Made by a program: the position numbers and the translations under genes. Positions 1-64,000 of a DNA stretch of 64,000 bases are shown here, piece after piece (position 1 is the first letter of the stretch; each line of letters opens with the position of its first letter). Location: positions 806,001 through 870,000 of the forward strand of contig NZ_JAKEVY010000002.1 of the NCBI RefSeq assembly GCF_021491375.1, given 5' to 3'. This DNA is from Flavihumibacter fluminis (GTDB lineage: Bacteria; Bacteroidota; Bacteroidia; Chitinophagales; Chitinophagaceae). The notes under the pieces were generated by a model. The model was given only the letters and a program-made list of their open reading frames with translations, made no database searches and was not told the origin of the DNA.

Positions 1-1821
1 ACCTGTACCTGAAAAACCGGGAGCTGTAACGGTGATCATTACACGCTTTTCAGGAACTGAATCCAGCATGAAACTTCCGATCCGGTCAATATAGTTATCC
101 ATGTAATCAAAGGAAGTTCCTTCGGGTGCCGTTATAGACAAACGGAACTGGCTGCGATCTTCCATTGGAGCCAGTTCAGACTGCATATTGGTGCCAATAA
201 AATAAATGGCTGCAAAACATATTGCAATGATCAGGAAGGCAATCCAGCGTACTCTCATAAACCCGGACAGGGTACGGCGATACAGATTTTCCATTCCCAC
301 GAAAAAGGGCTCTGTTTTCCGATAGAACCAGGATGGTTTCTGTGATTTTCGGGTGAGCTTTACGTTTAGTACAGGTGTGAGTGTTAGTGATACAAATGCC
401 GATATTAATACCGCCCCTGCCACAACAATTCCAAATTCACGGAAGAGTCGTCCAACAAACCCTTCCAGGAAAACGATCGGCAGGAATACCACGGCGAGTG
501 TAATGGAGGTCGCAATTACTGCAAAGTATATTTCTTTTGAGCCTTCCTTTGCAGCCTGCCATTTATCCATGCCCTTCTCCATTTTTTTGAAGATATTTTC
601 TGTTACCACAATACCATCATCCACCACCAGGCCGGTTGCCAGTACAATTGCCAGCAGGGTCAGTACATTGATGGTAAATCCAAAAAGGTACATAATGAAA
701 AAGGCTCCTATCAATGACACAGGGATATCAATCAGCGGTCGGATGGCTATGATCCAGTCGCGGAAAAAGAAATAAATAATCAATACCACCAAAACAAAGG
801 CAATGATCAGGGTTTCTTCTACTTCCAGTATGGAGCGCTTGATAAATTTCGTCTGATCCAGTGCGATGTCAAGAGAAATGTCCTCCGGCACATCTTTTTT
901 GATCTGTTCATAGCGTTTGTAGAACTCATCACTGATGGCTACATAGTTTGAACCTGGCTGAGGCACAAGGGCCAGGGCAATCATTGGGATAGTACTTTCT
1001 TTCAGCACGGTTTCTTCATTCTCAGGTCCCAATACGGCTTCACCAATATCTTTCAGTTTGATATCGGAGCCTGCCACGTTTTTAATAATGATATTATTGA
1101 ATTCTTCTTCGGTATTGAGTAAGCCGAAGGTTCGTACGGAAAGTTCAGTAGCATTACCGGATATTTTTCCGGAGGGTAATTCAATGTTTTGGGTTCTTAA
1201 AGCGGTCTGTACATCCCCTGGAGTTAATCCATAGGCTGATAATTTAGCCGGATCGAACCAGATCCGCATGGCATACCGTTTCTCACCCCAGATCTGTATT
1301 CCACTTACACCCGGAATGGTTTGAAGTCGCTCCAGCAGGTTATTGGTGGCATACTCTGTTACCTGTAACTGGTTGCGCGTATTACTCTGAACGGTCATGG
1401 AGATGATTACATCGGAGCTGGCGTCTGCTTTGGACACAACCGGGGGGGCATCCAGATCATCTGGTAGAGATCGAACTGCTTGTGAAACCTTATCCCGAAC
1501 ATCATTGGCGGCAGCTTCGAGGTCGATGGATAAATCAAACTCAACGGTAATATTGGAAGTGCCCTGGCTACTGCTGGAAGTAATATTTTTTACACCGGCA
1601 ATACCATTCACGGCTTTTTCCAGGGGCTCTGTAATCTGGGATTCTATGATGTCTGCGTTGGCTCCGGGGTAAGAGGTTCGAACGTTAACAACAGGGGGAT
1701 CAATCGCCGGGTAATCCCGAACCCCCAGAAATTTATAACCGATCAATCCGAAAACGATGATCACCACATTCATTACGATGGCCAGAACCGGCCGCCGTAA
1801 ACTCAGTTCGGATATATTCAT
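1..1821 (-). CDS. RND efflux pump inner-membrane permease (AcrB/HAE1 type), 3' part beyond window
   Basis: Proton-driven inner-membrane subunit of a tripartite multidrug efflux pump. The 607 visible codons start MNISELSLRRPVLAIVMN, the usual cytoplasmic start and first membrane helix, followed by a porter domain. A cluster of membrane helices follows, with GLVVDDGIVVTEN near residue 400; this is the position of the paired Asp residues that relay protons in AcrB. The family is about 1,030-1,060 residues long, so over a third lies outside the window. The ATG is 6 bases after the stop of the adaptor gene, so the two form an operon. No outer-membrane factor is visible; it may follow beyond base 1. 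The substrate cannot be predicted. Confidence 0.95.
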   Translation of the reverse strand, partial: MNISELSLRRPVLAIVMNVVIIVFGLIGYKFLGVRDYPAIDPPVVNVRTSYPGANADIIESQITEPLEKAVNGIAGVKNITSSSSQGTSNITVEFDLSIDLEAAANDVRDKVSQAVRSLPDDLDAPPVVSKADASSDVIISMTVQSNTRNQLQVTEYATNNLLERLQTIPGVSGIQIWGEKRYAMRIWFDPAKLSAYGLTPGDVQTALRTQNIELPSGKISGNATELSVRTFGLLNTEEEFNNIIIKNVAGSDIKLKDIGEAVLGPENEETVLKESTIPMIALALVPQPGSNYVAISDEFYKRYEQIKKDVPEDISLDIALDQTKFIKRSILEVEETLIIAFVLVVLIIYFFFRDWIIAIRPLIDIPVSLIGAFFIMYLFGFTINVLTLLAIVLATGLVVDDGIVVTENIFKKMEKGMDKWQAAKEGSKEIYFAVIATSITLAVVFLPIVFLEGFVGRLFREFGIVVAGAVLISAFVSLTLTPVLNVKLTRKSQKPSWFYRKTEPFFVGMENLYRRTLSGFMRVRWIAFLIIAICFAAIYFIGTNMQSELAPMEDRSQFRLSITAPEGTSFDYMDNYIDRIGSFMLDSVPEKRVMITVTAPGFSGTG

Positions 1822-1827
1822 GGCTGC

Positions 1828-2898
1828 TTAATTAAGTTTGGATATGGCAATTTTGGCTTCCGGTTTAATGGAAAGCAGGCCGGTTGTTACAATAGTATCT
1901 CCCGCTTTCAATCCTTCTATGATTTGTACATAACTGCTATCTCTTACTCCGGTTGTTACGGTTTCAAATACGGCAGTTCCATCCCGGTAAACAATCACTT
2001 TTTTGAATCTCGCCTGGGGTATTACAGCCTGGGTTGGGATCATCAGCGCATTGTTGTCTTTTCCGAAATCCAGTTGCACTTTAGCGAATGCACCTGGTAT
2101 CAATTGGGGTGCCTTACCCAGCACTACAGCACGGATGCGAAGGCTTCTGCTGTCTTCCATAACTGCTTCTTCAGTTGCCAGCACTTTTGCCGGGATCGTT
2201 TTGTCCAGTCCTTCTATGCTGAATCGTACCATCGAGCCTGCTTTAATGCGGCTACTGTATTTTTCCGGTACAGTGAATTCCAGTTTCAATTCATTTTCCT
2301 GGCGGATATTGGTGATCAGTGTGGCTGGTGTTACATAGGCACCCAGACTCACATTGCGCAATCCAAGGCGACCAGAGAAAGGGGCCCGGATTTCTGTTTT
2401 TTCAATGGAGGTACGGATTAACTCCATATCTGCTTTGATGTTATTTACCTGCAGTACACTGAGGTCATATTCCTGCTTGCTGATACCATCTATTTTTAAG
2501 AGTTCTGCCTGGCGACTGGCAGTTTGTTCGTAGATATTTAACTGCACCTGTAATTTTTTTAATTGAGCCTGAAGATCATCATCATACAGTTTAACCAGCA
2601 AAGTACCCTTGCCGACCTGTTGCCCTTCCCGGATATTCAATTGGGTTACTCTTCCGGAAACCTCAGGCCTTAATTCTGTTGCTTCATAGGGCATCAGGGT
2701 ACCTGGAACTTCCAGTTTCTCACTTACGGATCCGGGTTTGAGAATGAACGCCTCTACTTTAATCACTTGGGATGGCCGTGCCGATGTTCCTGCAGCAGGA
2801 GGGGCAATTTTTTTCTTGTCATCTGATTTACAGGAATTCAACCCTCCAATAAGACCGGAGAGAAGTAAAAAAGTGAACACACTGGATATTGATCGCAT
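1828..2898 (-). CDS. RND efflux periplasmic adaptor (membrane fusion) lipoprotein
   Basis: HlyD/AcrA-family adaptor that bridges the inner-membrane permease encoded next (6-base gap) and an outer-membrane channel. From the ATG at 2898 the protein is 356 residues and begins MRSISSVFTFLLLSGLIGG followed by LNSC, a lipoprotein signal whose Cys would be lipidated. An in-frame upstream start at 2985 would bury this signal peptide behind 29 residues, so I prefer 2898. The order is lipoyl half (VSGRVTQLNIREGQQVGKG), coiled-coil hairpin, second lipoyl half (KTEIRAPFSGRLGLRNV), beta-barrel and membrane-proximal domain. First gene of the adaptor-permease operon. Confidence 0.93.
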   Translation of the reverse strand: MRSISSVFTFLLLSGLIGGLNSCKSDDKKKIAPPAAGTSARPSQVIKVEAFILKPGSVSEKLEVPGTLMPYEATELRPEVSGRVTQLNIREGQQVGKGTLLVKLYDDDLQAQLKKLQVQLNIYEQTASRQAELLKIDGISKQEYDLSVLQVNNIKADMELIRTSIEKTEIRAPFSGRLGLRNVSLGAYVTPATLITNIRQENELKLEFTVPEKYSSRIKAGSMVRFSIEGLDKTIPAKVLATEEAVMEDSRSLRIRAVVLGKAPQLIPGAFAKVQLDFGKDNNALMIPTQAVIPQARFKKVIVYRDGTAVFETVTTGVRDSSYVQIIEGLKAGDTIVTTGLLSIKPEAKIAISKLN

Positions 2899-3063
2899 GA
2901 ATTTTCCCTGATTTAATGTTGGGTCAATGGTAAAATTAACAGATAAATCCTGCCTAATGTTGGCAGGCTTTTCAGAAGTCGTCAAATCACTACAGTTTCC
3001 TATTTTCTTGGGATGAACGGTGATTAATCAGGATGATTGGAAAAGACAGATTAGGAATGACTT

Positions 3064-4185
3064 TTAACTCTTCACCTTTAAAATGCGTTTGATCTGGTGG
3101 GCTTTCCTTACGAGGTCATGCCTGTCCTTACCAAGTACAGTAACATGTCCCATTTTTCTACCTGGCTTCGTTTGTTTTTTACCATAGAGGTGAACATACA
3201 CATCCTCCATATTTAATACTTCCTCCAATCCTTCATAGTTTACGTCTCCTGAATAACCGGGTTCACCAATCAAATTGACCAGGGAAGAGGGCAGCAGTGC
3301 AGTGGTAGATCCAAGTGGAAAATCTAACAGGATCCGCCATAACATATCATACTGGGAGGAGGAATGGGCTTCAATAGTGTGATGACCGCTGTTATGCACC
3401 CTTGGCGCTGCTTCATTTACCAGTACTTCTCCGTCTTTGTCTATAAAGAGTTCAATTGCAAACAAACCCGGAGATTCAAGTGCTTTCACCAGTTTCAGTG
3501 CAATGGCCTCCACTCTCCAGAGTGTTTTGTCTTCCAGGTCTGCCGGAGCAATCTGGTAATCCAGCAAATTCAGATTGGGATCGAATACCATTTCAACAGG
3601 GGGGTAGATGGCTTGCTCTCCTTTATTATTGATGGCTACCAGCACTGCAATTTCCTTTTCAATGGCCACTTTTTTTTCTAATACACTGGGTGCATCGAAG
3701 GCAAGTTCAAATTCCTCAAATGAATGGAGTAATTGAACTCCTTTTCCGTCGTATCCGCCTTCGCCCAGTTTTTGTGCAGCCGGTAAAAATTCCAAATGGG
3801 ATTTGAGCGCTTCTTTATTGGCCACCGTTACAAATGCGGCAGTAGGAATGCCATTGGCCTGGTAAAATTCTTTCTGTGTTATTTTATTCTTGATGGTTCT
3901 CAGCGCGGACGGCTTCGGAATCACTTTTACACCTTCTTTTTCTAACTGTTCCAGCGCATCCACGTTTACGGATTCAATTTCGATGGTAATTGCATCCAGT
4001 TGTTTGCCAAATTGGTATACATCATCAAAGGAGCGAATATTTCCGGTTACAAAATGATGGCAGAGATGAGCAGCAGGGCAGGTGGGATCGTTTTCCATTA
4101 CCCATGTTTCGACCGGATAATTAGCCGCTTCCTGTAACAACATTCTTCCCAATTGTCCGCCTCCAAGTATTCCAACTTTTTTCAT
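3064..4185 (-). CDS. purK: 5-(carboxyamino)imidazole ribonucleotide synthase PurK
   Basis: ATP-grasp enzyme of purine biosynthesis that makes N5-CAIR from AIR, bicarbonate and ATP. At 373 residues it is full length. The N terminus MKKVGILGGGQLGRML is the nucleotide-binding start of the family. LGEGGYDGKGVQ is the ATP-grasp glycine loop, and NEAAPRVHNSGHHTIEA is the conserved C-terminal metal/ATP motif. PurE, the usual partner, is not in the window. A perfect TAnnTTTG box ends only four bases before the ATG, so the message may be leaderless. Confidence 0.97.
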   Translation of the reverse strand: MKKVGILGGGQLGRMLLQEAANYPVETWVMENDPTCPAAHLCHHFVTGNIRSFDDVYQFGKQLDAITIEIESVNVDALEQLEKEGVKVIPKPSALRTIKNKITQKEFYQANGIPTAAFVTVANKEALKSHLEFLPAAQKLGEGGYDGKGVQLLHSFEEFELAFDAPSVLEKKVAIEKEIAVLVAINNKGEQAIYPPVEMVFDPNLNLLDYQIAPADLEDKTLWRVEAIALKLVKALESPGLFAIELFIDKDGEVLVNEAAPRVHNSGHHTIEAHSSSQYDMLWRILLDFPLGSTTALLPSSLVNLIGEPGYSGDVNYEGLEEVLNMEDVYVHLYGKKQTKPGRKMGHVTVLGKDRHDLVRKAHQIKRILKVKS

Positions 4186-4189
4186 GGCG

Positions 4190-4197
4190 CAAAAATA
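4190..4197 (-). promoter_or_regulatory. -7 box TATTTTTG before purK
   Basis: Perfect match to the Bacteroidota -7 consensus TAnnTTTG on the minus strand, four bases before the purK ATG. No clear -33 TTG is seen at normal spacing. The predicted transcription start coincides with, or lies within a base or two of, the start codon. Confidence 0.6.
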
Positions 4198-4228
4198 ATG
4201 ATTCCGCTGCCTGCAGGTTCAGGATTCT

Positions 4229-4236
4229 TATATTTG
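4229..4236 (+). promoter_or_regulatory. hppD: -7 box TATATTTG upstream of hppD
   Basis: Perfect TAnnTTTG match on the plus strand in the purK-hppD divergent region. It would give hppD a leader of roughly 155 bases. It is also four bases before the ATG of a 32-codon reading frame at 4241. Confidence 0.5.
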
Positions 4237-4240
4237 TACC

Positions 4241-4339
4241 ATGACTCCGGATTATCCACATAAACTGTTTTCCGATCACCGGCAGCAGTACTGTCTGCTG
4301 ATGGAGTCATTGGCGATGGATTCAACTTCACTGGTTTAA
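4241..4339 (+). CDS. possible 32-residue small ORF in hppD leader
   Basis: ATG at 4241, TAA ending at 4339, 32 residues (begins MTPDYPHKLF). It is supported only by position: the ATG follows a perfect TAnnTTTG box by four bases, the same architecture as purK, the radical SAM gene and folC in this window. It is in a different frame from hppD and ends 59 bases before it. I recognise no homologue. It could be a leader peptide, an unrelated small gene, or chance. Confidence 0.25.
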   Translation: MTPDYPHKLFSDHRQQYCLLMESLAMDSTSLV

Positions 4340-4398
4340 GTTTTCGACAGGTCCGGATTCCCGGCCCCAATTCTTCATTTCTTTTAATTACCCGCAAA

Positions 4399-5526
4399 AT
4401 GAACCAGGTATTATCCAAACTTCAGCAGCATGCTGCAACTGATTTTCTTCCCTTGCAGGGAACGGATTATGTAGAATTTTATGTAGGGAACGCCAAACAG
4501 GCCGCTCATTTTTACAAGACCGCCTTTGGGTTCCAGAGCCTGGCCTACGCAGGCCCGGAAACCGGGGTAAAGGACCGTGCGAGTTATGCAGTGCGGCAAC
4601 ATAAACTAACTTTCGTATTTACCACCCCTCTTCGTCCTGATAATGCAATCGCCGATCATATTTATCGTCATGGGGATGGAGTTAAAATGCTTGCGCTTCG
4701 GGTCGAGGATGCCACAAAAGCATGGAATGAAACCACATTGCGGGGCGCAGACTCCTATATGGAACCACAGCGTCTGACAGATGAATACGGCGAACTGATT
4801 ATGAGCGGGATTAAAACCTATGGGGATACAGTTCACCTTTTTATAGAGCGCAACAACTATTCAGGACCTTTTCTTCCGGGTTACCGGGCCTGGAAATCGG
4901 AATATAATCCCACTGAAACCGGGCTTTTATATGTTGACCACTGCGTCGGAAATGTGGGCTGGAACCAGATGGAAAAATGGGTTGGATTTTATGAAAATGT
5001 AATGGGCTTCCGTAATATTCTGAGTTTTGATGACAAGGATATTTCAACAGAATATTCTGCTTTGATGAGCAAGGTGATGTCTAACGGAAACGGATATGTG
5101 AAATTCCCCATAAATGAACCCGCAGAGGGTAAGAAAAAAAGCCAGGTGGAAGAATTCCTGGATTTTTACAATGGAGAAGGATGCCAGCATGTGGCCCTAG
5201 CTACCAATAATATTATTGAAACGGTTACGGCATTGCAGCAAAGAGGAGTGGAGTTTTTGAAAGTGCCTGGGTCTTATTACGATGAATTATTGGATCGGGT
5301 GGGACAAATAGATGAAGAACTGGCACCCTTACGCAAGCTGGGCATCCTGGTAGATCGTGACGAGGAAGGGTATTTATTGCAGATCTTCACCAAACCGGTG
5401 GAGGATCGACCCACCCTGTTTTTTGAGATCATTCAGCGAAAAGGAGCAAAAAGTTTTGGAAAGGGAAATTTCAAAGCCTTGTTCGAAGCTATTGAACGGG
5501 AGCAGGAAAAAAGAGGTAATTTATAA
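4399..5526 (+). CDS. hppD: 4-hydroxyphenylpyruvate dioxygenase
   Basis: Fe(II) dioxygenase of tyrosine catabolism converting 4-hydroxyphenylpyruvate to homogentisate. At 375 residues it has two VOC-fold halves. The expected iron ligands are visible: His181 in LLYVDHCVGN, His264 in EGCQHVALA and Glu343 in LFFEIIQRKGA. The C-terminal motif FGKGNFKALFEAIEREQ is typical of the family. Homogentisate dioxygenase and the later pathway genes are not in the window. A strong hairpin terminator follows the stop. Confidence 0.97.
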   Translation: MNQVLSKLQQHAATDFLPLQGTDYVEFYVGNAKQAAHFYKTAFGFQSLAYAGPETGVKDRASYAVRQHKLTFVFTTPLRPDNAIADHIYRHGDGVKMLALRVEDATKAWNETTLRGADSYMEPQRLTDEYGELIMSGIKTYGDTVHLFIERNNYSGPFLPGYRAWKSEYNPTETGLLYVDHCVGNVGWNQMEKWVGFYENVMGFRNILSFDDKDISTEYSALMSKVMSNGNGYVKFPINEPAEGKKKSQVEEFLDFYNGEGCQHVALATNNIIETVTALQQRGVEFLKVPGSYYDELLDRVGQIDEELAPLRKLGILVDRDEEGYLLQIFTKPVEDRPTLFFEIIQRKGAKSFGKGNFKALFEAIEREQEKRGNL

Positions 5527-5531
5527 TAAAC

Positions 5532-5564
5532 ATCCCCGGAACAGCGTTTCCGGGGATTATTTTA
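5532..5564 (+). terminator. Rho-independent terminator after hppD
   Basis: Perfect 10-bp stem ATCCCCGGAA / TTCCGGGGAT with a 6-base loop, followed by TATTTTA. It begins six bases after the hppD stop. Confidence 0.85.
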
Positions 5565-5614
5565 TAGCTTTCTTATCAATTGTTTGTACTATTTTAGTGC
5601 TGTTCTGATCAACT

Positions 5615-6814
5615 ATGAAAAAAATCAGCATCACCCTATTGATCCTTAGCTGGGTACTTGCTGGATTCTCGCAAACTGCCTACAATGCCAGTTTTGCAGA
5701 TTACCAGCGAAACTTTCCCCGCCTCCATGATATCCTTCGCAAAAAAGAAGACAGTCTTCGTCGACAGTTTATGGAAAAGGGATTGTCCTGGCCAGCCAAA
5801 TATATTTACCTGCGTTCCTTCAAATATGACAGCCAGCTCGAAGTATGGGTTAAAAACGATAAAAAAGAACCTTTCCAGCTGTTTAAAACCTACAAGGTTT
5901 GTGCCATGGCAGGCACATTAGGCCCCAAACGGATGGAGGGTGATTACCAGGTACCAGAAGGATTCTATTACATCAATGAATTTAATCCACGCAGTGTTTA
6001 CCATTTATCGCTGGGCTTAAATTATCCCAACGCATCGGATCGCTACCTGAGTGATGCCATTCAGCCAGGTGGAGACATCTATATTCATGGCAGTTGTGTT
6101 ACTACAGGTTGTATCCCGATTACCGATTCCCAGATCGAAGAGTTGTATGCACTGGCTACTTATGCCAAATCATCCGGGCAGGACTTCATTCCGGTTCATA
6201 TATTCCCAGTACGCTTCAATGTAAAAAAGAGTGCAGATTATTTGGGCAGATATGTGCGTGATTTTGCAGATTATGCTCATCTCGCCAACAGTTTGAAGGA
6301 AGTGTTTTATTATTTCGAAAAACACAAACAATTGCCGCTGATCATGGTGAATAACCGTGGCAGTTATGTGCTGGATGAAGAAGTGAGAAATGCCTTACCC
6401 AGTGCTGAAAAAAAGGTACTGCCTCCGCCAGTGGTTAAAAAGAAACGCAAGCTTACCGAATTTGATGAATCAGAAATTCCCACTACCGTTCATAAATTAC
6501 CGGAGTTTCCCGGTGGTTCGGATGCCTTCCGGCAATACCTAAGGGATTTGAATAAAAAACTGGGCCCCTATCTTAACGATGACCAGCATACTGCGTATGT
6601 ATTGGTGGAATTCATCGTAACTGCAAAAGGCAAGGTTTTAAACCCACGCATCATCCGTGGTGGCAATGATTTGCTCAATGAACACCTGCTGGATGCCCTT
6701 GAAGAAATGTCCGATTGGTTACCTGCGGTCCGCGAAGGTAAATCGGTACCAATGAAACTGAAGCAGACAATCGTAATTGAAAATAAGTTGCCAGGGGTAC
6801 AGGTTGGAAGCTAA
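5615..6814 (+). CDS. exported L,D-transpeptidase (YafK-like) with C-terminal TonB-like domain
   Basis: 399 residues with an N-terminal signal peptide (MKKISITLLILSWVLAGFSQ). The central part resembles YkuD/YafK L,D-transpeptidases: HGSCVTTGCIPIT supplies the conserved His158 and the probable catalytic Cys166, with GxxxxP-like strands before it. These enzymes act on peptidoglycan stem peptides, or release and attach cross-linked lipoproteins. Residues of about 290-395 (LPEFPGGSDAFRQYL to the end) look like the TonB C-terminal domain common in Bacteroidota, with the typical GKVLNPRII.GG strand. I infer a periplasmic cell-wall enzyme whose TonB-like tail could contact a partner protein. Directly downstream lies a seven-base purine-rich repeat array. 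Confidence 0.8.
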   Translation: MKKISITLLILSWVLAGFSQTAYNASFADYQRNFPRLHDILRKKEDSLRRQFMEKGLSWPAKYIYLRSFKYDSQLEVWVKNDKKEPFQLFKTYKVCAMAGTLGPKRMEGDYQVPEGFYYINEFNPRSVYHLSLGLNYPNASDRYLSDAIQPGGDIYIHGSCVTTGCIPITDSQIEELYALATYAKSSGQDFIPVHIFPVRFNVKKSADYLGRYVRDFADYAHLANSLKEVFYYFEKHKQLPLIMVNNRGSYVLDEEVRNALPSAEKKVLPPPVVKKKRKLTEFDESEIPTTVHKLPEFPGGSDAFRQYLRDLNKKLGPYLNDDQHTAYVLVEFIVTAKGKVLNPRIIRGGNDLLNEHLLDALEEMSDWLPAVREGKSVPMKLKQTIVIENKLPGVQVGS

Positions 6815-6870
6815 TGGAAGTGTGAAGTATGAAGTGAGAACTTAGAAGTAAGAATTTAGAAGTGTGATTG
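6815..6870 (+). repeat. seven-base-period purine-rich array after the transpeptidase gene
   Basis: Starting at 6818 the plus strand reads as seven consecutive heptads (GAAGTGT, GAAGTAT, GAAGTGA, GAACTTA, GAAGTAA, GAATTTA, GAAGTGT). It begins right after the stop codon of the upstream gene, in sense orientation. Relatives occur at 7404-7500, 10397-10439, 23262-23300, 23868-23945 and 43955-44065. Confidence 0.8.
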
Positions 6871-6899
6871 GGGATAATCTAATTTGAATAGTCCATTTG

Positions 6900-7403
6900 A
6901 TGGCAAAAGGGGTGCGGCAGCTATTACCGGAATTGGTTTGGGGCATACTTTCTATCTTATTGACCTTTCTACTAACCAGAATCTTAATCGGTAGTTTTGT
7001 TTTTGCGGGTACAATAGATATCCACTTGCATGATACTTATTATGTAGTTCAAAGATGGCTATTGCTGATGCCTTTGTTTTTTTTCACTACTTTTTCATTA
7101 TTTATCATCAAAACAAGCATCCGGAAATTTTCTTCCACTTATAATTATTGGATACTATTAACTTCCGGAATTTTCCTGGTGTGGTCATTAGGTTTCCTCA
7201 TAAATAAACTATCACAGGTTGCAACAACAGGTTGGTCCGTATATCCGCCGTTAACTGAATCTGGACAGCAACATTTTCCAGTTCCGCAACCAGACCCAAT
7301 ATCCCAAACCCTAACCAATTTTTTGCTACTGGTTCAGCTGCTGATTCTGATCACAACTGTATTCTTTGCGTACCGACTTGGTACATCCGCTCAAAAACAA
7401 TAA
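6900..7403 (+). CDS. small membrane protein with cytochrome oxidase subunit I-like motifs
   Basis: 167 residues from the ATG at 6900; a TTG three bases upstream is less likely. Four predicted membrane helices lie at about residues 11-36, 53-72, 83-102 and 138-160. Between helices 1 and 2 is IDIHLHDTYYVV (39-50), almost identical to the helix X entry of haem-copper oxidase subunit I. Between helices 3 and 4 is GWSVYPPL (111-118), matching GWTVYPPL after helix III of the same subunit. The two haem-ligand histidines that follow HDTYYVVA in real oxidases are replaced (QRWL), and the motifs appear in the reverse order. It therefore cannot be an oxidase. Function unknown. Confidence 0.75.
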   Translation: MAKGVRQLLPELVWGILSILLTFLLTRILIGSFVFAGTIDIHLHDTYYVVQRWLLLMPLFFFTTFSLFIIKTSIRKFSSTYNYWILLTSGIFLVWSLGFLINKLSQVATTGWSVYPPLTESGQQHFPVPQPDPISQTLTNFLLLVQLLILITTVFFAYRLGTSAQKQ

Positions 7404-7500
7404 AAGATTGTCTCCCGTTTCCTTTGTCTCCATTCTTCCTTTGCTCCATTCCTCCACTCCTCCATCTTCCATTCCTCCATTCTCACGTCTCACGTCTCAC
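7404..7500 (-). repeat. purine-rich short-period array at 3' end of aspartate kinase
   Basis: On the minus strand the sequence runs GAAGTGA, GACGTGA, GACGTGA, GAATGGA and then looser 7-8-base GGAATGGA-like units. It begins inside the last codons of the aspartate kinase gene (Arg-Ser-Glu-Thr-stop is written by the repeat) and extends to the convergent gene end at 7403. Confidence 0.75.
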
Positions 7501-8761
7501 TTCTAAAAAGCCCCTGCACTGTCTCTGTTGTTTCCTGTTTCAGTACCAATTTTTTTCCGGCACTTAGTTTTTCGAAAAGCTCTGGTATAAAGTGACGTAT
7601 GGTAAGCAGCGACAACCCTTTTTCTACGGTAACTTCAAACTGGCCCGCTGCTGAATGTGCCAGTTCATCCATTTTTTCCGGGTTATCATCCAGCACGCAG
7701 GTAAAACTGATGGCTCCATTCTGTGTCATATTGGGCCGAAGCGATAAATGAGCAAATGTTTGATACAACTGTGCAACGGGTTGTTCTCCAACAAAGGAGA
7801 AATCTTTTGATTTAAATTGAAGGAGTACCTGATTTTCTTTCCATACAATGATGGGTGGCAGATCTTTCACCGGCTTGTTGTGAATGAGGGTGCCAGGCAA
7901 ACTGGTATCAAGAAAACACTTTACCTGTAACGGGATACTTTTGTTCTGAAGCGGCTTGATGGTTTTCGGGTGTATTACCTGGGCTCCATAATAGGCCATT
8001 TCAATTACTTCCGTATAATTTAGAGTGGAGATGAGTTGTGCATCCGGAAAGCATTTGGGATCTGCATTCATTACACCTGCAACATCTTTCCAAATGGTTT
8101 GTGCACTGGCATCCAGCAGGTTTGCGAATACAGCAGCACTATAGTCACTTCCTTCCCGACCAAGGGTGGTGCTTTCGTTTTCATCCGTTGAGCCAATGAA
8201 TCCCTGCGTAAGTACAATGCTGGTTTTACTGAACAAGGGATTAACCACCTGATTAACTTTAAGAGCACTGTATTCCCAATCGATATTTGCATCACGGAAA
8301 TTGTCATCCGTGCGAAGTACATCTCTCACATCCAGCCATTGGTTAAGAATGCCGGCTTCATTCAGAAAGGCGCTGACAATAGCCGTAGAGAGCAGTTCGC
8401 CAATACAAACAATCTGATCGTAATAGTAATCGAATGATTGCACCGGCTGATCATGCAGCAGCCATTCCACTTCTGTAAAAAAATTCGTAAGCTGTTCTTC
8501 ACAGGCAGCATATCCGGTATTTAGTAAATCACCGGCCGTTTGCAGGTGTTGCTGCTTTATTTCCTGAAATAATTGCAGGGCGGCATCTCTATTGACATCA
8601 TAAAATGCATGGGCTACCTTTTCCAGGGCATTGGTGGTTTTACCCATTGCAGAAATAACTACCAAAAGTTGCTGATCCCTGAATTGATGAAAAATAGGGA
8701 CCAGGGCACGGATTCGTTCAGTGGTACTGACACTGGCTCCCCCGAATTTAAATACCTGCAT
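7490..8761 (-). CDS. aspartate kinase (monofunctional)
   Basis: Phosphorylates aspartate in the first step of lysine, threonine, methionine and diaminopimelate synthesis. From the ATG at 8761 it has 423 residues. MQVFKFGGASVSTTERI is the amino-acid-kinase KFGGxSV start, and TTLGREGSDYSAAVFANLL is the aspartate-binding signature. A regulatory, ACT-like C-terminal half follows. A longer frame to 8782 begins at a TTG that is part of the TATCTTTG promoter box, so it cannot be used by that transcript. No homoserine dehydrogenase fusion is present. The C-terminal residues RSET are encoded by the repeat array. Confidence 0.93.
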   Translation of the reverse strand: MQVFKFGGASVSTTERIRALVPIFHQFRDQQLLVVISAMGKTTNALEKVAHAFYDVNRDAALQLFQEIKQQHLQTAGDLLNTGYAACEEQLTNFFTEVEWLLHDQPVQSFDYYYDQIVCIGELLSTAIVSAFLNEAGILNQWLDVRDVLRTDDNFRDANIDWEYSALKVNQVVNPLFSKTSIVLTQGFIGSTDENESTTLGREGSDYSAAVFANLLDASAQTIWKDVAGVMNADPKCFPDAQLISTLNYTEVIEMAYYGAQVIHPKTIKPLQNKSIPLQVKCFLDTSLPGTLIHNKPVKDLPPIIVWKENQVLLQFKSKDFSFVGEQPVAQLYQTFAHLSLRPNMTQNGAISFTCVLDDNPEKMDELAHSAAGQFEVTVEKGLSLLTIRHFIPELFEKLSAGKKLVLKQETTETVQGLFRSET

Positions 8762-8779
8762 GAAAACTGGAAATTTTGC

Positions 8780-8787
8780 CAAAGATA
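8780..8787 (-). promoter_or_regulatory. -7 box TATCTTTG of aspartate kinase gene
   Basis: Perfect TAnnTTTG on the minus strand, 18 bases before the ATG at 8761. It decides the start of the kinase gene. It is back to back with the fbp promoter. Confidence 0.7.
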
Positions 8788-8813
8788 ACAGCGTTGGGTC
8801 AGTTAAATCCTTC

Positions 8814-8821
8814 TATTTTTG
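8814..8821 (+). promoter_or_regulatory. fbp: -7 box TATTTTTG of fbp with -33 TTG
   Basis: Perfect TAnnTTTG on the plus strand; a TTG at 8794-8796 lies 17 bases upstream, fitting the Bacteroidota -33/-7 arrangement. It places transcription start near 8826 and supports the fbp ATG at 8845. Confidence 0.75.
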
Positions 8822-8844
8822 TTGCACGACAAACGACTGCTACC

Positions 8845-9858
8845 ATGCTAACTGTAAACAGACAGGTCCTTACCCTGGACGAATTCACCATCCAGCAATT
8901 ACGTAATTTTCCACAGGCCACCGGCCAGCTTAGTAACCTGCTTCGTGATATTGGATTAGCCGCCAAACGGATCAATGTGGAAGTAAACAAAGCCGGACTC
9001 GTAGACATCCTTGGTAATAACGGAAGCGTAAATGTTCAGGGAGAAGAAGTGAAAAAACTTGATGTTTTTGCTAATAACCAGATGATGGGTGTACTGCGCC
9101 ACGGGATCAGTTGTGCCGGTATCGGTAGTGAGGAAATGGATGATGTGGTGGTGTTTGATGACGAGGTCAGTAATCAATCCAAATATGTGGTATTATACGA
9201 TCCGCTGGATGGCAGCAGCAATATTGATGTAAATGTTTCTATCGGTACCATATTTTCTGTTTTTCGACGCACCAGCGAAGTAGGTAAACCCTGTACCCAG
9301 GCTGATTTCATCCAGAAAGGCATTCACCAGGTAGCGGCAGGTTATATTATTTATGGAAGCAGTACCATGCTGGTTTACGCTACCAGGCGAGGAGTAAATG
9401 GCTTTACGCTTGATCCTTCCATTGGAGAATTCTGTTTAAGCCACCCGGATATGAAATGTCCTGCTGATGGCCAGATATACTCAGTCAATCACGGTAATTA
9501 CTTTCAATATGAAGAAGGTGTGAGGCAATATATCACCCGGTGTCAGCAAAAGAATGAAACTAACGGTGGACCTTATACGCAGCGATACATCGGCAGTATG
9601 GTAAGCGATGTACATAGAAATCTCATTAAGGGCGGGATCTTTATGTATCCGGGCACTCTCAAAAAACCGGAAGGTAAGTTGCGGTTGATGTATGAATGCA
9701 ATCCCTTTGCGTTTATCCTGGAAGTGGCAGGTGGCAAGGCTACAGATGGTAAAAACAGGATCCTCGAATTGCAACCGGAGGGGCTGCACCAGCGATCCCC
9801 TTTCTTTGCCGGCAGCAGTAACATGATGGCTGAACTGGAGGGCTGCATGGCGGGATAA
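8845..9858 (+). CDS. fbp: fructose-1,6-bisphosphatase class I
   Basis: Gluconeogenic phosphatase converting fructose 1,6-bisphosphate to fructose 6-phosphate with Mg2+. It has 337 residues from the ATG at 8845, the normal length of the class. The metal-binding motif VLYDPLDGSSNIDVN, the active-site region YIGSMVSDVHRNL and the C-terminal KLRLMYECNPFAFILEVAGG are all present. An in-frame start at 8776 would precede the promoter, so it is rejected. Divergent from aspartate kinase. Confidence 0.96.
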   Translation: MLTVNRQVLTLDEFTIQQLRNFPQATGQLSNLLRDIGLAAKRINVEVNKAGLVDILGNNGSVNVQGEEVKKLDVFANNQMMGVLRHGISCAGIGSEEMDDVVVFDDEVSNQSKYVVLYDPLDGSSNIDVNVSIGTIFSVFRRTSEVGKPCTQADFIQKGIHQVAAGYIIYGSSTMLVYATRRGVNGFTLDPSIGEFCLSHPDMKCPADGQIYSVNHGNYFQYEEGVRQYITRCQQKNETNGGPYTQRYIGSMVSDVHRNLIKGGIFMYPGTLKKPEGKLRLMYECNPFAFILEVAGGKATDGKNRILELQPEGLHQRSPFFAGSSNMMAELEGCMAG

Positions 9859-9869
9859 TAATTATTATC
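9854..9869. repeat. 16-bp perfect palindrome at the fbp stop
   Basis: GATAATAA / TTATTATC overlaps the fbp stop codon and is AT-rich. It may be a weak terminator stem or a binding site upstream of the CAP gene. A TATCTTTA box (one mismatch to TAnnTTTG) starts at its right edge and could serve the next gene. Confidence 0.4.
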
Positions 9870-9895
9870 TTTAGCCTTGTAAGCAATCTGCGAAT

Positions 9896-10396
9896 ATGGT
9901 GAAATCTGTTATCCGGATCTTTTTCCTCTTTTTGATTGCCGTAGGCATTTCCTGCAAAACAAATCCCGGTATTAAAACTGAAAAGACAGGTGGCGGCGCT
10001 ACCGCAACAGTTTCAGCAAGTTCTCTTGAGCAGGATATTCTTAAGGAAGTAAATGATTACCGGAAGAAAAAAGGTTTGCCTGCTTTGAAGGCGAATTCGG
10101 TAATCGCAACAGAAGCGAGTGTGCACAGCCAGGCGATGGCGCGCAAGCAGGTAGCATTCGGCCATGGTGGTTATGGGGCGAGGGTAAAACGAATCAGCCA
10201 GCGCCTGGAAGGAATCGTAGGATCTGCAGAAAATGTGGCGGTAGGAAACATGAGTGCAGCAGAAGTAGTGAAAAGATGGATCAATAGTCCGACACACCGG
10301 AAAAATATTGAAGGTCCCTACAACCTGACCGGCATCGGTGTTTCAAAAGACGTTACGGGTCGCTTCTACTATACCCAACTTTTCATCCGTAAATAA
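9896..10396 (+). CDS. CAP/SCP-domain lipoprotein
   Basis: 166 residues. The N terminus MVKSVIRIFFLFLIAVGISC is a lipoprotein signal with the lipidated Cys at position 20. A CAP (SCP/PR1-like, YkwD-type) domain follows from about residue 45: LEQDILKEVNDYRKKKGLP, then the cavity residues His in FGHGG, Glu in AENVAVG and His in SPTHRKNI. Such bacterial proteins are extracytoplasmic; their biochemical role is mostly unproven. It follows fbp by 37 bases and may be transcribed from the TATCTTTA box. Confidence 0.88.
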   Translation: MVKSVIRIFFLFLIAVGISCKTNPGIKTEKTGGGATATVSASSLEQDILKEVNDYRKKKGLPALKANSVIATEASVHSQAMARKQVAFGHGGYGARVKRISQRLEGIVGSAENVAVGNMSAAEVVKRWINSPTHRKNIEGPYNLTGIGVSKDVTGRFYYTQLFIRK

Positions 10397-10439
10397 TTCC
10401 CACTTCATAAATCATACTTCATAATTCACACTTCATATC
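10397..10439 (-). repeat. heptad repeat array, antisense to its neighbours
   Basis: Read on the minus strand the sequence is GAAGTGT, GAATTAT, GAAGTAT, GATTTAT, GAAGTGG. It is the same family as the array at 6815 but here it is antisense to both flanking genes. Confidence 0.7.
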
Positions 10440-10958
10440 ATGCGTTATCCTATCGGTCATTTCGAGCCAGTGCCTTATTCTGAAAAAAAATTTCAGGAAT
10501 GGATTACTGATATTAAATATCTCCCGCAACTACTGGAAAATGCTGTTCTGAATCTGGATGCAGCTCAATTACATACACCCTACCGGGAAGGAGGATGGAC
10601 TCTTCACCAGGTGGTACACCATGTAGCCGATAGTCATATGAATGCAATCATCCGGTTTAAGCTGGCCTTAACGGAAGAGCAACCAACTATTAAACCTTAC
10701 GATGAAGAAGCCTGGGCCAAATTGCCGGATGTGGAAGCACTGCCGGTGAATATATCACTTACACTCCTGCATGCGCTTCACAGTCGCTGGTATGAACTGA
10801 TAAAGGGATTAGACGAAACAACCCTGATGAATCGATCAGTCATACACCCCGAACATGGTAAGGTGATGAATTGCTGGCATCTATTGGGTATGTATAGCTG
10901 GCACGGCCGGCACCATGTGGCACATATTACCAGTCTTAGGGAAAGAATGGGCTGGTAG
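10440..10958 (+). CDS. YfiT/BstA-type DinB-fold metal-dependent protein
   Basis: 172 residues matching the YfiT family (bacillithiol S-transferase BstA-like, DinB four-helix fold). MRYPIGHFEPV, GGWTLHQVVHHVADSHMNA and IKPYDEEAW are family signatures. The metal ligands are the His residues of HHVADSH and of SWHGRHHVAH near the C terminus. In firmicutes it conjugates bacillithiol to electrophiles; many Bacteroidota also carry it, so a thiol-transfer detoxification role is inferred. The ATG follows a heptad-repeat spacer. The last residues overlap an alternative frame of the NUDIX gene, which I start later. Confidence 0.88.
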   Translation: MRYPIGHFEPVPYSEKKFQEWITDIKYLPQLLENAVLNLDAAQLHTPYREGGWTLHQVVHHVADSHMNAIIRFKLALTEEQPTIKPYDEEAWAKLPDVEALPVNISLTLLHALHSRWYELIKGLDETTLMNRSVIHPEHGKVMNCWHLLGMYSWHGRHHVAHITSLRERMGW

Positions 10959-10983
10959 TCAACGGCAACTGACCGATTTACTG

Positions 10984-10991
10984 TTTCTTTG
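10984..10991 (+). promoter_or_regulatory. near-consensus -7 box TTTCTTTG before NUDIX gene
   Basis: One mismatch to TAnnTTTG; it ends four bases before the ATG at 10996, the same close spacing seen at purK and folC. Confidence 0.35.
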
Positions 10992-10995
10992 TTCT

Positions 10996-11547
10996 ATGAA
11001 ATGGAAGACTCTCGAATCTGAATACATCAGTGAACATATTTATTTCACAGCCCGGCGAGATCGCTGTCAACGGGAAGATGGTGCGATCATAGATCCCTAT
11101 TTTGTAGTGGAGATGCCAACTTCCGCTACAGCCCTGGCACTGACTGCAGACAACAAAGTATTACTGGTGAATCAATACCGGCATCCAATTAAAAAAGTGG
11201 TGCTTGAATTCCCCGGAGGCTTCGTAGATCCCGGCGAAGATTTTGCCACAGCCATGCACCGTGAATTGCTGGAAGAAACAGGTTATCGTTTTGATAAGGT
11301 AGAATGGGTTGGAAGAGTGGCCGCCAACCCGGGAGTGCTCACCAATTATACGGAATTATTCCTGGCAACCGGTGGAGTAAAAACACAGGAACAACAACTG
11401 GATCACAATGAAGAAATCGAAGTGCTGGAGATGCCTATGGAAGAGTTCCTGGAAAAAGTCAGGAAGCAGGAACTGGTGCAGGCATTACATGTTAGCTGCC
11501 TGTTTTTTGCCCTTCTCAAATCTGGAAAACTGGCTTTTACCGGTTGA
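10996..11547 (+). CDS. NUDIX hydrolase, ADP-ribose pyrophosphatase-like
   Basis: 183 residues from the ATG at 10996. The complete NUDIX box is visible: GFVDPGEDFATAMHREL followed by LEETGY, with the REUXEE metal-binding core. The preceding YRHPIKKVVLEFPGG is characteristic of ADP-ribose/ADP-sugar pyrophosphatases (NudF-like). Substrate not certain. The frame is open further upstream to 10915 but would overlap the YfiT gene; 10996 gives the family's normal N terminus. It converges on folC with an 11-base overlap of the two 3' ends. Confidence 0.9.
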   Translation: MKWKTLESEYISEHIYFTARRDRCQREDGAIIDPYFVVEMPTSATALALTADNKVLLVNQYRHPIKKVVLEFPGGFVDPGEDFATAMHRELLEETGYRFDKVEWVGRVAANPGVLTNYTELFLATGGVKTQEQQLDHNEEIEVLEMPMEEFLEKVRKQELVQALHVSCLFFALLKSGKLAFTG

Positions 11548-12826
11548 CTTCACCAATTACAAAAACACTGCCGCATACCAGGATCAGATCCCGTTTATCA
11601 GCTGCTGCTTTTGCCGCTGCGATAGCCAGGTTTACATTCGGGTAGGCATTCCCGGAAAGCTGAAAGCCGGCAGCCTTTATTCTAAGTTCTTCAACAGGCA
11701 AGGCCCTGGGAATCTGGGCCTGGGTAAAATAGTAGGTAGCAGTATTAGGTAGGAGAGACAATACTTTGGAAACATCCTTGTCCTTTACCATGCCAATAAC
11801 CAGGTGCAGGTGGTGAAAATTGCACAGTTCAAGTTGTTTCAGAATTGCCCGTATACCATCTTCATTATGGGCAACATCCAGTACGAGGTCGGGCGACTGA
11901 TCAATCAATTCCCAACGACCATGGAGGCCCGTCAGCTGCTTCACATGCACAAGTGCCTCCCTTAACACCCCTGCAGGAATTTTCCATCCCAGCTGCTTCA
12001 GCAATTCAACAGCCTGTAAAACGGTGCAGATGTTTTTTAACTGATAATATCCGGGCAAATCCAATTCCAGGTGCAGGGCATCCTGTGCAGTTCGGTGTCT
12101 CACGGTAACCTGTAAACGATGGTTGCTAAAATTCCATTCCACCATTTCCTGTTCCTCTTCTGCAAAATGAATCCGTGCCTGCTTTGCTTGGGCCGCCTGC
12201 TCAAATACCGGCCGCGTTTCCGCCAGTGCTTCCCCAATTACAACTGGAATCCCTGTTTTGATAATGCCTGCTTTTTCCCAAGCAATAGTAGGCAGATCGT
12301 TGCCCAGGATATGCATATGATCCCATCCAATATTGGTAATTATGGATAATTCCGGGATGATGATATTGGTGCTGTCCAGTCTTCCCCCCAACCCGGTTTC
12401 AATAACTGCGATGTCTACCTGTTCTTCCGCAAACCACTGAAATGCCATGGCTACGGTTATTTCAAAGAAAGAAGGCTCGATTGCATCCATGAGGGGGATG
12501 TAAGCTTCTGTAAGCTCAATCACCCGTTGTTCCGGAATCATCTGACCATTGATGCGGATACGCTCCCGAAAATCTCTCAGATGCGGGGATGTGTACAAAC
12601 CTGTTTTATAACCGGCTTTCTGCAAAATAGCAGCCAGCATATGACTGGTGGAGCCTTTGCCATTCGTACCGGCAATATGAATGCTTTTGAATTTAGTATG
12701 TGGGTTTCCGTTAGCCTGTTCCAGCGCACGGATATTGTGCAGGTCTTTTTTAAGCGCACCTGCTCCCTGTTTGCTGAACATGGGCAGCCGGCTGTACAGA
12801 AAATCAATGGTTTCCGCGTAGTTCAT
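11537..12826 (-). CDS. folC: folylpolyglutamate synthase / dihydrofolate synthase
   Basis: Mur-ligase-like enzyme adding glutamate to dihydropteroate or folates. It has 429 residues. IHIAGTNGKGSTSHMLA is the ATP P-loop, LYTSPHLRDFRERI the substrate loop, and VIETGLGGRLDSTNI the metal and folate motif. The C-terminal domain ends with LVCGSVFVIGEV. It follows the TonB-like gene by 19 bases on the same strand but has its own perfect -7 box five bases before the ATG. Confidence 0.96.
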   Translation of the reverse strand: MNYAETIDFLYSRLPMFSKQGAGALKKDLHNIRALEQANGNPHTKFKSIHIAGTNGKGSTSHMLAAILQKAGYKTGLYTSPHLRDFRERIRINGQMIPEQRVIELTEAYIPLMDAIEPSFFEITVAMAFQWFAEEQVDIAVIETGLGGRLDSTNIIIPELSIITNIGWDHMHILGNDLPTIAWEKAGIIKTGIPVVIGEALAETRPVFEQAAQAKQARIHFAEEEQEMVEWNFSNHRLQVTVRHRTAQDALHLELDLPGYYQLKNICTVLQAVELLKQLGWKIPAGVLREALVHVKQLTGLHGRWELIDQSPDLVLDVAHNEDGIRAILKQLELCNFHHLHLVIGMVKDKDVSKVLSLLPNTATYYFTQAQIPRALPVEELRIKAAGFQLSGNAYPNVNLAIAAAKAAADKRDLILVCGSVFVIGEVNR

Positions 12827-12831
12827 CCCTG

Positions 12832-12839
12832 CAAAACTA
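12832..12839 (-). promoter_or_regulatory. folC: -7 box TAGTTTTG before folC
   Basis: Perfect TAnnTTTG, five bases before the ATG, with a TTG 15 bases further upstream (slightly short spacing). Predicts a leaderless or near-leaderless folC message. Confidence 0.6.
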
Positions 12840-12845
12840 GGAGTT

Positions 12846-13724
12846 CTAATTTCTCAATCGGAAATTAAAGACAATGGTTCCTATTTGTTCTTCTTCATTG
12901 CCACTATTGAACTTCAGTTGCATGGCTTTCCGGATCGCAATGGCCTTCAGGTTATTGTTAGAAGTGGTTGATCCCTTTGGCTGATAAACAGCAGAAATTA
13001 CCTTGCCCGCAGCATCAATGCGAATGTCTACAGCCACTTTTGCATTTTCGTTGAAATCATCCTCAAAACTCGGCTGCCTAATTATTTTTCTGCCCTGCAA
13101 GCCTCTTGAGATGGATACCCCGGATTTACCTGTTCCACCATTTCCTTCATAATTGGTGGAATTCGGGTTGCCGCCAGGTTTGCCCTGGTCGCCGGTGCCA
13201 CCTGCAATTCCCTGGTTGCCTCCTTTCTGGTAGGAATCTGCTTCATTGCCACCTGTACCTGTTCCACTTACACCTTTAAACACTGCTTTGGGTTTTGCAG
13301 TGGCAGGAGTTGGATTCTCCACTGGTTTAGCGGGAGCTTTGGTTGGTTTTACGGCTTCTTCCTTCTCCGGAATTTTGGTCGCATTGGGTTTAGGTTTGGC
13401 CGGTGTTTTAACTACCGGTGCTTCTTCGTCGCTATCGTCTGTTTCCACATCGCGTGTATCTTCCGCTGCTGCAGCACTTGCACGGGGAGGGGTATAAGTA
13501 ACGGGGGTTGCAGGAGCCGGACTTTCGGGCGACATAGGTTGATCGTCGCCCAATCCCTCATCACTATTGCCGAGGTTTACTTCAATTCCTTCATCCAATG
13601 GAGGCGGAGGTGGAACCGGTATCGTCCACCTTATAAAAAACAGAACAATCAACAGCAGCACTACAACAAGTGCTGTATATCCTCCTGCTCTGATATTTTT
13701 TTGTACTTCAAATTCGGTTGCCAT
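12846..13724 (-). CDS. TonB-like protein with glycine/proline-rich linker
   Basis: 292 residues. One membrane helix at about 15-36 is followed by PVPPPPPLDEG, a long Pro/Ala/Lys-rich stretch, a Gly-rich segment (residues about 150-200), and a C-terminal domain of about 85 residues (VDIRIDAAGKVISAVYQPKG...) like the TonB C terminus. It probably spans the periplasm and energises outer-membrane receptors or acts in a similar Tol-like role. In related genomes such genes often follow exbB and exbD, but here the upstream neighbour is a DMT exporter, so the motor genes are elsewhere. A TACCTTTA box (one mismatch) lies 23 bases before the ATG. Confidence 0.75.
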   Translation of the reverse strand: MATEFEVQKNIRAGGYTALVVVLLLIVLFFIRWTIPVPPPPPLDEGIEVNLGNSDEGLGDDQPMSPESPAPATPVTYTPPRASAAAAEDTRDVETDDSDEEAPVVKTPAKPKPNATKIPEKEEAVKPTKAPAKPVENPTPATAKPKAVFKGVSGTGTGGNEADSYQKGGNQGIAGGTGDQGKPGGNPNSTNYEGNGGTGKSGVSISRGLQGRKIIRQPSFEDDFNENAKVAVDIRIDAAGKVISAVYQPKGSTTSNNNLKAIAIRKAMQLKFNSGNEEEQIGTIVFNFRLRN

Positions 13725-13796
13725 AGTGTTGGGTTAGTATGCTAAAGGTACGATACAATTTTACGTGATTTGGAGCATGTGCAGTTTCAAAGCCTG

Positions 13797-14702
13797 TTAA
13801 AGTTTTTGGATCCGGTTGGCCAATACCAATCCGGATAAAATTAACAACCCACTGATCAGGTGTACCCAACCCAGTTGTTCATTCAATAACCACAAGGCTT
13901 CAATACTGCTGAACAACGGGATAAGATTTCCAAACAGGGAGGTTCTCACTGCACCAATTCGGCTGATAGCCCCATTCCAGCAAAGAAAAGCTATCACCGA
14001 TGCCCCAAGTCCCAGGTATAGAATGATCCCCGCCAGCCCAAGATTCCATTGAACTGGTACAGAACTATTCAATTCCCATGCATAAAATGGAACCAGGCAA
14101 ATAGTGCCGATCAAAAAGGCCAGAAAAAGAAAGGAGTCTGGCTTCAGAGAATCGTTTTTCTTACGCACCAGCAGGGTGTAAATCGCAAAAGCGAGGGCTC
14201 CCGCAAGAATCCAGAGATCTCCCTTCCCAAAACGCAAAGCCAGCAGATTTTCCCAGCTGCCTTTGGCCATCAGGAAAAGAATGCCGCTCATACAAAGCAA
14301 TAAACCAATTGCGCGTAACCAGCTGATTCGCTCCTTAAATACAATTCTGCCCAGCAGTATTACCATCAGCGGTGAGCTGGTAGTACCAACCAGTGCCAGG
14401 TTGATAGCCGGAGAATATTTCCCAGCTACATATACAAGTGTGTTAAACAGACTTACACCCGTTATGCCGATGGCCAGGTAGTAGCCTGGTTGTTCACGCA
14501 CTGCCCTGGCAATGGCAACGCGGTCTTTCCATACCAGGGGCAACAAGATAAGGGTGGCACAAAGCCAGCGATAAAACGCCAGGGAAACAGGTGGTATTGA
14601 ATTATGTACCGAGCGGGCAATGATGAAATTTCCACTCCAGATCAGGGTGGCGATGACAGCTAACAGCACACCCAGCCAGGATTTTGTTTCAGTTTTCATC
14701 AA
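13797..14702 (-). CDS. EamA/DMT-superfamily transporter
   Basis: 301 residues with ten predicted membrane helices arranged as two EamA repeats: the first starts GVLLAVIATLIWSGNFIIAR, the second at about residue 155. Such proteins export amino acids, nucleosides or other metabolites across the inner membrane. The start overlaps the stop of the upstream radical SAM gene by four bases, so the two are translationally coupled. I infer that the exporter may handle a product of that enzyme. Substrate unknown. Confidence 0.88.
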   Translation of the reverse strand: MMKTETKSWLGVLLAVIATLIWSGNFIIARSVHNSIPPVSLAFYRWLCATLILLPLVWKDRVAIARAVREQPGYYLAIGITGVSLFNTLVYVAGKYSPAINLALVGTTSSPLMVILLGRIVFKERISWLRAIGLLLCMSGILFLMAKGSWENLLALRFGKGDLWILAGALAFAIYTLLVRKKNDSLKPDSFLFLAFLIGTICLVPFYAWELNSSVPVQWNLGLAGIILYLGLGASVIAFLCWNGAISRIGAVRTSLFGNLIPLFSSIEALWLLNEQLGWVHLISGLLILSGLVLANRIQKL

Positions 14703-15991
14703 TGCGCAAAATCCTGTTCATAATTTCCTTTGATCCGTTCAATCGGCGGATTGTAATAACCGAATTTCAGGTTGGGAAACTCCTCCCGGATCAACTCCAT
14801 CAGTTGTTTTACCCCCATACACTCTCCTGTATCGGTTACTCCAATTTTTCCCAGGTACCAGTCGGGGTCTATGTTGAAATTGCGCCATTGGATCATACAG
14901 AGATCGGTTTCCCGGATAAGCTTTCTAAGAGCTTCGTATTCTTCTACACTGTCAGTCATTCCCGGGAACACAAAATAATTGATGGAGGTCCATCCGCCAT
15001 AACTGCGCACTACTTTCAGGCTCTCAACGATATCTTCAAAATCATAATTATTCGGCCGGTAATAAGGCATGTAAATTTCCCGCCGTGCACTGTTTGTCGA
15101 AACACGGATACTGTTTAGTCCCGCTTCACACAAGGCTTTTACTGCATCGGGTTTTGATCCGTTGGTGTTGATATTTATACTGCCTTTGGTAGTGTGCTTG
15201 CGGATTTCGGTTATGGCATCCCGTAAGGTATCCCAAACCAGTAAAGGTTCTCCTTCGCAACCCTGACCAAAACTGATGATCGGATAGGGGGCAGACTCCA
15301 GGTGTGGCACCGTATACTCAACAATTTCTTCCGGACTTGGACGAAAACTCAATCGATCCTGTGTGGATACGATGACTTCCTCATCCGGCTGAAGAGATAT
15401 ACAGCCTACGCAGTTTGCATTGCAGGCTGGGGAGGCCGGCACGGGGCATTCCCAGCGGCCCATGAAATAATTTCGGGCTGCCGGACAGTGGTAGGTGTTA
15501 CAACAGTTATCAGCGAGGTGCTGAACCAGGCGATTATGAGGGAAAGCGCTCACCAGTTTTGAAAGTCCGGATTGAATAATGGCATCATCATAGCCTTTAC
15601 ATTCCTGCCGGATATCAGCCTCAATTCGGACAGCCGGAACCACAAACTGATCATTGATCCAGCCAGCTGCAGTGTAACAGAACAGCGGAAGTGTGGGTGC
15701 ATCGGGCTGGGTTTCATAGGCTGCCAGAAACAAACCGGTATGTGCCGGCGGGATAAACGCCGCCACTGCCCAACCTTTTTCACAGAGTCTCATCTCACCG
15801 GTCACCACATCAATACCGATCCCTTTTCTGCCGGGTAGTTCATATAAATTGCCACCATCGGGAAGGGGAATCCAGTCTTCGTCAGGAACCGGGTACACAT
15901 CCCATCCAGACCGGCCTGTTGCATAAAGGGTATCGTCTTCGAAAATATTTCCTTTACCATCTGAATAAAGGAGAAAAGGGGAACTTGCCAT
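14699..15991 (-). CDS. radical SAM protein of unknown function
   Basis: 430 residues. The radical SAM cluster motif is CNANCVGC (CX3CX2C), near residue 190, followed by SFGQGCEGEPLLVWDTLRD, with a GEP motif for SAM binding. Ahead of it are about 150 residues without a domain I recognise, and four more cysteines (CCNTYHC, WEC) that could bind a second Fe-S cluster. The C-terminal third continues the TIM barrel (NINTNGSKPDAVKAL, SIRVSTNSAR). Coupled by a 4-base overlap to a DMT exporter. A perfect -7 box lies four bases before the ATG. Not obviously a known SPASM peptide maturase. Confidence 0.85.
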   Translation of the reverse strand: MASSPFLLYSDGKGNIFEDDTLYATGRSGWDVYPVPDEDWIPLPDGGNLYELPGRKGIGIDVVTGEMRLCEKGWAVAAFIPPAHTGLFLAAYETQPDAPTLPLFCYTAAGWINDQFVVPAVRIEADIRQECKGYDDAIIQSGLSKLVSAFPHNRLVQHLADNCCNTYHCPAARNYFMGRWECPVPASPACNANCVGCISLQPDEEVIVSTQDRLSFRPSPEEIVEYTVPHLESAPYPIISFGQGCEGEPLLVWDTLRDAITEIRKHTTKGSININTNGSKPDAVKALCEAGLNSIRVSTNSARREIYMPYYRPNNYDFEDIVESLKVVRSYGGWTSINYFVFPGMTDSVEEYEALRKLIRETDLCMIQWRNFNIDPDWYLGKIGVTDTGECMGVKQLMELIREEFPNLKFGYYNPPIERIKGNYEQDFAH

Positions 15992-15995
15992 CCCG

Positions 15996-16003
15996 CAAAG
16001 ATA
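15996..16003 (-). promoter_or_regulatory. -7 box TATCTTTG before radical SAM gene
   Basis: Perfect TAnnTTTG; four bases (CGGG) separate it from the ATG at 15991, predicting a leaderless message. No TTG at normal -33 spacing is apparent. Confidence 0.6.
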
Positions 16004-16019
16004 GAGAGATAGAGGGGAT

Positions 16020-16574
16020 TTACAGGCTGGCGTTCAAGCGTTGGCGACAATAGCTATTGAATTCATCTTCTTCACAATCATCCTCATCATCGTCCACGGT
16101 TTCGCGCTGAAAGAGCCGGTTATTGGCATAATCAAGGGTAAGCAGGTTGTCTTTCAACACAATATTAGTGAATTCATTCCAACTGTAATGTTTGCGGGGA
16201 ATGCTGTTAAATACGATTTCCTCATCCGAAAACCCAATCTCCAGGTCTTTTTTTGCCTGATGTTCAATAAGTCCCATCAGAATGAGTGGAATACTCAGCC
16301 AGGGGTAAACCGGCATACCAGCCCATACTAGTCCGGTTAACATAAGAAGATAATTGAACCGTACTCTTTTATTCAATTTTAAAATACGGTATGCATTAAA
16401 AGCTGTTAACAATAATACCAGCACAGCTCCTAAAACCAGGATCATTAATTTTTCATTGCCGGAGAAATAAGCTTCCAGGAAAAGCAGGGCAGAGACACCA
16501 CAGACCAGCATACTAAATCGGTCAATCGTGTCGCTGAATTTATTTTTTAAGGTAACTACGTACTGGTAGATCAT
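16020..16574 (-). CDS. small membrane protein with PH-like C-terminal domain, unknown function
   Basis: 184 residues. Two hydrophobic segments occupy about 22-60 and another pair about 73-103, followed by a soluble part with LEIGFSDEEIVFNSIPRKHYSWNEFTNIVLKDNLLTLDY. That pattern resembles bacterial PH-like domains of membrane-anchored proteins. The tail is very acidic (DDDEDDCEEDE). I recognise no specific family. It lies between the arginase-family gene and the radical SAM gene on the same strand. A TATTTTCG box (one mismatch) ends five bases before its ATG. Confidence 0.75.
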   Translation of the reverse strand: MIYQYVVTLKNKFSDTIDRFSMLVCGVSALLFLEAYFSGNEKLMILVLGAVLVLLLTAFNAYRILKLNKRVRFNYLLMLTGLVWAGMPVYPWLSIPLILMGLIEHQAKKDLEIGFSDEEIVFNSIPRKHYSWNEFTNIVLKDNLLTLDYANNRLFQRETVDDDEDDCEEDEFNSYCRQRLNASL

Positions 16575-16591
16575 GGCTGCGAAAATAGGAT

Positions 16592-17632
16592 TTAGAGGTT
16601 CGCAGCAGTTAAGATATTACAAAGTTTGTACAATACACGGGCCCCCACATTGGCATCCCAGTCATTGTCACCCACACCCACTTCATTGAGATCAAAACCA
16701 ATGATTTTCCGGCCGCTTTCATGTACTTTCCGGAAGAGGTAAAACACCTGGTCTGCTTCTAGTCCGCCGAATACAGGAGTACCGGTATTGGGGCAGTGTT
16801 TGGGATCCAGTCCGTCAATGTCAAAACTGATATAGACTTTTTGCGGCAGGCTGGCCACGATATCTTCCACGATGTTTCTCCAGCTATCGCCATCGTATAA
16901 ACGATTTTTAAGATCGCGGTCAAAAAAGCATTGAACCCTATTATTGCTGTTGCGGATATAATCCACTTCTTCATCACAAAAATCCCGAACGCCCACCTGT
17001 ACCAGTTTACTTACCTGTGGCAGTTCTTCCAGTACATTGTACATAATACTTGCGTGGGAATATTTAAAACCTTCATACTGTTTTCTCAAATCACAATGGG
17101 CATCAATTTGAAGAATGCCGAATGCTTCGTGTTGTTCAGCAAGGGATTTGATAAAGCCAAATGGTGTGCTATGATCGCCGCCTAATAACCCCACCAGTTT
17201 TCCTTTGGACTGAAGTTCCCGGCATTGCGCATATACCCAGTTATTGAGAAAAAGACTTCCTTCATTGATATCCTTGAGGGAGCGACACATGAAATTATTT
17301 TTTTCTACGTCGTCTCCATTGGAGATATAATCAATGTAGAGTTCCGCTTCTTTGCGGAGGTAATCACTTTTTAACAAAATCTTTTTATCGACTTCCCGCA
17401 TGAAAAAACCCTGTCTCCAGCAGTCGTGATACTCGGCATCGTAAAGGTCTACCTGTAGACTGGCCTTCAGGATATTATCAGCTGCACGGGCTGTACCTGC
17501 ACTGTAGCTAACGGTAACTTCCCATGGCACTGGAACAATGACCAGGCGGGCATTCTGCTCATCCGTTGGCAATCCAAAGAGGTTGTTATTGGGGTTGCCA
17601 AGGCTGTTGGCGTCGTGTTGGGAAAGGTCCAT
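16592..17632 (-). CDS. arginase/agmatinase/formimidoylglutamase family enzyme
   Basis: Ureohydrolase-fold enzyme of 346 residues. All Mn ligands are present: His154 in GGDHSTPFG, Asp177, His179 and Asp181 in DAHCDLR, and Asp271 and Asp273 in SFDIDGLDP. The family hydrolyses guanidino or formimino groups (arginine, agmatine, formimidoylglutamate). Bacteroidota members of this type are usually annotated formimidoylglutamase or agmatinase, and I cannot separate these from the sequence alone. Transcribed divergently from ccmE, each with its own consensus promoter. Confidence 0.9.
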   Translation of the reverse strand: MDLSQHDANSLGNPNNNLFGLPTDEQNARLVIVPVPWEVTVSYSAGTARAADNILKASLQVDLYDAEYHDCWRQGFFMREVDKKILLKSDYLRKEAELYIDYISNGDDVEKNNFMCRSLKDINEGSLFLNNWVYAQCRELQSKGKLVGLLGGDHSTPFGFIKSLAEQHEAFGILQIDAHCDLRKQYEGFKYSHASIMYNVLEELPQVSKLVQVGVRDFCDEEVDYIRNSNNRVQCFFDRDLKNRLYDGDSWRNIVEDIVASLPQKVYISFDIDGLDPKHCPNTGTPVFGGLEADQVFYLFRKVHESGRKIIGFDLNEVGVGDNDWDANVGARVLYKLCNILTAANL

Positions 17633-17679
17633 ACTGAATAATTAAAACGGCCGCAAGTTAGTACAGCCGTACATAGATG

Positions 17680-17687
17680 CAAAATTA
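17680..17687 (-). promoter_or_regulatory. -7 box TAATTTTG of arginase-family gene
   Basis: Perfect TAnnTTTG on the minus strand, giving a leader of about 40 bases. The leader contains the imperfect hairpin GTACGGCTGTAC (17664-17675). Confidence 0.6.
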
Positions 17688-17739
17688 AAACCATAAGTTG
17701 TATGGGGTAAACAAATGACCTGACTATCTTAAATTGACC

Positions 17740-17747
17740 TACCTTTG
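17740..17747 (+). promoter_or_regulatory. ccmE: -7 box TACCTTTG of ccmE
   Basis: Perfect TAnnTTTG on the plus strand, 19 bases before the ATG at 17767. It lies downstream of a possible earlier in-frame start at 17734, which it rules out. Confidence 0.7.
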
Positions 17748-17766
17748 CGAAGTTAGAATTGCGAGT

Positions 17767-18171
17767 ATGAAAAAGACACATATCATCATCCTGATTTTCA
17801 TTGCCGTAGCGATTGCCGTACTCATTAGTTTTATGGGTGATTTGACCACCTATGATACCGTTGCTTCCGCCCGTCAAAAGGAAGGTAAATTTGTTCACCT
17901 GATTGCCAAACTAGACAAGTCCCAGCCGGTGGAATACGACCCCATCACAAATCCCAACTATATGAGGTTTGTGGCTGTTGACACGCTTGGAAATTCAACA
18001 CCTGTTATCTATCACAATGCCAAACCAACCGACTTTGAAAAAAGTGAACGACTGGTTTTGAAAGGCAGCATGAAAGATGGAACATTTGAATGCGATGAAA
18101 TGTTAATGAAATGTCCGTCCAAGTATAAGGAGGATGTGGAAGCAAACAAGAATAACCTGAGCTCTAATTAA
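17767..18171 (+). CDS. ccmE: cytochrome c maturation haem chaperone CcmE, Cys (CxxxY) variant
   Basis: Periplasmic haem carrier anchored by one N-terminal helix (residues 5-23); 134 residues. The OB-fold is typical of CcmE (MRFVAVDTLGNSTPVIYHNA, then GSMKDGTFECDEMLMKC). In the standard protein a His in an HxxxY motif binds haem covalently; here the motif is CPSKY, with Cys116 and Tyr120. This is the CxxxY type described in archaea and Desulfovibrio. ccmF begins 12 bases after the stop, so the pair works in one pathway of haem attachment to c-type cytochromes. CcmA, B, C and H are not in the window. Confidence 0.92.
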   Translation: MKKTHIIILIFIAVAIAVLISFMGDLTTYDTVASARQKEGKFVHLIAKLDKSQPVEYDPITNPNYMRFVAVDTLGNSTPVIYHNAKPTDFEKSERLVLKGSMKDGTFECDEMLMKCPSKYKEDVEANKNNLSSN

Positions 18172-18183
18172 TGTCTTTCTCTC

Positions 18184-20634
18184 ATGAACTATATTGGTGA
18201 ACACCTATTGCCCGGGCAACTGGGCCATTTTTTTATTGTTTTGGCCCTGGTTTCCGCTCTCGTAGCAACCATCTCTTATTTTAAAGCAACCAATACCCGG
18301 GATCTTTCAGATGAACGAAGCTGGAAAAAGCTGGGCCGGATTGCCTTTGGTATAAATGCATTTTCCATACTCTCAGTATTCGCTCTGCTGGTTTACATAA
18401 TGGCTACTCACAAGTTTGAGTATTATTATGCCTGGAATCATACCAGCAGGGATATGAATCCGGAATACCTGCTGGCCGCTTTCTGGGAAGGCCAGGAGGG
18501 CAGTTTCCTGTTGTGGTCTTTCTGGTATGTGGTAATCGGGCTTTATTTCATTGCCCGCAAAACCAAGTGGGAAGCTCCTATCATGTCGGTCATCGCAATT
18601 GCACAGATCTGCCTGGCTACCATGGTGATGGGACTTTACATTGGGGATACCATGATTGGAAGTAATCCCTTCCTGCTGGTAAGAGAAAAATTTGCAGATG
18701 CACCTGTGTTTGCCAGGGCGGATTATCTGAATCTGCCGCAGATGCAAGATGGACAGGGATTGAACCAATTGTTACAAAACTACTGGATGGTGATCCATCC
18801 ACCGGTGTTGTTCCTTGGATTTGCAGCCTCCATTATTCCTTTTGCCTACGCTATTGCTGGATTGTGGAAAAAGGATTATGGTACCTGGACCCGTGAAGCG
18901 CTGCCTTATTCACTGTTCGCAGCAGGTATACTCGGACTTGGAATTATGATGGGTGCTGCATGGGCTTATGAGTCACTCACCTTTGGAGGTTACTGGGCCT
19001 GGGACCCGGTGGAAAATGCATCACTGGTACCCTGGCTGATCCTGGTAGCTGGTGTACATACGCAGGTGATATTTAATGCAACCGGTCATTCGCTCAGAAC
19101 TACTTACCTGTTCTTTATTTTAAGTTTTATCATGGTGGTATTCTCCACTTTCCTGACGAGGAGTGGTGTACTTGGTGATAGCTCTGTTCACAGCTTTACT
19201 GACCTGGGAATGAATACACAGTTATTGCTGTTCCTGCTGATTTTCACTATACCTTCTCTGGCGCTATACCTGGTACGATACAAACAAATTCCTCATATTG
19301 CCCGTGAAGAGGAGACTTCTTCCCGGGAATTCTGGATGTTTATCGGCTCACTGGTATTATTCCTGAGTGCCATGGTCATCACCTGGCAGAATTCATTCAA
19401 TCCGATTTATAACAAGATTACAGGTCAAAGTACGGCTGCTCCGGAGGATGTTGAATTCTCCTATAACAAGATCCAGATATTTGTAGCCATCGTAATTGGC
19501 TTGTTGACAGCTTTCGCGCAGTACCTCAAATACAAAAAAACCGGTGATGGATGGCTTAAAAAATTCGTGGTACCCACTGTCATAACAGCAGCCATCTGTG
19601 TGATTTATTTCCTTGTAAGCGGACTGGAGTACGATAAAAAAGGCATCGGATTCCAGATTGCCATTTACCTGGCATTTGTTGCCGGTGTGTATGCATTGGT
19701 AGCCAATGCAATTTATATATGGTCCGGGCTGAATGGAAAGCTGAAAGCCGCAGGCGGATCTATTACTCACGTAGGATTTGCACTGAGCCTGGTTGGCATT
19801 TTGATCTCTGCCTCCAACCGAAAAGTGTTAAGTTTCAATACTACAGGTATTAACCTTAAATGGGATGAACGCAGCAAGGAAAAGCCCCTTGAGAACCTGA
19901 CCCTGATTAAAGGGGTACCGACCGATATGGGCGATTATATGGCCACTTTCGTAAATGCCGACAGTACCAATTCGAACGGCAATATCAGTTATTACAGAAT
20001 TGATATGATTCGGAAGGATAGTGCGGAGAACTTTACACTGTATCCCAACCTGATCCGAAATACCAAGGGTATGGAAGGATTTTCCAATAACCCTGATTCA
20101 AAACATTACTGGAACCGGGATATCTTCAGCTATATCACCTATGCGGCGGATATGGATAACCGTGATGATACGGCACAATTCAAACGCTATACTGTCAATG
20201 TGAAGGATACGGTATATTATTCAAATGGCTTCTTCACCCTGAATAACGTGGTTCCAAACCCGAATAATAAGAAATACCAGTTCCAGCCAACAGATACTGC
20301 GTTGATGGCAGATATCACGGTGTTTTCCAAAGAGGGTACGCGCTTTACTGCACAGCCGGTATTTTATGTAGAGGGAAATGAAGCTCGTTACATTGTGGAT
20401 ACTGTGTTTGCGCAAAATATAGCCATTGCTTTCAGCCGGGTATTGGAAAATCAGAAGATCGAGTTGCAGGTGAAGGAAAGCAACCGGATGGTACCTTTTA
20501 TCGCTCTGAAAGTGTATGAATTCCCGCACATTAATCTGCTCTGGGCAGGCATTATTATCATGACAATGGGCTTCGGTGTATCTATGGTTTATCGCAGGAA
20601 ACAGGGGCGTTTGAAAGCTATCAACAAAATTTAG
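18184..20634 (+). CDS. ccmF: CcmF-type haem lyase / cytochrome c assembly membrane protein
   Basis: 816-residue polytopic membrane protein of the CcmF/CcsA superfamily. The haem-handling WWD domain is visible at about residues 260-285 (AWAYESLTFGGYWAWDPVEN), flanked by conserved His positions such as WMVIHPPVLFLGF (201-213) and GVHTQVIFNATGHS (around 290). A large periplasmic domain occupies about residues 555-770 before the last helix. It joins haem, delivered by CcmE, to apocytochrome c. It is directly downstream of ccmE in one operon and somewhat longer than proteobacterial CcmF (about 650 residues). Confidence 0.93.
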   Translation: MNYIGEHLLPGQLGHFFIVLALVSALVATISYFKATNTRDLSDERSWKKLGRIAFGINAFSILSVFALLVYIMATHKFEYYYAWNHTSRDMNPEYLLAAFWEGQEGSFLLWSFWYVVIGLYFIARKTKWEAPIMSVIAIAQICLATMVMGLYIGDTMIGSNPFLLVREKFADAPVFARADYLNLPQMQDGQGLNQLLQNYWMVIHPPVLFLGFAASIIPFAYAIAGLWKKDYGTWTREALPYSLFAAGILGLGIMMGAAWAYESLTFGGYWAWDPVENASLVPWLILVAGVHTQVIFNATGHSLRTTYLFFILSFIMVVFSTFLTRSGVLGDSSVHSFTDLGMNTQLLLFLLIFTIPSLALYLVRYKQIPHIAREEETSSREFWMFIGSLVLFLSAMVITWQNSFNPIYNKITGQSTAAPEDVEFSYNKIQIFVAIVIGLLTAFAQYLKYKKTGDGWLKKFVVPTVITAAICVIYFLVSGLEYDKKGIGFQIAIYLAFVAGVYALVANAIYIWSGLNGKLKAAGGSITHVGFALSLVGILISASNRKVLSFNTTGINLKWDERSKEKPLENLTLIKGVPTDMGDYMATFVNADSTNSNGNISYYRIDMIRKDSAENFTLYPNLIRNTKGMEGFSNNPDSKHYWNRDIFSYITYAADMDNRDDTAQFKRYTVNVKDTVYYSNGFFTLNNVVPNPNNKKYQFQPTDTALMADITVFSKEGTRFTAQPVFYVEGNEARYIVDTVFAQNIAIAFSRVLENQKIELQVKESNRMVPFIALKVYEFPHINLLWAGIIIMTMGFGVSMVYRRKQGRLKAINKI

Positions 20635-20700
20635 GAAAGCCGTAACAGCCGAAAGCTCAATACTTGTGTCTTAGAGTCGTTATTGATAGTTTAGCAGCGC

Positions 20701-21354
20701 ATGCAGAGAGTTCTCCATCATACGGTTTTTAGTTTTCTGATACTGGGAATGGTATTGGTTGGACTTGGTGCGCAGGCCCAGGCTCCACTTCCGGCACCTG
20801 TACCCGGACCAATACCTTACAATCCCAAATGGGGGCCTAATGATACCATCATCGTGCCCATATTTGTTGTAGAGGGGGATACCCTGCCATCTGGTTGGCT
20901 GCAATATGTTTACGTAACCGCTCCCATGCCACCGGCTATGCGGAAGCGTTATGCAAAATGGACAAGACTTCGCAATGCGGTATACGTGACCTATCCTTAT
21001 GCTAGAAAGGCAGGATATATCATCAATGATATCAATGCCAAAATGGCGAATATGTCGAAAAAGGAAAGGCGTAAGTACCTGGAAAGCAGGGAAGAAGAAC
21101 TCAAGAAAGAGTTCTCCGGCCCGCTTACCAAGTTATCTGTTTACCAAGGTAGGGTGCTGATGAAACTCATCAACCGCCAAACCGGTAACAACTGTTATGA
21201 ACTGGTCAAAGAGTACAGGGGTGGGGTTTCCGCACGATTCTGGCAGACTGTTGCCTTCTTTTTTGGGTCCAGTCTAAAACAGCCCTACGATCCCTCCGAA
21301 GAAGACAAAGAGATTGAACTTATCGTACAGGAAGTTGAACGGATGTACCAGTAA
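20701..21354 (+). CDS. DUF4294-domain exported protein
   Basis: 217 residues with an N-terminal hydrophobic signal (MQRVLHHTVFSFLILGMVLVGLG then AQA) and a DUF4294-type domain from about residue 55: EGDTLPSGWLQYVYV, TRLRNAVYVTYPYARKAG, and SVYQGRVLMKLINRQTGNNC. Family function unknown; it is restricted to Bacteroidota as far as I know. A TAGTTTAG sequence (one mismatch to TAnnTTTG) ends six bases before the ATG. It converges on the next gene with a 12-base gap and no visible terminator. Confidence 0.82.
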   Translation: MQRVLHHTVFSFLILGMVLVGLGAQAQAPLPAPVPGPIPYNPKWGPNDTIIVPIFVVEGDTLPSGWLQYVYVTAPMPPAMRKRYAKWTRLRNAVYVTYPYARKAGYIINDINAKMANMSKKERRKYLESREEELKKEFSGPLTKLSVYQGRVLMKLINRQTGNNCYELVKEYRGGVSARFWQTVAFFFGSSLKQPYDPSEEDKEIELIVQEVERMYQ

Positions 21355-21366
21355 CCTGTTCTGAAA

Positions 21367-21972
21367 TTATTTACCGCCCTTTAGCTCAGCCTGCAATTTT
21401 TTCAATTCCTCCCATTTGCCATTGGCAGCCAGTTTCGCCTGCTTAGGCCAGGTTGCAGGGTCATGTACTTTGAATTTTGATCCTGCAGCTTCAAGGATTG
21501 CCTTTAATTTTTTGGGAGTTGCTTTGGATAGCTGCTCAAAACTTTCGATTTCAGCATTTTTCAGGAGTTCAGCGATCTTTTTTCCAATCCCTTCGATTTT
21601 GGTAAGATCATCCGGTTTAGCAGCTGCTTTTATTGCAGGTTCAGCTTCAATCTCCTTTTCAACAGCTGCTTTTTTAGTGCTTGCTTTTTTTTCAGGAACG
21701 GTGATAACACAGTTATCTACATGATATACGGGATCAAAGTAGTAGTAATCTGCATTACCGTCGTTTACCCAGCGACCATCATTCAGGAAATACCGGTATT
21801 GATAGGTTTGTCCGGGTTCAAGGGTTACTGTAGCTTTAAGGGTGCCATCTTTCTGGACTTTCAATCCGATTCCCTCATTGGGATTCCAGTTATTAAAATC
21901 ACCCACCAGAATCGCTTCTGTTGCTTCTCCTACAATTTCCGGACTCAGGGTAAAGGTTACTTTCGTTGCCAT
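21367..21972 (-). CDS. CBM48 (glycogen-binding) protein fused to a helix-hairpin-helix domain
   Basis: 201 residues from the ATG at 21972; the frame extends to 22071, but the added residues are not domain-like. Residues 1-90 form an isoamylase/AMPK-type early-set domain (ILVGDFNNWNPNEG, GQTYQYRYFLNDGRWVND). After a Lys/Ala-rich linker, residues of about 118-165 are a helix-hairpin-helix unit (DDLTKIEGIGKKIAELLKNA), like those attached to ribosomal protein L21 and other proteins in this phylum. The first half predicts binding to a glucan, the second to nucleic acid or protein. The role of the combination is unknown. Confidence 0.8.
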   Translation of the reverse strand: MATKVTFTLSPEIVGEATEAILVGDFNNWNPNEGIGLKVQKDGTLKATVTLEPGQTYQYRYFLNDGRWVNDGNADYYYFDPVYHVDNCVITVPEKKASTKKAAVEKEIEAEPAIKAAAKPDDLTKIEGIGKKIAELLKNAEIESFEQLSKATPKKLKAILEAAGSKFKVHDPATWPKQAKLAANGKWEELKKLQAELKGGK

Positions 21973-22044
21973 GATAGTTTTTTTTAATGAATAGACACCC
22001 TTAATACTGTGCCAGAGAAATAGTAACCCGGTTTTGGCTTTGCT

Positions 22045-22067
22045 ATTTTCCACAGCTTGTGGAAAAT
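22045..22067. promoter_or_regulatory. 23-bp perfect inverted repeat in a divergent promoter region
   Basis: Arms ATTTTCCACA and TGTGGAAAAT (10 bp, perfect) around GCT, between the CBM48-HhH gene (minus) and a Gfo/Idh/MocA gene (plus). A TATTTTTA box (22083-22090) and a TTG (22057-22059) 23 bases upstream could form the promoter of the plus gene, so the palindrome would overlap its -33 region, as an operator would. Each arm also contains TTTTCCACA, one mismatch from a DnaA box. Confidence 0.55.
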
Positions 22068-22117
22068 TCATGGTAGAATTCCTATTTTTAGAATCCTAAT
22101 CTCAAAAACAAGCAACA

Positions 22118-23275
22118 ATGAACCGAAAACTTCGAATGGGAATGATTGGTGGTGGAAATGATGCCTTTATTGGTGCCATCCATCGCCTGGCTGCCAATAT
22201 GGATGGAAAGATTGAACTCGTTTGCGGAGCCCTTAGTATCAATAAGGACATCGCAATTGAGAGTGGAAAAACACTTTTTTTAGCACCGGAGCGCACGTAT
22301 ACCAGTTATGATGAAATGCTGGAAAAGGAAGCCGCTTTACCGGAAGATGTGCGCATGGATTTTGTAACCATCGTGACTCCCAATTTTGCGCATTTCGCAC
22401 CAGCCATGATGGCCCTTGAGAAGGGTTTCCATGTGGTGATTGAAAAGCCGATTACGTTGTCTCTGCAAGAAGCGATTGCACTGGATCAGAAAGTAAAGGA
22501 AACCGGACTCGTTCTTTGCCTGACGCATACCTACACCGGTTATCCGATGGTGAAGGAAGCCCGCAATTTGATTCAAAGCGGAAAAATAGGAAAGGTTCGT
22601 AAAGTTTTTGTAGAGTACCGCCAGGGCTGGCTTAGCCGTTTATCTGAGCGCGAAGGCAATGCAGGGGCAGCCTGGAGAACCGATTCGAAAAAATCAGGTA
22701 AGAGTGGGGTGATGGGCGATATTGGCACCCATGCCTTCAACCTGGCAGAATATATCAGCGGCCTGGAAGTAGCAGAGCTTTGCGCCAATCTGAATGTGGT
22801 GGTGGAAAACCGGGCCCTGGATGATGATGGTGCTGTATTGCTTAAGTTTAATTCCGGAGCCAGTGGTGTGTTGATAGCCACCCAGGTAGCAGCAGGAGAG
22901 GAGAATAATTTATCTATCCGCATTTACGGAGAATTGGGTGGTATCGAATGGCACCAGCAGGAACCGAATTCACTGCTGCTGAAATGGTACGACAAACCCA
23001 TGGAAACGCTGCGTGCGGGATCTGGATACTTGAGTGATATAGGTCGTCATAACTGTCGCACTCCGGGTGGCCACCCTGAAGGATACCTGGAAGCGTTCGC
23101 TAACATCTACCGTAATTTTTCACTGACATTGGCAGCAAGAATCAATGGTACTACCGTAAACGCTGATGTGGTGGAATTCCCTTCAGTAAAAGAAGGCATT
23201 CGTGGTATGGCCTTTATTGAAAATGTAGTAAAGAGCAATGAGAGTAGTGAGAAGTGGGTCAAATATGAAGTGTGA
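22118..23275 (+). CDS. Gfo/Idh/MocA-family oxidoreductase
   Basis: NAD(P)-dependent sugar or inositol dehydrogenase-like enzyme of 385 residues. The Rossmann start is RMGMIGGGNDAFIGAIHR, the EKP motif is FHVVIEKPITLSL, and the C-terminal alpha/beta domain contains GDIGTHAFNLAEYISG, where the conserved Asp and His of the active site sit. This subtype, with GGHPEGYLEAFANIYRNF, is widespread in Bacteroidota sugar catabolism; the substrate is unknown. The last two codons and stop (Glu-Val-stop) lie within a heptad repeat, and a hairpin terminator follows. Confidence 0.9.
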   Translation: MNRKLRMGMIGGGNDAFIGAIHRLAANMDGKIELVCGALSINKDIAIESGKTLFLAPERTYTSYDEMLEKEAALPEDVRMDFVTIVTPNFAHFAPAMMALEKGFHVVIEKPITLSLQEAIALDQKVKETGLVLCLTHTYTGYPMVKEARNLIQSGKIGKVRKVFVEYRQGWLSRLSEREGNAGAAWRTDSKKSGKSGVMGDIGTHAFNLAEYISGLEVAELCANLNVVVENRALDDDGAVLLKFNSGASGVLIATQVAAGEENNLSIRIYGELGGIEWHQQEPNSLLLKWYDKPMETLRAGSGYLSDIGRHNCRTPGGHPEGYLEAFANIYRNFSLTLAARINGTTVNADVVEFPSVKEGIRGMAFIENVVKSNESSEKWVKYEV

Positions 23276-23300
23276 AGTATGAATTATGAAGTTAGAATTG
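23262..23300 (+). repeat. heptad array spanning the stop codon of the Gfo/Idh/MocA gene
   Basis: GAAGTGT, GAAGTAT, GAATTAT, GAAGTTA, GAATTGG in sense orientation; the TGA stop is inside the first unit. Confidence 0.75.
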
Positions 23301-23329
23301 GGGTCACTGGGAACAGTGACTCCAATTTT
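23297..23329. terminator. bidirectional terminator between convergent genes
   Basis: 13-bp stem ATTGGGGTCACTG / CAGTGACTCCAAT (one G-U pair) with a GGAA tetraloop, followed by TTTA. It lies between the Gfo/Idh/MocA gene and the convergent membrane-protein gene that ends at 23334. Confidence 0.85.
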
Positions 23330-23333
23330 AAAT

Positions 23334-23837
23334 TCAGGAAAAGTTCTGTAGAAGCGCTTCCTCTTTTGCTTTTCTCCAGTTCTTGTCGATCCAGTAGATC
23401 AGTGCAAACGCGATAAGGTTCAGGTTCACTTCCAGCCGCTCATAATGCCTGTTAATATTGATATCAACTTTTGAAATACCTGCACCAAATCCAAGTTGTA
23501 TGGAGTCCGTGAGATCTATTCCAATCGTGAGGTACAATCCTGCTGCATATTGAAATCCAAAACCAAGAATAGCAAAGCCGATGACCTGCATAATCTGGTT
23601 GATCATGGAATGCCGGAAGGCCTTTTTATTTATTTTTAAACAAAGCCATCCTGCATAAACAGAATACCCAAAAAACAAAAAGACGATTGTAAACAAGAGT
23701 ATCATTGAAAAATTAATGGAACCACCATTAATCATAGTCCACCCAATTAATAAAAATCCAATTAGTCCGCCTGCAACCTGATACAGTCCTAGTTTTGTTA
23801 ACGCAGATATAGTTTCTTCCGATGAAAAGTTATTCAT
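23334..23837 (-). CDS. membrane protein of unknown function
   Basis: 167 residues with about four hydrophobic segments (about 17-35, 42-67, 82-106 and 138-150). The segment between them, DSIQLGFGAGISKVDININRHYERLEVNLN, is amphipathic. I do not recognise a family. It stands alone, converging on the Gfo/Idh/MocA gene; the next minus-strand gene starts 97 bases downstream of a repeat-filled spacer, so its own promoter is unclear. Confidence 0.6.
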   Translation of the reverse strand: MNNFSSEETISALTKLGLYQVAGGLIGFLLIGWTMINGGSINFSMILLFTIVFLFFGYSVYAGWLCLKINKKAFRHSMINQIMQVIGFAILGFGFQYAAGLYLTIGIDLTDSIQLGFGAGISKVDININRHYERLEVNLNLIAFALIYWIDKNWRKAKEEALLQNFS

Positions 23838-23867
23838 AGTGTAGATTTATTTCAGGAGCTATATTTT

Positions 23868-23945
23868 TCCCGTCTCCCGCCTCCCGTCTCCCGTCTCCAT
23901 TCTCCCTTTCTTCCTTTCCTCCATTTTCCATTCCTCACTTCTGAC
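23868..23945 (-). repeat. heptad/octad purine-rich array at the 3' end of rfaE2
   Basis: On the minus strand it begins in the last rfaE2 codons (AGAAGTGAGG, with the TGA stop inside), continues with GGAATGGA-like units and ends in four near-perfect heptads GACGGGA, GACGGGA, GGCGGGA, GACGGGA. Confidence 0.75.
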
Positions 23946-24429
23946 TTATTCTCCTTACAATACTCGTGGTTGAATAACCTTCCACAATCGGGTTAATTAT
24001 CACCTGGCCGCCGTTTTCAATTACTTCGCGGTGACCTACCACTTGTTCTACCCGGTAATCGCCCCCTTTTACGAGCACATCCGGCATGATGGAAAGGATC
24101 AGGTCGTAGGGAGTATCTTCATCAAATACCACCACCGCATCTACCATGATCATCGAAGCAATCAGCAGGGCCCTGGATTCCTGATCGTTAATTGGGCGCT
24201 CGGGACCTTTATTCAGACGCTTGACGGAAGCATCGCTGTTGATGCCTACAATCAGGATATCAGCCTCCTGTGCGGCCTGCGTGAGCGAATATATATGACC
24301 GTGATGCACGATGTCGAATACGCCATTGGTAAAGGCAATACGTTTACCAAGAAATTTCCAAACTGCTACCTGGCGGATCAGGGCATCGCGCCCGTACACT
24401 TTCTGATGAATGATACTGGCATTTCGCAT
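23935..24429 (-). CDS. rfaE2: D-glycero-beta-D-manno-heptose 1-phosphate adenylyltransferase
   Basis: Nucleotidyltransferase activating heptose 1-phosphate to ADP-heptose for lipopolysaccharide core. It has 164 residues. FTNGVFDIVHHGHIYSL contains the HxGH-like motif, GINSDASVKRLNKGPERPI follows, and PDVLVKGGDY and IVEGYSTTSIVRRI close the domain. It equals the C-terminal half of E. coli HldE, so the kinase half must be separate. Last gene of the panC-panD-flippase-rfaE2 run, 7 bases after the flippase gene. Confidence 0.93.
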   Translation of the reverse strand: MRNASIIHQKVYGRDALIRQVAVWKFLGKRIAFTNGVFDIVHHGHIYSLTQAAQEADILIVGINSDASVKRLNKGPERPINDQESRALLIASMIMVDAVVVFDEDTPYDLILSIMPDVLVKGGDYRVEQVVGHREVIENGGQVIINPIVEGYSTTSIVRRISQK

Positions 24430-24436
24430 ATGGGGC

Positions 24437-25444
24437 CTATTTAGTTGTTTTTTTTCGGTTGAGCACGGGAAGCAACATCAATGATACGGCACCTGCCACC
24501 AGCACCAGAACAAACTGTGCCAGCCAGAGAATATACCCGAAGGCATTGCCGATCCCTTCACTTAATCCATACAAAGACATGGTTTCCTGTACTAAAATCG
24601 GATAAGCGCCCATACCACCGGGAGTTACTATCATGCCTACGCTTCCTAAAGATAAAACAGAAAAAGAGGGTAACCATCCATATGGCTGGGTGGCCGTCAT
24701 GGCATAGAACCCGATCCGGATACTAGCCAGGTAGAGAAACCAGATCAGAAAAGAATGAAACAAAAACCAGCCTTTATGCTTGAGAAACCGAATGCTATTT
24801 ATGCCCTGCCAGATTCCGCCAACCACCGCTTTGATTTTTTTTACAAAACCGCTATCCGCATACCGTCGTAGTAACCACCAAACCAGGAGCAATAGAAAAA
24901 ACACAATACCAAGCCCGATATACAGCCCCTTATTTCCGGCCTTTTCGGCACCACCATAAAGCAATTGGTTCAACAGGTCGCCCGCATATTTTCCAATAAC
25001 CGAAATCTGTGAAAAAAAAGTAATGGCAAAAACCAGGATCAGGCAGAGCAGATCGAAGGCGCGTTCCGCTACAATGGTGCCAATCAGTTTATCAGCAGGA
25101 ACTTTTTCATACCGGCTTAAGATGGTACATTTCAGTACTTCACCTAATCTTGGTACCCCCTGGTTGGCAAAATAGCCAATGAGTACTGCCAGGTAGGTAT
25201 TGATCAGGGAGGGCTTGTAACCCATGGGTTCCATGAGGATCTTCCAGCGGATGGCCCTGCTGAGATGGCTGACCAGTAAGGCAATGGCCACAGGCACCAG
25301 CAACCAGTAATTGGTTTCGCGCATGGCGGTTTTCATTTCCTCCCAGTGCTCGTCGGAAATTTTACTGAGGCTCCACCACACTAAAAAGATCGCCAGCCCC
25401 AGGAAGAAAGCATATTGAAGCAGGCTGTTGATCTTCTTTTGCAT
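24437..25444 (-). CDS. flippase-like / lysylphosphatidylglycerol synthase transmembrane-domain protein
   Basis: 335 residues with about eight membrane helices. It matches the flippase-like integral membrane family related to the membrane part of MprF (LPG_synthase_TM): HLSRAIRWKILMEPMGYKP, VLIGYFANQGVPRLGEVLKC and ERAFDLLCLILVFAI are typical. The soluble lysyl-transfer domain of MprF is absent, so a lipid or glycolipid translocation role is more likely than lysylation. It lies between panD and rfaE2 in one operon. Confidence 0.85.
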   Translation of the reverse strand: MQKKINSLLQYAFFLGLAIFLVWWSLSKISDEHWEEMKTAMRETNYWLLVPVAIALLVSHLSRAIRWKILMEPMGYKPSLINTYLAVLIGYFANQGVPRLGEVLKCTILSRYEKVPADKLIGTIVAERAFDLLCLILVFAITFFSQISVIGKYAGDLLNQLLYGGAEKAGNKGLYIGLGIVFFLLLLVWWLLRRYADSGFVKKIKAVVGGIWQGINSIRFLKHKGWFLFHSFLIWFLYLASIRIGFYAMTATQPYGWLPSFSVLSLGSVGMIVTPGGMGAYPILVQETMSLYGLSEGIGNAFGYILWLAQFVLVLVAGAVSLMLLPVLNRKKTTK

Positions 25445-25455
25445 AGGACCGTTAT

Positions 25456-25800
25456 TTATAACAAATTACCTTCTTTCGGGAAAATTACCCAGGGTTTGAA
25501 TGTCTTTGCTTCTTCAAACGGCATCCGTGCATAAGATATGATGATCACCACATCCCCCACAGCGCCCTGGCGCGCAGCCGGACCATTCAGACAACATACA
25601 CCAGATCCGCGTTTGCCTTTAATGAGATAGGTTTCGATACGGGAGCCTGTATTCACATTTACCACCTGGATTTTTTCATGTTCGATCATATTTGCAGCAT
25701 CCATCAGGTCTTCATCCAGGGTCAGACTTCCAACATAGTGGAGATTGGCTTCTGTTATGGTAAGGCGGTGTACTTTGGATTTCAGTATCTCGATGTCCAT
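25456..25800 (-). CDS. panD: aspartate 1-decarboxylase PanD
   Basis: Pyruvoyl enzyme making beta-alanine for pantothenate. It has 114 residues. The autocleavage site Gly24-Ser25 is in [11 protein letters not shown], and the active-site Tyr and Arg regions ([22 protein letters not shown]) follow. Second gene after panC, with a 48-base gap, and 11 bases before the flippase gene. Confidence 0.97.
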
Positions 25801-25848
25801 TTGTTCAGATTTAAAATGCTAAAACGCTTCGCAAGGTAGGATTTTTGT

Positions 25849-26703
25849 TTACTTCCCGCTTTGGATTAACATATTGTCAATAAGTCGCACTTCATCCAGG
25901 TAGGCAGCAGCCAGAGCAACCACCGGTTGTTGGCCATCCCAATGGTCCAGAAGATCGAGGTTGTCAGCATTTGCCAGTGCAACATAATCCACTTTAAAAC
26001 CTGCTTTCTCCAGTTTTTGTTCAGCTGCTTGTAATAATAGACTTGTTAAACCAGGCTGAAGGGTAACACAGATTTCTTTCAACACCTGTGAAATTGTAAC
26101 GGCCTGTGCCCGTTGTGCAGGTAAGAGCCTGGTATTCCTGCTACTCATAGCGAGACCATCTGTTTCACGCAAGGTAGGGCAGGTATGTAAACGGGTAGGA
26201 ATCCGGGTAAGTTCCAGCAAACGCTTTACCACCATACATTGCTGGTAATCTTTTTGTCCCATGTAAAGATTATCAGCTTTCACGATTTCAAGCAGGCGAT
26301 GCATTACCTGGCAAACTCCTTGAAAATGTCCGGGACGGTATTTGCCTTCCAAAATGGTTTCCAGAAATCCGATCGAATAGTTCGGCAGATTGCCTGTTCC
26401 ATTCGGGTAAATCTCTGAGACGTATGGTAAAAAAAGAAGGTTGGTATTGCTTTGAATCAACAGTTCAATATCCTTTTCCAGTGTGATCGGGTATTTTTCA
26501 AAATCCGAAGGATCATTGAATTGGGTTGGGTTTACAAAAATGCTGCAAATAACTGTTTCATTCTCCTTTCGTGCGGCTTCCAATAAGGATAAATGGCCCT
26601 GGTGAAGTGCTCCCATAGTGGGTACAAATCCAATACTGCGGCCCTCTTGCCGGAACTTATCCAGTGCCTGCTGTAGGGGCTCCACCTGCTTAAAAAGGAT
26701 CAT
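25849..26703 (-). CDS. panC: pantothenate synthetase PanC
   Basis: Joins pantoate and beta-alanine using ATP. It has 284 residues. FVPTMGALHQGHLSLL holds the HIGH-type nucleotide motif, SIFVNPTQFN and KYRPGHFQGVCQVMHRL the pantoate site, GQKDYQQCMVVKRL the KMSKS-like region, and MSSRNTRL the C-terminal motif. Divergent from the GT5-like gene; first gene of the operon with panD, which supplies its beta-alanine. Confidence 0.97.
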   Translation of the reverse strand: MILFKQVEPLQQALDKFRQEGRSIGFVPTMGALHQGHLSLLEAARKENETVICSIFVNPTQFNDPSDFEKYPITLEKDIELLIQSNTNLLFLPYVSEIYPNGTGNLPNYSIGFLETILEGKYRPGHFQGVCQVMHRLLEIVKADNLYMGQKDYQQCMVVKRLLELTRIPTRLHTCPTLRETDGLAMSSRNTRLLPAQRAQAVTISQVLKEICVTLQPGLTSLLLQAAEQKLEKAGFKVDYVALANADNLDLLDHWDGQQPVVALAAAYLDEVRLIDNMLIQSGK

Positions 26704-26731
26704 GTGTTGCGGGTTTTAGCCGGAAAAATAC

Positions 26732-26739
26732 TACCTTTG
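26732..26739 (+). promoter_or_regulatory. -7 box TACCTTTG of the GT5-like gene
   Basis: Perfect TAnnTTTG with a TTG at 26707-26709, 22 bases upstream. It gives a leader of about 46 bases. Confidence 0.7.
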
Positions 26740-26791
26740 CACACTATTTGAACGAAAAAACAGAAGGTTTTCACCAATAGTAACCGATCAA

Positions 26792-27604
26792 ATGTCAACA
26801 AAGAAAAGAATTTTATTCATTGCTAACGAGATGTCGCCGTACCTGGAGCTGACAGAATTTTCTGAAATGGTGAACAGGCTGGCAATCAAATCGAACGACA
26901 ATGGCTTTGAAGTGCGTTGCATTATGCCAAGGTTTGGAACCATCAATGAGCGTCGCCATCGTTTGCACGAAGTAGTTCGTCTTTCGGGAATTAATGTATC
27001 GGTTGATAACGATGATTTTCCCCTTCAGATTAAAGTTGCTTCTTTGCCCAATGCCCGTTTGCAGGTTTATTTCCTGGACAACGAGGACCTTTTCAAGCGT
27101 AAATTTGTTTTCCACGACGAAAAGGAAGAATGGTTTGAAGACAATAGCCTGCGGACCATTTTCTTCTGTAAAGGAGCATTGGAAACTGTTAAAAAATTCG
27201 GATGGCCTCCTGATATCATTCATTGCAGTGGATGGATGAGTGGATTGATTCCGCTGTATCTGAAAACTGCCTATAAAAAAGAGCCGGTATTTAGTCACAG
27301 TAAAACTGTGTTTACCATTGGACAGAATACGTTCAAGGAAAAGCTGGGACCGGATTTTATGAAGCAGGCTATCATTCACACCAATATTAAGGAAAAAGAC
27401 CTGGAGCCTTTCAAGGAAGGAACCAATCTTGCTATGTTTAAAGGCGGAGCTACCTATTCAGATGCCATTACATTTGGTGCTGAAAAAGTAGATAAAAAAC
27501 TGGCGGAGGAATTCGCTAAAGCAAAAGGCAAGAAAATTCTGGCATACAATGCGGAGTCTGATTTAACAGACTATTTACAACTGTATACCGACCTTGCTAA
27601 ATAG
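26792..27604 (+). CDS. glycogen/starch synthase N-terminal-domain protein (GT5-like)
   Basis: 270 residues related only to the N-terminal Rossmann half of GT5 glycogen synthases: RILFIANEMSPYLELTEFSEM, VRCIMPRFGTINERRHRLHEV, LEKVKK-like helix and PPDIIHCSGWMSGLIPLYL. The KxGGL nucleotide-sugar motif near the N terminus is replaced (ELTEFSEM), and the entire C-terminal GT-B domain is missing, so glucosyl transfer by this protein alone is doubtful. Short proteins like this next to panC recur in Bacteroidota, so it looks like a stable family and not a broken gene. Confidence 0.8.
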   Translation: MSTKKRILFIANEMSPYLELTEFSEMVNRLAIKSNDNGFEVRCIMPRFGTINERRHRLHEVVRLSGINVSVDNDDFPLQIKVASLPNARLQVYFLDNEDLFKRKFVFHDEKEEWFEDNSLRTIFFCKGALETVKKFGWPPDIIHCSGWMSGLIPLYLKTAYKKEPVFSHSKTVFTIGQNTFKEKLGPDFMKQAIIHTNIKEKDLEPFKEGTNLAMFKGGATYSDAITFGAEKVDKKLAEEFAKAKGKKILAYNAESDLTDYLQLYTDLAK

Positions 27605-27648
27605 TCATTGCTGAATCTAACTTTTTAAGATTAATAACCGGATCGTTT

Positions 27649-29076
27649 GTGAAGAAACTTCTGTTGAGCCTTTCCTCTGTAATCGCTCTCGTATTACTGA
27701 TTGAGTCCTGTACCAAAATCCGGACAACCGAACTCGGCGGGGGATTAATCCCCGCTGTTGATAATGTAACGGTTTTTGATACTACGCTGGAGGTGATCTC
27801 TTCGGTTTTTGGTCTACCTGACAGTACTCGTCAAACCCGTGATGCAGATCATCTCTTTGGTATTCTGGAAGATCCATTTTTTGGGACTACCACAGGTGAA
27901 ATGTACGTTCAACTGCATCCCAATCTGTTTGGAACGTATCCATTCGGCAGTTCCCGTGATAGTCTGATTGGGCTGGATTCAGTGGTTTTATCACTTCGCT
28001 ACAAGTCCATTTATGGGGATACGAATTCCGTGCAGGGATTCAAAATCTACGAAATTGATCAGTCTGCCCCGTTTCGTGATTCCTCTACCGGTTACCTCAT
28101 CAGTCATCCTTCTTTTGCAGTTTCCAATCTGATAGGTGAGAAAAATAATGTTTCCTACCTGACACTGAATGATAGTTTGCAGTACATCCGCGCAAAGGAT
28201 ACGGTAAAAGCAGTCAATGAATTACGTATTGTATTGCCGAATGAATTCGGCATGCGCCTGATGAATTTTGATACTACCATTTACAAGACGGACTCTGCTT
28301 TCAATGCTAATTTTAAAGGTTTGGCAATTCTGCCAGACGCGGCATCTGCGCTTAAAAAGGCGATTGCGTATTTTAATCTGGCGGATCAGGGCGGAACACG
28401 TTTAAGTTTTCACTATCGTACCACCCGTAATGGTAAACCGGATACTACTGTAACTGACTTTGTTCTACGTACCAATTACCGGGCAACCGCCAATATCGTG
28501 AGGAAGGATCCAACAGGTACACCTTTTGGAAACCAACTGGCAAATGGCGGGGATAATCAATCCGAAGTATTTATTCAAAGCACTCCCGGTTCCTATAGCC
28601 TGATTAAAATCCCTGGCTTACAGGAGCTGAATAACCGATTATTATACAAAGCTGTACTAATAGCTGAACAATTAGAAGGTTATGAAGAAGCAAGTTTCCC
28701 TACACCTGGGCTCCTGTTCCTGGATGCAGTCGACAGTGCCAACTCAAGGTTTATTACCATACCCAATTCATGGGTTTTCCAACAGAATAGCAGTCCGCTT
28801 TTTTATGATCCAGGAACTTTTGGCGGTTTTCTAAACAACAAACGATTTGAATTCGATCTCACCTCTTATATTCAGGGAATTGTAACAAGGAAAGAAAAAT
28901 CGTTTGCCCTTCGGTTGTATGCGCCTTTTACAACACGGCCTGTGGTGACTTCCATTGGCTCCAATCAGATTCCGATTACGATCAGTAACAGGTTAGGTTC
29001 CGGCAGGACGGTAATTGGGGGTGGTTCGCATCCCACACAAAAAATGCGTCTCTACCTCGTTTATTCAAGGTTGTAA
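27649..29076 (+). CDS. DUF4270 lipoprotein
   Basis: 475 residues starting at a GTG. The signal peptide KKLLLSLSSVIALVLLIESC ends in a lipobox Cys. The rest matches DUF4270: ELGGGLIPAVDNVTVFDTTL, HLFGILEDPFFGTTTGEMYVQ, and the closing KMRLYLVYSRL. A surface or periplasmic beta-sandwich protein typical of Bacteroidota; function unknown. It follows the GT5-like gene by 44 bases and precedes metK, probably in the same operon as the former. Confidence 0.88.
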   Translation: MKKLLLSLSSVIALVLLIESCTKIRTTELGGGLIPAVDNVTVFDTTLEVISSVFGLPDSTRQTRDADHLFGILEDPFFGTTTGEMYVQLHPNLFGTYPFGSSRDSLIGLDSVVLSLRYKSIYGDTNSVQGFKIYEIDQSAPFRDSSTGYLISHPSFAVSNLIGEKNNVSYLTLNDSLQYIRAKDTVKAVNELRIVLPNEFGMRLMNFDTTIYKTDSAFNANFKGLAILPDAASALKKAIAYFNLADQGGTRLSFHYRTTRNGKPDTTVTDFVLRTNYRATANIVRKDPTGTPFGNQLANGGDNQSEVFIQSTPGSYSLIKIPGLQELNNRLLYKAVLIAEQLEGYEEASFPTPGLLFLDAVDSANSRFITIPNSWVFQQNSSPLFYDPGTFGGFLNNKRFEFDLTSYIQGIVTRKEKSFALRLYAPFTTRPVVTSIGSNQIPITISNRLGSGRTVIGGGSHPTQKMRLYLVYSRL

Positions 29077-29088
29077 GCATTAGACTAT

Positions 29089-29096
29089 TATATTTG
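29089..29096 (+). promoter_or_regulatory. metK: -7 box TATATTTG of metK
   Basis: Perfect TAnnTTTG, 28 bases before the metK ATG; TTG at 29071-29073 lies 15 bases upstream. Confidence 0.65.
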
Positions 29097-29124
29097 CTCC
29101 GAATTTTTTAAATTATCTTTTTAC

Positions 29125-30378
29125 ATGCCTTATTTATTTACTTCCGAGAGTGTATCAGAAGGACATCCGGATAAAGTGGCTGACCAGATTTCAGATGCAC
29201 TCATAGATAATTTTCTCGCATTTGATCCGCAATCCAAAGTTGCTTGTGAAACGCTGGTAACCACCGGACAGGTGGTACTGGCAGGTGAGGTGAAAAGTAA
29301 AGCCTACCTGGATGTACAGGAAATTGCCCGTGGAGTGATTAAAAAAATTGGCTACACCAAAAGTGAGTACATGTTTGAAGCCAACTCTTGTGGTGTATTA
29401 TCAGCTATTCATGAACAATCACCCGATATCAACCAGGGTGTTGACAAAAAGAAGAAAGAAGAGCAGGGGGCTGGAGACCAGGGAATGATGTTTGGTTATG
29501 CAACCAATGAAACAGAGGATTACATGCCGCTGGCCCTGGATATTGCACATAAAATTCTGCAGGAACTTGCTGCATTGCGCCGTGAGAATAAGCAGATCAA
29601 ATACCTGCGTCCTGATGCAAAGAGCCAGGTAACACTGGAATACGATGATAACAACAAACCGATCCGTATCGATGCAATTGTTATCTCTACCCAGCACGAT
29701 GATTTTGATTCGGAAGCCAAGATGCTGGCAAAAATCAAGCAGGACATGATCGAGATCCTGATCCCGAGAATCAAATCAAAGTATAAGAAATACGCCAAAC
29801 TGTTCAACGATAAAATCAAGTATCATATCAACCCAACCGGAAAATTTGTGATTGGTGGTCCGCATGGTGATACTGGTTTAACCGGCCGTAAGATCATCGT
29901 AGATACCTATGGTGGTAAAGGTGCACACGGTGGTGGAGCCTTCAGTGGAAAAGATCCTTCCAAAGTGGATCGTTCTGCTGCCTATGCAACCCGTCATATT
30001 GCTAAAAACCTGGTGGCTGCGGGTTTGTGTGATGAAGTACTGGTGCAGGTTTCCTATGCAATTGGAGTAGCTCAGCCAATGGGGCTTTATATCAACACCT
30101 ACGGCACTGCTAAAGTGGAGCTGACGGATGGTGAAATTGCGAAGAAGGTATCAGAGCTGTTTGACATGCGTCCTTTCTTCATTGAAAAAAGACTGAAACT
30201 GCGTTCTCCGATTTACAGTGAAACAGCAGCATATGGACATATGGGTCGTAAGTCTGAAATCGTGGAGAAAAGCTTTAAATCCCCGGATGGTAAAGTAGTA
30301 AAGAAAAAAGTTGAACTCTTTACCTGGGAAAAACTGGATTATGTTTCCAAAGTGAAAAAAGCATTCGGACTTAAATAA
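29125..30378 (+). CDS. metK: S-adenosylmethionine synthetase
   Basis: Makes SAM from methionine and ATP. It has 417 residues. [20 protein letters not shown] is the N-terminal methionine/ATP motif, [12 protein letters not shown] the first signature, and [19 protein letters not shown] the second. An internal section ([20 protein letters not shown] onward) is longer than in E. coli MetK, as is usual in Bacteroidota. Followed by a strong terminator. Confidence 0.98.
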
Positions 30379-30383
30379 TCAGC

Positions 30384-30406
30384 AAGCCACCTTCGGGTGG
30401 CTTTTT
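30384..30406 (+). terminator. Rho-independent terminator after metK
   Basis: 8-bp stem AAGCCACC / GGTGGCTT with a TTCG tetraloop, then TTT. It lies six bases after the metK stop. Confidence 0.9.
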
Positions 30407-30421
30407 AATTACCTTTAACCC

Positions 30422-31201
30422 ATGAAATCGTTTCGCTCCCAGCCTCAACAGAATCGTCCCAAAAAATCAGCTCTCATCATTGGTCGTGTTAAGCTAATAG
30501 CAGCCATGAAAGAGGGCCGCCAACTGGAACGGATTTACCTAATGAACACGGCCCATGGTCCGGAGATTGAAGAAATAAAAAAACTGGCAACCAGCCTCCA
30601 GGTGCCGATCAACAAAGTACCTGTTGAAAAACTAAACGGATTTAATATCACGGATCATGAAGGCGTGGTTGGATTGATTGCCAAGATTCAGTATCATGAC
30701 CTGCAGGATACCATCAGTTTTATAGTTGAGAAAGGCGAAACGCCCCTTTTGTTGATACTGGATGGGGTTACGGACATCCGGAATATAGGGGCGATAGCGC
30801 GTACCGCCTATTGCTGCGGTGTGCAGGCGATCATCATACCAGATAAAGGAGTGGGGGCGTTGAATGATGATGCTATTCAGACATCTGCAGGTGCTTTGGA
30901 AAAAATAAAGGTTTGCCGGGTGAATAGTCTGATGAAGGCAGTGGATACCCTGCACCTCAACGGTATTGCAGTATATGCCAGTGAAATGACTGCGGAAAAA
31001 CTGGTATATGATTGTGATTTTGCAGCACCCGCCGCTGTTATCATGGGCAGTGAAGACAAAGGAATTTTTCCAGCATTAATGAAGATTGCAGATACCCCGT
31101 TTCGCATACCCATGGCGGGTGGCTTTGAGTCTCTGAATGTGTCAGTAGCGACCGGCATGATCCTTTATGAAGCCATGCGGCAACGATCCGGTAAAAATTG
31201 A
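30422..31201 (+). CDS. rlmB: TrmH/SpoU-family rRNA 2'-O-methyltransferase RlmB-like
   Basis: SAM-dependent RNA ribose methyltransferase of 259 residues. An N-terminal L30e-like substrate domain (LIIGRVKLIAAMKEG, residues 18-90) precedes the SpoU catalytic knot: ILDGVTDIRNIGAIARTAYC (motif 1), VIMGSEDKGI (motif 2) and IPMAGGFESLNVSVATGMILY (motif 3). RlmB methylates G2251 of 23S rRNA; the close architecture supports this, but other TrmH targets are possible. TACCTTTA (one mismatch to the -7 box) ends four bases before the ATG. Confidence 0.88.
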   Translation: MKSFRSQPQQNRPKKSALIIGRVKLIAAMKEGRQLERIYLMNTAHGPEIEEIKKLATSLQVPINKVPVEKLNGFNITDHEGVVGLIAKIQYHDLQDTISFIVEKGETPLLLILDGVTDIRNIGAIARTAYCCGVQAIIIPDKGVGALNDDAIQTSAGALEKIKVCRVNSLMKAVDTLHLNGIAVYASEMTAEKLVYDCDFAAPAAVIMGSEDKGIFPALMKIADTPFRIPMAGGFESLNVSVATGMILYEAMRQRSGKN

Positions 31202-31236
31202 GGAAAAAGAACGAATTTAACGTACCAAACTTGTCT

Positions 31237-32112
31237 ATGTCTAACAACCAGACTTTGCAGCTAATAGAATGTCCGAGGGATGCCATGCAGGGATGGCCAC
31301 AGATGATTCCTGTTTTCCAGAAAGTGGCTTACCTGAATGCCCTGTTACATGTAGGATTTCATACCATTGATTTCGGAAGTTTTGTATCACCCAAAGCCAT
31401 ACCACAAATGGCAGATACGCGGGAAGTTCTGGAGGCGCTGGACCTGAGCGCTTCCCGATCCGGACTGCTGGCAATAGTTGCCAATACCCGCGGAGCACAG
31501 GATGCAGCGGCATATGATACTATTCAGTCGATCGGTTTTCCCTTTTCTGTTTCTGAAACTTTTCAGCGCCGTAATACCAACAGTACTATTGAACATTCCT
31601 TTGGAACCGTGAGTGAAATACAGGAAATCTGTATGAAAAAAGGAAAGGACCTGGTAATTTACCTGTCGATGGGATTTGGAAATCCTTACGGAGATCCCTG
31701 GTCGGAGGAACTGGTACTAAGCTGGGCAGAAAAGATAGCGGCAGTAGGTGTCCGAACCATTTCACTGGCTGATACAGTAGGACTGGCTGAGCCTGACCAG
31801 ATCAAACAATTAACCGGTGCATTAATTGCTGATTTACCGCAAGTGCGGATTGGTGTACATCTGCACGCTAAGGCTGAGAACCGTCTGGCGAAGCTGGAAG
31901 CAGCCTTCAAAGCAGGCTGCCGGCGATTTGACGGAGCACTCAAAGGAATCGGGGGCTGTCCCATGGCAGGTGATAAACTGATAGGAAATATGGATACCGA
32001 ATTTATCATTCAGTTCCTTGAGGCCCAGGGCATCGAAACCGGCATACACAAGGGTGCTTTGCAGAAAGCCAACCTGTTATCCAAAGAAGTTTTTTCCCCG
32101 GTGATTTTATGA
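31237..32112 (+). CDS. hydroxymethylglutaryl-CoA lyase
   Basis: HMGL-type TIM-barrel lyase splitting HMG-CoA to acetyl-CoA and acetoacetate, in leucine degradation or ketone metabolism. It has 291 residues from the ATG at 31237 (a TTG at 31198 overlapping rlmB is possible but unlikely). LIECPRDAMQGW holds the catalytic Arg-Asp, SLADTVGLAEPDQI and GVHLHAKAENRL the metal His residues, and GGCPMAGDKLIGNMDTE the catalytic Cys loop. The 3' end overlaps the GSCFA gene by four bases. Confidence 0.93.
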   Translation: MSNNQTLQLIECPRDAMQGWPQMIPVFQKVAYLNALLHVGFHTIDFGSFVSPKAIPQMADTREVLEALDLSASRSGLLAIVANTRGAQDAAAYDTIQSIGFPFSVSETFQRRNTNSTIEHSFGTVSEIQEICMKKGKDLVIYLSMGFGNPYGDPWSEELVLSWAEKIAAVGVRTISLADTVGLAEPDQIKQLTGALIADLPQVRIGVHLHAKAENRLAKLEAAFKAGCRRFDGALKGIGGCPMAGDKLIGNMDTEFIIQFLEAQGIETGIHKGALQKANLLSKEVFSPVIL

Positions 32113-33095
32113 AATGGATGGCGGATATTGATATCAGGGGTCCTCAAAAAGGAATTACCTACCAGGATCCCATCTTTCTGATTGGTTCCTGTTTCACAGA
32201 GCATATCGGCAATAAATTACAGGAACTAAAGTATTCCGTTTGCCAAAACCCACATGGAATTCTTTTTGACCCCATAAGCGTGTGTCAGAGCCTGGTGAGT
32301 TATATTGAAGGAAGACAATACGGCCCTTCCGATTTATTTTTTTATAATGAACTCTGGCAGAGCTGGGCGCATCATTCGCGGTTTTCGGGTATGGACCAGG
32401 GCCTGGTGTTACAGCAAATCAATGCCTCACAATCACGGGCAGCCGAATTTTTGCGAACTGCCAAATGGCTGATCATAACCCTGGGATCTTCTTATTCGTA
32501 TCGGTTGGTACAAGAAGGGGAGAAGCCAGTCGCCAATTGTCATCGCGCCCCGGCACAATGGTTCCGCAAACATTTATGTACGATTGATGAAACAGTAGCT
32601 GCACTGGATAATACCCTTCACCGGCTTTTTCACGGGAACCCAGATCTGCAGGTGATCTTTACTGTGAGTCCGGTTCGTCATTTAAGAGATGGGGTGGTGG
32701 AAAATAACCGAAGCAAGGCACGATTACTGGAAGCGGTACATCACCTGGTAGGAAAATTCAACCGGCTGCATTATTTCCCGGCCTATGAGCTCGTAATTGA
32801 TGTGTTGCGTGATTACCGGTTTTATGATATCGATTTGGCACACCCGAATTACCAGGCAACCAGTTATGTGCTGGAGCAGTTTAAAACGCATTATATAGAG
32901 CCTGCTGCACAGGAATTGATGGATAAGATACAGCAAATAATACATGCGCGGCGGCATAAGGCCTTTCAGCCTGAAACGCAGGCCCATCAACATTTCCTGG
33001 CCAGTTTTGAGAAGAAAACTGCTGATTTGGCGGAAACCCATCCTTTTTTGGATCTGTCGGAGGAGCTGGCTTATTTCAGAAATGGGAAAGGTTAA
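32109..33095 (+). CDS. GSCFA-domain protein (SGNH-like)
   Basis: 328 residues. ISGSCFxE-type signature at PIFLIGSCFTEHIGNKL (residues 21-37) defines the GSCFA family, related to SGNH/GDSL hydrolases. A second block is LIITLGSSYSYRL, and the C-terminal catalytic-like triad region is YELVIDVLRDYRFYDIDLAHPN, with Asp and His. It is probably an esterase or lipase acting on an unknown acyl or glycan substrate. Translationally coupled (ATGA) to the HMG-CoA lyase gene, suggesting joint expression; the functional link is unclear. Confidence 0.88.
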   Translation: MKWMADIDIRGPQKGITYQDPIFLIGSCFTEHIGNKLQELKYSVCQNPHGILFDPISVCQSLVSYIEGRQYGPSDLFFYNELWQSWAHHSRFSGMDQGLVLQQINASQSRAAEFLRTAKWLIITLGSSYSYRLVQEGEKPVANCHRAPAQWFRKHLCTIDETVAALDNTLHRLFHGNPDLQVIFTVSPVRHLRDGVVENNRSKARLLEAVHHLVGKFNRLHYFPAYELVIDVLRDYRFYDIDLAHPNYQATSYVLEQFKTHYIEPAAQELMDKIQQIIHARRHKAFQPETQAHQHFLASFEKKTADLAETHPFLDLSEELAYFRNGKG

Positions 33096-33706
33096 TGAAT
33101 TCGGTCGCCCCTTACAGTTAGTTGCTGCATGATGACGGATTCCGCTTCCAGCCATTCGGCCCAGCGTTTGCGTACTTTTTCCTTGTCGATATAATGTTCT
33201 GCCAGCTCAATGAAAAGTTTGTAATGCCCGGCTTCGCTCTCCATAAAACGGCGATAGAATTTACGGAGGTATTCATCCTGCAAACCTTCGCTCAGCCGTT
33301 TGAAACGCTCGCAGCTACGGGCTTCAATCATGGCCATGGTGAGCAGTTGGTCCAGGAAGCGATCCTCCGGATGACCACCTTTCTTCTGAAAGTTCAGCAG
33401 GTGATTTACGTATTCGTCTTTTCTTTGGCGCCCCAGTTGTTCGCCTCTTTTCTCCAATTCCTGTAAAACAAGACGAAAATGTCCCCACTCCTCGGTAACA
33501 ATGGGAGCAAGTTCTTTTACCATAAGGGTTTTCTCGGGGTAGCGCTGAATGAGGGAGATGCAGGTGGTGGCGGCTTTTTGTTCGCAATAGGCATGGTCGG
33601 TAAGAATATCCGCTATGGAAATGGCGGCGAGGTCAACCCACCTGGGATCCGTAGGTAACTGGAGGCCCAGGATATTTTTTACTTCTGAAGAAACAGGTGC
33701 ATCCAT
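33092..33706 (-). CDS. miaE: tRNA-(ms2)io6A hydroxylase MiaE
   Basis: Ferritin-like di-iron monooxygenase that hydroxylates the isopentenyl group of ms2i6A37 in tRNA. It has 204 residues. The di-iron ligands are in four helices: DHAYCEQKAA, EEWGHFRLVLQEL, IEARSCERFKRL and ESEAGHYKLF. Converges on the GSCFA gene with a 4-base overlap. GATTTTTG (one mismatch to the -7 box) lies eight bases before the ATG. Confidence 0.93.
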   Translation of the reverse strand: MDAPVSSEVKNILGLQLPTDPRWVDLAAISIADILTDHAYCEQKAATTCISLIQRYPEKTLMVKELAPIVTEEWGHFRLVLQELEKRGEQLGRQRKDEYVNHLLNFQKKGGHPEDRFLDQLLTMAMIEARSCERFKRLSEGLQDEYLRKFYRRFMESEAGHYKLFIELAEHYIDKEKVRKRWAEWLEAESVIMQQLTVRGDRIH

Positions 33707-33722
33707 AATAGGTGCAAAAATC

Positions 33723-33815
33723 CTATTTCATCAGCATCAAAACAAACAGTATCATGAATAAAATACCCAGATACAATTTTGGCCGGTAAGATGATATGAC
33801 TGATCTTGTTTTCAT
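33723..33815 (-). CDS. possible 30-residue single-helix membrane peptide
   Basis: ATG at 33815, TAG ending at 33723. The peptide starts MKTRSVISSYRPKLYLGI and has one hydrophobic helix at about residues 14-29 ending in Lys, after a basic N terminus: the usual look of a real small membrane protein. It ends 16 bases before the miaE start on the same strand. No clear promoter. Homology not known to me; the 200-base gap between miaE and the acylase holds nothing else that I can support. Confidence 0.4.
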   Translation of the reverse strand: MKTRSVISSYRPKLYLGILFMILFVLMLMK

Positions 33816-33907
33816 ATCTGTTTGACATGCAAAAAGGCCGCCTGGTTTCATGAAAAGGTGTTAAATAGAAATTAATATTATTTTTAAGGCTCTTAACCTT
33901 GCGCTAT

Positions 33908-36373
33908 ATGAGGAGATACCTGAGTTTTGCCGCCGCGGCGCTTGCTACTATCGGACTTGTTTATACGCTGGACAGCCGGCAGCTACTGCCTGCTCCATTG
34001 GGTAAGCTGTTGAGCCCGCAGCATGGAATCTGGCAAAATGCGGAGCCCGCCAACCAGTCTTTTAACCTGAACCTGTCCTTCCCACAGTTATCAGAACCCG
34101 TGTCTGTTTATATAGATGAGCGCCTGGTGCCCCACGTGGTTGCACAAAACGAGCCCGATCTTTATTTTGTGCAGGGATACCTCCATGCCAAGTTTCGCCT
34201 CTGGCAAATGGAGTTTCAGACCCATGCTGCAGCTGGCCGTATCAGTGAGATCCTGGGGCCTGGTCCGGATAACCGGATCTTAAATTATGACCGGAGCATG
34301 CGGCGTCTAGGCATGGTCTATGCTGCAGAGCAATCCGTAAAGGAAGTAGAGAAATCGCCAGAATCACTTTCCCAATACCAGGCTTATGCAGATGGAGTGA
34401 ATGCCTATATTGATCAGTTGACGATTTCTGAGCTTCCCATCGAATACAAGTTGTTGGGATATTTCCCGGAAAAATGGTCGTTGTTGAAAACCGCGTTGTT
34501 TCTCAAGTATATGAGCTATGACCTGGCTGGTTCAGAATCGGATCTTGAGTTTACGAATGCGAGAGCTAATTTTTCACAAATGGATTATGAGCAACTGTAT
34601 TATTTCCTCGCTGATTCCCTGAAGCCGGTTATTCCGAATACGGTGTTGAATCCTTATCCTACGGTGCCGGCTGTGAATATGGAACCACCTGCTGATGCAG
34701 ACTCTCTTTATTTCTCTTTTTTGAATTCGGGAGATACGGTAAGCAATGTGCCGGAGAATAAGCCGAATCCTGAAAATGGGAGCAATAACTGGGCGGTATC
34801 AGGAACAAAAACAGCTTCTGGCCGACCCATACTTGCCAATGATCCCCATTTGTCGTTGAATCTACCTGCGCTCTGGTTTGAGATGCAACTCACTACACCT
34901 GAATTCAGTGCATATGGGGTAACATTCCCCGGCTCCCCCAATGTAATTATTGGATTTAATGAAGATATTTCTTTCGGTTTCACCAACGCCGGCAGGGATG
35001 TGAAGGATTATTATGAGATCAAATTTAAAGACGGGACCAAATCCGAATATTGGTTTAACGGAGAATGGAAAAAAGCTGACAAGCGGGTAGAAATCATCCG
35101 GGTAAAAGGTCAGCCGGACTTGCTGGATACGGTAAGTTACACCCTGTTTGGGCCGGTTATGTATGATGATACCTATCGGGCAGATGACCAGGCGGAACGC
35201 TATCTGGCTGTGAGGTGGAAAGCCCACGATCCCAGTAATGATGGCCGTGCCTTTTATGAACTCAATCATGCTAAAAACCTGGAAGATTACAAAGCCGCTA
35301 TTCAATACTTAACCTGTCCCGGCCAAAACTGCATATTTGCTTCCAAAACAGGTGATATCGCCTTGACACAACAAGGTGTATTCCCAGCCAAATGGCGCCG
35401 GCAGGGCGATTTCATCATGAAAGGAACGGACAGTTCCTATATGTGGAGGGGCATGATACCTGTGGAGGAAAATCCCCGGATGATCAATCCTGAGCGGTCC
35501 TATGTGAGCAGTGCCAATCAACTGGCGGTGGATGGTTCCTACCCCTATTATACGGGAACTGAATTTCCAATATATCGCGGTTACATGATCAACCGGCTGC
35601 TGGATTCGATGCAGGGGATCACACCAAAGCAGATGATGGAATTGCAAATGAACGATTACGATGCAAAGGCGGAATTCGCCAAACCGATCCTGATGCGGAC
35701 CAATCCGGCCAGTCTGAATGAATCCGCCAGGAAGTATTTTAATCTTTTCCGAAACTGGGATTTCAGGAAATCAGTAGGGTCTGAAGGCGCCACTGTATTT
35801 GAATTCTGGTGGCAGCAGCTTCAACGGGCTGTATGGATGGATGAGTTTGAGCAGACAGATCTGATGATGCCCTGGCCTTCTGAGTTTACGCTGGTGGAAA
35901 GTCTGAAACGTGACTCTGCTTATTCATTTATTGACAATATTTCAACCAGTCAGAAAGAGAGCCTGGAAGACCTGCTGGCTCAATCGCTGAACCTTGCTTC
36001 TGATACATTGGATAAGATAGCAGCAACAACTGGTTTGGCATGGGAGAAAGTAAAAGCTACCCGTGTGAATCATTTGCTTAAAGTAATAACACCCTTTAAC
36101 CGCACCAATTTGCCAATCGGTGGAGGTAAGGGAGTAATCAATGCTACGGCTGCAGATCATGGGCAGAGCTGGCGGATGGTGATTCATATGACAGATGATA
36201 TTGAAGCGTATGGAATATATCCAGGCGGACAAAGCGGAAATCCAGGCAGCCGATACTATGATAGTTTTGTGGACGATTGGGCTGCGGGTAAGCATTACCG
36301 TTTGCTTTTCATGAAGCGGGGAACAACCAGTGATCCGCAAATCAAATGGACGATGGAATTCCGGAAAGGATAG
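33908..36373 (+). CDS. penicillin acylase family protein (Ntn hydrolase)
   Basis: 821 residues from the ATG at 33908. An N-terminal hydrophobic segment (LSFAAAALATIGLVYTL) precedes the alpha chain. The autocatalytic site is NGSNNWAVSG with the N-terminal nucleophile Ser at about residue 292; GRPILANDPHLSLNLPALWFE follows, as in penicillin G and AHL acylases. The precursor would be cut before the Ser to give alpha and beta chains. It hydrolyses an amide bond: acyl-homoserine lactone, acylated amino acid and beta-lactam are all possible substrates. The sequence TAACCTTG (one mismatch) ends six bases before the ATG. A small membrane-protein gene follows. Confidence 0.93.
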   Translation: MRRYLSFAAAALATIGLVYTLDSRQLLPAPLGKLLSPQHGIWQNAEPANQSFNLNLSFPQLSEPVSVYIDERLVPHVVAQNEPDLYFVQGYLHAKFRLWQMEFQTHAAAGRISEILGPGPDNRILNYDRSMRRLGMVYAAEQSVKEVEKSPESLSQYQAYADGVNAYIDQLTISELPIEYKLLGYFPEKWSLLKTALFLKYMSYDLAGSESDLEFTNARANFSQMDYEQLYYFLADSLKPVIPNTVLNPYPTVPAVNMEPPADADSLYFSFLNSGDTVSNVPENKPNPENGSNNWAVSGTKTASGRPILANDPHLSLNLPALWFEMQLTTPEFSAYGVTFPGSPNVIIGFNEDISFGFTNAGRDVKDYYEIKFKDGTKSEYWFNGEWKKADKRVEIIRVKGQPDLLDTVSYTLFGPVMYDDTYRADDQAERYLAVRWKAHDPSNDGRAFYELNHAKNLEDYKAAIQYLTCPGQNCIFASKTGDIALTQQGVFPAKWRRQGDFIMKGTDSSYMWRGMIPVEENPRMINPERSYVSSANQLAVDGSYPYYTGTEFPIYRGYMINRLLDSMQGITPKQMMELQMNDYDAKAEFAKPILMRTNPASLNESARKYFNLFRNWDFRKSVGSEGATVFEFWWQQLQRAVWMDEFEQTDLMMPWPSEFTLVESLKRDSAYSFIDNISTSQKESLEDLLAQSLNLASDTLDKIAATTGLAWEKVKATRVNHLLKVITPFNRTNLPIGGGKGVINATAADHGQSWRMVIHMTDDIEAYGIYPGGQSGNPGSRYYDSFVDDWAAGKHYRLLFMKRGTTSDPQIKWTMEFRKG

Positions 36374-36390
36374 ACCAAAACAACTTTAAC

Positions 36391-36735
36391 ATGAAATTTA
36401 TCATATCAACGATACTGACAGCGCTATTGTGCTTTGTTCTCGGACTATATTTACCCTGGTGGAGCATTGCGATAGGTGCTTTTATTGTTGCACTCGCCGT
36501 TCACCAGGCTGGATGGAAGGCATTTTTGTCGGGTTTTATCGCCCTCTTTCTGTTGTGGTCTGGCCATGCCTGGCTGATCAGCGAAGCCAATGAAGGTTTG
36601 CTGGCTAAGAAAATTTCTGTGTTGATTCTGAACATAGAAAACCCTTTCCTGTTGATCCTGGTAACCGGATTGATAGGAGCCCTGGTAGCCGGATTGGCAG
36701 CAGTTACCGGAAGCCTTGCCCGGAAGATCGTTTAA
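36391..36735 (+). CDS. small membrane protein, unknown function
   Basis: 114 residues from the ATG at 36391, with about four hydrophobic segments (residues 3-20, 22-38, 43-60 and 84-108). YLPWWSIAIGAFIVALAVHQ and the Gly-rich last helix are the most striking parts. I do not recognise a named family. It is 17 bases after the penicillin acylase and 2 bases before the DUF5686 gene, so it is probably co-transcribed with both. Confidence 0.7.
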   Translation: MKFIISTILTALLCFVLGLYLPWWSIAIGAFIVALAVHQAGWKAFLSGFIALFLLWSGHAWLISEANEGLLAKKISVLILNIENPFLLILVTGLIGALVAGLAAVTGSLARKIV

Positions 36736-36737
36736 GT

Positions 36738-39206
36738 ATGCAAAAAATTGGGTTGGTTTTTTTATTGCTCCTGCAGCAAACACTGCTTCATGCCGGAATG
36801 GTAAGCGGGTATGTACGGGATGAACAGGGAAAGCCGTTGCCGTATGCATCGGTTTATGTCAAAAATGGACAGCAGGGTACTACCTCGGGCGTAAATGGAT
36901 TTTTTCAATTGAATTTACCGGAAGGAAAGCTCACCCTGGTGGCACAGCACGTGGGTTATACCCGACAGGAACAGGAAATAATTGTTCAGGCTGCAGCCAT
37001 GCAATTAAGCTTCACCCTTGTTCTACAGCAGGCCAGCCTCAAAGAGGTGGTGGTTAAACCGGGGGCGGAGGATCCTGCTTATGAAATTATCAGGAATGCC
37101 ATTCGCAAAAGAAAGGAACACCTGGAAGAATTAAGCGGCTTTCAGTGTATGGTATATACAAAGGAGCAGTTGCAGTTGCGCGATTTTCCTACCAAATTTT
37201 TCGGACAAAAAGTTGATTTTGAAGACGGTGATACCAGTAAGCGGAAAATTCTTTATCTGAGCGAAACGGTATCGAGGTATTCGGTGAAGGAGGCGGGACT
37301 GGATAAACTGGAGGTATTATCCACAAGGGTAAGTGGAAACAGCAATTCATTCGGACTAAGTTTGCCGCGCATTATTAATTTTTACCAGAACAGCATCGTA
37401 GTACAGGGGTTGAACCAACGCGGATTTATCAGTCCGATTGCCAACAATGCCCTGTACTATTACAGGTATCAATACGAAGGTAGTTTCTGGGAGGAAGGCA
37501 GGGAAATTAATCGTATAAAGGTGATCCCTAAACGAAAATATGAACCGGTATTTTCAGGTACCATTTTCATTACGGAAAATGACTGGCGGATCCATAGTCT
37601 CCAACTGGAACTCTTGAAAACATCTCAGATGGAAATTCTGGATACCCTGCAGGTGGAACAGCTATATGCGCCCTATGATACCAGGCAGTGGGTGATCCGC
37701 AAACAGGTACTGTATCCAACGGTAAAACGATTTGGCTTTGACGTGATAGGCAGCTCGGTAACGGTATATTCGGATTTTGACCTGGAGCCGGAATTTGCAC
37801 CCAAGCATTTCAACAATATTGTGATGAAGTACAATGAGGGGTCTAACCGAAAATCTGTGGGGTACTGGGATTCCATCCGGCCGCTACCCTTGCAGCCGGA
37901 AGAGATACTGGACTACAGAAGGAAGGATAGTTTGGAGCAGGCACGTAAGGATCCCCGTTATCTTGATTCGCTGGATCGAATCCGAAACAAGGTTTCTCCT
38001 GTTGCCTTGTTGTTGACGGGAGAAAATTTCAGTATTCAGAAAAAGCGGGTAACCATCAGTGTGAATCCTGTCATACAGTCGGTGAGTTTTAATACCATAG
38101 AGGGACTGGCCATAGCTGCTTCCGGGGTCTGGACAAAACGCTTGGATTCGTTGAACACGGGTCGCTCCATCAGTATTAAGCCAACCTTCCGGTATGGATT
38201 CAGCAACGGGCATTTGAATGCCAGGGTTCAGGGCGTTTATAACTTCGGTACCCGCAATCCATCCAGCCTGAGCTTTGGTGGTGGAAAATATATTTTTCAA
38301 TTCAACAATGAAGCACCGGTGGGACCGCTGGTGAATAGTTTTGCTACCCTCTGGCGGGAACTGAACTATATGAAACTGTATGAAGCCTGGTATGGTAAAA
38401 TGCAATACCGGAAAGAGTTGAATAACGGGTTTGTTGTGATGGGAGGTATGCAGTATCAGGATCGCTGGTCGGTGAATAATAGCACTGATTATAAGTGGAG
38501 AAATCTGAAAGACCGGGAGTATACGCCGAATTTACCAGGTAATCTCCTACTGGCTCCAATGGAGGCACTCCAGGCATTTACCACTGAATTGAACATCACC
38601 TGGAAGCCAGGATTGCGGTTTGTGGAATTCCCTGATCGAAAATTGAATTTGGGGTCAAAATACCCGTCAATGTCGGTGGGGCTAACCAAGGGCTGGAAAG
38701 GAATCCTCGGTTCGGATGTTGATTACCTGAAATGGGAAACTGGCATACGGGATGATCTGAATCTGAAGATTGGAGGATTATTTCAATACTCGGTGGCTGT
38801 GGGAGGGTTCCTGCAGCGCGATGCGGTGCAGGTTCCGGATTTCAAACATTTTAATGGAAACCAGCTCCTGTTTGCAACACCTTATATGACCAGCTTCCAG
38901 GGATTACCTTATTACAAATTCAGTAATGCTTCACGGTTGTGGATGGAAGGCCATGTGGAACACCACCTCAATGGCTTATTGACGAATAAAATTCCAGGCT
39001 TCCGCCAATTGAACTGGTTCCTGGTGGGGGGCGTTAATGCACTTTGGCTGGATGGCAACCGGCATTATGGCGAAGTGCTCCTGGGGTTGGAGAATATCCT
39101 GAAAATCATGCGGGTGGATATGGTATTCACCTTTGATCAGGGCCGGTTTGCAGGAACTTACGGGCGGTTATCTATCCGGGGCTTTTCTTTTGGCGCTACT
39201 GATTAA
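36738..39206 (+). CDS. outer-membrane protein with carboxypeptidase-like regulatory domain and DUF5686
   Basis: 822 residues. A signal peptide (MQKIGLVFLLLLQQTLLHAG) is followed by a carboxypeptidase-D regulatory-like domain at about 20-105 (SGYVRDEQGKPLPYASVYV), then DUF5686 (YEIIRNAIRKRKEHLEELSG and onward) and a C-terminal beta-barrel-like region with alternating strands. It is a TonB-receptor-like outer-membrane protein without a recognisable plug, common in Bacteroidota; function unknown. The start is 2 bases after the small membrane-protein gene. Confidence 0.85.
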   Translation: MQKIGLVFLLLLQQTLLHAGMVSGYVRDEQGKPLPYASVYVKNGQQGTTSGVNGFFQLNLPEGKLTLVAQHVGYTRQEQEIIVQAAAMQLSFTLVLQQASLKEVVVKPGAEDPAYEIIRNAIRKRKEHLEELSGFQCMVYTKEQLQLRDFPTKFFGQKVDFEDGDTSKRKILYLSETVSRYSVKEAGLDKLEVLSTRVSGNSNSFGLSLPRIINFYQNSIVVQGLNQRGFISPIANNALYYYRYQYEGSFWEEGREINRIKVIPKRKYEPVFSGTIFITENDWRIHSLQLELLKTSQMEILDTLQVEQLYAPYDTRQWVIRKQVLYPTVKRFGFDVIGSSVTVYSDFDLEPEFAPKHFNNIVMKYNEGSNRKSVGYWDSIRPLPLQPEEILDYRRKDSLEQARKDPRYLDSLDRIRNKVSPVALLLTGENFSIQKKRVTISVNPVIQSVSFNTIEGLAIAASGVWTKRLDSLNTGRSISIKPTFRYGFSNGHLNARVQGVYNFGTRNPSSLSFGGGKYIFQFNNEAPVGPLVNSFATLWRELNYMKLYEAWYGKMQYRKELNNGFVVMGGMQYQDRWSVNNSTDYKWRNLKDREYTPNLPGNLLLAPMEALQAFTTELNITWKPGLRFVEFPDRKLNLGSKYPSMSVGLTKGWKGILGSDVDYLKWETGIRDDLNLKIGGLFQYSVAVGGFLQRDAVQVPDFKHFNGNQLLFATPYMTSFQGLPYYKFSNASRLWMEGHVEHHLNGLLTNKIPGFRQLNWFLVGGVNALWLDGNRHYGEVLLGLENILKIMRVDMVFTFDQGRFAGTYGRLSIRGFSFGATD

Positions 39207-39219
39207 GGCGTTATTTCCC

Positions 39220-39227
39220 TACCTTTG
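39220..39227 (+). promoter_or_regulatory. trhO: -7 box TACCTTTG of trhO
   Basis: Perfect TAnnTTTG; transcription start near 39231 gives a leader of about 50 bases and rules out the earlier in-frame start at 39225. Confidence 0.65.
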
Positions 39228-39281
39228 CGGCGCAACAGAAATTTTGTTCACCAGGCAAGTGTCCTTAAAATTTCAACTAAA

Positions 39282-40316
39282 ATGGCCGTATTACACAATC
39301 GTATCTCCCAGGAGGAGCTGAAACGTCGTTTGATGGAGGAAACCGAACCCCGGACCACCATTTCCTTTTATCAGTATTTTTTTATTGAAGATCCACAGGC
39401 TTTCAGGGATCAGTTGTATGTACACCTGAATGCATTGAAAGTGTTTGGAAGGATCTATGTGGCGCAGGAGGGTATCAATGCACAAATCAGTGTACCGACC
39501 CCCAATTTTGAAGCGTTCCGCAATTATCTGTACAGTATCGAGCCCTTAAACGGCCTGCGCCTGAACATCGCTGTGGATGACGATGGGAAATCCTTTTGGG
39601 TACTGAAAATTAAAGTGCGCGATAAGATCGTGGCGGATGGAATTGAGGATCCTGCATTTGATATGCGTAACAAAGGACGCTATGTGGATGCGGTTACCTT
39701 CAATCAGTTGACGGATGATCCCAATACCATCGTGGTGGACATGCGCAATCACTATGAGTACGAAGTAGGTCATTTTGAACGTGCCATTGAAGTGCCGAGT
39801 GATACCTTCCGCGAGCAATTACCCATGGCGGTAGATATGCTACAGGAGGATAAGGATAAGAATATCATAATGTATTGCACAGGAGGTATTCGCTGTGAAA
39901 AAGCCAGTGCCTATCTGTTGCATAAAGGATTCAGGAACGTTTTCCACCTGGAAGGAGGAATCATTCAATATGCGAACAAGGCGAAAGAGTTAGGCCTCCC
40001 GAATAAATTCAAGGGTAAGAATTTCGTATTTGACAACCGTTTGGGAGAGCGGATAACAGAAGAAATTATAGCTCGTTGTCACCAGTGTGGAGAACCAGCC
40101 GATGATCATACCAACTGTGCCAATGAGGGTTGTCATCTCCTTTTTATTCAGTGTAAAAAATGCGCTGAAAAATATGAGGGTTGTTGCAGTACAGAATGCC
40201 AGGAGGTGACCCATCTGCCACTGGAAGAGCAGAAGGCTTTACGTAAAGGCATTATTAAAGACCAGAATATCTTCAATAAATCCCGTGCACGTCTGCGCCC
40301 GCGGATCAATTCCTAA
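39282..40316 (+). CDS. trhO: tRNA uridine-34 hydroxylase TrhO (rhodanese family)
   Basis: Oxygen-dependent formation of 5-hydroxyuridine at the wobble base of tRNA. It has 344 residues from the ATG at 39282. The N-terminal acylphosphatase-like domain ([18 protein letters not shown]) is followed by a rhodanese domain with the catalytic Cys in [16 protein letters not shown]. The C terminus carries a Cys-rich, zinc-binding-like block ([14 protein letters not shown] ... [16 protein letters not shown]). Followed by a GC-rich hairpin. Confidence 0.93.
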
Positions 40317-40320
40317 CCTC

Positions 40321-40345
40321 ACCCGGCCGGTGCCACCGGTCGGGT
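40321..40345 (+). terminator. GC-rich hairpin after trhO
   Basis: 11-bp stem ACCCGGCCGGT / ACCGGTCGGGT with one G-U pair and a GCC loop, five bases after the trhO stop. A U-run is lacking (AAAAT follows), so termination may be weak or factor-dependent. The remaining ~100 bases before the kinase gene show no clear promoter. Confidence 0.6.
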
Positions 40346-40450
40346 AAAATGATCAGGCATAAATCTGGTAGAATCGAAAATTCGTAGGTACAATACAAGC
40401 GATTGATTATCGTTTTATAACCTGTGTAAGACCGAATAAACCGCCGTGCC

Positions 40451-41788
40451 ATGATCAATTTGCTGTTGTTGAAATCAGGTTGGGTTCATAAAGAAAAGGT
40501 AGAAAGCGCTGAAATAGTAGTAGATCCGTTGGAGACTCGCAAAATGCGCATCTTTAACCGGCTTAACTGGCTGGGCTTGTTAACTGGTTTATGCCTTCCG
40601 ATTGCAGGAATGTTAAACAACGATCAATTGCCTCTGATTGCCTGGATCGTTGCCTGTTCCCCAGCCTTTATCAGTGGGACAGTTTTGCTTTTTAATTATT
40701 ATGGCAAAACAACCACAGCCCTGATGACCTATTTCACCTGTTACCCGGTGCTCAGTACCATGGTATATGCGGCTGATCTGGATCTTGGAATTGAGTTGTT
40801 CTTTGTTCTGTATGGTGTTTTATCTGTATTCTTTCTCCCCAAAATCTGGCAGGCGATTTTTTGTGGTGCCATTGCAGCAGTTTGTTATATTCTGGTGTAT
40901 GTTTTGAAACGGGATTATCCCATCCAGTTATCCACACTTAATTATCCATTTTTCATCGTCAATCATTTACTGGCGCTGTTCTTTATATTTTATGCATTGT
41001 ACCTGATCAAAAAAGAAAATACCGGCTACCAGCAGGAGCTCCTGCAGTCCAATCAAAAATTACAGGCACAGAAAAAACTGGTGGAACAGCAATCAGCCCA
41101 GTTGAGTGATTTGAATTCACTCAAGAATAAATTGTTCTCTGTTATTGCGCATGATCTTCGCACACCCATGTATGCACTAAAAAACCTGTTTCGAAATATT
41201 GAACAGTATGATATGCCTGCTGAGGAAGTAAAGATGATGATCCCGGATATCAACCAGGAAATGCAGTTTACTACCAACCTGATGGAAAATCTGTTGCAAT
41301 GGGCAAAAAGCCAGTTACAGGCTGCGGCGGCGCATCCGGAAGAATTGAACCTGGCACTGCTGACGCAGGAAGTGGTTGGGCAGGTACGCTTGCAGGCATC
41401 AGGGAAATCTATCCAGGTAAAAAATCGCTTACAGGAAAATAAGCTGGTGTGGGCGGATAAGGATATGACCCAACTGGTGCTGCGCAACCTGGTGAGCAAT
41501 GCATTGAAATTCACACCGGAAAACGGCCAGGTTGAAATCGGCTCCAGGGAAATGGACAGCCATATTGAAGTGTATGTAAAAGACAATGGCGCTGGCATGT
41601 CTGCCGAAACCATTTCCAAACTCCAGGAAAATGCATTTTTCACTACTCAGGGCACCAATAAGGAAGCCGGAACCGGTATCGGGCTGATGTTATGTCGGGA
41701 ATACCTGCACCGAAATGGTGGCTGGCTCACCATCCATTCTGAAGAGGGCCAGGGGAGTGAGTTTTGTTTCACGCTTCCCAAACGCTGA
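40451..41788 (+). CDS. multi-pass membrane sensor histidine kinase (orphan)
   Basis: 445 residues. About six membrane helices fill residues 33-190, with no recognisable periplasmic ligand domain. A coiled-coil linker (LLQSNQKLQAQKKLVEQQSA) follows. The HisKA box is VIAHDLRTPMYALKNL, with the phospho-accepting His; the HATPase has LVSNALKFTPENG (N box), DNGAGMS (G1) and GTGIGLMLCREYL (G2). No response regulator is adjacent. The signal is unknown. Confidence 0.9.
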   Translation: MINLLLLKSGWVHKEKVESAEIVVDPLETRKMRIFNRLNWLGLLTGLCLPIAGMLNNDQLPLIAWIVACSPAFISGTVLLFNYYGKTTTALMTYFTCYPVLSTMVYAADLDLGIELFFVLYGVLSVFFLPKIWQAIFCGAIAAVCYILVYVLKRDYPIQLSTLNYPFFIVNHLLALFFIFYALYLIKKENTGYQQELLQSNQKLQAQKKLVEQQSAQLSDLNSLKNKLFSVIAHDLRTPMYALKNLFRNIEQYDMPAEEVKMMIPDINQEMQFTTNLMENLLQWAKSQLQAAAAHPEELNLALLTQEVVGQVRLQASGKSIQVKNRLQENKLVWADKDMTQLVLRNLVSNALKFTPENGQVEIGSREMDSHIEVYVKDNGAGMSAETISKLQENAFFTTQGTNKEAGTGIGLMLCREYLHRNGGWLTIHSEEGQGSEFCFTLPKR

Positions 41789-41790
41789 TT

Positions 41791-41848
41791 TCACTCCGCC
41801 CTTTGGTGGATACCACCCGGACCATCACCAACGACCAAGGCGGAGTGA
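41791..41848. repeat. long hairpin with 10-bp perfect arms between kinase gene and mutS2
   Basis: Arms TCACTCCGCC (41791-41800) and GGCGGAGTGA (41839-41848) enclose 38 bases that contain a second stem GGTGG-ATA-CCACC (41805-41817). It begins two bases after the kinase stop and ends 10 bases before the mutS2 promoter box. It may be a terminator or an RNA processing site; there is no U-run. Confidence 0.6.
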
Positions 41849-41858
41849 GGGAAATCGT

Positions 41859-41866
41859 TAACTTTG
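41859..41866 (+). promoter_or_regulatory. mutS2: -7 box TAACTTTG before mutS2
   Basis: Perfect TAnnTTTG six bases before the ATG at 41873. It predicts a leader of at most a few bases. It also rules out a TTG start at 41864, which lies in the box. Confidence 0.6.
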
Positions 41867-41872
41867 CGGCCT

Positions 41873-43987
41873 ATGAAATTGTTCCCGGAGTCGGCGATTG
41901 TACAGCTGGAGTTTGATAAAATCAGGACCCTTTTAGAAGCGCATTGTAAAACTGAATATGCCCGCCTGAAAGCGCAGGACCTTCGCATCCATACCAGGTT
42001 ATCTTATATTGAAACAGAACTGCGTCAGACGCATGAATATCGGGGTTTATTGCAGCATGCGGTGTATTTTCCCAATGAGTTTATCGCCAATCTTTCCAAG
42101 GAGTTAAAACTGCTGGGAATCCCGGGCGCGGTCTTATCCGGAGAGCAGTTTGTTCAGGTAAGAAAACTGGCTGAGAATATGGAGCGACTCTTTCGCTGGT
42201 TTGACAACGAACGCAGAGAAACCTATCCCGGTTTAACCCAGGTAATTGAAAACAGTTATTACGAAAAGTCCATACAGGTTGCCATTAATGAGGTGCTGGA
42301 TGAAAATGGCAATGTGCTGGATAATGCCTCCGAGGAATTGAGAAGGATCAGGATCAGCCTGTACAAAAAGCGAAACGATCTGCGAAGAGTTTTTGAACGC
42401 ATCATTCAGAAACTGAATAAGCAGGGATATCTCGCAGACATCGAAGAATCATTCCTGAATGGCAGAAGAGTAGTGGCAGTATTCGCCGAACAGAAACGAT
42501 TGATCAAAGGAATCCTTCACGGCGAGAGTGATACCAGGAAAACAGCCTTCATTGAACCGGAAGAAACCATCGAGCTGAACAATGAAGTTTATTCCCTGGA
42601 AAATGAAGAAAGCAGGGAAGTATACCGTATTCTACGCAGCCTGACCGCGCAGTTATCATCACATGCACCGTTGCTGAATACCTATCTGCAGATCTGTGGT
42701 GAATTTGATTTTATCCGTTCCAAAGCAAGGTTTGCGCAGGATTATAACGGAGAGTACCCGGTAGTATTGGACAAAGCGCATATTCACCTGGTAAATGCGT
42801 ACCATCCGCTGTTATATCTCTATAATAAACGCGCGGAAAAACCAACCATTCCGGTAACACTGACCCTGGATGATAAAAACCGGATACTCGTAATCAGTGG
42901 TCCCAATGCCGGAGGGAAAACGGTAACCATGAAAACGGTTGGCCTAACCCAGATGATGGTGCAGGCCGGATTGCTGGTACCGGTGCATCCTTCCTCGGTT
43001 TTTGGCATCTTCAAGCAACTCATGATTCATATCGGAGATACACAAAGCCTCGAATTTGAATTGAGTACTTATAGTTCGCACCTCAAAAACATGAAACATT
43101 TTATGGAGGTGGCGAATGGTAAAACCTTGTTCTTTATTGATGAACTGGGAAGTGGATCGGATCCTAACCTGGGAGGAGCTTTTGCTGAGGTGATCATGGA
43201 AGAACTTGCGCGTAAGCATGCCATGGGAATAGTAACCACGCACTACCTGAATCTGAAAGTAATGGCGAATAAAACGCCAGGTATTATCAATGGTGCGATG
43301 GCATTCGACGAGGAGAACCTGTTACCCATGTATAAACTTATCATTGGCAAGCCGGGCTCTTCCTATACCTTTTCAATTGCACAACGAATAGGGCTGGATA
43401 AGCGATTGATCGACCGGGCCCGGAGTATGGTGGATGAAGATCATTTCCGACTGGACAAATTGCTAAACAGAACTGAACAGGATCTGCGGGAGCTGGAAAA
43501 AAAGGAAAAGGAACTCAACAAACTGCTGCGTGAAAATGAAAAGCTGAAAAAGGAGATGGAGCAGGTGATGGATAAGGAAAAACATCGCCAGCAGGTGGAA
43601 TTACTGAAGCAGCAGAATAAGATCACCGAAGACCGGATCGCGTACCTTAAAGACATGGAGCGTAAGATCAAACAGATCTTGCTGGAATGGAAAAAAACAG
43701 AAAACAAGGAGAAAGTAATGAAGGAAATGTTCTCCCTGCTATTTAAGAAAGACGACCAGAAGGTAGTCAACAAACTTCAGAAAAAAATTGAATCCAAATT
43801 TGATGAAATCGCTGGTGAAATTGCTGTTGGCAGCAAGGTTAAAATGAAACGCAATCACCAGGTTGGAGAGGTAATTGAGCTCCGCGGTAAACGCGCGGTG
43901 GTAAAAATAGGTCTCTTACCCATGCAGGTAGACCTGAAGGACCTGGTGATGGTGAGGGAGAAGGAAGTGAAAGAACGTGAAAAGTGA
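41873..43987 (+). CDS. mutS2: MutS2-family ATPase lacking the Smr nuclease domain
   Basis: 704 residues from the ATG at 41873. It has MutS III-like lever helices (1-310), then the ATPase with Walker A ISGPNAGGKTVTMKTVG, the Q-loop region MIHIGDTQSLEFELSTYSSH, Walker B TLFFIDELGSGSDP and TTHYLNLK. A long coiled coil at about 540-610 (QDLRELEKKEKELNKLL) and a KOW/SH3-like domain (GSKVKMKRNHQVGEVIELRG) follow. MutS2 usually ends in an Smr domain of about 75 residues; here it is absent, and the tail VREKEVKEREK is encoded by a heptad repeat. Likely acts on branched DNA or on collided ribosomes, without the usual nuclease. Confidence 0.9.
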   Translation: MKLFPESAIVQLEFDKIRTLLEAHCKTEYARLKAQDLRIHTRLSYIETELRQTHEYRGLLQHAVYFPNEFIANLSKELKLLGIPGAVLSGEQFVQVRKLAENMERLFRWFDNERRETYPGLTQVIENSYYEKSIQVAINEVLDENGNVLDNASEELRRIRISLYKKRNDLRRVFERIIQKLNKQGYLADIEESFLNGRRVVAVFAEQKRLIKGILHGESDTRKTAFIEPEETIELNNEVYSLENEESREVYRILRSLTAQLSSHAPLLNTYLQICGEFDFIRSKARFAQDYNGEYPVVLDKAHIHLVNAYHPLLYLYNKRAEKPTIPVTLTLDDKNRILVISGPNAGGKTVTMKTVGLTQMMVQAGLLVPVHPSSVFGIFKQLMIHIGDTQSLEFELSTYSSHLKNMKHFMEVANGKTLFFIDELGSGSDPNLGGAFAEVIMEELARKHAMGIVTTHYLNLKVMANKTPGIINGAMAFDEENLLPMYKLIIGKPGSSYTFSIAQRIGLDKRLIDRARSMVDEDHFRLDKLLNRTEQDLRELEKKEKELNKLLRENEKLKKEMEQVMDKEKHRQQVELLKQQNKITEDRIAYLKDMERKIKQILLEWKKTENKEKVMKEMFSLLFKKDDQKVVNKLQKKIESKFDEIAGEIAVGSKVKMKRNHQVGEVIELRGKRAVVKIGLLPMQVDLKDLVMVREKEVKEREK

Positions 43988-44065
43988 AAGGTGAATATTC
44001 CTATTTCACTTTTCACCTTTCACTTTTCACTATTTTTCACGTCTGACGTTTCACCTTTCACGTTT
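43955..44065. repeat. facing heptad arrays between convergent mutS2 and CBS genes
   Basis: On the plus strand GTGAAAA, GTGAAAG, GTGAATA units start inside the last mutS2 codons. On the minus strand GTGAAAG, GTGAAAC, GTCAGAC and four more GTGAAAN units start right after the CBS-gene stop. Because the two face each other, a perfect 19-bp inverted repeat results (43977-43995 and 44012-44030), which could also terminate transcription both ways. Confidence 0.8.
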
Positions 44066-44495
44066 ACGAGTGTATATAAGATTGCAAATGCGAAATTGTT
44101 TCTTCCTGGTTAGCAATCACCGCTTTGATCACGTCGTTAACGGATATGATGCCAACTAAATAATTGTTATTGAATACCGGCAGGTAGCGGATATTATTGG
44201 CAGACATTAACTGCATACACTCCTCTATGGTGCTATCCGGACTAATACGCGGCAATTCAGTAGACATAATATCATGCACACGGGTATCTGTGGAGGATTT
44301 GCCTTTCAGGATTACTTTACGCGCATAATCACGCTCGGTAAGAATTCCATTATACTGACCATCGGAATCAATCACCAGGATAGATCCAATGTTGTGATCG
44401 CTCATGATCTTGAGCGCATCGAGTACGGTAGTGTTGGGAACCACACTAACCAGGTGCCTGTTCTTTCGGGCGAGGATGTCTGCTACTTTTTTCAT
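44064..44495 (-). CDS. tandem CBS-domain protein
   Basis: 143 residues made of two CBS repeats: VVPNTTVLDALKIMSDHNIGSILVIDSDGQYNGILTERD-like region at about 20-60, and ISPDSTIEECMQLMSANNIRYLPVF at about 84-125. The pair forms one Bateman module that typically binds adenine nucleotides. No enzymatic domain is attached, so it may sense energy charge or regulate a partner. It stands alone, convergent to mutS2 and divergent from the GH63-like gene. Confidence 0.9.
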   Translation of the reverse strand: MKKVADILARKNRHLVSVVPNTTVLDALKIMSDHNIGSILVIDSDGQYNGILTERDYARKVILKGKSSTDTRVHDIMSTELPRISPDSTIEECMQLMSANNIRYLPVFNNNYLVGIISVNDVIKAVIANQEETISHLQSYIHS

Positions 44496-44593
44496 ATCGA
44501 AACTTTAGAGTTCCCTTTAAGTTACATATTTATTCCGATAATACGAAAAGCAGGGGAGTCCTTATCTTTACTGCTGAACCGAAACGAGAATAG

Positions 44594-47206
44594 ATGAACG
44601 AAGAGCAGCAACGACTAAATGATCCGAAATGGAAAAGGTGGGGTCCCTATGTGTCTGATCGTCAATGGGGTACAGTAAGGGAAGATTATAGTGAAGATGG
44701 AAATACCTGGGAATATGTTACCTATGATATGGCCAGATCCTATGCTTATCGCTGGGGAGAAGATGGAATTGGCGGCATATCGGATCATCACCAGACACTC
44801 TGTTTCTCATTAGGGCTCTGGAACAAAAAAGATCCCTGGATCAAGGAGCGCTTATTTGGCCTTACAGGTCCAAGGGGAAATCATGGGGAAGATGTAAAGG
44901 AACTCTATTATTATTTGGATTCCACCCCAACCCATTCCTACATGAAGATGTTGTATAAATATCCTCAACAGCCCTTTCCATACGACTTATTATATGCTGA
45001 AAATGATCGCAGAAGCCGGGAAGAATCAGAATATGAATTGCTGGATACGGGCATCTTTGACAACGGAGATTATTTTGATGTTTTCATTGAATACGCGAAA
45101 GCAAGTCCGACTGATATCCTTATCAAAATTTCAGTAGCCAATCGCCACAAGGAAGCTGCAGGGATTTCCTTATTGCCAACCCTTTGGTTTCGCAATACGT
45201 GGTCCTGGGGACGCGACGATTACAAACCTGAAATGCATGCGGAGGGCAGCAATATAATCGCCAATCACCGTAAGATGGGAACCTATCACCTTTATTGCAA
45301 TGGGAACCCGGAGTTGCTGTTTTGTGAAAACGAAACCAATGCAAAACGACTCTACGGAAAGAAAGGGATTCAGCCCTATGCAAAGGATGGGGTCAATGAT
45401 TATATCGTTCAGCGAAAAAGAACCGTAGTAAATAAAGCCAAAACAGGCACCAAGGCAGCAGCCCATTACAACCTGATGCTTCGGGCAGGCGAAACTGTTA
45501 GTTTGCAATTAAGGTTGAGTAAGGAAGCACTGGATTATCCCTTTCATGATTTCGATGCCATCTTCTGGCAGCGCCTTGCTGAAGCGGATGGTTTTTACGC
45601 AGATAAGCAGCGTGTGGTATTGTCGCAGGAGGATCGCATGATTCAGCGGCAGGCATTTGCCGGAATGCTTTGGAGTAAGCAATTTTACTACTACGATGTG
45701 GAGCAATGGATGCAGGGAGACCCCAATAAGCCTGCACCTTTTAACCGGGCCTGGGGCCGGAACAACGATTGGACACATCTCAACAATGCGGATATAATAT
45801 CGATGCCTGATAAATGGGAATACCCCTGGTATGCAGCCTGGGACCTGGCTTTTCATTGCATACCGTTGGCTTACCTCGATCCCAGTTTTGCAAAAGGGCA
45901 GATCAGTTTGCTCACGAAGGAATGGTACATGCATCCCAATGGACAGTTCCCTGCCTATGAATGGAATTTTGGTGATGTAAACCCACCTGTTCATGCATGG
46001 GCTACCTGGCGGGTGTATGAAATTGACAAGATCAATAATGGCGGAGTTGGCGATCTGAAGTTCCTGGAATCAGTCTATCATAAACTCCTCCTGAATTTCA
46101 CGTGGTGGGTTAACCGAAAAGACCACGATGGTAACAATATTTTCCAGGGTGGATTCCTTGGACTGGATAACATTGGTGTATTTGATCGCAGTGCGCCGTT
46201 GCCTGGTGGCGGACACCTGGAGCAAAGCGATGGAACATCCTGGATGGCGATGTACTGTCTTAACCTGTTGCGCATGTCACTGGAATTGGCCAAGCACAAT
46301 CATGTATATGCAGATATGGCGACGAAGTTCTTCGAACATTTTGTTTATATCGCCAAAGCCATGAACAGTTTTGGTGCCAAAGGAAATGGATTGTGGGATG
46401 AGGAGGATCAGTTTTATTACGATGTGCTTAAAAAACCGGATGGGTCGGAACAAACACTCAGAGTGCGCTCCATGGTCGGAATCATTCCTCTTTTTGCAGT
46501 GGAAGTAATCGAGCATGAACTCTTTCAGCAAATTCCGGAATTCGTGGAAAGGATGGATTGGTTTCTGAAAAATAAATCCGCTTATGCCTCTGTAATTTCC
46601 GAATGGTCAAATATGCTCTCCAATTCCAAGCACCTGCTTTCCCTGATCCGGGCAGATAAATTGGTTGCTATACTTACCCGCCTTTTAGATGAGACCGAGT
46701 TTTTGAGTGACTACGGATTAAGAGCGCTTTCCAAATACCATGAAGATCATCCCTATGAGATCAGGGTGGACGGGAATCGCTTTGGTGTAAAATACCTCCC
46801 TGCAGAATCGGACAGCAGCATGTTTGGAGGAAATTCCAACTGGCGGGGCCCAATTTGGTTTCCGCTTAACTACCTGTTGATCGAATCGCTTCAACGCTAT
46901 CATTTCTATTATGGCGATGCATTGAAAGTTGAATATCCAACCGGTAGTGGAAAATTTCTGAACCTCGACCAGGTAGCTGATGAAATTTCCAGTCGCCTCC
47001 TGAAAATATTCAGAAGGGATGAGCAGGGAAGAAGGGCTGTATTTGGTCACTATGATCTGTTACAGAAAGATCCCTATTTCAAGGATTATATTCTGTTTTT
47101 TGAGTACTTCCATGGCGATAATGGAAGGGGTGTGGGTGCTTCCCATCAAACCGGGTGGACCGGACTGGTATCTAAATTATTACACCCCAGGCATCCCGGA
47201 TCATGA
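44594..47206 (+). CDS. MGH1-like / GH63-type glucosidase
   Basis: 870-residue cytoplasmic-type glycosidase (no signal peptide) with the (alpha/alpha)6 barrel of the MGH1-like/GH63 family. Family-typical segments include GEDGIGGISDHHQTLCFSLGLWN, KWEYPWYAAWDLAFHCIPLA, WNFGDVNPPVHAWATWRVYE, and near the C terminus SSMFGGNSNWRGPIWFPLNYLL with the acidic and aromatic residues of the -1 subsite. Substrates of relatives include mannosylglycerate, glucosylglycerate and short alpha-glucosides. First gene of a cluster with 4-base overlaps. A TATCTTTA box (one mismatch) lies 26 bases upstream. Confidence 0.85.
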   Translation: MNEEQQRLNDPKWKRWGPYVSDRQWGTVREDYSEDGNTWEYVTYDMARSYAYRWGEDGIGGISDHHQTLCFSLGLWNKKDPWIKERLFGLTGPRGNHGEDVKELYYYLDSTPTHSYMKMLYKYPQQPFPYDLLYAENDRRSREESEYELLDTGIFDNGDYFDVFIEYAKASPTDILIKISVANRHKEAAGISLLPTLWFRNTWSWGRDDYKPEMHAEGSNIIANHRKMGTYHLYCNGNPELLFCENETNAKRLYGKKGIQPYAKDGVNDYIVQRKRTVVNKAKTGTKAAAHYNLMLRAGETVSLQLRLSKEALDYPFHDFDAIFWQRLAEADGFYADKQRVVLSQEDRMIQRQAFAGMLWSKQFYYYDVEQWMQGDPNKPAPFNRAWGRNNDWTHLNNADIISMPDKWEYPWYAAWDLAFHCIPLAYLDPSFAKGQISLLTKEWYMHPNGQFPAYEWNFGDVNPPVHAWATWRVYEIDKINNGGVGDLKFLESVYHKLLLNFTWWVNRKDHDGNNIFQGGFLGLDNIGVFDRSAPLPGGGHLEQSDGTSWMAMYCLNLLRMSLELAKHNHVYADMATKFFEHFVYIAKAMNSFGAKGNGLWDEEDQFYYDVLKKPDGSEQTLRVRSMVGIIPLFAVEVIEHELFQQIPEFVERMDWFLKNKSAYASVISEWSNMLSNSKHLLSLIRADKLVAILTRLLDETEFLSDYGLRALSKYHEDHPYEIRVDGNRFGVKYLPAESDSSMFGGNSNWRGPIWFPLNYLLIESLQRYHFYYGDALKVEYPTGSGKFLNLDQVADEISSRLLKIFRRDEQGRRAVFGHYDLLQKDPYFKDYILFFEYFHGDNGRGVGASHQTGWTGLVSKLLHPRHPGS

Positions 47207-48363
47207 GACTAATCATTCGTTTACTCCCGGCTGTGAGTTTGCTCTTTCCTTTGCTGCTGCATGCGCAGGATAAGTCGGGCCCTGCTGCGCCTAAAACCGC
47301 CCGTGAGCTTGGGTTGGAAATTGGTGTTATGGCAACTGGAAAATGGAATGCCATAACGGATGTTACAGGGGTTAAAGTTGGCCATCATACACTTGTTCAG
47401 GGTGATTCAGTTCGGACAGGTGTAACCGTTATCCTGCCTCATAGTGGCAATCTGTTTCAGGAAAAAGTTCCGGCGGCCATTTTTGTAGGCAATGGATTTG
47501 GCAAACTGGCCGGTTCAACACAGGTAATGGAACTTGGTAACCTGGAGACTCCAATCGCACTTACCAATACGCTTAGTGTTCCGGTTGCGATGCAGGCATT
47601 GGTCAACCATACACTGCAACAACCCGGCAATGAATCGGTACAATCAGTTAATGCATTGGTTGGAGAAACCAACGATGGTTGGTTAAATGATATCCGTGGC
47701 ATGCATCTGAAAGAGGAGCATGTCTGGAAAGCAATTGCGGCTGCAGATTCCGGTAAGGTGGAACAGGGCACAGTAGGAGCCGGTACAGGAACCGTTTGTT
47801 TTAATTTTAAAGGAGGGATTGGTACTTCCTCACGTGCACTGCCCGCCAGTTTGGGGGGATATACAGTGGGGGTTTTGGTTCAAACCAATTTTGGGGGTGT
47901 GTTACAAGTGGATGGCATTCCGGTTGGGGAATTATGGAATCAGTTTTCATTTAGTAACCACCTGCAGAATCGGGTGGATGGCTCCTGTATGATTGTGGTG
48001 GCAACCGATGCACCAATTGATGCCCGTAACCTAGAACGACTTGCTAAAAGAGCTTTTATGGGACTTGCCAAAACAGGTGGAATTGCTTCAAATGGAAGCG
48101 GTGATTATGTAATTGCTTTTTCCACATTCAAAGGCAACCGGATTTCCCATAATGCGCCCAACCCGGTGCAGACCATCCAAAACCTCAGCAATGATGGGAT
48201 GTCGCCCCTTTTTATGGCTGCTATTGAAGCCACCGAAGAAGCTATTCTGAACTCTCTCTTTATGGCTGTAACTGTCAAAGGTTATAAAGGAAGAACAATA
48301 TCCTCCATACCCCTGCCCAAATTGCAGGAGCTTTTAAAAACCTATCATAAAATACCCAAATGA
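47203..48363 (+). CDS. exported P1-family (DmpA-like) aminopeptidase
   Basis: 386 residues with a signal peptide (LLPAVSLLFPLLLHAQ). Members of the peptidase P1 family are Ntn-like enzymes that self-cleave before a Ser: the conserved stretch is GTVCFNFKGGIGTSSRAL, with Ser near residue 209. DVTGVKVGHHTLVQGD and the C-terminal NGSGDYVIAFSTF are also typical. Relatives release N-terminal L- or D-amino acids or beta-peptides. Overlaps the glucosidase gene by four bases and the aminotransferase gene by four bases, so expression is coupled. Confidence 0.9.
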   Translation: MRLIIRLLPAVSLLFPLLLHAQDKSGPAAPKTARELGLEIGVMATGKWNAITDVTGVKVGHHTLVQGDSVRTGVTVILPHSGNLFQEKVPAAIFVGNGFGKLAGSTQVMELGNLETPIALTNTLSVPVAMQALVNHTLQQPGNESVQSVNALVGETNDGWLNDIRGMHLKEEHVWKAIAAADSGKVEQGTVGAGTGTVCFNFKGGIGTSSRALPASLGGYTVGVLVQTNFGGVLQVDGIPVGELWNQFSFSNHLQNRVDGSCMIVVATDAPIDARNLERLAKRAFMGLAKTGGIASNGSGDYVIAFSTFKGNRISHNAPNPVQTIQNLSNDGMSPLFMAAIEATEEAILNSLFMAVTVKGYKGRTISSIPLPKLQELLKTYHKIPK

Positions 48364-49178
48364 ACTACGCCTGCATCAATGGAGAATTCTGCAACACCGA
48401 TAATGCAATGATCGGCATTCAGGATATGGCCCTGCAAAGAGGGTATGGCATGTTTGATTTCTTTAAGGTTATGGGTGGACAGCCGGTATTCCTGGATGAC
48501 CATCTAGATCGCTTTTGGGAATCAGCCAGATTACTTCGATTGCCCATTACCCTAAGCAGGGAATCATTAACCAAACAGATTCACCAATTGATTGAGATGA
48601 ATCAATGGTCGGATGCAGGCATCCGGATGACACTTACTGCGGGTTATGCACCGGATGGTTATTCTATTCATGAACCGAATCTATTGATGAGTGGACAATC
48701 TGTTCAACTGCCGGATACCCTGTCAGAAAAGGGCATCCGGTTATTTTCGTATGCACATCAGCGTCAGTTGCCACTGATAAAATCTATTGATTATCTCATG
48801 GCTGTTTGGATACAGGATGAAGTTAAAAAAGCAGGAGCCGATGAAGTGCTCTATCATCAGGGGGGCTGGATCAGCGAGTGTCCGAGGGCCAATATTTTCC
48901 TGGTTACTGCAACAGGTGTACTGGTAACACCGGGAGAGCAGGTATTACAGGGAATAACCAGAAAGAAAATTCTGCAGGTGGCTGAAAAGATCACCAGGAT
49001 TGAAACCCGGCCTGTTCACCTGAATGAATTCAAAACAGCAAGGGAAGCGTTTATTACCAGTACCACCAAATTGCTTACTCCGGTTGCTGTTGTAGACGGA
49101 ATACCGGTAGGAACTGGCGGTCCGGGTGAATTAAGCCGCGTTTTATTTGAAGAATATTCCAAGCTACTACCGGCATGA
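48360..49178 (+). CDS. PLP-dependent class IV aminotransferase
   Basis: 272 residues of fold-type IV (branched-chain, D-amino acid aminotransferase or aminodeoxychorismate lyase). LQRGYGMFDFFKVMGGQPVF is the N-terminal motif; the PLP Lys is in LPLIKSIDYLMAVW; SECPRANIFLVTATG binds the PLP ring; LQGITRKKILQVAE follows. The exact substrate is not decidable by eye. A D-amino acid aminotransferase role would pair well with the upstream P1 peptidase, but this is inference. Confidence 0.9.
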   Translation: MNYACINGEFCNTDNAMIGIQDMALQRGYGMFDFFKVMGGQPVFLDDHLDRFWESARLLRLPITLSRESLTKQIHQLIEMNQWSDAGIRMTLTAGYAPDGYSIHEPNLLMSGQSVQLPDTLSEKGIRLFSYAHQRQLPLIKSIDYLMAVWIQDEVKKAGADEVLYHQGGWISECPRANIFLVTATGVLVTPGEQVLQGITRKKILQVAEKITRIETRPVHLNEFKTAREAFITSTTKLLTPVAVVDGIPVGTGGPGELSRVLFEEYSKLLPA

Positions 49179-50161
49179 ATCGAATCGACCGACTAACAGC
49201 CATATTAATCCAGTTGCAATCCCGGCGGCTTGTAAAAGCGCAGGATATTGCCAACCGGTTTGGTATCAGCCTGCGCACGGTTTATCGGGATATTAAAGCT
49301 ATTGAAGAATCCGGCGTACCAGTAATTGGGGAAGCAGGACAGGGATATAGCATTATGGAGGGATACCGGCTTCCTCCCGTTATGTTCACCAAAGAAGAAG
49401 CGATCTCTTTTCTCACAGCAGAAAAGCTGATGGAGAAGTTTACGGATGCTGGTTCCAGGAATGCCTTTCAATCGGCCATGTATAAAGTGAGGGCTGTTTT
49501 GCGATCCAGCGAAAAAGACCTGCTGGAAAATATGGAAGGGCATATTGAGGTATTGAGTCAGCGTGGTTCCTTATCAGAACAACCGGATCTGAAATTGCAG
49601 CAAACAATTCTAAACAGTGTCGCTACAAAAAAAGCAGTTTCTATCCGCTATTTTTCCAACTATAAAAGGGAGAAAACCAGTCGAATCATTGAACCGCTGG
49701 GTTTGTTTTTCATGGGCGGGCAATGGCACCTGATAGCATATTGCAGGATGCGGGCCGATTACCGCGATTTCAGGCTTGACCGAATCGAAGCCCTGCAACT
49801 CACAGACGAATCTTTTACGAAACAGCATATCAGTCTCCAGGAATATATCAGAAAGTCGGAATCAGAACATCCTATTGAAGAAATAATCATTCGTATTCCG
49901 AAAAAATATCTTCATTACCTGGGCGATCAGAAATTTTATATGGGACTGATACGCGAAACAGACTATGGGGATGAAATGGAATTGCAATTCATGTGCCCCT
50001 CCTTAATGGGATTTGCCCGCTGGGTGATCATGTTCGGCGATATTGCAACCATTTTATATCCTGAAAAACTGCGGCAGGATGTATATAAGATCGCTGCTGG
50101 AGTGCAGGGTAAAATAGAAGCAGCATCTGATACTTTACAACAGCACTCTAGTAAAATTTAA
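49175..50161 (+). CDS. YafY-type HTH/WYL transcriptional regulator
   Basis: 328 residues. An N-terminal HTH_11 domain (RLTAILIQLQSRRLVKAQDI ... RTVYRDIKAIEESGV) is followed by a WYL domain at about 145-215 (AVSIRYFSNYKREKTSRIIEPLG ... WHLIAYCRMRADYRDFRLDR) and a C-terminal WCX-like extension. WYL domains bind small ligands or nucleic acid. It is the last of four genes with 4-base overlaps, so it is a plausible local regulator of the glucosidase-peptidase-aminotransferase cluster. Confidence 0.92.
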   Translation: MNRIDRLTAILIQLQSRRLVKAQDIANRFGISLRTVYRDIKAIEESGVPVIGEAGQGYSIMEGYRLPPVMFTKEEAISFLTAEKLMEKFTDAGSRNAFQSAMYKVRAVLRSSEKDLLENMEGHIEVLSQRGSLSEQPDLKLQQTILNSVATKKAVSIRYFSNYKREKTSRIIEPLGLFFMGGQWHLIAYCRMRADYRDFRLDRIEALQLTDESFTKQHISLQEYIRKSESEHPIEEIIIRIPKKYLHYLGDQKFYMGLIRETDYGDEMELQFMCPSLMGFARWVIMFGDIATILYPEKLRQDVYKIAAGVQGKIEAASDTLQQHSSKI

Positions 50162-50202
50162 GTTGCATATCCTCCTAATTTTACAGGATTTAATTTCTGA
50201 GT

Positions 50203-52533
50203 ATGAAGCAAACTACCTGGTTGGGAATCCTGCTCTTTTTATTGCTGAATAATAATGTATCAGCGCAGGAAACCATAACAGACAAACCTATCCATATTAT
50301 TCCCAAACCACTCGAATTGGTGAGGGGAAAAGGACAGTTTACCATTCTGCCAAGCACACAAATCCGGTATAACCCTGCCTTTTCGGATCTGGCAGAAGCA
50401 GGGGTTTTCCTGAATAAGAGAATAAAAGAAATTAGCGGTTATTCTTTACCGGTAGGAAATGCTGCTTCGAATAGCATTGAATTGTTGCTGGTAGAAAACC
50501 TGGCTCTGAATAAGGAAGGATATACTTTGTCTGTACAAGCCGACAAAATCAGGTTGGCTGCACCCTCCAAAGCCGGACTGATTTATGGCATGCAATCACT
50601 GCTGCAATGTTTGCCAGCTATCCGCACCAATGCCCGGCTGGAAATTCCGGTTATGGAAATTCGCGATCAGCCCCGCTTTGGATACCGGGGAATTATGATT
50701 GATGTAAGCCGCCATTTTTTTGCGACACAGGCGATCAAAGACATCATCGATCTCTTGTCTGCTTATAAAATGAATGTGTTTCACTGGCATCTTACAGACG
50801 ATCCGGGATGGCGGATTCAGATTGATAAATACCCTGCCTTAACCAGTATGGCTGCCTGGAGAGTTGACCGTTCAGGAATTCCCTGGAATGAGCGCAAAGC
50901 TGCACAACCCGGGGAGAAAGCAACTTATGGCGGGTATTATACCAAGGAGCAGATACGTGAAATTGTTGCCTATGCCACAGAAAGAAATATCACCATCATT
51001 CCTGAGATTGAAATGCCTGGACATTCTGTAGCAGCAGTATCTGCCTATCCATTTTTATCCTGCACCGGACAGCAACAGGCATTGATAACTGGCGGACAAT
51101 ATCCTTCCGGTATTCAAACCAACTATTGCGCCGGAAACGATAGTTCATTTCTATTTCTGCAGGATGTGCTGGATGAAGTACTGGACTTATTTCCATCCCG
51201 CCTGATACATATTGGCGGAGATGAAGTTGATAAAAGATCCTGGCAGCAGTGCAGCAAATGCCAGGCACGCATGAAAAAGGAGGGATTGAAAGACGAACAC
51301 GAACTCCAGAGTTATTTCATCAAGCGGATGGAAAAATACCTGAACGCAAAGGGAAGACAGATCATAGGGTGGGATGAAATCCTGGAAGGCGGACTTGCTC
51401 CCGGCGCAACGGTGATGAGTTGGAGAGGAGAAGCAGGCGGAATAGAGGCTGCTAAAATGAAACATCCAGTGGTAATGACACCCGGCTCGCCCTTGTATTT
51501 TGATCATTACCAGGCTGGTCCTGCCGGGGAGCCGATCGCATTTGGAGGTTTTAATCCGCTTAAAAAAGTATATGCTTATGAACCTATTCCGCAGGAACTC
51601 AGAAACACTGAATTTGCCACCTATGTAATGGGTGCGCAGGGCAATCTCTGGACAGAATCCATTGAAACCCGCGAGCACCTGGAATATATGTTATTGCCCA
51701 GAATGATGGCGCTGGCTGAGGTGGTTTGGTCAAAACCCGAGGCGCGCAACTGGGTGGATTTTCGCACCAGGCTGGAAGCACATTTCACCGGACTGGCGCA
51801 AAAAGGATTTCGGTTTAGTGAAGGAAATTTTACAGTGGGTATCAAGCCGCTGATAGCAGACGGACAATTAAAAGTAGCATTGGAAACGGAGGCGCTGGAT
51901 GCGACTATTCATTATACACTGGATGGATCTTATCCTACTACCGGAAGCCCGTTTTATACAAGTCCGATTACCATCAATGGCAATGCAACATTGAAAGCCA
52001 TAACGGTTAAAAATGGACGGGTGAAAGGAAATGAGCCAGCAGTGCAACAGTTTGTGAAACATCTTGCAACAGGGAAAACCGTTTCCTATCAATACCCAAA
52101 TTCCAATTCCTATATGGCGGATGGTCCTAATTCACTCACGGATGGTATTCGCGGAACCGGGCAGGTTGGTAAATACTGGCATGGCTTCAGTGGAAAGGAT
52201 ATGGTAGCAACCATTGATTTGCAGCAACTGCAAACCGTACGGGAGGTAAGTGTAGGGGTGATGCAGCATTATAAGGACTGGATCTTTTTCCCGACTGGTG
52301 TAAGTGTTGAACTTTCAACAGATGGAAAAACTTTTAAACAGGTAGGGACCTATTCAAACAGGATTGCGGCGGATGAAACCAAATCAATGCTGGAAGATGT
52401 CAGAATCGCGTTTTCGCCTAAGCAGGCCCGTTATATCCGGGTAACTGCAAAAGTATTGCCAGCTTGTCCGAAGGGACATCCCGGAGAAGGACAGGCCGCC
52501 TGGTTGTTTGTGGATGAGATCCTGGTGAAATAA
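50203..52533 (+). CDS. exported beta-N-acetylhexosaminidase (GH20)
   Basis: 776 residues. Signal peptide (about 1-22), GH20b N-terminal domain (to about 150), catalytic barrel from FGYRGIMIDVSRHFF onwards with HWHLTDDPGWRIQI, and the catalytic Asp-Glu pair in HIGGDEVDKRSW near residue 340. After the barrel comes a chitobiase C-terminal-like module (YTLDGSYPTTGSPFYT, about 560-620) and an F5/8-type-C carbohydrate-binding domain (about 640-776). It removes terminal GlcNAc or GalNAc from glycans such as chitin oligomers or glycoproteins in the periplasm or at the surface. The stop lies in a 12-bp palindrome shared with the convergent gene. Confidence 0.95.
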   Translation: MKQTTWLGILLFLLLNNNVSAQETITDKPIHIIPKPLELVRGKGQFTILPSTQIRYNPAFSDLAEAGVFLNKRIKEISGYSLPVGNAASNSIELLLVENLALNKEGYTLSVQADKIRLAAPSKAGLIYGMQSLLQCLPAIRTNARLEIPVMEIRDQPRFGYRGIMIDVSRHFFATQAIKDIIDLLSAYKMNVFHWHLTDDPGWRIQIDKYPALTSMAAWRVDRSGIPWNERKAAQPGEKATYGGYYTKEQIREIVAYATERNITIIPEIEMPGHSVAAVSAYPFLSCTGQQQALITGGQYPSGIQTNYCAGNDSSFLFLQDVLDEVLDLFPSRLIHIGGDEVDKRSWQQCSKCQARMKKEGLKDEHELQSYFIKRMEKYLNAKGRQIIGWDEILEGGLAPGATVMSWRGEAGGIEAAKMKHPVVMTPGSPLYFDHYQAGPAGEPIAFGGFNPLKKVYAYEPIPQELRNTEFATYVMGAQGNLWTESIETREHLEYMLLPRMMALAEVVWSKPEARNWVDFRTRLEAHFTGLAQKGFRFSEGNFTVGIKPLIADGQLKVALETEALDATIHYTLDGSYPTTGSPFYTSPITINGNATLKAITVKNGRVKGNEPAVQQFVKHLATGKTVSYQYPNSNSYMADGPNSLTDGIRGTGQVGKYWHGFSGKDMVATIDLQQLQTVREVSVGVMQHYKDWIFFPTGVSVELSTDGKTFKQVGTYSNRIAADETKSMLEDVRIAFSPKQARYIRVTAKVLPACPKGHPGEGQAAWLFVDEILVK

Positions 52534-52540
52534 GCTTATT
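52529..52540. repeat. 12-bp palindrome holding two convergent stop codons
   Basis: AATAAGCTTATT contains the TAA of the GH20 gene on the plus strand and the TAA of the oxidoreductase gene on the minus strand, two bases apart. No further terminator is visible. Confidence 0.6.
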
Positions 52541-53519
52541 CAAAAGGGAACTTCAGCCCGATTTGCCGGCGTACAGTGTCCATGATTTCCTGGATACGAA
52601 GGGATTGATCGAAACGCATAACCGGACTTTCGGTTAGCCCTTTACGTAAGCAATCTGTAACATGCTGCATTTCAAAATGAAAGCCTCTCGTCGAACGGCC
52701 ATCCGACCAGGTTTCCAGTAGTTCATCCTCATTGGAATAGCGTTCGATGGTAGTGGAGCGCCAGAAGCTGGGTAATTTAATATAACCGGTACTGCCAAAC
52801 AGGTAACCGGTATTGGTGCCTTTGGAAACGATAGAGGTATAAAGATTAGCGCTGGTGCTTCCAAATTCGAGCAGGACACCGGTACGCTCGTCCACACCAC
52901 TTGCAGCAAGATGAGCAGAGGCTGTAATTTTATACGGCAATCGATCCATAAAATAATTGGCGAAAGCAATAGGGTAGATGCCAATATCCAGCAAAGCGCC
53001 CCCTGCCAGCGCCGGGTTCCACAATCGTTCCACAGTCGGTTCAGAAGGAAAGCAGAAATCAGCCTGGATTAATTTTAAGTCACCAATTCGTCCTTCACGA
53101 ACCCAGTTCCTGGCTTCTTCCAGGGCGGGAATGAAATAGGTCCACATCGCTTCCATCAGAAACTGATTGGTGGTTTTCGCAATCGAAATCAAGTCCTTTA
53201 ATTGACCCTGGTTCACACAAATTGGTTTTTCGCAGAGTACGGCTTTCCCTGCTTGTAAGGCTGCACTAGCCTGGCTGAAATGAAAAGGGTGGGGCGTGGC
53301 AATATAAACAGCGTCGATGTCAGGATGGTGGATCAGGTCTTCATAATTCAACGCCTGGGGAATAGCAAATTCATTGGCAAATCCCTGAGCTTTTTCTGCT
53401 TCACGCGATCCAATTGCGAGTAGCTCTGCTCCTTTCAGGTATTGGAAATCGGTAGCGAAGGCCCGGGCTATTTTACCGGCTCCCAAAATTCCCCAGCGAA
53501 TGTTTTTAGCTTCGTTCAT
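52536..53519 (-). CDS. Gfo/Idh/MocA-family oxidoreductase
   Basis: 327 residues from the ATG at 53519. Rossmann start RWGILGAGKIARAFATDF, EKP motif AVLCEKPICVN, and C-terminal domain with GGALLDIGIYPIAFANYF. This shorter subtype resembles trans-1,2-dihydrobenzene-1,2-diol or xylose dehydrogenase-like members (GFO-IDH with WTYF.PA motif AMWTYFIPAL). Starts one base after the stop of the DinB gene, so these are one operon. Substrate unknown. Confidence 0.9.
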   Translation of the reverse strand: MNEAKNIRWGILGAGKIARAFATDFQYLKGAELLAIGSREAEKAQGFANEFAIPQALNYEDLIHHPDIDAVYIATPHPFHFSQASAALQAGKAVLCEKPICVNQGQLKDLISIAKTTNQFLMEAMWTYFIPALEEARNWVREGRIGDLKLIQADFCFPSEPTVERLWNPALAGGALLDIGIYPIAFANYFMDRLPYKITASAHLAASGVDERTGVLLEFGSTSANLYTSIVSKGTNTGYLFGSTGYIKLPSFWRSTTIERYSNEDELLETWSDGRSTRGFHFEMQHVTDCLRKGLTESPVMRFDQSLRIQEIMDTVRRQIGLKFPFE

Positions 53520-53520
53520 G

Positions 53521-54048
53521 TCATGTTGTGCTTTGTTCCTGCAATACACGGGCAGTTACCAGTGCTTGTCCGGTGTGGCGCATCATATGTTCTGCGGCAT
53601 GAAATACCAGTCCTAGTTGGGTGGTTGGGATTCTTTTTCTACCAATGTATCTCACTGCTGTTGGTGCATCTTCTCCCATGGTGGAAAGTTCCTGCAGACA
53701 GTTTTCTACCTGAGTATGTACTGCCTGAAGTAACTGCTTTAGGGTAATTTGCTCATTTCGGACACCCTCCGTTTTCAGGTAACTGAGTTGTTCATCCGAA
53801 AGACTGTTTTCTTTGGCATAGGTATACAAACGATCCAGTACTCCAACAATATGCTGCAGGTGAAAACCAATGGATGCCATACCATAAAGTGGTTCCCAAA
53901 GTAATGCTGTGGGAAAGCTTTGAAGTGACTGCTGCAATTCATCTCTCGATTGCAGTATGGCATGGGCAGCAGGTTGAAAAATGGGATGAATATCCTCTAT
54001 CGGGCCTCTTTGCCACCATTCCAGTGCAGGTGTGGTTGATTCAGCCAT
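53521..54048 (-). CDS. DinB-superfamily protein
   Basis: 175 residues of the DinB/YfiT four-helix metal-binding fold. Metal ligand candidates are His in IGFHLQHIVGVLDRL and His in FHAAEHMMRHTGQ. Unlike the YfiT homologue at 10440 it lacks the GGWTxxQVVHHVADSH motif. It is a putative thiol-dependent transferase or hydrolase of unknown substrate. Upstream partner of the oxidoreductase at 52536. Confidence 0.85.
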   Translation of the reverse strand: MAESTTPALEWWQRGPIEDIHPIFQPAAHAILQSRDELQQSLQSFPTALLWEPLYGMASIGFHLQHIVGVLDRLYTYAKENSLSDEQLSYLKTEGVRNEQITLKQLLQAVHTQVENCLQELSTMGEDAPTAVRYIGRKRIPTTQLGLVFHAAEHMMRHTGQALVTARVLQEQSTT

Positions 54049-54069
54049 GATTTTATTTGTTTGTTGGTG

Positions 54070-55101
54070 TTAGCGAAGCTTTACCCTTAACAGGTACATA
54101 TCTGCCGTAATGTACAGTGTTTTTTCATCTGCGGATAAAGCACAGTTGGAACTGGCAACGGGTAATTTAATGCGCCCCAGTGGTTTGGCGTCTTTGTTAA
54201 AAAACCAGATGCCACCAGGACCGGTTGCATACACATTTCCGGCCTTATCAATTTTAAAACCATCTGGTCCGCCCGGAGTAGTTTTGGCATAACTGCTGGC
54301 ATCAAAAAAGATGCGGGCATTGGTCAGGCTGTCGCCATTTCCAAGATCGAACGCATACCAGACTGCTTTTTCAGATTCTGAGTTGGCAACGATCAGAGTT
54401 TTGCCATCGGGCATTAACCCGATTCCATTCGGGCGGTTGATACTATCTACCAGCAGATCTACCTTTCCGTTTGTGCCTATCCGGTAGACACCCTGGTAAG
54501 GAGCTGCCTTGGTACTGTCATCAATGTATTTTTCAAGTCCATAGGGCGGATCTGTGAAATAGATATCCCCATTGGGATGTAATACCGCATCATTGGGGCT
54601 ATCAAATTTTTTCCCCTGGTACTCACCGGCAAGGGTTGTGAATTTGGGTTCGGGTTTGTTGATCGGCGCATCCATCCGGGCTATCCGGCGATCACCGTGC
54701 TGGCATAAAATAAGTTGGCCGGTGTTATCAAGCAATAATCCGTTTGATCCAAGTTCACCACCACGGGGGGCTTCTCCGGTATAACCGGCTGGTTTCAGGT
54801 AAAGTTCTTTGCCAGCTTTTTCGGTCCATTTGAAAATGGTATTATTGGGAATATCTGAAAAGAGCAGCATCTGTTCGGATTCTACCCAAAGGGGTCCTTC
54901 ACTCCATTCAAAGCCGTCTGCAATGATTTCTACTTTTGCATCATTCGTTACCAGGTCCCGAAAGGCCGGATCCAGTTCTTCGATGGCACCAATCTGTTCA
55001 TAGTTTTGCGTGCCAGAACAGGCCAGGATAAAACCAATACTGCAGGAAGTCAGGACTTTCACAGCAATTTTTCGGTAACTTAATTCAGTAAAGTGTGGCA
55101 T
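54070..55101 (-). CDS. SMP-30/gluconolactonase-like lipoprotein
   Basis: 343 residues. The N terminus has a hydrophobic segment ending FILACSG (lipobox Cys). A six-bladed propeller follows with the metal ligands expected for SMP-30/LRE lactonases: Glu in WSEGPLW, Asn in DSPNDAVLHPNGDIYFTD, and Asp in GGPDGFKIDKAGNVY. It is likely to hydrolyse sugar lactones in the periplasm. It is 21 bases upstream of the DinB gene on the same strand, so lactonase, DinB and oxidoreductase may form a sugar-oxidation operon. Confidence 0.9.
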   Translation of the reverse strand: MPHFTELSYRKIAVKVLTSCSIGFILACSGTQNYEQIGAIEELDPAFRDLVTNDAKVEIIADGFEWSEGPLWVESEQMLLFSDIPNNTIFKWTEKAGKELYLKPAGYTGEAPRGGELGSNGLLLDNTGQLILCQHGDRRIARMDAPINKPEPKFTTLAGEYQGKKFDSPNDAVLHPNGDIYFTDPPYGLEKYIDDSTKAAPYQGVYRIGTNGKVDLLVDSINRPNGIGLMPDGKTLIVANSESEKAVWYAFDLGNGDSLTNARIFFDASSYAKTTPGGPDGFKIDKAGNVYATGPGGIWFFNKDAKPLGRIKLPVASSNCALSADEKTLYITADMYLLRVKLR

Positions 55102-55151
55102 GGCATTCGTGTTTGATAACCTGAAAATACAACTTCTAAAAAAGCCTGCTG

Positions 55152-56438
55152 ATGCAACGTCGAAAATTCCTGAAGCTTTCTTCCACAGGGTTACTGGTAC
55201 CGGTATTACCTGGCATTATTCCGCTTACGCAGTATGCAAAATATAAAACTGCCCTGATCGGTTGTGGCTGGTGGGGCATGAATATTCTGCGGGAAGCAAT
55301 TGCAGCGGGTTCCTCCAAAGTGGTGGCAATTTGTGATGTGGATGGCCGGCACCTCAAAGCCGCGGGCGCAGAAATCAACAAACTGAATGGTGATCAGCCA
55401 AAAGCGTATAAAGATTACCGTGAATTGCTGAAGAAGGAAAAGCCGGAGATTGTGATTGTTGCCACGCCGGATCACTGGCATCCGTTGATCTGTATTGCCG
55501 CCATTGAATCAGGAGCCCATGTGTATGTAGAGAAACCAATCGGGCATACCATCAATGAAGGTAAAGCAATGGTAAAAGCAGCAAGGGCAGCTAAAAGTGT
55601 GGTGCAGGTTGGAACCCATCGAAGGGTATCCCCGCATAATATGTCTGCCATGGAATTTTTGCGATCCGGAAAAGCCGGTAAGATTGGTATGGTAAGAGCT
55701 TTTGTTCATTATGGAGGCGGGCCGGGAGAGAAGATCCCGGATTCAGAAGCACCTGCCGAAATGGATTGGGATTTCTGGTGCGGACCAGCACCTTACAGGC
55801 CGTACAATTCGGCTATACATCCGCGTGGGTTCCGGCAATTCATGGACTATGCCAACGGTCAGTTAGGAGATTGGGGAATTCATTGGATGGATCAGATTCT
55901 CTGGTGGACAGAAGAAAAGGGGCCGCGTAAGATATTTTCAAGCGCTTCCCGTCAAATCAGAAAAGATACTACGGATGCACCGGATACCCAGGTTGTCAAT
56001 TATGAATTTGAATCCTTTCAGGCGGTTTGGGAACACCGGCTTTATGCAGCTAATGAAGCAGAAAAAACCAATGTAGGCTGTTATTTCTATGGCACGGAAG
56101 GAACTTTCCATCTGGGGTGGCTGGACGGATGGACTTTCTATCCCTCCAATAAAAACAAGCCGGTTATCCATGAAGAACCGAAGCTTCATACAGTGGATAA
56201 TCACAACGTGAAGGAGTTATGGGCGGATTTTATTGCAGCTGTTGAAAACAAACGGCGACCTGTATGCGATATTGAAATCGGCCATCGATCCACCAATATG
56301 AGTTTGCTGGGTATACTTTCGGCCAAGGCAGGAAGAAGTATCGAATGGAATGTGGATACGGAACAGATCCTGAATGATCCGGAAGCTGCCAAACTTTTGC
56401 AACGTCCTTATCGGGGGCCCTGGACCTATCCGGTTTGA
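55152..56438 (+). CDS. Gfo/Idh/MocA-family oxidoreductase with Tat-like signal
   Basis: 428 residues. The N terminus MQRRKFLKLSSTGLLVPVL is a twin-arginine-type signal, so the folded, NAD(P)-loaded enzyme is exported. The Rossmann part is TALIGCGWWGMNILREA, the EKP motif VYVEKPIGHTI, and the C-terminal half contains VGTHRRVSPHNM and LGDWGIHWMDQILWW. Secreted members of this family often act in glycoside or inositol metabolism of Bacteroidota, some as NAD-dependent glycosidases; no activity can be assigned here. Divergent from the SMP-30 gene and convergent with the amylase gene. Confidence 0.9.
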   Translation: MQRRKFLKLSSTGLLVPVLPGIIPLTQYAKYKTALIGCGWWGMNILREAIAAGSSKVVAICDVDGRHLKAAGAEINKLNGDQPKAYKDYRELLKKEKPEIVIVATPDHWHPLICIAAIESGAHVYVEKPIGHTINEGKAMVKAARAAKSVVQVGTHRRVSPHNMSAMEFLRSGKAGKIGMVRAFVHYGGGPGEKIPDSEAPAEMDWDFWCGPAPYRPYNSAIHPRGFRQFMDYANGQLGDWGIHWMDQILWWTEEKGPRKIFSSASRQIRKDTTDAPDTQVVNYEFESFQAVWEHRLYAANEAEKTNVGCYFYGTEGTFHLGWLDGWTFYPSNKNKPVIHEEPKLHTVDNHNVKELWADFIAAVENKRRPVCDIEIGHRSTNMSLLGILSAKAGRSIEWNVDTEQILNDPEAAKLLQRPYRGPWTYPV

Positions 56439-56444
56439 AACTGC

Positions 56445-58310
56445 TTATTTTTTCAATCTCAATACCAGTGATTCATAGGCTGGCACCTGAACATGTATAC
56501 TGCCTTCTCCTTTACTAACAATAAGGGGTATCTGGTTTTTTCCAAAAAGCACCTGGTCCATGGAGTAAGTCCCGTCTTTAAGCGCCCATTTCTGTACCAG
56601 GTCGGCAGGAAGCACTAGCTTACCTTCATATGGTTGATTGGAGAAATTATTCAGTACGACCAATTTGGAATCCATATCCCATCTGCTGAATGCAAAAAGT
56701 TTGTCGTGGTAACCAGGTGTATGCTGTCTGTTATGGTATTGAATGGCTGCATAGTTACCTTTTAAAACAGGTTGACTGATGGTGAACTGCAACAATTCCT
56801 GGTAGAAACTACGCAGTTTCCTTTCCTGCTCGCTGGATTGTCCACCATCAAATTTCCCCTTGTTCATCCAGCGTTGGTGGTGAGGAACACCTACATAATC
56901 AAAAATACTGGTGCGGGTGGGCTGCCCGAATCCACCCGTTTCGGCACCGGGCTCTCCGAGTTCCTGGCCAAAATAGATAAGGGTGGGAGAGGTTGATATC
57001 AGAGCAGAAACAACCATTGCCGGTTTGGCTTTTTCGGGGTTACCGGCAAAAGCAGGACATGCAATCCTTTGTTCATCATGATTTTCCAGGAAGTGCAGCA
57101 TATGGTGTTCGATATCCGCCATGCCTTTTTGAATGGCTGCGAGGTTATCAGCAGATCCATTTCCCTGAATAATATGTTTCAGTGTATCATAGAATTCAAC
57201 TTTATCATAGAGATAATCCATCTTACCCAACTGTATATAAGGGCGATACAGGCCAGGATTATATACTTCCGCCAGCAGCAGTGCTTTCGGATACCTGGTT
57301 TTGATGGAAGAATTCAAATAACTCCAGAACTCAACCGGTACCATTTCAGCCATATCGAAGCGAAATCCGTCTACACCCATATTCAGCCAGTACAGGGCAA
57401 TATCCCGGAATTTTTTCCAGGAAGAGGGGACGGATTTGTTTTGCCAGAATTGAAAGTGGTCATCAATGCCAAGATTGGCATAGGTTGTGGGTAAAGTATC
57501 AAAGTCTTTGCTGCCATCCGGACGAATACCGTAATTGATCTTAACGGTTTCATACCAGTCGTCCTGTTTCGGTTGTGCAAGCCGACTTCCATTGCCGGTC
57601 CATTTAGCCGGCAGTTCGTGAAATTTACCATCACTCAAAGGATGATAAGCACCACCCAGGGGCTTGTATCCAACGGCAACGGGTACCCGAAAACTATCAT
57701 TGGGCAGGTAATAAAAATTATTTTCGCGATGGTATTCTTTGGAAATGTCATCATCCGCTCCAAAATCTCGTACACTATCAGGTTTGGAAAGTGAGATATA
57801 GTGCCTCGCAACATGGTTGGGAACAATATCAATGATGAGTTTTAATCCGTTTTTATGAGTTCTGTCTATGAGTGCTTTGAACTCATCGAGTCGTTTTGCA
57901 GGATCAACCGCCAGATCAGGATTTACATTATAATAATCTTTCACTGCATAAGGGGAGCCGGCTCGTCCTTTCACCACATCCGGATCATCGGTTGAAATGC
58001 CAACCGCGGAATAATCCCGGATTACTGCATGGTGAGGCACACCGGTATACCAAATATGGGTAACACCTAAGTTGCGGATGGATTGTAGCGCTGTGTCGGT
58101 AAAATCATTGAATTTACCTACTCCGTTATCTTCAATGGTTCCCCAGGGTTTATTGGTGGAGTTGGTGTTGCCAAAGAGCCGGGTGAATACCTGGTAGATG
58201 ACAATTTTTCCTTCATTGCCAGCAATGGATCCGGCTGGCTGATCAGAAGGCTTTTGCTTACAACCAGCAGCCAGGAGAATCAGTGTTGTAAAAAGTATGG
58301 TCGCTTTCAT
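56445..58310 (-). CDS. alpha-amylase family lipoprotein (GH13)
   Basis: 621 residues. Signal peptide with lipobox LLAAGC (Cys17). The GH13 barrel motifs are all visible: DIVPNH (161-166), GFRFDMAEM with nucleophile Asp319, LLAEVY with acid/base Glu348, and ENHDEQR with Asp412. A C-terminal beta domain closes the protein. It hydrolyses alpha-1,4-glucans or oligosaccharides at the periplasmic or outer face. No SusC/SusD pair is nearby. Last gene of an operon with a LytTR regulator, sensor kinase and acyltransferase (4-base overlap). Confidence 0.94.
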   Translation of the reverse strand: MKATILFTTLILLAAGCKQKPSDQPAGSIAGNEGKIVIYQVFTRLFGNTNSTNKPWGTIEDNGVGKFNDFTDTALQSIRNLGVTHIWYTGVPHHAVIRDYSAVGISTDDPDVVKGRAGSPYAVKDYYNVNPDLAVDPAKRLDEFKALIDRTHKNGLKLIIDIVPNHVARHYISLSKPDSVRDFGADDDISKEYHRENNFYYLPNDSFRVPVAVGYKPLGGAYHPLSDGKFHELPAKWTGNGSRLAQPKQDDWYETVKINYGIRPDGSKDFDTLPTTYANLGIDDHFQFWQNKSVPSSWKKFRDIALYWLNMGVDGFRFDMAEMVPVEFWSYLNSSIKTRYPKALLLAEVYNPGLYRPYIQLGKMDYLYDKVEFYDTLKHIIQGNGSADNLAAIQKGMADIEHHMLHFLENHDEQRIACPAFAGNPEKAKPAMVVSALISTSPTLIYFGQELGEPGAETGGFGQPTRTSIFDYVGVPHHQRWMNKGKFDGGQSSEQERKLRSFYQELLQFTISQPVLKGNYAAIQYHNRQHTPGYHDKLFAFSRWDMDSKLVVLNNFSNQPYEGKLVLPADLVQKWALKDGTYSMDQVLFGKNQIPLIVSKGEGSIHVQVPAYESLVLRLKK

Positions 58311-59008
58311 TTTTTCAAGAGTTTGTTGTGAAGGATTTTTTCCAGCACGCTTTCTTTCAAGGATCTTGAAACGCTCACTTCCAGGTCCTGCAATTGAATC
58401 AAATTACCTTCAATACCTGAAATTTTATTCATGTTAATGATACTCGACTTATGTACCTGGATAAACTGCTCAGGCAACTGTTCCAGGACTTGCTTCATGG
58501 TCATGTGAACCAGGTGTTTTTGTGTGGTGGTATGAATGCAAATATAATTCTCCATGCCTTCCAGCAGCAGGATCTCATTCCATTGGAGTTTTAGGTATTT
58601 TCCATCTGATTTGATAAAAAGTTCATCTATCCTGGTTGATGATTCCTTCTTATAAAAATAGTCCCTGGCTTTATTGGCAGATTTTAAAAAACGATCGAAT
58701 GAGATTGGTTTTAACAGGTAATCCAGCACATCCAGTTCATAACCTTTAATGGCATATTGTTCATAGGCAGTTGTGAAAATAACTTTAGGTGGGTGGGCGA
58801 GAGACTGCAACAGGTCAATCCCACTGATATAGGGCATTTCTATATCAAGGAATACCAGGTCAACCGGAGACTGGTGAAGCTGGTTGTTGAGGCTGACCGC
58901 GTCTTCACATTCAGCCACGAGGGTCAGGAAATCAATTTTTTCAATATAGTTTCGAAGGCCTGCTCTAGCAATAGGCTCATCATCTGTTATAAGGCAGGTG
59001 ATTTTCAT
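58307..59008 (-). CDS. LytTR-family response regulator
   Basis: 233 residues. The receiver domain has Asp9-Asp10 and the phospho-acceptor Asp55 in VFLDIEMPYISG, with Thr in IFTTAYEQYA and Lys in YLLKPI. The LytTR DNA-binding domain occupies about 130-230 (NEILLLEGMENYICIHT, QVHKSSIINMNKISGIEGN). LytTR regulators bind pairs of roughly 9-bp direct repeats about 12 bp apart; such a pair lies upstream of this operon (61291-61320). Overlaps the kinase and the amylase genes by four bases each. Confidence 0.95.
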   Translation of the reverse strand: MKITCLITDDEPIARAGLRNYIEKIDFLTLVAECEDAVSLNNQLHQSPVDLVFLDIEMPYISGIDLLQSLAHPPKVIFTTAYEQYAIKGYELDVLDYLLKPISFDRFLKSANKARDYFYKKESSTRIDELFIKSDGKYLKLQWNEILLLEGMENYICIHTTTQKHLVHMTMKQVLEQLPEQFIQVHKSSIINMNKISGIEGNLIQLQDLEVSVSRSLKESVLEKILHNKLLKK

Positions 59009-60072
59009 AATTCGATACTAAGTTCGGCATGAAACAGGCTATCCGTTTTGTGATATTGAAACCGGTGTTTGCCTGGATACAGTAAATGTAACCGTTTTTG
59101 CAGATTTGTCAGCCCTATGCCCCCTTTATTGTGTTGTTGAGCAATGGCTGGTATGGAGTTGGTAACCTGATACTGTAATTGCCCGTTTTCCAGTTTGATA
59201 TCAATTTTTATTTTATAGGAGCCGCCGACGTATTTAAAGGCATTTTCTACGAGGGGTAAAAGCAGCAGCGGATATAGCTGTGCCCCATGGGTGGATGAAG
59301 GCCAGTTGATGACCAGATCCAACTGACTGTTTGCGCGTTGTTGTTGCAGATCGATGAAATTCTTCAAATGGGTAAGTTCGCGATCAAGTGGCACTTTTGC
59401 ATCCTGGTCGTACAATTGATAGCGAAGTAAATCAGCCAGTTTTTCCAGTGTAAAACGGGCGCTTGCATTTTGTTCATCAATCTGGAAATACAGGGTATTT
59501 AAAGCGTTGAAGAGGAAGTGCGGGTGAAATTGAGCTTTCAGCAACTGCAGTTCATTTTCCAGTTTGTCCTTATTAATTCTTTCCAGTTGTAAAGCCTGTT
59601 CATGGGTAGTATGAATGTATTGTTGCCCCTGTTTAACACTGAAATAAAACAACCAGAAGCTGACGATGGTAAAACTCAGTATGACTACATCATACCATTG
59701 CAAACCATCATCTGTCCATTGAGCGAGTGGAAACACAAAACAGATTACTACCAGTTCAAGATAAACGGCAAGTGATAAAAACTGTTTGAGAGAGGCGGAT
59801 GGGCCTGGTTGAGTTTTGTTGTCATCTGCCAGTTGCTGAAGAAAACTATTGGTTACAAATTCAAAAATGAAACTAATCAGCACACAACCTGCTATCTCTG
59901 CCAAATTAGTCTGAATAGGGCGTAGCCAGAATTTGGTTTCAGATATAACGTCGTTGAGTAACCGAACAAAACCATAGGTCATTAATCCATACAGTACAAT
60001 GAACAGGATCCGGCGAAGAGACCATTTTTGTTTAGCGACCTTTTTAAACGTTTCGGATTGAATGAGCAGCAT
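59005..60072 (-). CDS. LytS-type sensor histidine kinase
   Basis: 355 residues. Four membrane helices (about 23-41, 56-76, 99-119 and 127-147) with very short loops, then a coiled-coil linker and the His_kinase domain: FHPHFLFNALNTLYFQIDE with the likely phospho-His185. The HATPase part ends with PLLLLPLVENAFKYVGG (N box) and GGIGLTNLQKRLHLLYPG (G box). Phosphorylates the co-encoded LytTR regulator. No ligand domain, so the signal is probably sensed in or near the membrane. Confidence 0.93.
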   Translation of the reverse strand: MLLIQSETFKKVAKQKWSLRRILFIVLYGLMTYGFVRLLNDVISETKFWLRPIQTNLAEIAGCVLISFIFEFVTNSFLQQLADDNKTQPGPSASLKQFLSLAVYLELVVICFVFPLAQWTDDGLQWYDVVILSFTIVSFWLFYFSVKQGQQYIHTTHEQALQLERINKDKLENELQLLKAQFHPHFLFNALNTLYFQIDEQNASARFTLEKLADLLRYQLYDQDAKVPLDRELTHLKNFIDLQQQRANSQLDLVINWPSSTHGAQLYPLLLLPLVENAFKYVGGSYKIKIDIKLENGQLQYQVTNSIPAIAQQHNKGGIGLTNLQKRLHLLYPGKHRFQYHKTDSLFHAELSIEL

Positions 60073-60078
60073 ACGGCG

Positions 60079-61239
60079 TCAGGATTGTTTTTTTGAATCG
60101 GATTTCATGCCGAAAAGTATTCCAATTGCAGGGAAAGGTCGGATAAAGAGATGAAAAATAAACAGGCAAAGAAAGAGGGTGGTCATTGTCAGAAAAACCC
60201 ACTTGAAGAATACAGTATCGGGGGTCTGGACAACATAATAAGCAAGGATAACGATAATTGTCTGGTGTAAGATATAGAAGGGATATATAAGCTGGTTGAT
60301 ATAGGGCAAAAAAGCGTGAGATCGGTTCAGGTATTTTTTACCATAGCCCACCAGTGCAAATACCCAGAGCCAGGTATGAACAGGCTGTCGGGCCAGGTAA
60401 AGCCAGGTAAACCAGGAATTGGTATCATGGCTGCCATCAAACCAGTTGAAATCATTCCAGCGAAGCGAATTGATCAGCACTAATAACAGAAAGGCGAGAC
60501 TTAGGGAAAGTCGGCGGTTGCATTCCAGGCTATCCAGGAGTGTTGGTTCAACAAGACAAACGAAACCAGCCAGCACAAAAAGCAACCAGTAAATAAAGTA
60601 AACCGGATCGTCAATAAGTGCATTTGTTTCGGGATACTGTAAAATGCCCGCAGTGTAAATAAGTACGGAAGGGACCATCAGTAAATAAATCCGCTTTCCT
60701 TTTGACAGCCGGAGGAGAAATCGTTTGAAGCCATCGGCACTACTACTTTTGCACCAGGTAAAAAATGGCGCAAACAGTATATCATACAAAAAAAGATAGG
60801 CAATAAACCAAAGGTGATGCCAGCTGATATTTCCTTCCGGATAGGGGCCTGAGGAGAAGAGCTGACTATAAAAATCCAGGAAGCTACCGGTATAACCCTG
60901 GTGTTTTCTTTCCATATATACCTGGGGAGGAATGATCAGCAGCATGCTTGCAACCAATGGGAGGAACAGTCGTTTCAGCCGGAGTAAGATGAAAGAACCG
61001 GTCGTTCTTTTTTTGACCATATACCAGGTAACAGCGCCGGAGAGGAAAAAGAGCAGGGGCATTCTGAACCGGCTTAGGAAGAAATTAAATTCATCGAGGA
61101 GATTACTTTTGTCATGGTTATTGATATGCCAGGGATCATCCGGAATAAAGGGACGAGCACTGTGGTAAAGTAATACACCGAGAATTGCGAGAACCCGGAG
61201 CCAGTCGATATAGGCAAGACGGGTGGTTGGTTGGTTCAT
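60079..61239 (-). CDS. acyltransferase-3 family membrane protein
   Basis: 386 residues, with about ten membrane helices. The conserved start RLAYIDWLRVLAILGVLLYH contains the catalytic-site His expected for OafA/OpgC-type acyltransferases, followed by SRFRMPLLFFLSGAV with the conserved Arg. These enzymes move acyl groups (acetyl, succinyl) onto extracytoplasmic sugars. First gene of the operon: its stop is 6 bases before the LytS kinase start. Confidence 0.9.
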   Translation of the reverse strand: MNQPTTRLAYIDWLRVLAILGVLLYHSARPFIPDDPWHINNHDKSNLLDEFNFFLSRFRMPLLFFLSGAVTWYMVKKRTTGSFILLRLKRLFLPLVASMLLIIPPQVYMERKHQGYTGSFLDFYSQLFSSGPYPEGNISWHHLWFIAYLFLYDILFAPFFTWCKSSSADGFKRFLLRLSKGKRIYLLMVPSVLIYTAGILQYPETNALIDDPVYFIYWLLFVLAGFVCLVEPTLLDSLECNRRLSLSLAFLLLVLINSLRWNDFNWFDGSHDTNSWFTWLYLARQPVHTWLWVFALVGYGKKYLNRSHAFLPYINQLIYPFYILHQTIIVILAYYVVQTPDTVFFKWVFLTMTTLFLCLFIFHLFIRPFPAIGILFGMKSDSKKQS

Positions 61240-61254
61240 GAAAAAAACTTTTCA

Positions 61255-61262
61255 CAAACCTA
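61255..61262 (-). promoter_or_regulatory. -7 box TAGGTTTG of the acyltransferase-kinase-regulator-amylase operon
   Basis: Perfect TAnnTTTG on the minus strand, 15 bases before the acyltransferase ATG. The upstream 9-bp direct repeats lie about 29-58 bases beyond it. Confidence 0.7.
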
Positions 61263-61290
61263 ACAGAACAGGGGGAGGTGAATGGGAACG

Positions 61291-61320
61291 TTTGACGAAC
61301 TGTCAGAAATCTTTGACGAA
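61291..61320 (-). promoter_or_regulatory. candidate LytTR binding site: 9-bp direct repeat, 12-bp spacer
   Basis: TTTGACGAA occurs at 61291-61299 and again at 61312-61320, exactly 21 bases apart (12-base spacer); on the transcribed strand TTCGTCAAA. The similarity continues past the repeat (CAGAAA follows both). The pair sits just upstream of the expected -33 region of the operon that encodes a LytTR regulator, as an autoregulatory activator site would. Confidence 0.65.
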
Positions 61321-61333
61321 TAACAGAAAAAGC

Positions 61334-61909
61334 TTAGAAACGCAGGTTGCAATAATATCCGCGGGTGCTGTCTGGTGATAAAAAAAGGAGCTCTTCTGTT
61401 TTGCCTTTTGGGTTAGTAAACTTAAATGCAAGGGCAGAATCACCGAGCGACGCTGGGGCAAACCAGGATGGCTTTTCCTCCACCGCGGGTTCTGCAAACC
61501 GTAGACCTTCTTTGTTCAGTTTGGTGGATTGGTAAGGATGCTGAGCAATAATTCTGGCAGCTTCTTCCGGGCAGGTAGTAAATTCCAGCCAGATACAGCA
61601 ATCAACTACTGGCACTACGCGATCTTTTGAATTTATGACCTGTATGCAGGATACATTACTATTGCCAAAAAGATCCGTATAGATCGCAACGCCTGGTCTG
61701 GGTTCTATTGCTTTTTCCACTTTGCCGGCAACTTTTTGGTAGGTTTTGGAAAGAATATGATATAAACTGATACTTCCCGTGATAAAGGATAGCCCTAGTG
61801 GAATAAGCGATAGCAAAGCAAGGCTCTTTCTCTTCTGGTAAATGCTGATCACCAGGATGGAAATAAACCCAAGAAATAATCCAATTGTAAGAAGAATCCA
61901 GTTCCACAT
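61334..61909 (-). CDS. membrane-anchored protein of unknown function
   Basis: 191 residues. Two hydrophobic helices (about 3-23 and 29-54) are followed by a soluble domain of about 130 residues (VAIYTDLFGNSNVSCIQVINSKD, and CCIWLEFTTCPEEAARIIA). I recognise no family. It stands between the surface-polysaccharide genes and the amylase operon on the same strand; TAATTTTC (one mismatch to the -7 box) ends four bases before its ATG. Confidence 0.65.
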   Translation of the reverse strand: MWNWILLTIGLFLGFISILVISIYQKRKSLALLSLIPLGLSFITGSISLYHILSKTYQKVAGKVEKAIEPRPGVAIYTDLFGNSNVSCIQVINSKDRVVPVVDCCIWLEFTTCPEEAARIIAQHPYQSTKLNKEGLRFAEPAVEEKPSWFAPASLGDSALAFKFTNPKGKTEELLFLSPDSTRGYYCNLRF

Positions 61910-61948
61910 AACTGAAAATTAATAAAGAATTTTTGATTTTCGGCGATA

Positions 61949-62476
61949 TCAGGGTTTCGCTGGAATTCCCTTGACTGTACTGCCAGCAGGAATATCATGG
62001 GTAACAACAGCACCAGCAGCAATAATGGCATTATCGCCAATTGTAACACCCATCAGAATTACAGCATGTGCACCAATCCAGACATTTTTGCCAATATGAA
62101 CCGGATGTGAAACCAGGTCGTTTTCATTTAGATTGCCAGGTATAGAAGTATTGTAGTTATGATCGGTTATGAAAACAAAGGGGCCAATCCTGGAGCCATC
62201 TCCAATCGTAATGGATTCAATGCAGTCAAGGATCAGGTACCGGTTGGCATATAGATTCGCACCAACCGAAATTTTCCCTTCTCTTCCCTGTACCGTGTAA
62301 GAAAGTAAAGCCCCATAGTCGTCTATATAGGTATTCGCACCAATGGAAATGCTGCCAGTGTTGCGTGGGATATTTACCAAACGCCCTACCAATGCGCCTT
62401 TTCCCATTTGCACACCTCTTAACCTTAGCAGAAGGGTGTTGACTCGACGAATTAGAGCAGCAATGATTCTGAACAT
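61949..62476 (-). CDS. left-handed beta-helix (hexapeptide-repeat) acyltransferase
   Basis: 175 residues with the hexapeptide repeats of LbH acyltransferases of the maltose/galactoside O-acetyltransferase type: [54 protein letters not shown] (catalytic His in DHNY), [33 protein letters not shown]. It probably acetylates a sugar of the polysaccharide made by the neighbouring genes. Follows the FemAB-like gene by 5 bases. Confidence 0.92.
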
Positions 62477-62481
62477 AAAAA

Positions 62482-63279
62482 TTATCTGACCGATGCCAGC
62501 AGATCGGTTAATTTTTTGATTGCGTAATAAGCAGGGCTGGCGATGTTACGAAAGAAGAATTCTTCTCCGCCGAAATTTTTTTTGAACTGATTTACTCCTT
62601 TGAATTTTTTATAATCAGGATCTGTTGGTTGTGAATATCCTCCAAAATCATAGTTTGTGAAGCCTTGCTCTTTAAAGTAATCCATAGCTTTAAAGTGCAT
62701 GAATTTATTGGCTGCGCCTATATCATTTTTTTCAAGATGAGGCAAAAAATACCTGCCGGATGCGGATCTGAATAACTGGACCTGTCCGCTCGGTGCATGC
62801 AGTAGATATAAATGCATGGCTACAATTTCACCCTCCAAAAAAACTTTGGAAATAAGAAAATTGGTATGCAGTTCAGAAAAATCCTGAATAGAGAGAGATG
62901 GTATCTTTTTGAATAGTGCGAATTTGTTGAAATAGCTTACAAAACCTGCCAGGTCTTCATCAAACCGCACTGGCAGGGCTTTCTTTTCAGCCTGACGAAT
63001 ATAGTTTTTGGTTTGTTTGCTGAACCCCTTCCAGATTTCAGTTTTATCCTGCCGGAGATTTACCTGCACAGATCTGCCTGTGAATTCAATCATGCCAAAT
63101 GGCTTTTTGTCTGTTTCCGGTATTCTGAAGTATACAGCCATGCACAGTAAATCAGACCAGTGATAGGTAAAATCAAACCAGTGTTCACGAATCGGAATGA
63201 ACTGCCATCGTTTTTTTTCTAAAATCATAATATGTGAATCGGGTACTGTCGATGGTTGTATCCCGTAATTTACATACAA
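62482..63279 (-). CDS. FemAB/GNAT-like acyl-transfer protein
   Basis: 265 residues with a FemAB-like acyltransferase fold: [57 protein letters not shown] and [29 protein letters not shown]. In polysaccharide clusters such proteins add amino acids or acyl groups to sugars. The start at 63279 overlaps the glycosyltransferase end by 10 bases. Second gene of the visible polysaccharide run. Confidence 0.8.
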
Positions 63280-64000
63280 GATTGGTATATTCTGGTAAGT
63301 TCCTGAAGGTTTTTTTGGGGTGTATAGTGTTCCTTGTAAGTTCTTAGTGCATTAGCACTCATCTGGTTCTTTTCTGTAATTGAGAGCTTGTTCCATTGCT
63401 GAATTGCTTCTGCAAGGGATGTTGCATTTCCGGGCTCAAAAAGTAATCCATTAAACTTATGCTGGATGAGGTGAGCAGGCGCACCAATATTGGCAGCAAT
63501 TACGGGAGTGCCATGGGCAAACGATTCAATGATTACCATTCCAAAAGGTTCCTGCCAGATGGAGGGAACGATCAGTGCAGAAGCTGCTGATAACTCATCA
63601 TATACCATCTGTTTATTAAGTGAACCGGCATACCGTATCCAGTCGTATTTAGAGGATGCGTCTGTAATCAATGATTTTAATGGTCCATCTCCTACAATAA
63701 GTAGAGGTTGTTTTGCTGTTATAAATGCATCCAGTAAGCTGCTGATCCCCTTTTCTGCAGAAAATCGCCCAACATACAAAAAGTTAGTTTTCTCTTTGGG
63801 AGATGTTGAAGCAGGTTCTGTGAAATTCGGTTTAACGGTTACTTTGTGCATGGGAAATTTCCAGGAAACTTTTTCAAAGAAAGGGAGCATCGATGCGGAT
63901 GGTACCAGGTAGGAATGAACGAGGTTCCAGGTTCCGATTATTCTATGGAAATACAAAATCAGCGAAAGCCAGAAACTGAGCAGTATACTGTTTCGATAGG
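63270..64000 (-). CDS. GT4-family glycosyltransferase, N-terminal part beyond window
   Basis: The reading frame stays open to base 64000, so the gene starts outside. The visible 243 codons hold the C-terminal GT-B domain: TNFLYVGRFSAEKGISSLLDAF, PLLIVGDGPLKSLITDAS, ALIVPSIWQEPFGMVIIESFAHGTPVIAA (EX7E motif, nucleotide-sugar binding), GLLFEPGNATSLAEAI. It transfers a sugar from an NDP donor during surface glycan synthesis. Overlaps the FemAB-like gene by 10 bases. Confidence 0.92.
   Translation of the reverse strand, partial: YRNSILLSFWLSLILYFHRIIGTWNLVHSYLVPSASMLPFFEKVSWKFPMHKVTVKPNFTEPASTSPKEKTNFLYVGRFSAEKGISSLLDAFITAKQPLLIVGDGPLKSLITDASSKYDWIRYAGSLNKQMVYDELSAASALIVPSIWQEPFGMVIIESFAHGTPVIAANIGAPAHLIQHKFNGLLFEPGNATSLAEAIQQWNKLSITEKNQMSANALRTYKEHYTPQKNLQELTRIYQSCM

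Follow-up and report, generated by a model that had tools for sequence, protein, structure and literature searches.

A survey of bacterial genomes is reported to have found heptameric repeats to be, in most of them, the commonest kind of longer simple repeat (Mrazek 2007, as cited in PMC4679880). The Xanthomonas and Nostoc heptamers, GGGAATC and GGGGA(C/T)T, recur with a period of 7, and within each unit some positions are conserved and others vary (Rehm et al. 2015, PMC4692102, which also cites the Calothrix heptamers). In that report, two Xanthomonas genomes carry 186 and 183 heptamer sets, which are intergenic, most often four units long, closer to the 5' ORF (on average 28 versus 160 nt), found in inverted pairs and few between divergent ORFs; between aligned ORFs no clear sense or antisense bias was seen (30% and 35% in Xcc), 83% of the sites are common to two species with varying length and sequence, and the repeats are discussed as G-quadruplexes. 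TAACTGA direct repeats occur in marine Beggiatoaceae, Cyanobacteria and five Bacteroidetes, and consist of one near-fixed heptad, which in the Orange Guaymas genome is located mostly directly upstream of start codons (MacGregor 2015, PMC4679880). Neither of these reports settles the cause of heptameric repeats.

The arrays of Flavihumibacter fluminis described here share with the Xanthomonas and Nostoc heptamers the period of 7, the conserved and variable positions, the inverted pairs and the scarcity in divergent spacers. The four-unit mode is shared by the main unit type (T1) and not by the second (T2), and the proximity to the 5' ORF is found in F. fluminis, less clearly in two other genomes (see below). 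They differ in phylum, in the heptads used, in the missing G-tract of the main unit, in being enriched between convergent genes, and in a turnover which was measured against ordinary spacer and includes switches of block type. Since the anatomy corresponds closely, with G-tracts and preference for convergent spacers as the exceptions, the arrays were classed among the heptameric repeats; since T1 has no G-tract and yet has the same four-unit length, placement and inverted pairs, G-quadruplex formation is not a general cause. Like the TAACTGA repeats, they are intergenic heptads, patchy over phyla, with stop codons on one strand; unlike them, they consist of other, degenerate units and mostly abut stop codons.

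Cyanobacterial short tandemly repeated repetitive sequences (STRR), the name used for heptamers such as those of Calothrix, are likewise heptanucleotide arrays, with other sequences. REP and BIME elements, which go with RAYT (Y1) transposases, are dispersed, extragenic and often in inverted pairs, and are not known to have a period of 7. Dispersal, extragenic site and inverted pairs are alike; the period of 7 and an F. fluminis genome free of Y1_Tnp matches are the differences.

The first-pass annotation of this DNA knew of no name for the family. Heptameric repeats with the same placement rule, and the TAACTGA repeats, had in fact been published; among the matches listed in searches of an open-licence library, no description of arrays of this sort in Chitinophagaceae was found. 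The permanence of the slots in these soil bacteria, combined with the rewriting of their letters, makes the puzzle of the bacterial seven-base repeats testable, and close species with the same slots and different contents, next to an array-free sister species, offer a way to watch the repeats change and to seek the gene responsible.

Heptameric arrays in the window, the genome and other bacteria

The window is the whole 64-kb stretch analysed, positions 806001-870000 of contig C21 of the 4.71-Mb genome of F. fluminis (G000). Islands were scored by lag-7 self-match over 28 positions, with a cut-off of at least 19. Exactly six were found, at 6813-6867, 7468-7510, 10394-10440, 23255-23303, 23859-23917 and 43994-44066. 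Their top scores were 20-24, compared with maxima of 16-20 in 20 first-order Markov windows; five of the six exceeded every shuffle, and 10394-10440 (score 20) tied with the highest. All six arrays listed in the first-pass annotation were recovered and are the only strong period-7 islands of the window by this score. The extent of one, given as 7404-7500, holds for 7468-7510 only, the stretch 7408-7467 beside it being pyrimidine-rich with a period of 8/16. The several heptad types distinguished there were found by eye to follow a single register, approximately [GA]A-N-K-K-N-N, and GTGAAAN and GAAGTGN are overlapping rotations of GT[GC]A[AG]AN. An Rfam search of the window gave no match at gathering score.

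Three strict patterns were used: T1, GT[GC]A[AG]AN; T2, GAA[GT]TNN; and T3, RGGARRY. The arrays of the window are collected in Table 1.

Table 1. Heptameric arrays of the 64-kb window and the genes beside them.
Array	Position	Strand	Context
T2 (GAAGTNN), seven units	6817..6866	+	begins 2 nt past stop of YkuD/TonB_C-like gene 5615-6814; purine strand sense
T1 (GTGAGAC-type, then GAATGGA-like units)	7468..7510	-	purine strand sense to amino-acid-kinase gene 7490-8761(-)
T2, tandem spacer, antisense class	10395..10439	-	purine 5' end abuts start codon of gene 10440-10958
T2	23255..23303	+	overlaps stop of GFO/IDH/MocA gene 22136-23275; stop codon within array
T3 (GACGGGA, GGCGGGA)	23859..23917	-	behind cytidylyltransferase-like gene 23935-24429(-)
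T1, short arm	43977..43989	+	at stop of MutS-domain-V/MSSS gene 41873-43987
T1, two blocks with 10-nt step GTGAAAAATAGTGAAA between	43994..44066	-	behind CBS-domain gene 44064-44495(-); inverted to 43977-43989

The called stop of the amino-acid-kinase gene falls within its array. Three further features of the window region were recorded. Two of the arrays enclose an ORF of 168 aa (6897-7403) that matches nothing in Pfam; the orthologous spacer of G010 is ~380 bp shorter and lacks most of the ORF, and an array is retained there. A second kind of dispersed repeat, made of the palindromic units CACCGGTCGGGTG / CACCCGACCGGTG, occupies tandem spacers at 40317-40450, 41789-41872 and C21:84258-84373, and its copy number differs among G000, G001, G010 and G009. 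In G009 (C6, ~781925-783664) the array-bearing spacer orthologous to 23275-23935 contains an insertion of ~1.7 kb, the visible start of which resembles, by eye, an insertion-sequence transposase.

Beyond the window, 1.2 Mb of F. fluminis sequence was analysed, giving with the window a sample of 1.26 Mb of the 4.71 Mb. Self-match islands numbered 30, 18, 10 and 4 at lags 7, 14, 21 and 28, and 0-5 at all other lags between 2 and 30; a Markov shuffle of the sample gave none. Period 7, with its multiples, is thus the period which stands out. The strict patterns matched 84 times (67 T1, 10 T2 and 7 T3) and never in the reversed control; the arrays of the window belong to a genome-wide family in a Flavihumibacter clade. 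Extrapolation from the 67 arrays in the sample gives ~250 arrays per genome. A three-unit T1 pattern, searched in the entire genome, gave 345 and 331 matches on the two strands, and 0 and 0 in the reversed control.

T1 runs of 2, 3, 4, 5 and 6 exact units occurred 10, 4, 38, 8 and 8 times, and longer ones 9 times; four units, the commonest length, therefore account for 38 of the 77 runs of two or more. Reversed sequence contained seven T1 runs of two units and none longer. T2 runs of 2, 3, 4 and 5 units occurred 19, 3, 1 and 6 times, with no four-unit mode, and the reversed control gave 11 runs of two. In arrays with at least three units (n=67), the first was most often GTGAGAC (29) and the second GTCAGAC (21), and the last was GTGAGAA (25) or GTGAAAA (17). 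Long words common to several loci showed no excess over a unit-Markov null, which argues against a recent single burst. The arrays constitute a new family of degenerate heptameric repeats, built of ~32-nt blocks of four GT[GC]A[AG]AN units, with GAAGTNN and GACGGGA variants, and occupying fixed slots at gene edges.

In the genus, G000, G001, G009, G010 and G012 have hundreds of pattern matches, and the other ten of the 15 genomes searched have 0-3. G008, one of these ten, is about as close to G000 as G009 is, by protein and by DNA identity. In a sample of the Chitinophagaceae drawn from a larger group, the three-unit pattern matched in 68 of 195 genomes, in most of them only a few times. G041, G039, G034 and G018 had 77-486 matches, compared with 0-1 in G135, G130 and G117, which belong to the genera of G041, G034 and G018; G000 had the most of all genomes searched. 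The 20-mer GTGAGACGTCAGACGTGAGA was searched in the genome collection and matched 55 stretches. Six of these belong to MAGs which carry the labels Verrucomicrobiota (2), Phycisphaerales, KSB1, Deferrisomatales and Synergistaceae, with labels and binning as deposited. More heptads flank the match in five of these six.

Slots and their contents in related species

Comparison of 507 paired spacers of G000 and G001, with a mean flank identity of 91.9%, identified arrays (strict pattern) in both genomes in 28 cases, in G000 only in 3, in G001 only in 1 and in neither in 475; hence 28 of the 31 array sites of G000 are also present in G001. Three of the four discordant spacers retain period-7 sequence in the genome failing the strict pattern. 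The only clean presence/absence difference among the 32 array spacers is C21:269805, a 31-nt stretch flanked by a GAAG direct repeat. In comparison with G010 (216 spacers), G009 (87) and G008 (8), the array sites in common were 8, 4 and 0, and those not in common 1, 3 and 1. Array-free slots were clean at C32:268074 in G009 and at window position 10396 in G008, where the orthologous spacer is 9-10 bp long; the C32:182227 slot in G009 is short and merely pyrimidine-rich. For comparison, a length difference of at least 20 bp between G000 and G001 was seen in 17 of 262 spacers without arrays. Since ~94% of the ordinary spacers are stable too, selection cannot be concluded from the persistence of the slots alone.

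The contents of the slots behaved differently. The array at 6817..6866 has a near-identical copy in G001 and GAATTAT-type units in its place in G010, and the slot of 43994..44066 is occupied in both relatives by different units. Unit turnover relative to G001 was measured over 34 matched T1 runs (152 units). The variable positions 3, 5 and 7 differed at a rate of 0.307, the core positions 1, 2, 4 and 6 at 0.038, and array-free spacers at 0.070 (262 spacers, those over 600 bp being excluded from the alignment). Eight runs with more than 35% mismatch were omitted, so that turnover is, if anything, underestimated. The contrast was smaller for G010 (variable 0.215, core 0.081, spacer 0.101; 8 runs, 4 omitted); for G009 the variable positions differed at 0.606 and the core at 0.045 (4 runs, 5 omitted). 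Conservation of the core does not prove selection: only runs with an intact core in G000 entered the comparison, and after such a choice neutral mutation along a single branch would yield a rate of about 0.038.

Orthologous arms, defined as strict arrays on the same strand in G000 and G001 (n=37), were assigned to the classes A (GTGAGAN), B (GTGAAAN) and T2. The class was unchanged in 23, switched in 11 and involved a mixed class in 3; the switches are sometimes partial, as at C11:63204, which is counted among the 11 at 0.93 identity. Six arms were identical over the compared stretch. Eight, namely both arms of C21:289146, C11:57551, C11:255219 and C32:137561, had an identity of 0.70-0.78, the level of random pairs (0.784), between flanks 93-96% identical. 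The mean identity of orthologous arms was 0.893, above that of random pairs, so that replacement is frequent but incomplete. In the nine two-armed spacers both arms changed in 4, one in 2 and none in 3, a sample too small to establish replacement of both arms as a rule. The slots are thus common to the species while the units inside them are replaced, in some slots by a switch of the whole block type, and this replacement is much faster than point mutation permits.

We infer that template switching between arrays, together with slippage, renews the units and that location is filtered by harm, no specific function being needed; we see about an even chance that this account is correct. The ~250 arrays of one genome would serve one another as templates that match in part. 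DNA synthesis during replication or repair, on entering an array, would switch to another array as template and copy its units in, or slip by one or two units. Core positions would persist, as all templates share them, and positions 3, 5 and 7 would change, as the templates differ there. A and B blocks are only ~70-78% identical, and RecA-type conversion is expected to need a higher identity than this.

Placement relative to genes

Gene positions were obtained with our own ORF caller, without annotation, by which some window genes were missed or shortened. The 84 strict matches formed 72 blocks, of which 2 (both T3) were inside called genes, 1 was at the edge of a stretch and 69 could be placed. 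Of the spacers of at least 20 bp, 65 were convergent, 454 tandem and 181 divergent, and arrays were present in 17, 32 and 3 of them, respectively: convergent spacers were enriched compared with the rest (17/65 vs 35/635, p=7e-7) and divergent ones depleted compared with tandem (p=0.006). When short spacers were included, the counts were 18/185, 33/746 and 3/186 (p=0.002 for convergent, 0.09 for divergent). The 5' end of the purine strand was the end closer to a gene in 61 of 69 blocks, 46/48 for sense and 15/21 for antisense arrays (p=0.08 for the latter alone). In 2-kb pieces with rough ORF ends, the same rule was not clear in G041 (7/14) and weak in G018 (7/10).

Sense arrays had a median distance to the stop of -1 nt in convergent and +1 nt in tandem spacers, and the stop codon lay within the array for 23 of the 44 genes with a sense array at most 60 nt away, 21 of the 23 being TGA. 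In 10 of the 16 tandem antisense arrays the purine 5' end was within 23 nt of the start codon it abuts; a tRNA-Trp gene has an array directly against its 5' end. The first-pass annotation was therefore right in having arrays begin directly at stop codons and concentrate at gene 3' ends; they also favour convergent spacers and are seldom found in genes or between divergent genes. Its sense-strand rule is weak in general, since tandem spacers, the informative class, gave a sense to antisense ratio of 23:16 (p=0.34). The count of five sense arrays out of six in the window is partly automatic, because between convergent genes either orientation is sense to one gene; the array at 10397-10439 is of the antisense class.

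The filter that we infer beside template switching would let arrays survive wherever nothing is broken. Tolerated sites would be those immediately behind a stop codon in arrays with a sense purine strand, in which TGA, TAA or TAG within T1 and T2 units closes every frame, and those between convergent genes; genes and shared promoter regions would be excluded. Template switching combined with this filter would account for the turnover and for arrays keeping clear of genes and promoters. It leaves unexplained the four-unit mode, the first- and last-unit grammar, why the number is seven, and the polarity at start codons.

The same placement could be due to an mRNA 3'-end element, in which purine-rich RNA would serve to mark or protect the ends of genes, selection keeping it in position; in a variant of this reading the pyrimidine-rich complement would be the Rho-loading strand against antisense transcription. 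Convergent enrichment, divergent depletion, the start of arrays at stops and the slots common to relatives are in agreement with it. We consider it rather unlikely all the same, given the tandem ratio of 23:16, the ordinary persistence of the slots, the changeable unit type, and the lack of arrays in the sister species G008 and in the larger part of the genus. The terminator role put forward in the first-pass annotation was not borne out either: with a simple detector, terminator-like hairpins within 220 nt were as common with arrays as without (8/34 array genes vs 53/283 others, p=0.49), and by eye hairpins had arrays ahead of them, behind them or on both sides. The idea that arrays replace or coincide with intrinsic terminators was rejected on the same frequencies.

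Other explanations for the origin of the arrays

Replication slippage was also raised in the first-pass annotation; in plain form, starting from a heptad planted at the ends of genes, it may be one part of the process and is unlikely as its sole cause. The spacer at window position 10396, with 43 bp in G000 and 57, 29 and 51 bp in G001, G010 and G009, includes lengths stepping by 14 (29/43/57 bp); 7 of the 25 non-zero length differences of array spacers relative to G001 are multiples of 7; and units two apart were identical more often than in within-array shuffles (51/192 vs 33.5 expected). Against it, adjacent units were identical less often than in these shuffles (37/259 vs 46.1, P=0.03), T1 run lengths peak at four rather than declining, and the same unit vocabulary is found in other genera. 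Slippage alone is insufficient because whole blocks change type in some slots, importing another unit class.

Similarly improbable is an active rewriting system, that is, an enzyme or repair pathway which re-synthesises four-heptad blocks at fixed slots from a genome-wide vocabulary and is gained or lost between close species. If it were true, it would account for positions that stay while contents turn over, for blocks of four units with a polarity away from gene edges and for the patchiness, and it could be a common cause of the heptameric repeats of Bacteroidota, Xanthomonas and cyanobacteria.

A non-autonomous mobile element of MITE, REP or BIME type with heptad arms appears slightly less probable still. 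In predicted folds, half of the array or more was paired with the 80 nt that follow it; this held for 15 of 16 arrays in G041, 10 of 11 in G018, 17 of 23 at other named loci, 10 of 21 in G001 and 16 of 40 in G000 (a sample of 40); L118 and L252 form near-perfect predicted hairpins of ~30 bp. The empty site at C21:269805 also suits such an element; its GAAG flank is equally compatible with a deletion between repeats. The complementarity of inverted arms, beyond the shared heptad, showed no excess over random pairs in G000, G001 and G010 (10, 6 and 3 pairs; p=0.41, 0.46 and 0.66), and hardly any position changed relative to G001, C21:269805 being the single clean difference in 32 array spacers.

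Two candidate partner families were profiled, RVT_1 and Y1_Tnp. RVT_1 had no match in G000, G001, G010, G012, G041, G034 and G039, and was present in the carriers G009 and G018 and in array-free G002, G008, G011, G135 and G117; a retron, DGR or other reverse-transcriptase product was rejected, there being no match in G000. Y1_Tnp genes occur in G041, G018, G034 and G039 (2-4 each), which would suit a mobile element, but there was no match in G000, the genome with most array matches, nor in G010 and G012 (55% complete). G001 had one match below the cut-off and G009 one barely above it, and array-free G135 and G117 had 9 and 5. A REP/RAYT partner was rejected on the absence from G000 and the presence in these two. 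One exact 20-mer searched in viral contigs gave no match. The mobile-element remnant suggested in the first-pass annotation was not supported by these comparisons.

Tandem binding sites for a sequence-specific protein would fit the kept core GT.A.A., the four-unit mode and a patchy presence following the binding protein. One slot, however, holds GTGAGAC-, GTGAAAG- or GAAGTNN/GAATTAT-type units depending on the species, which one protein would hardly accept, and this makes the reading very unlikely. G-quadruplex elements, as discussed for the Xanthomonas and Nostoc heptamers, with which placement, inverted pairs and four-unit mode are shared, are scarcely credible here: T1 units and their joints have no GGG, which refutes the idea for T1 from the sequence itself, GGG arises in T2 solely where the two free positions are GG, and a G-tract in each unit is found only in the rarer T3 (GACGGGA).

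Two side observations concern heptads in other genomes. In the Synergistaceae-labelled MAG with locus L116 (5650-5760), a heptad block lies inside a 76-bp unit with at least two tandem occurrences. In G100, a genome of the family sample, the reversed control pattern matched 155 and 123 times compared with 13 and 0 for the forward pattern, which suggests another heptad family, ARASTGN, in its genus.
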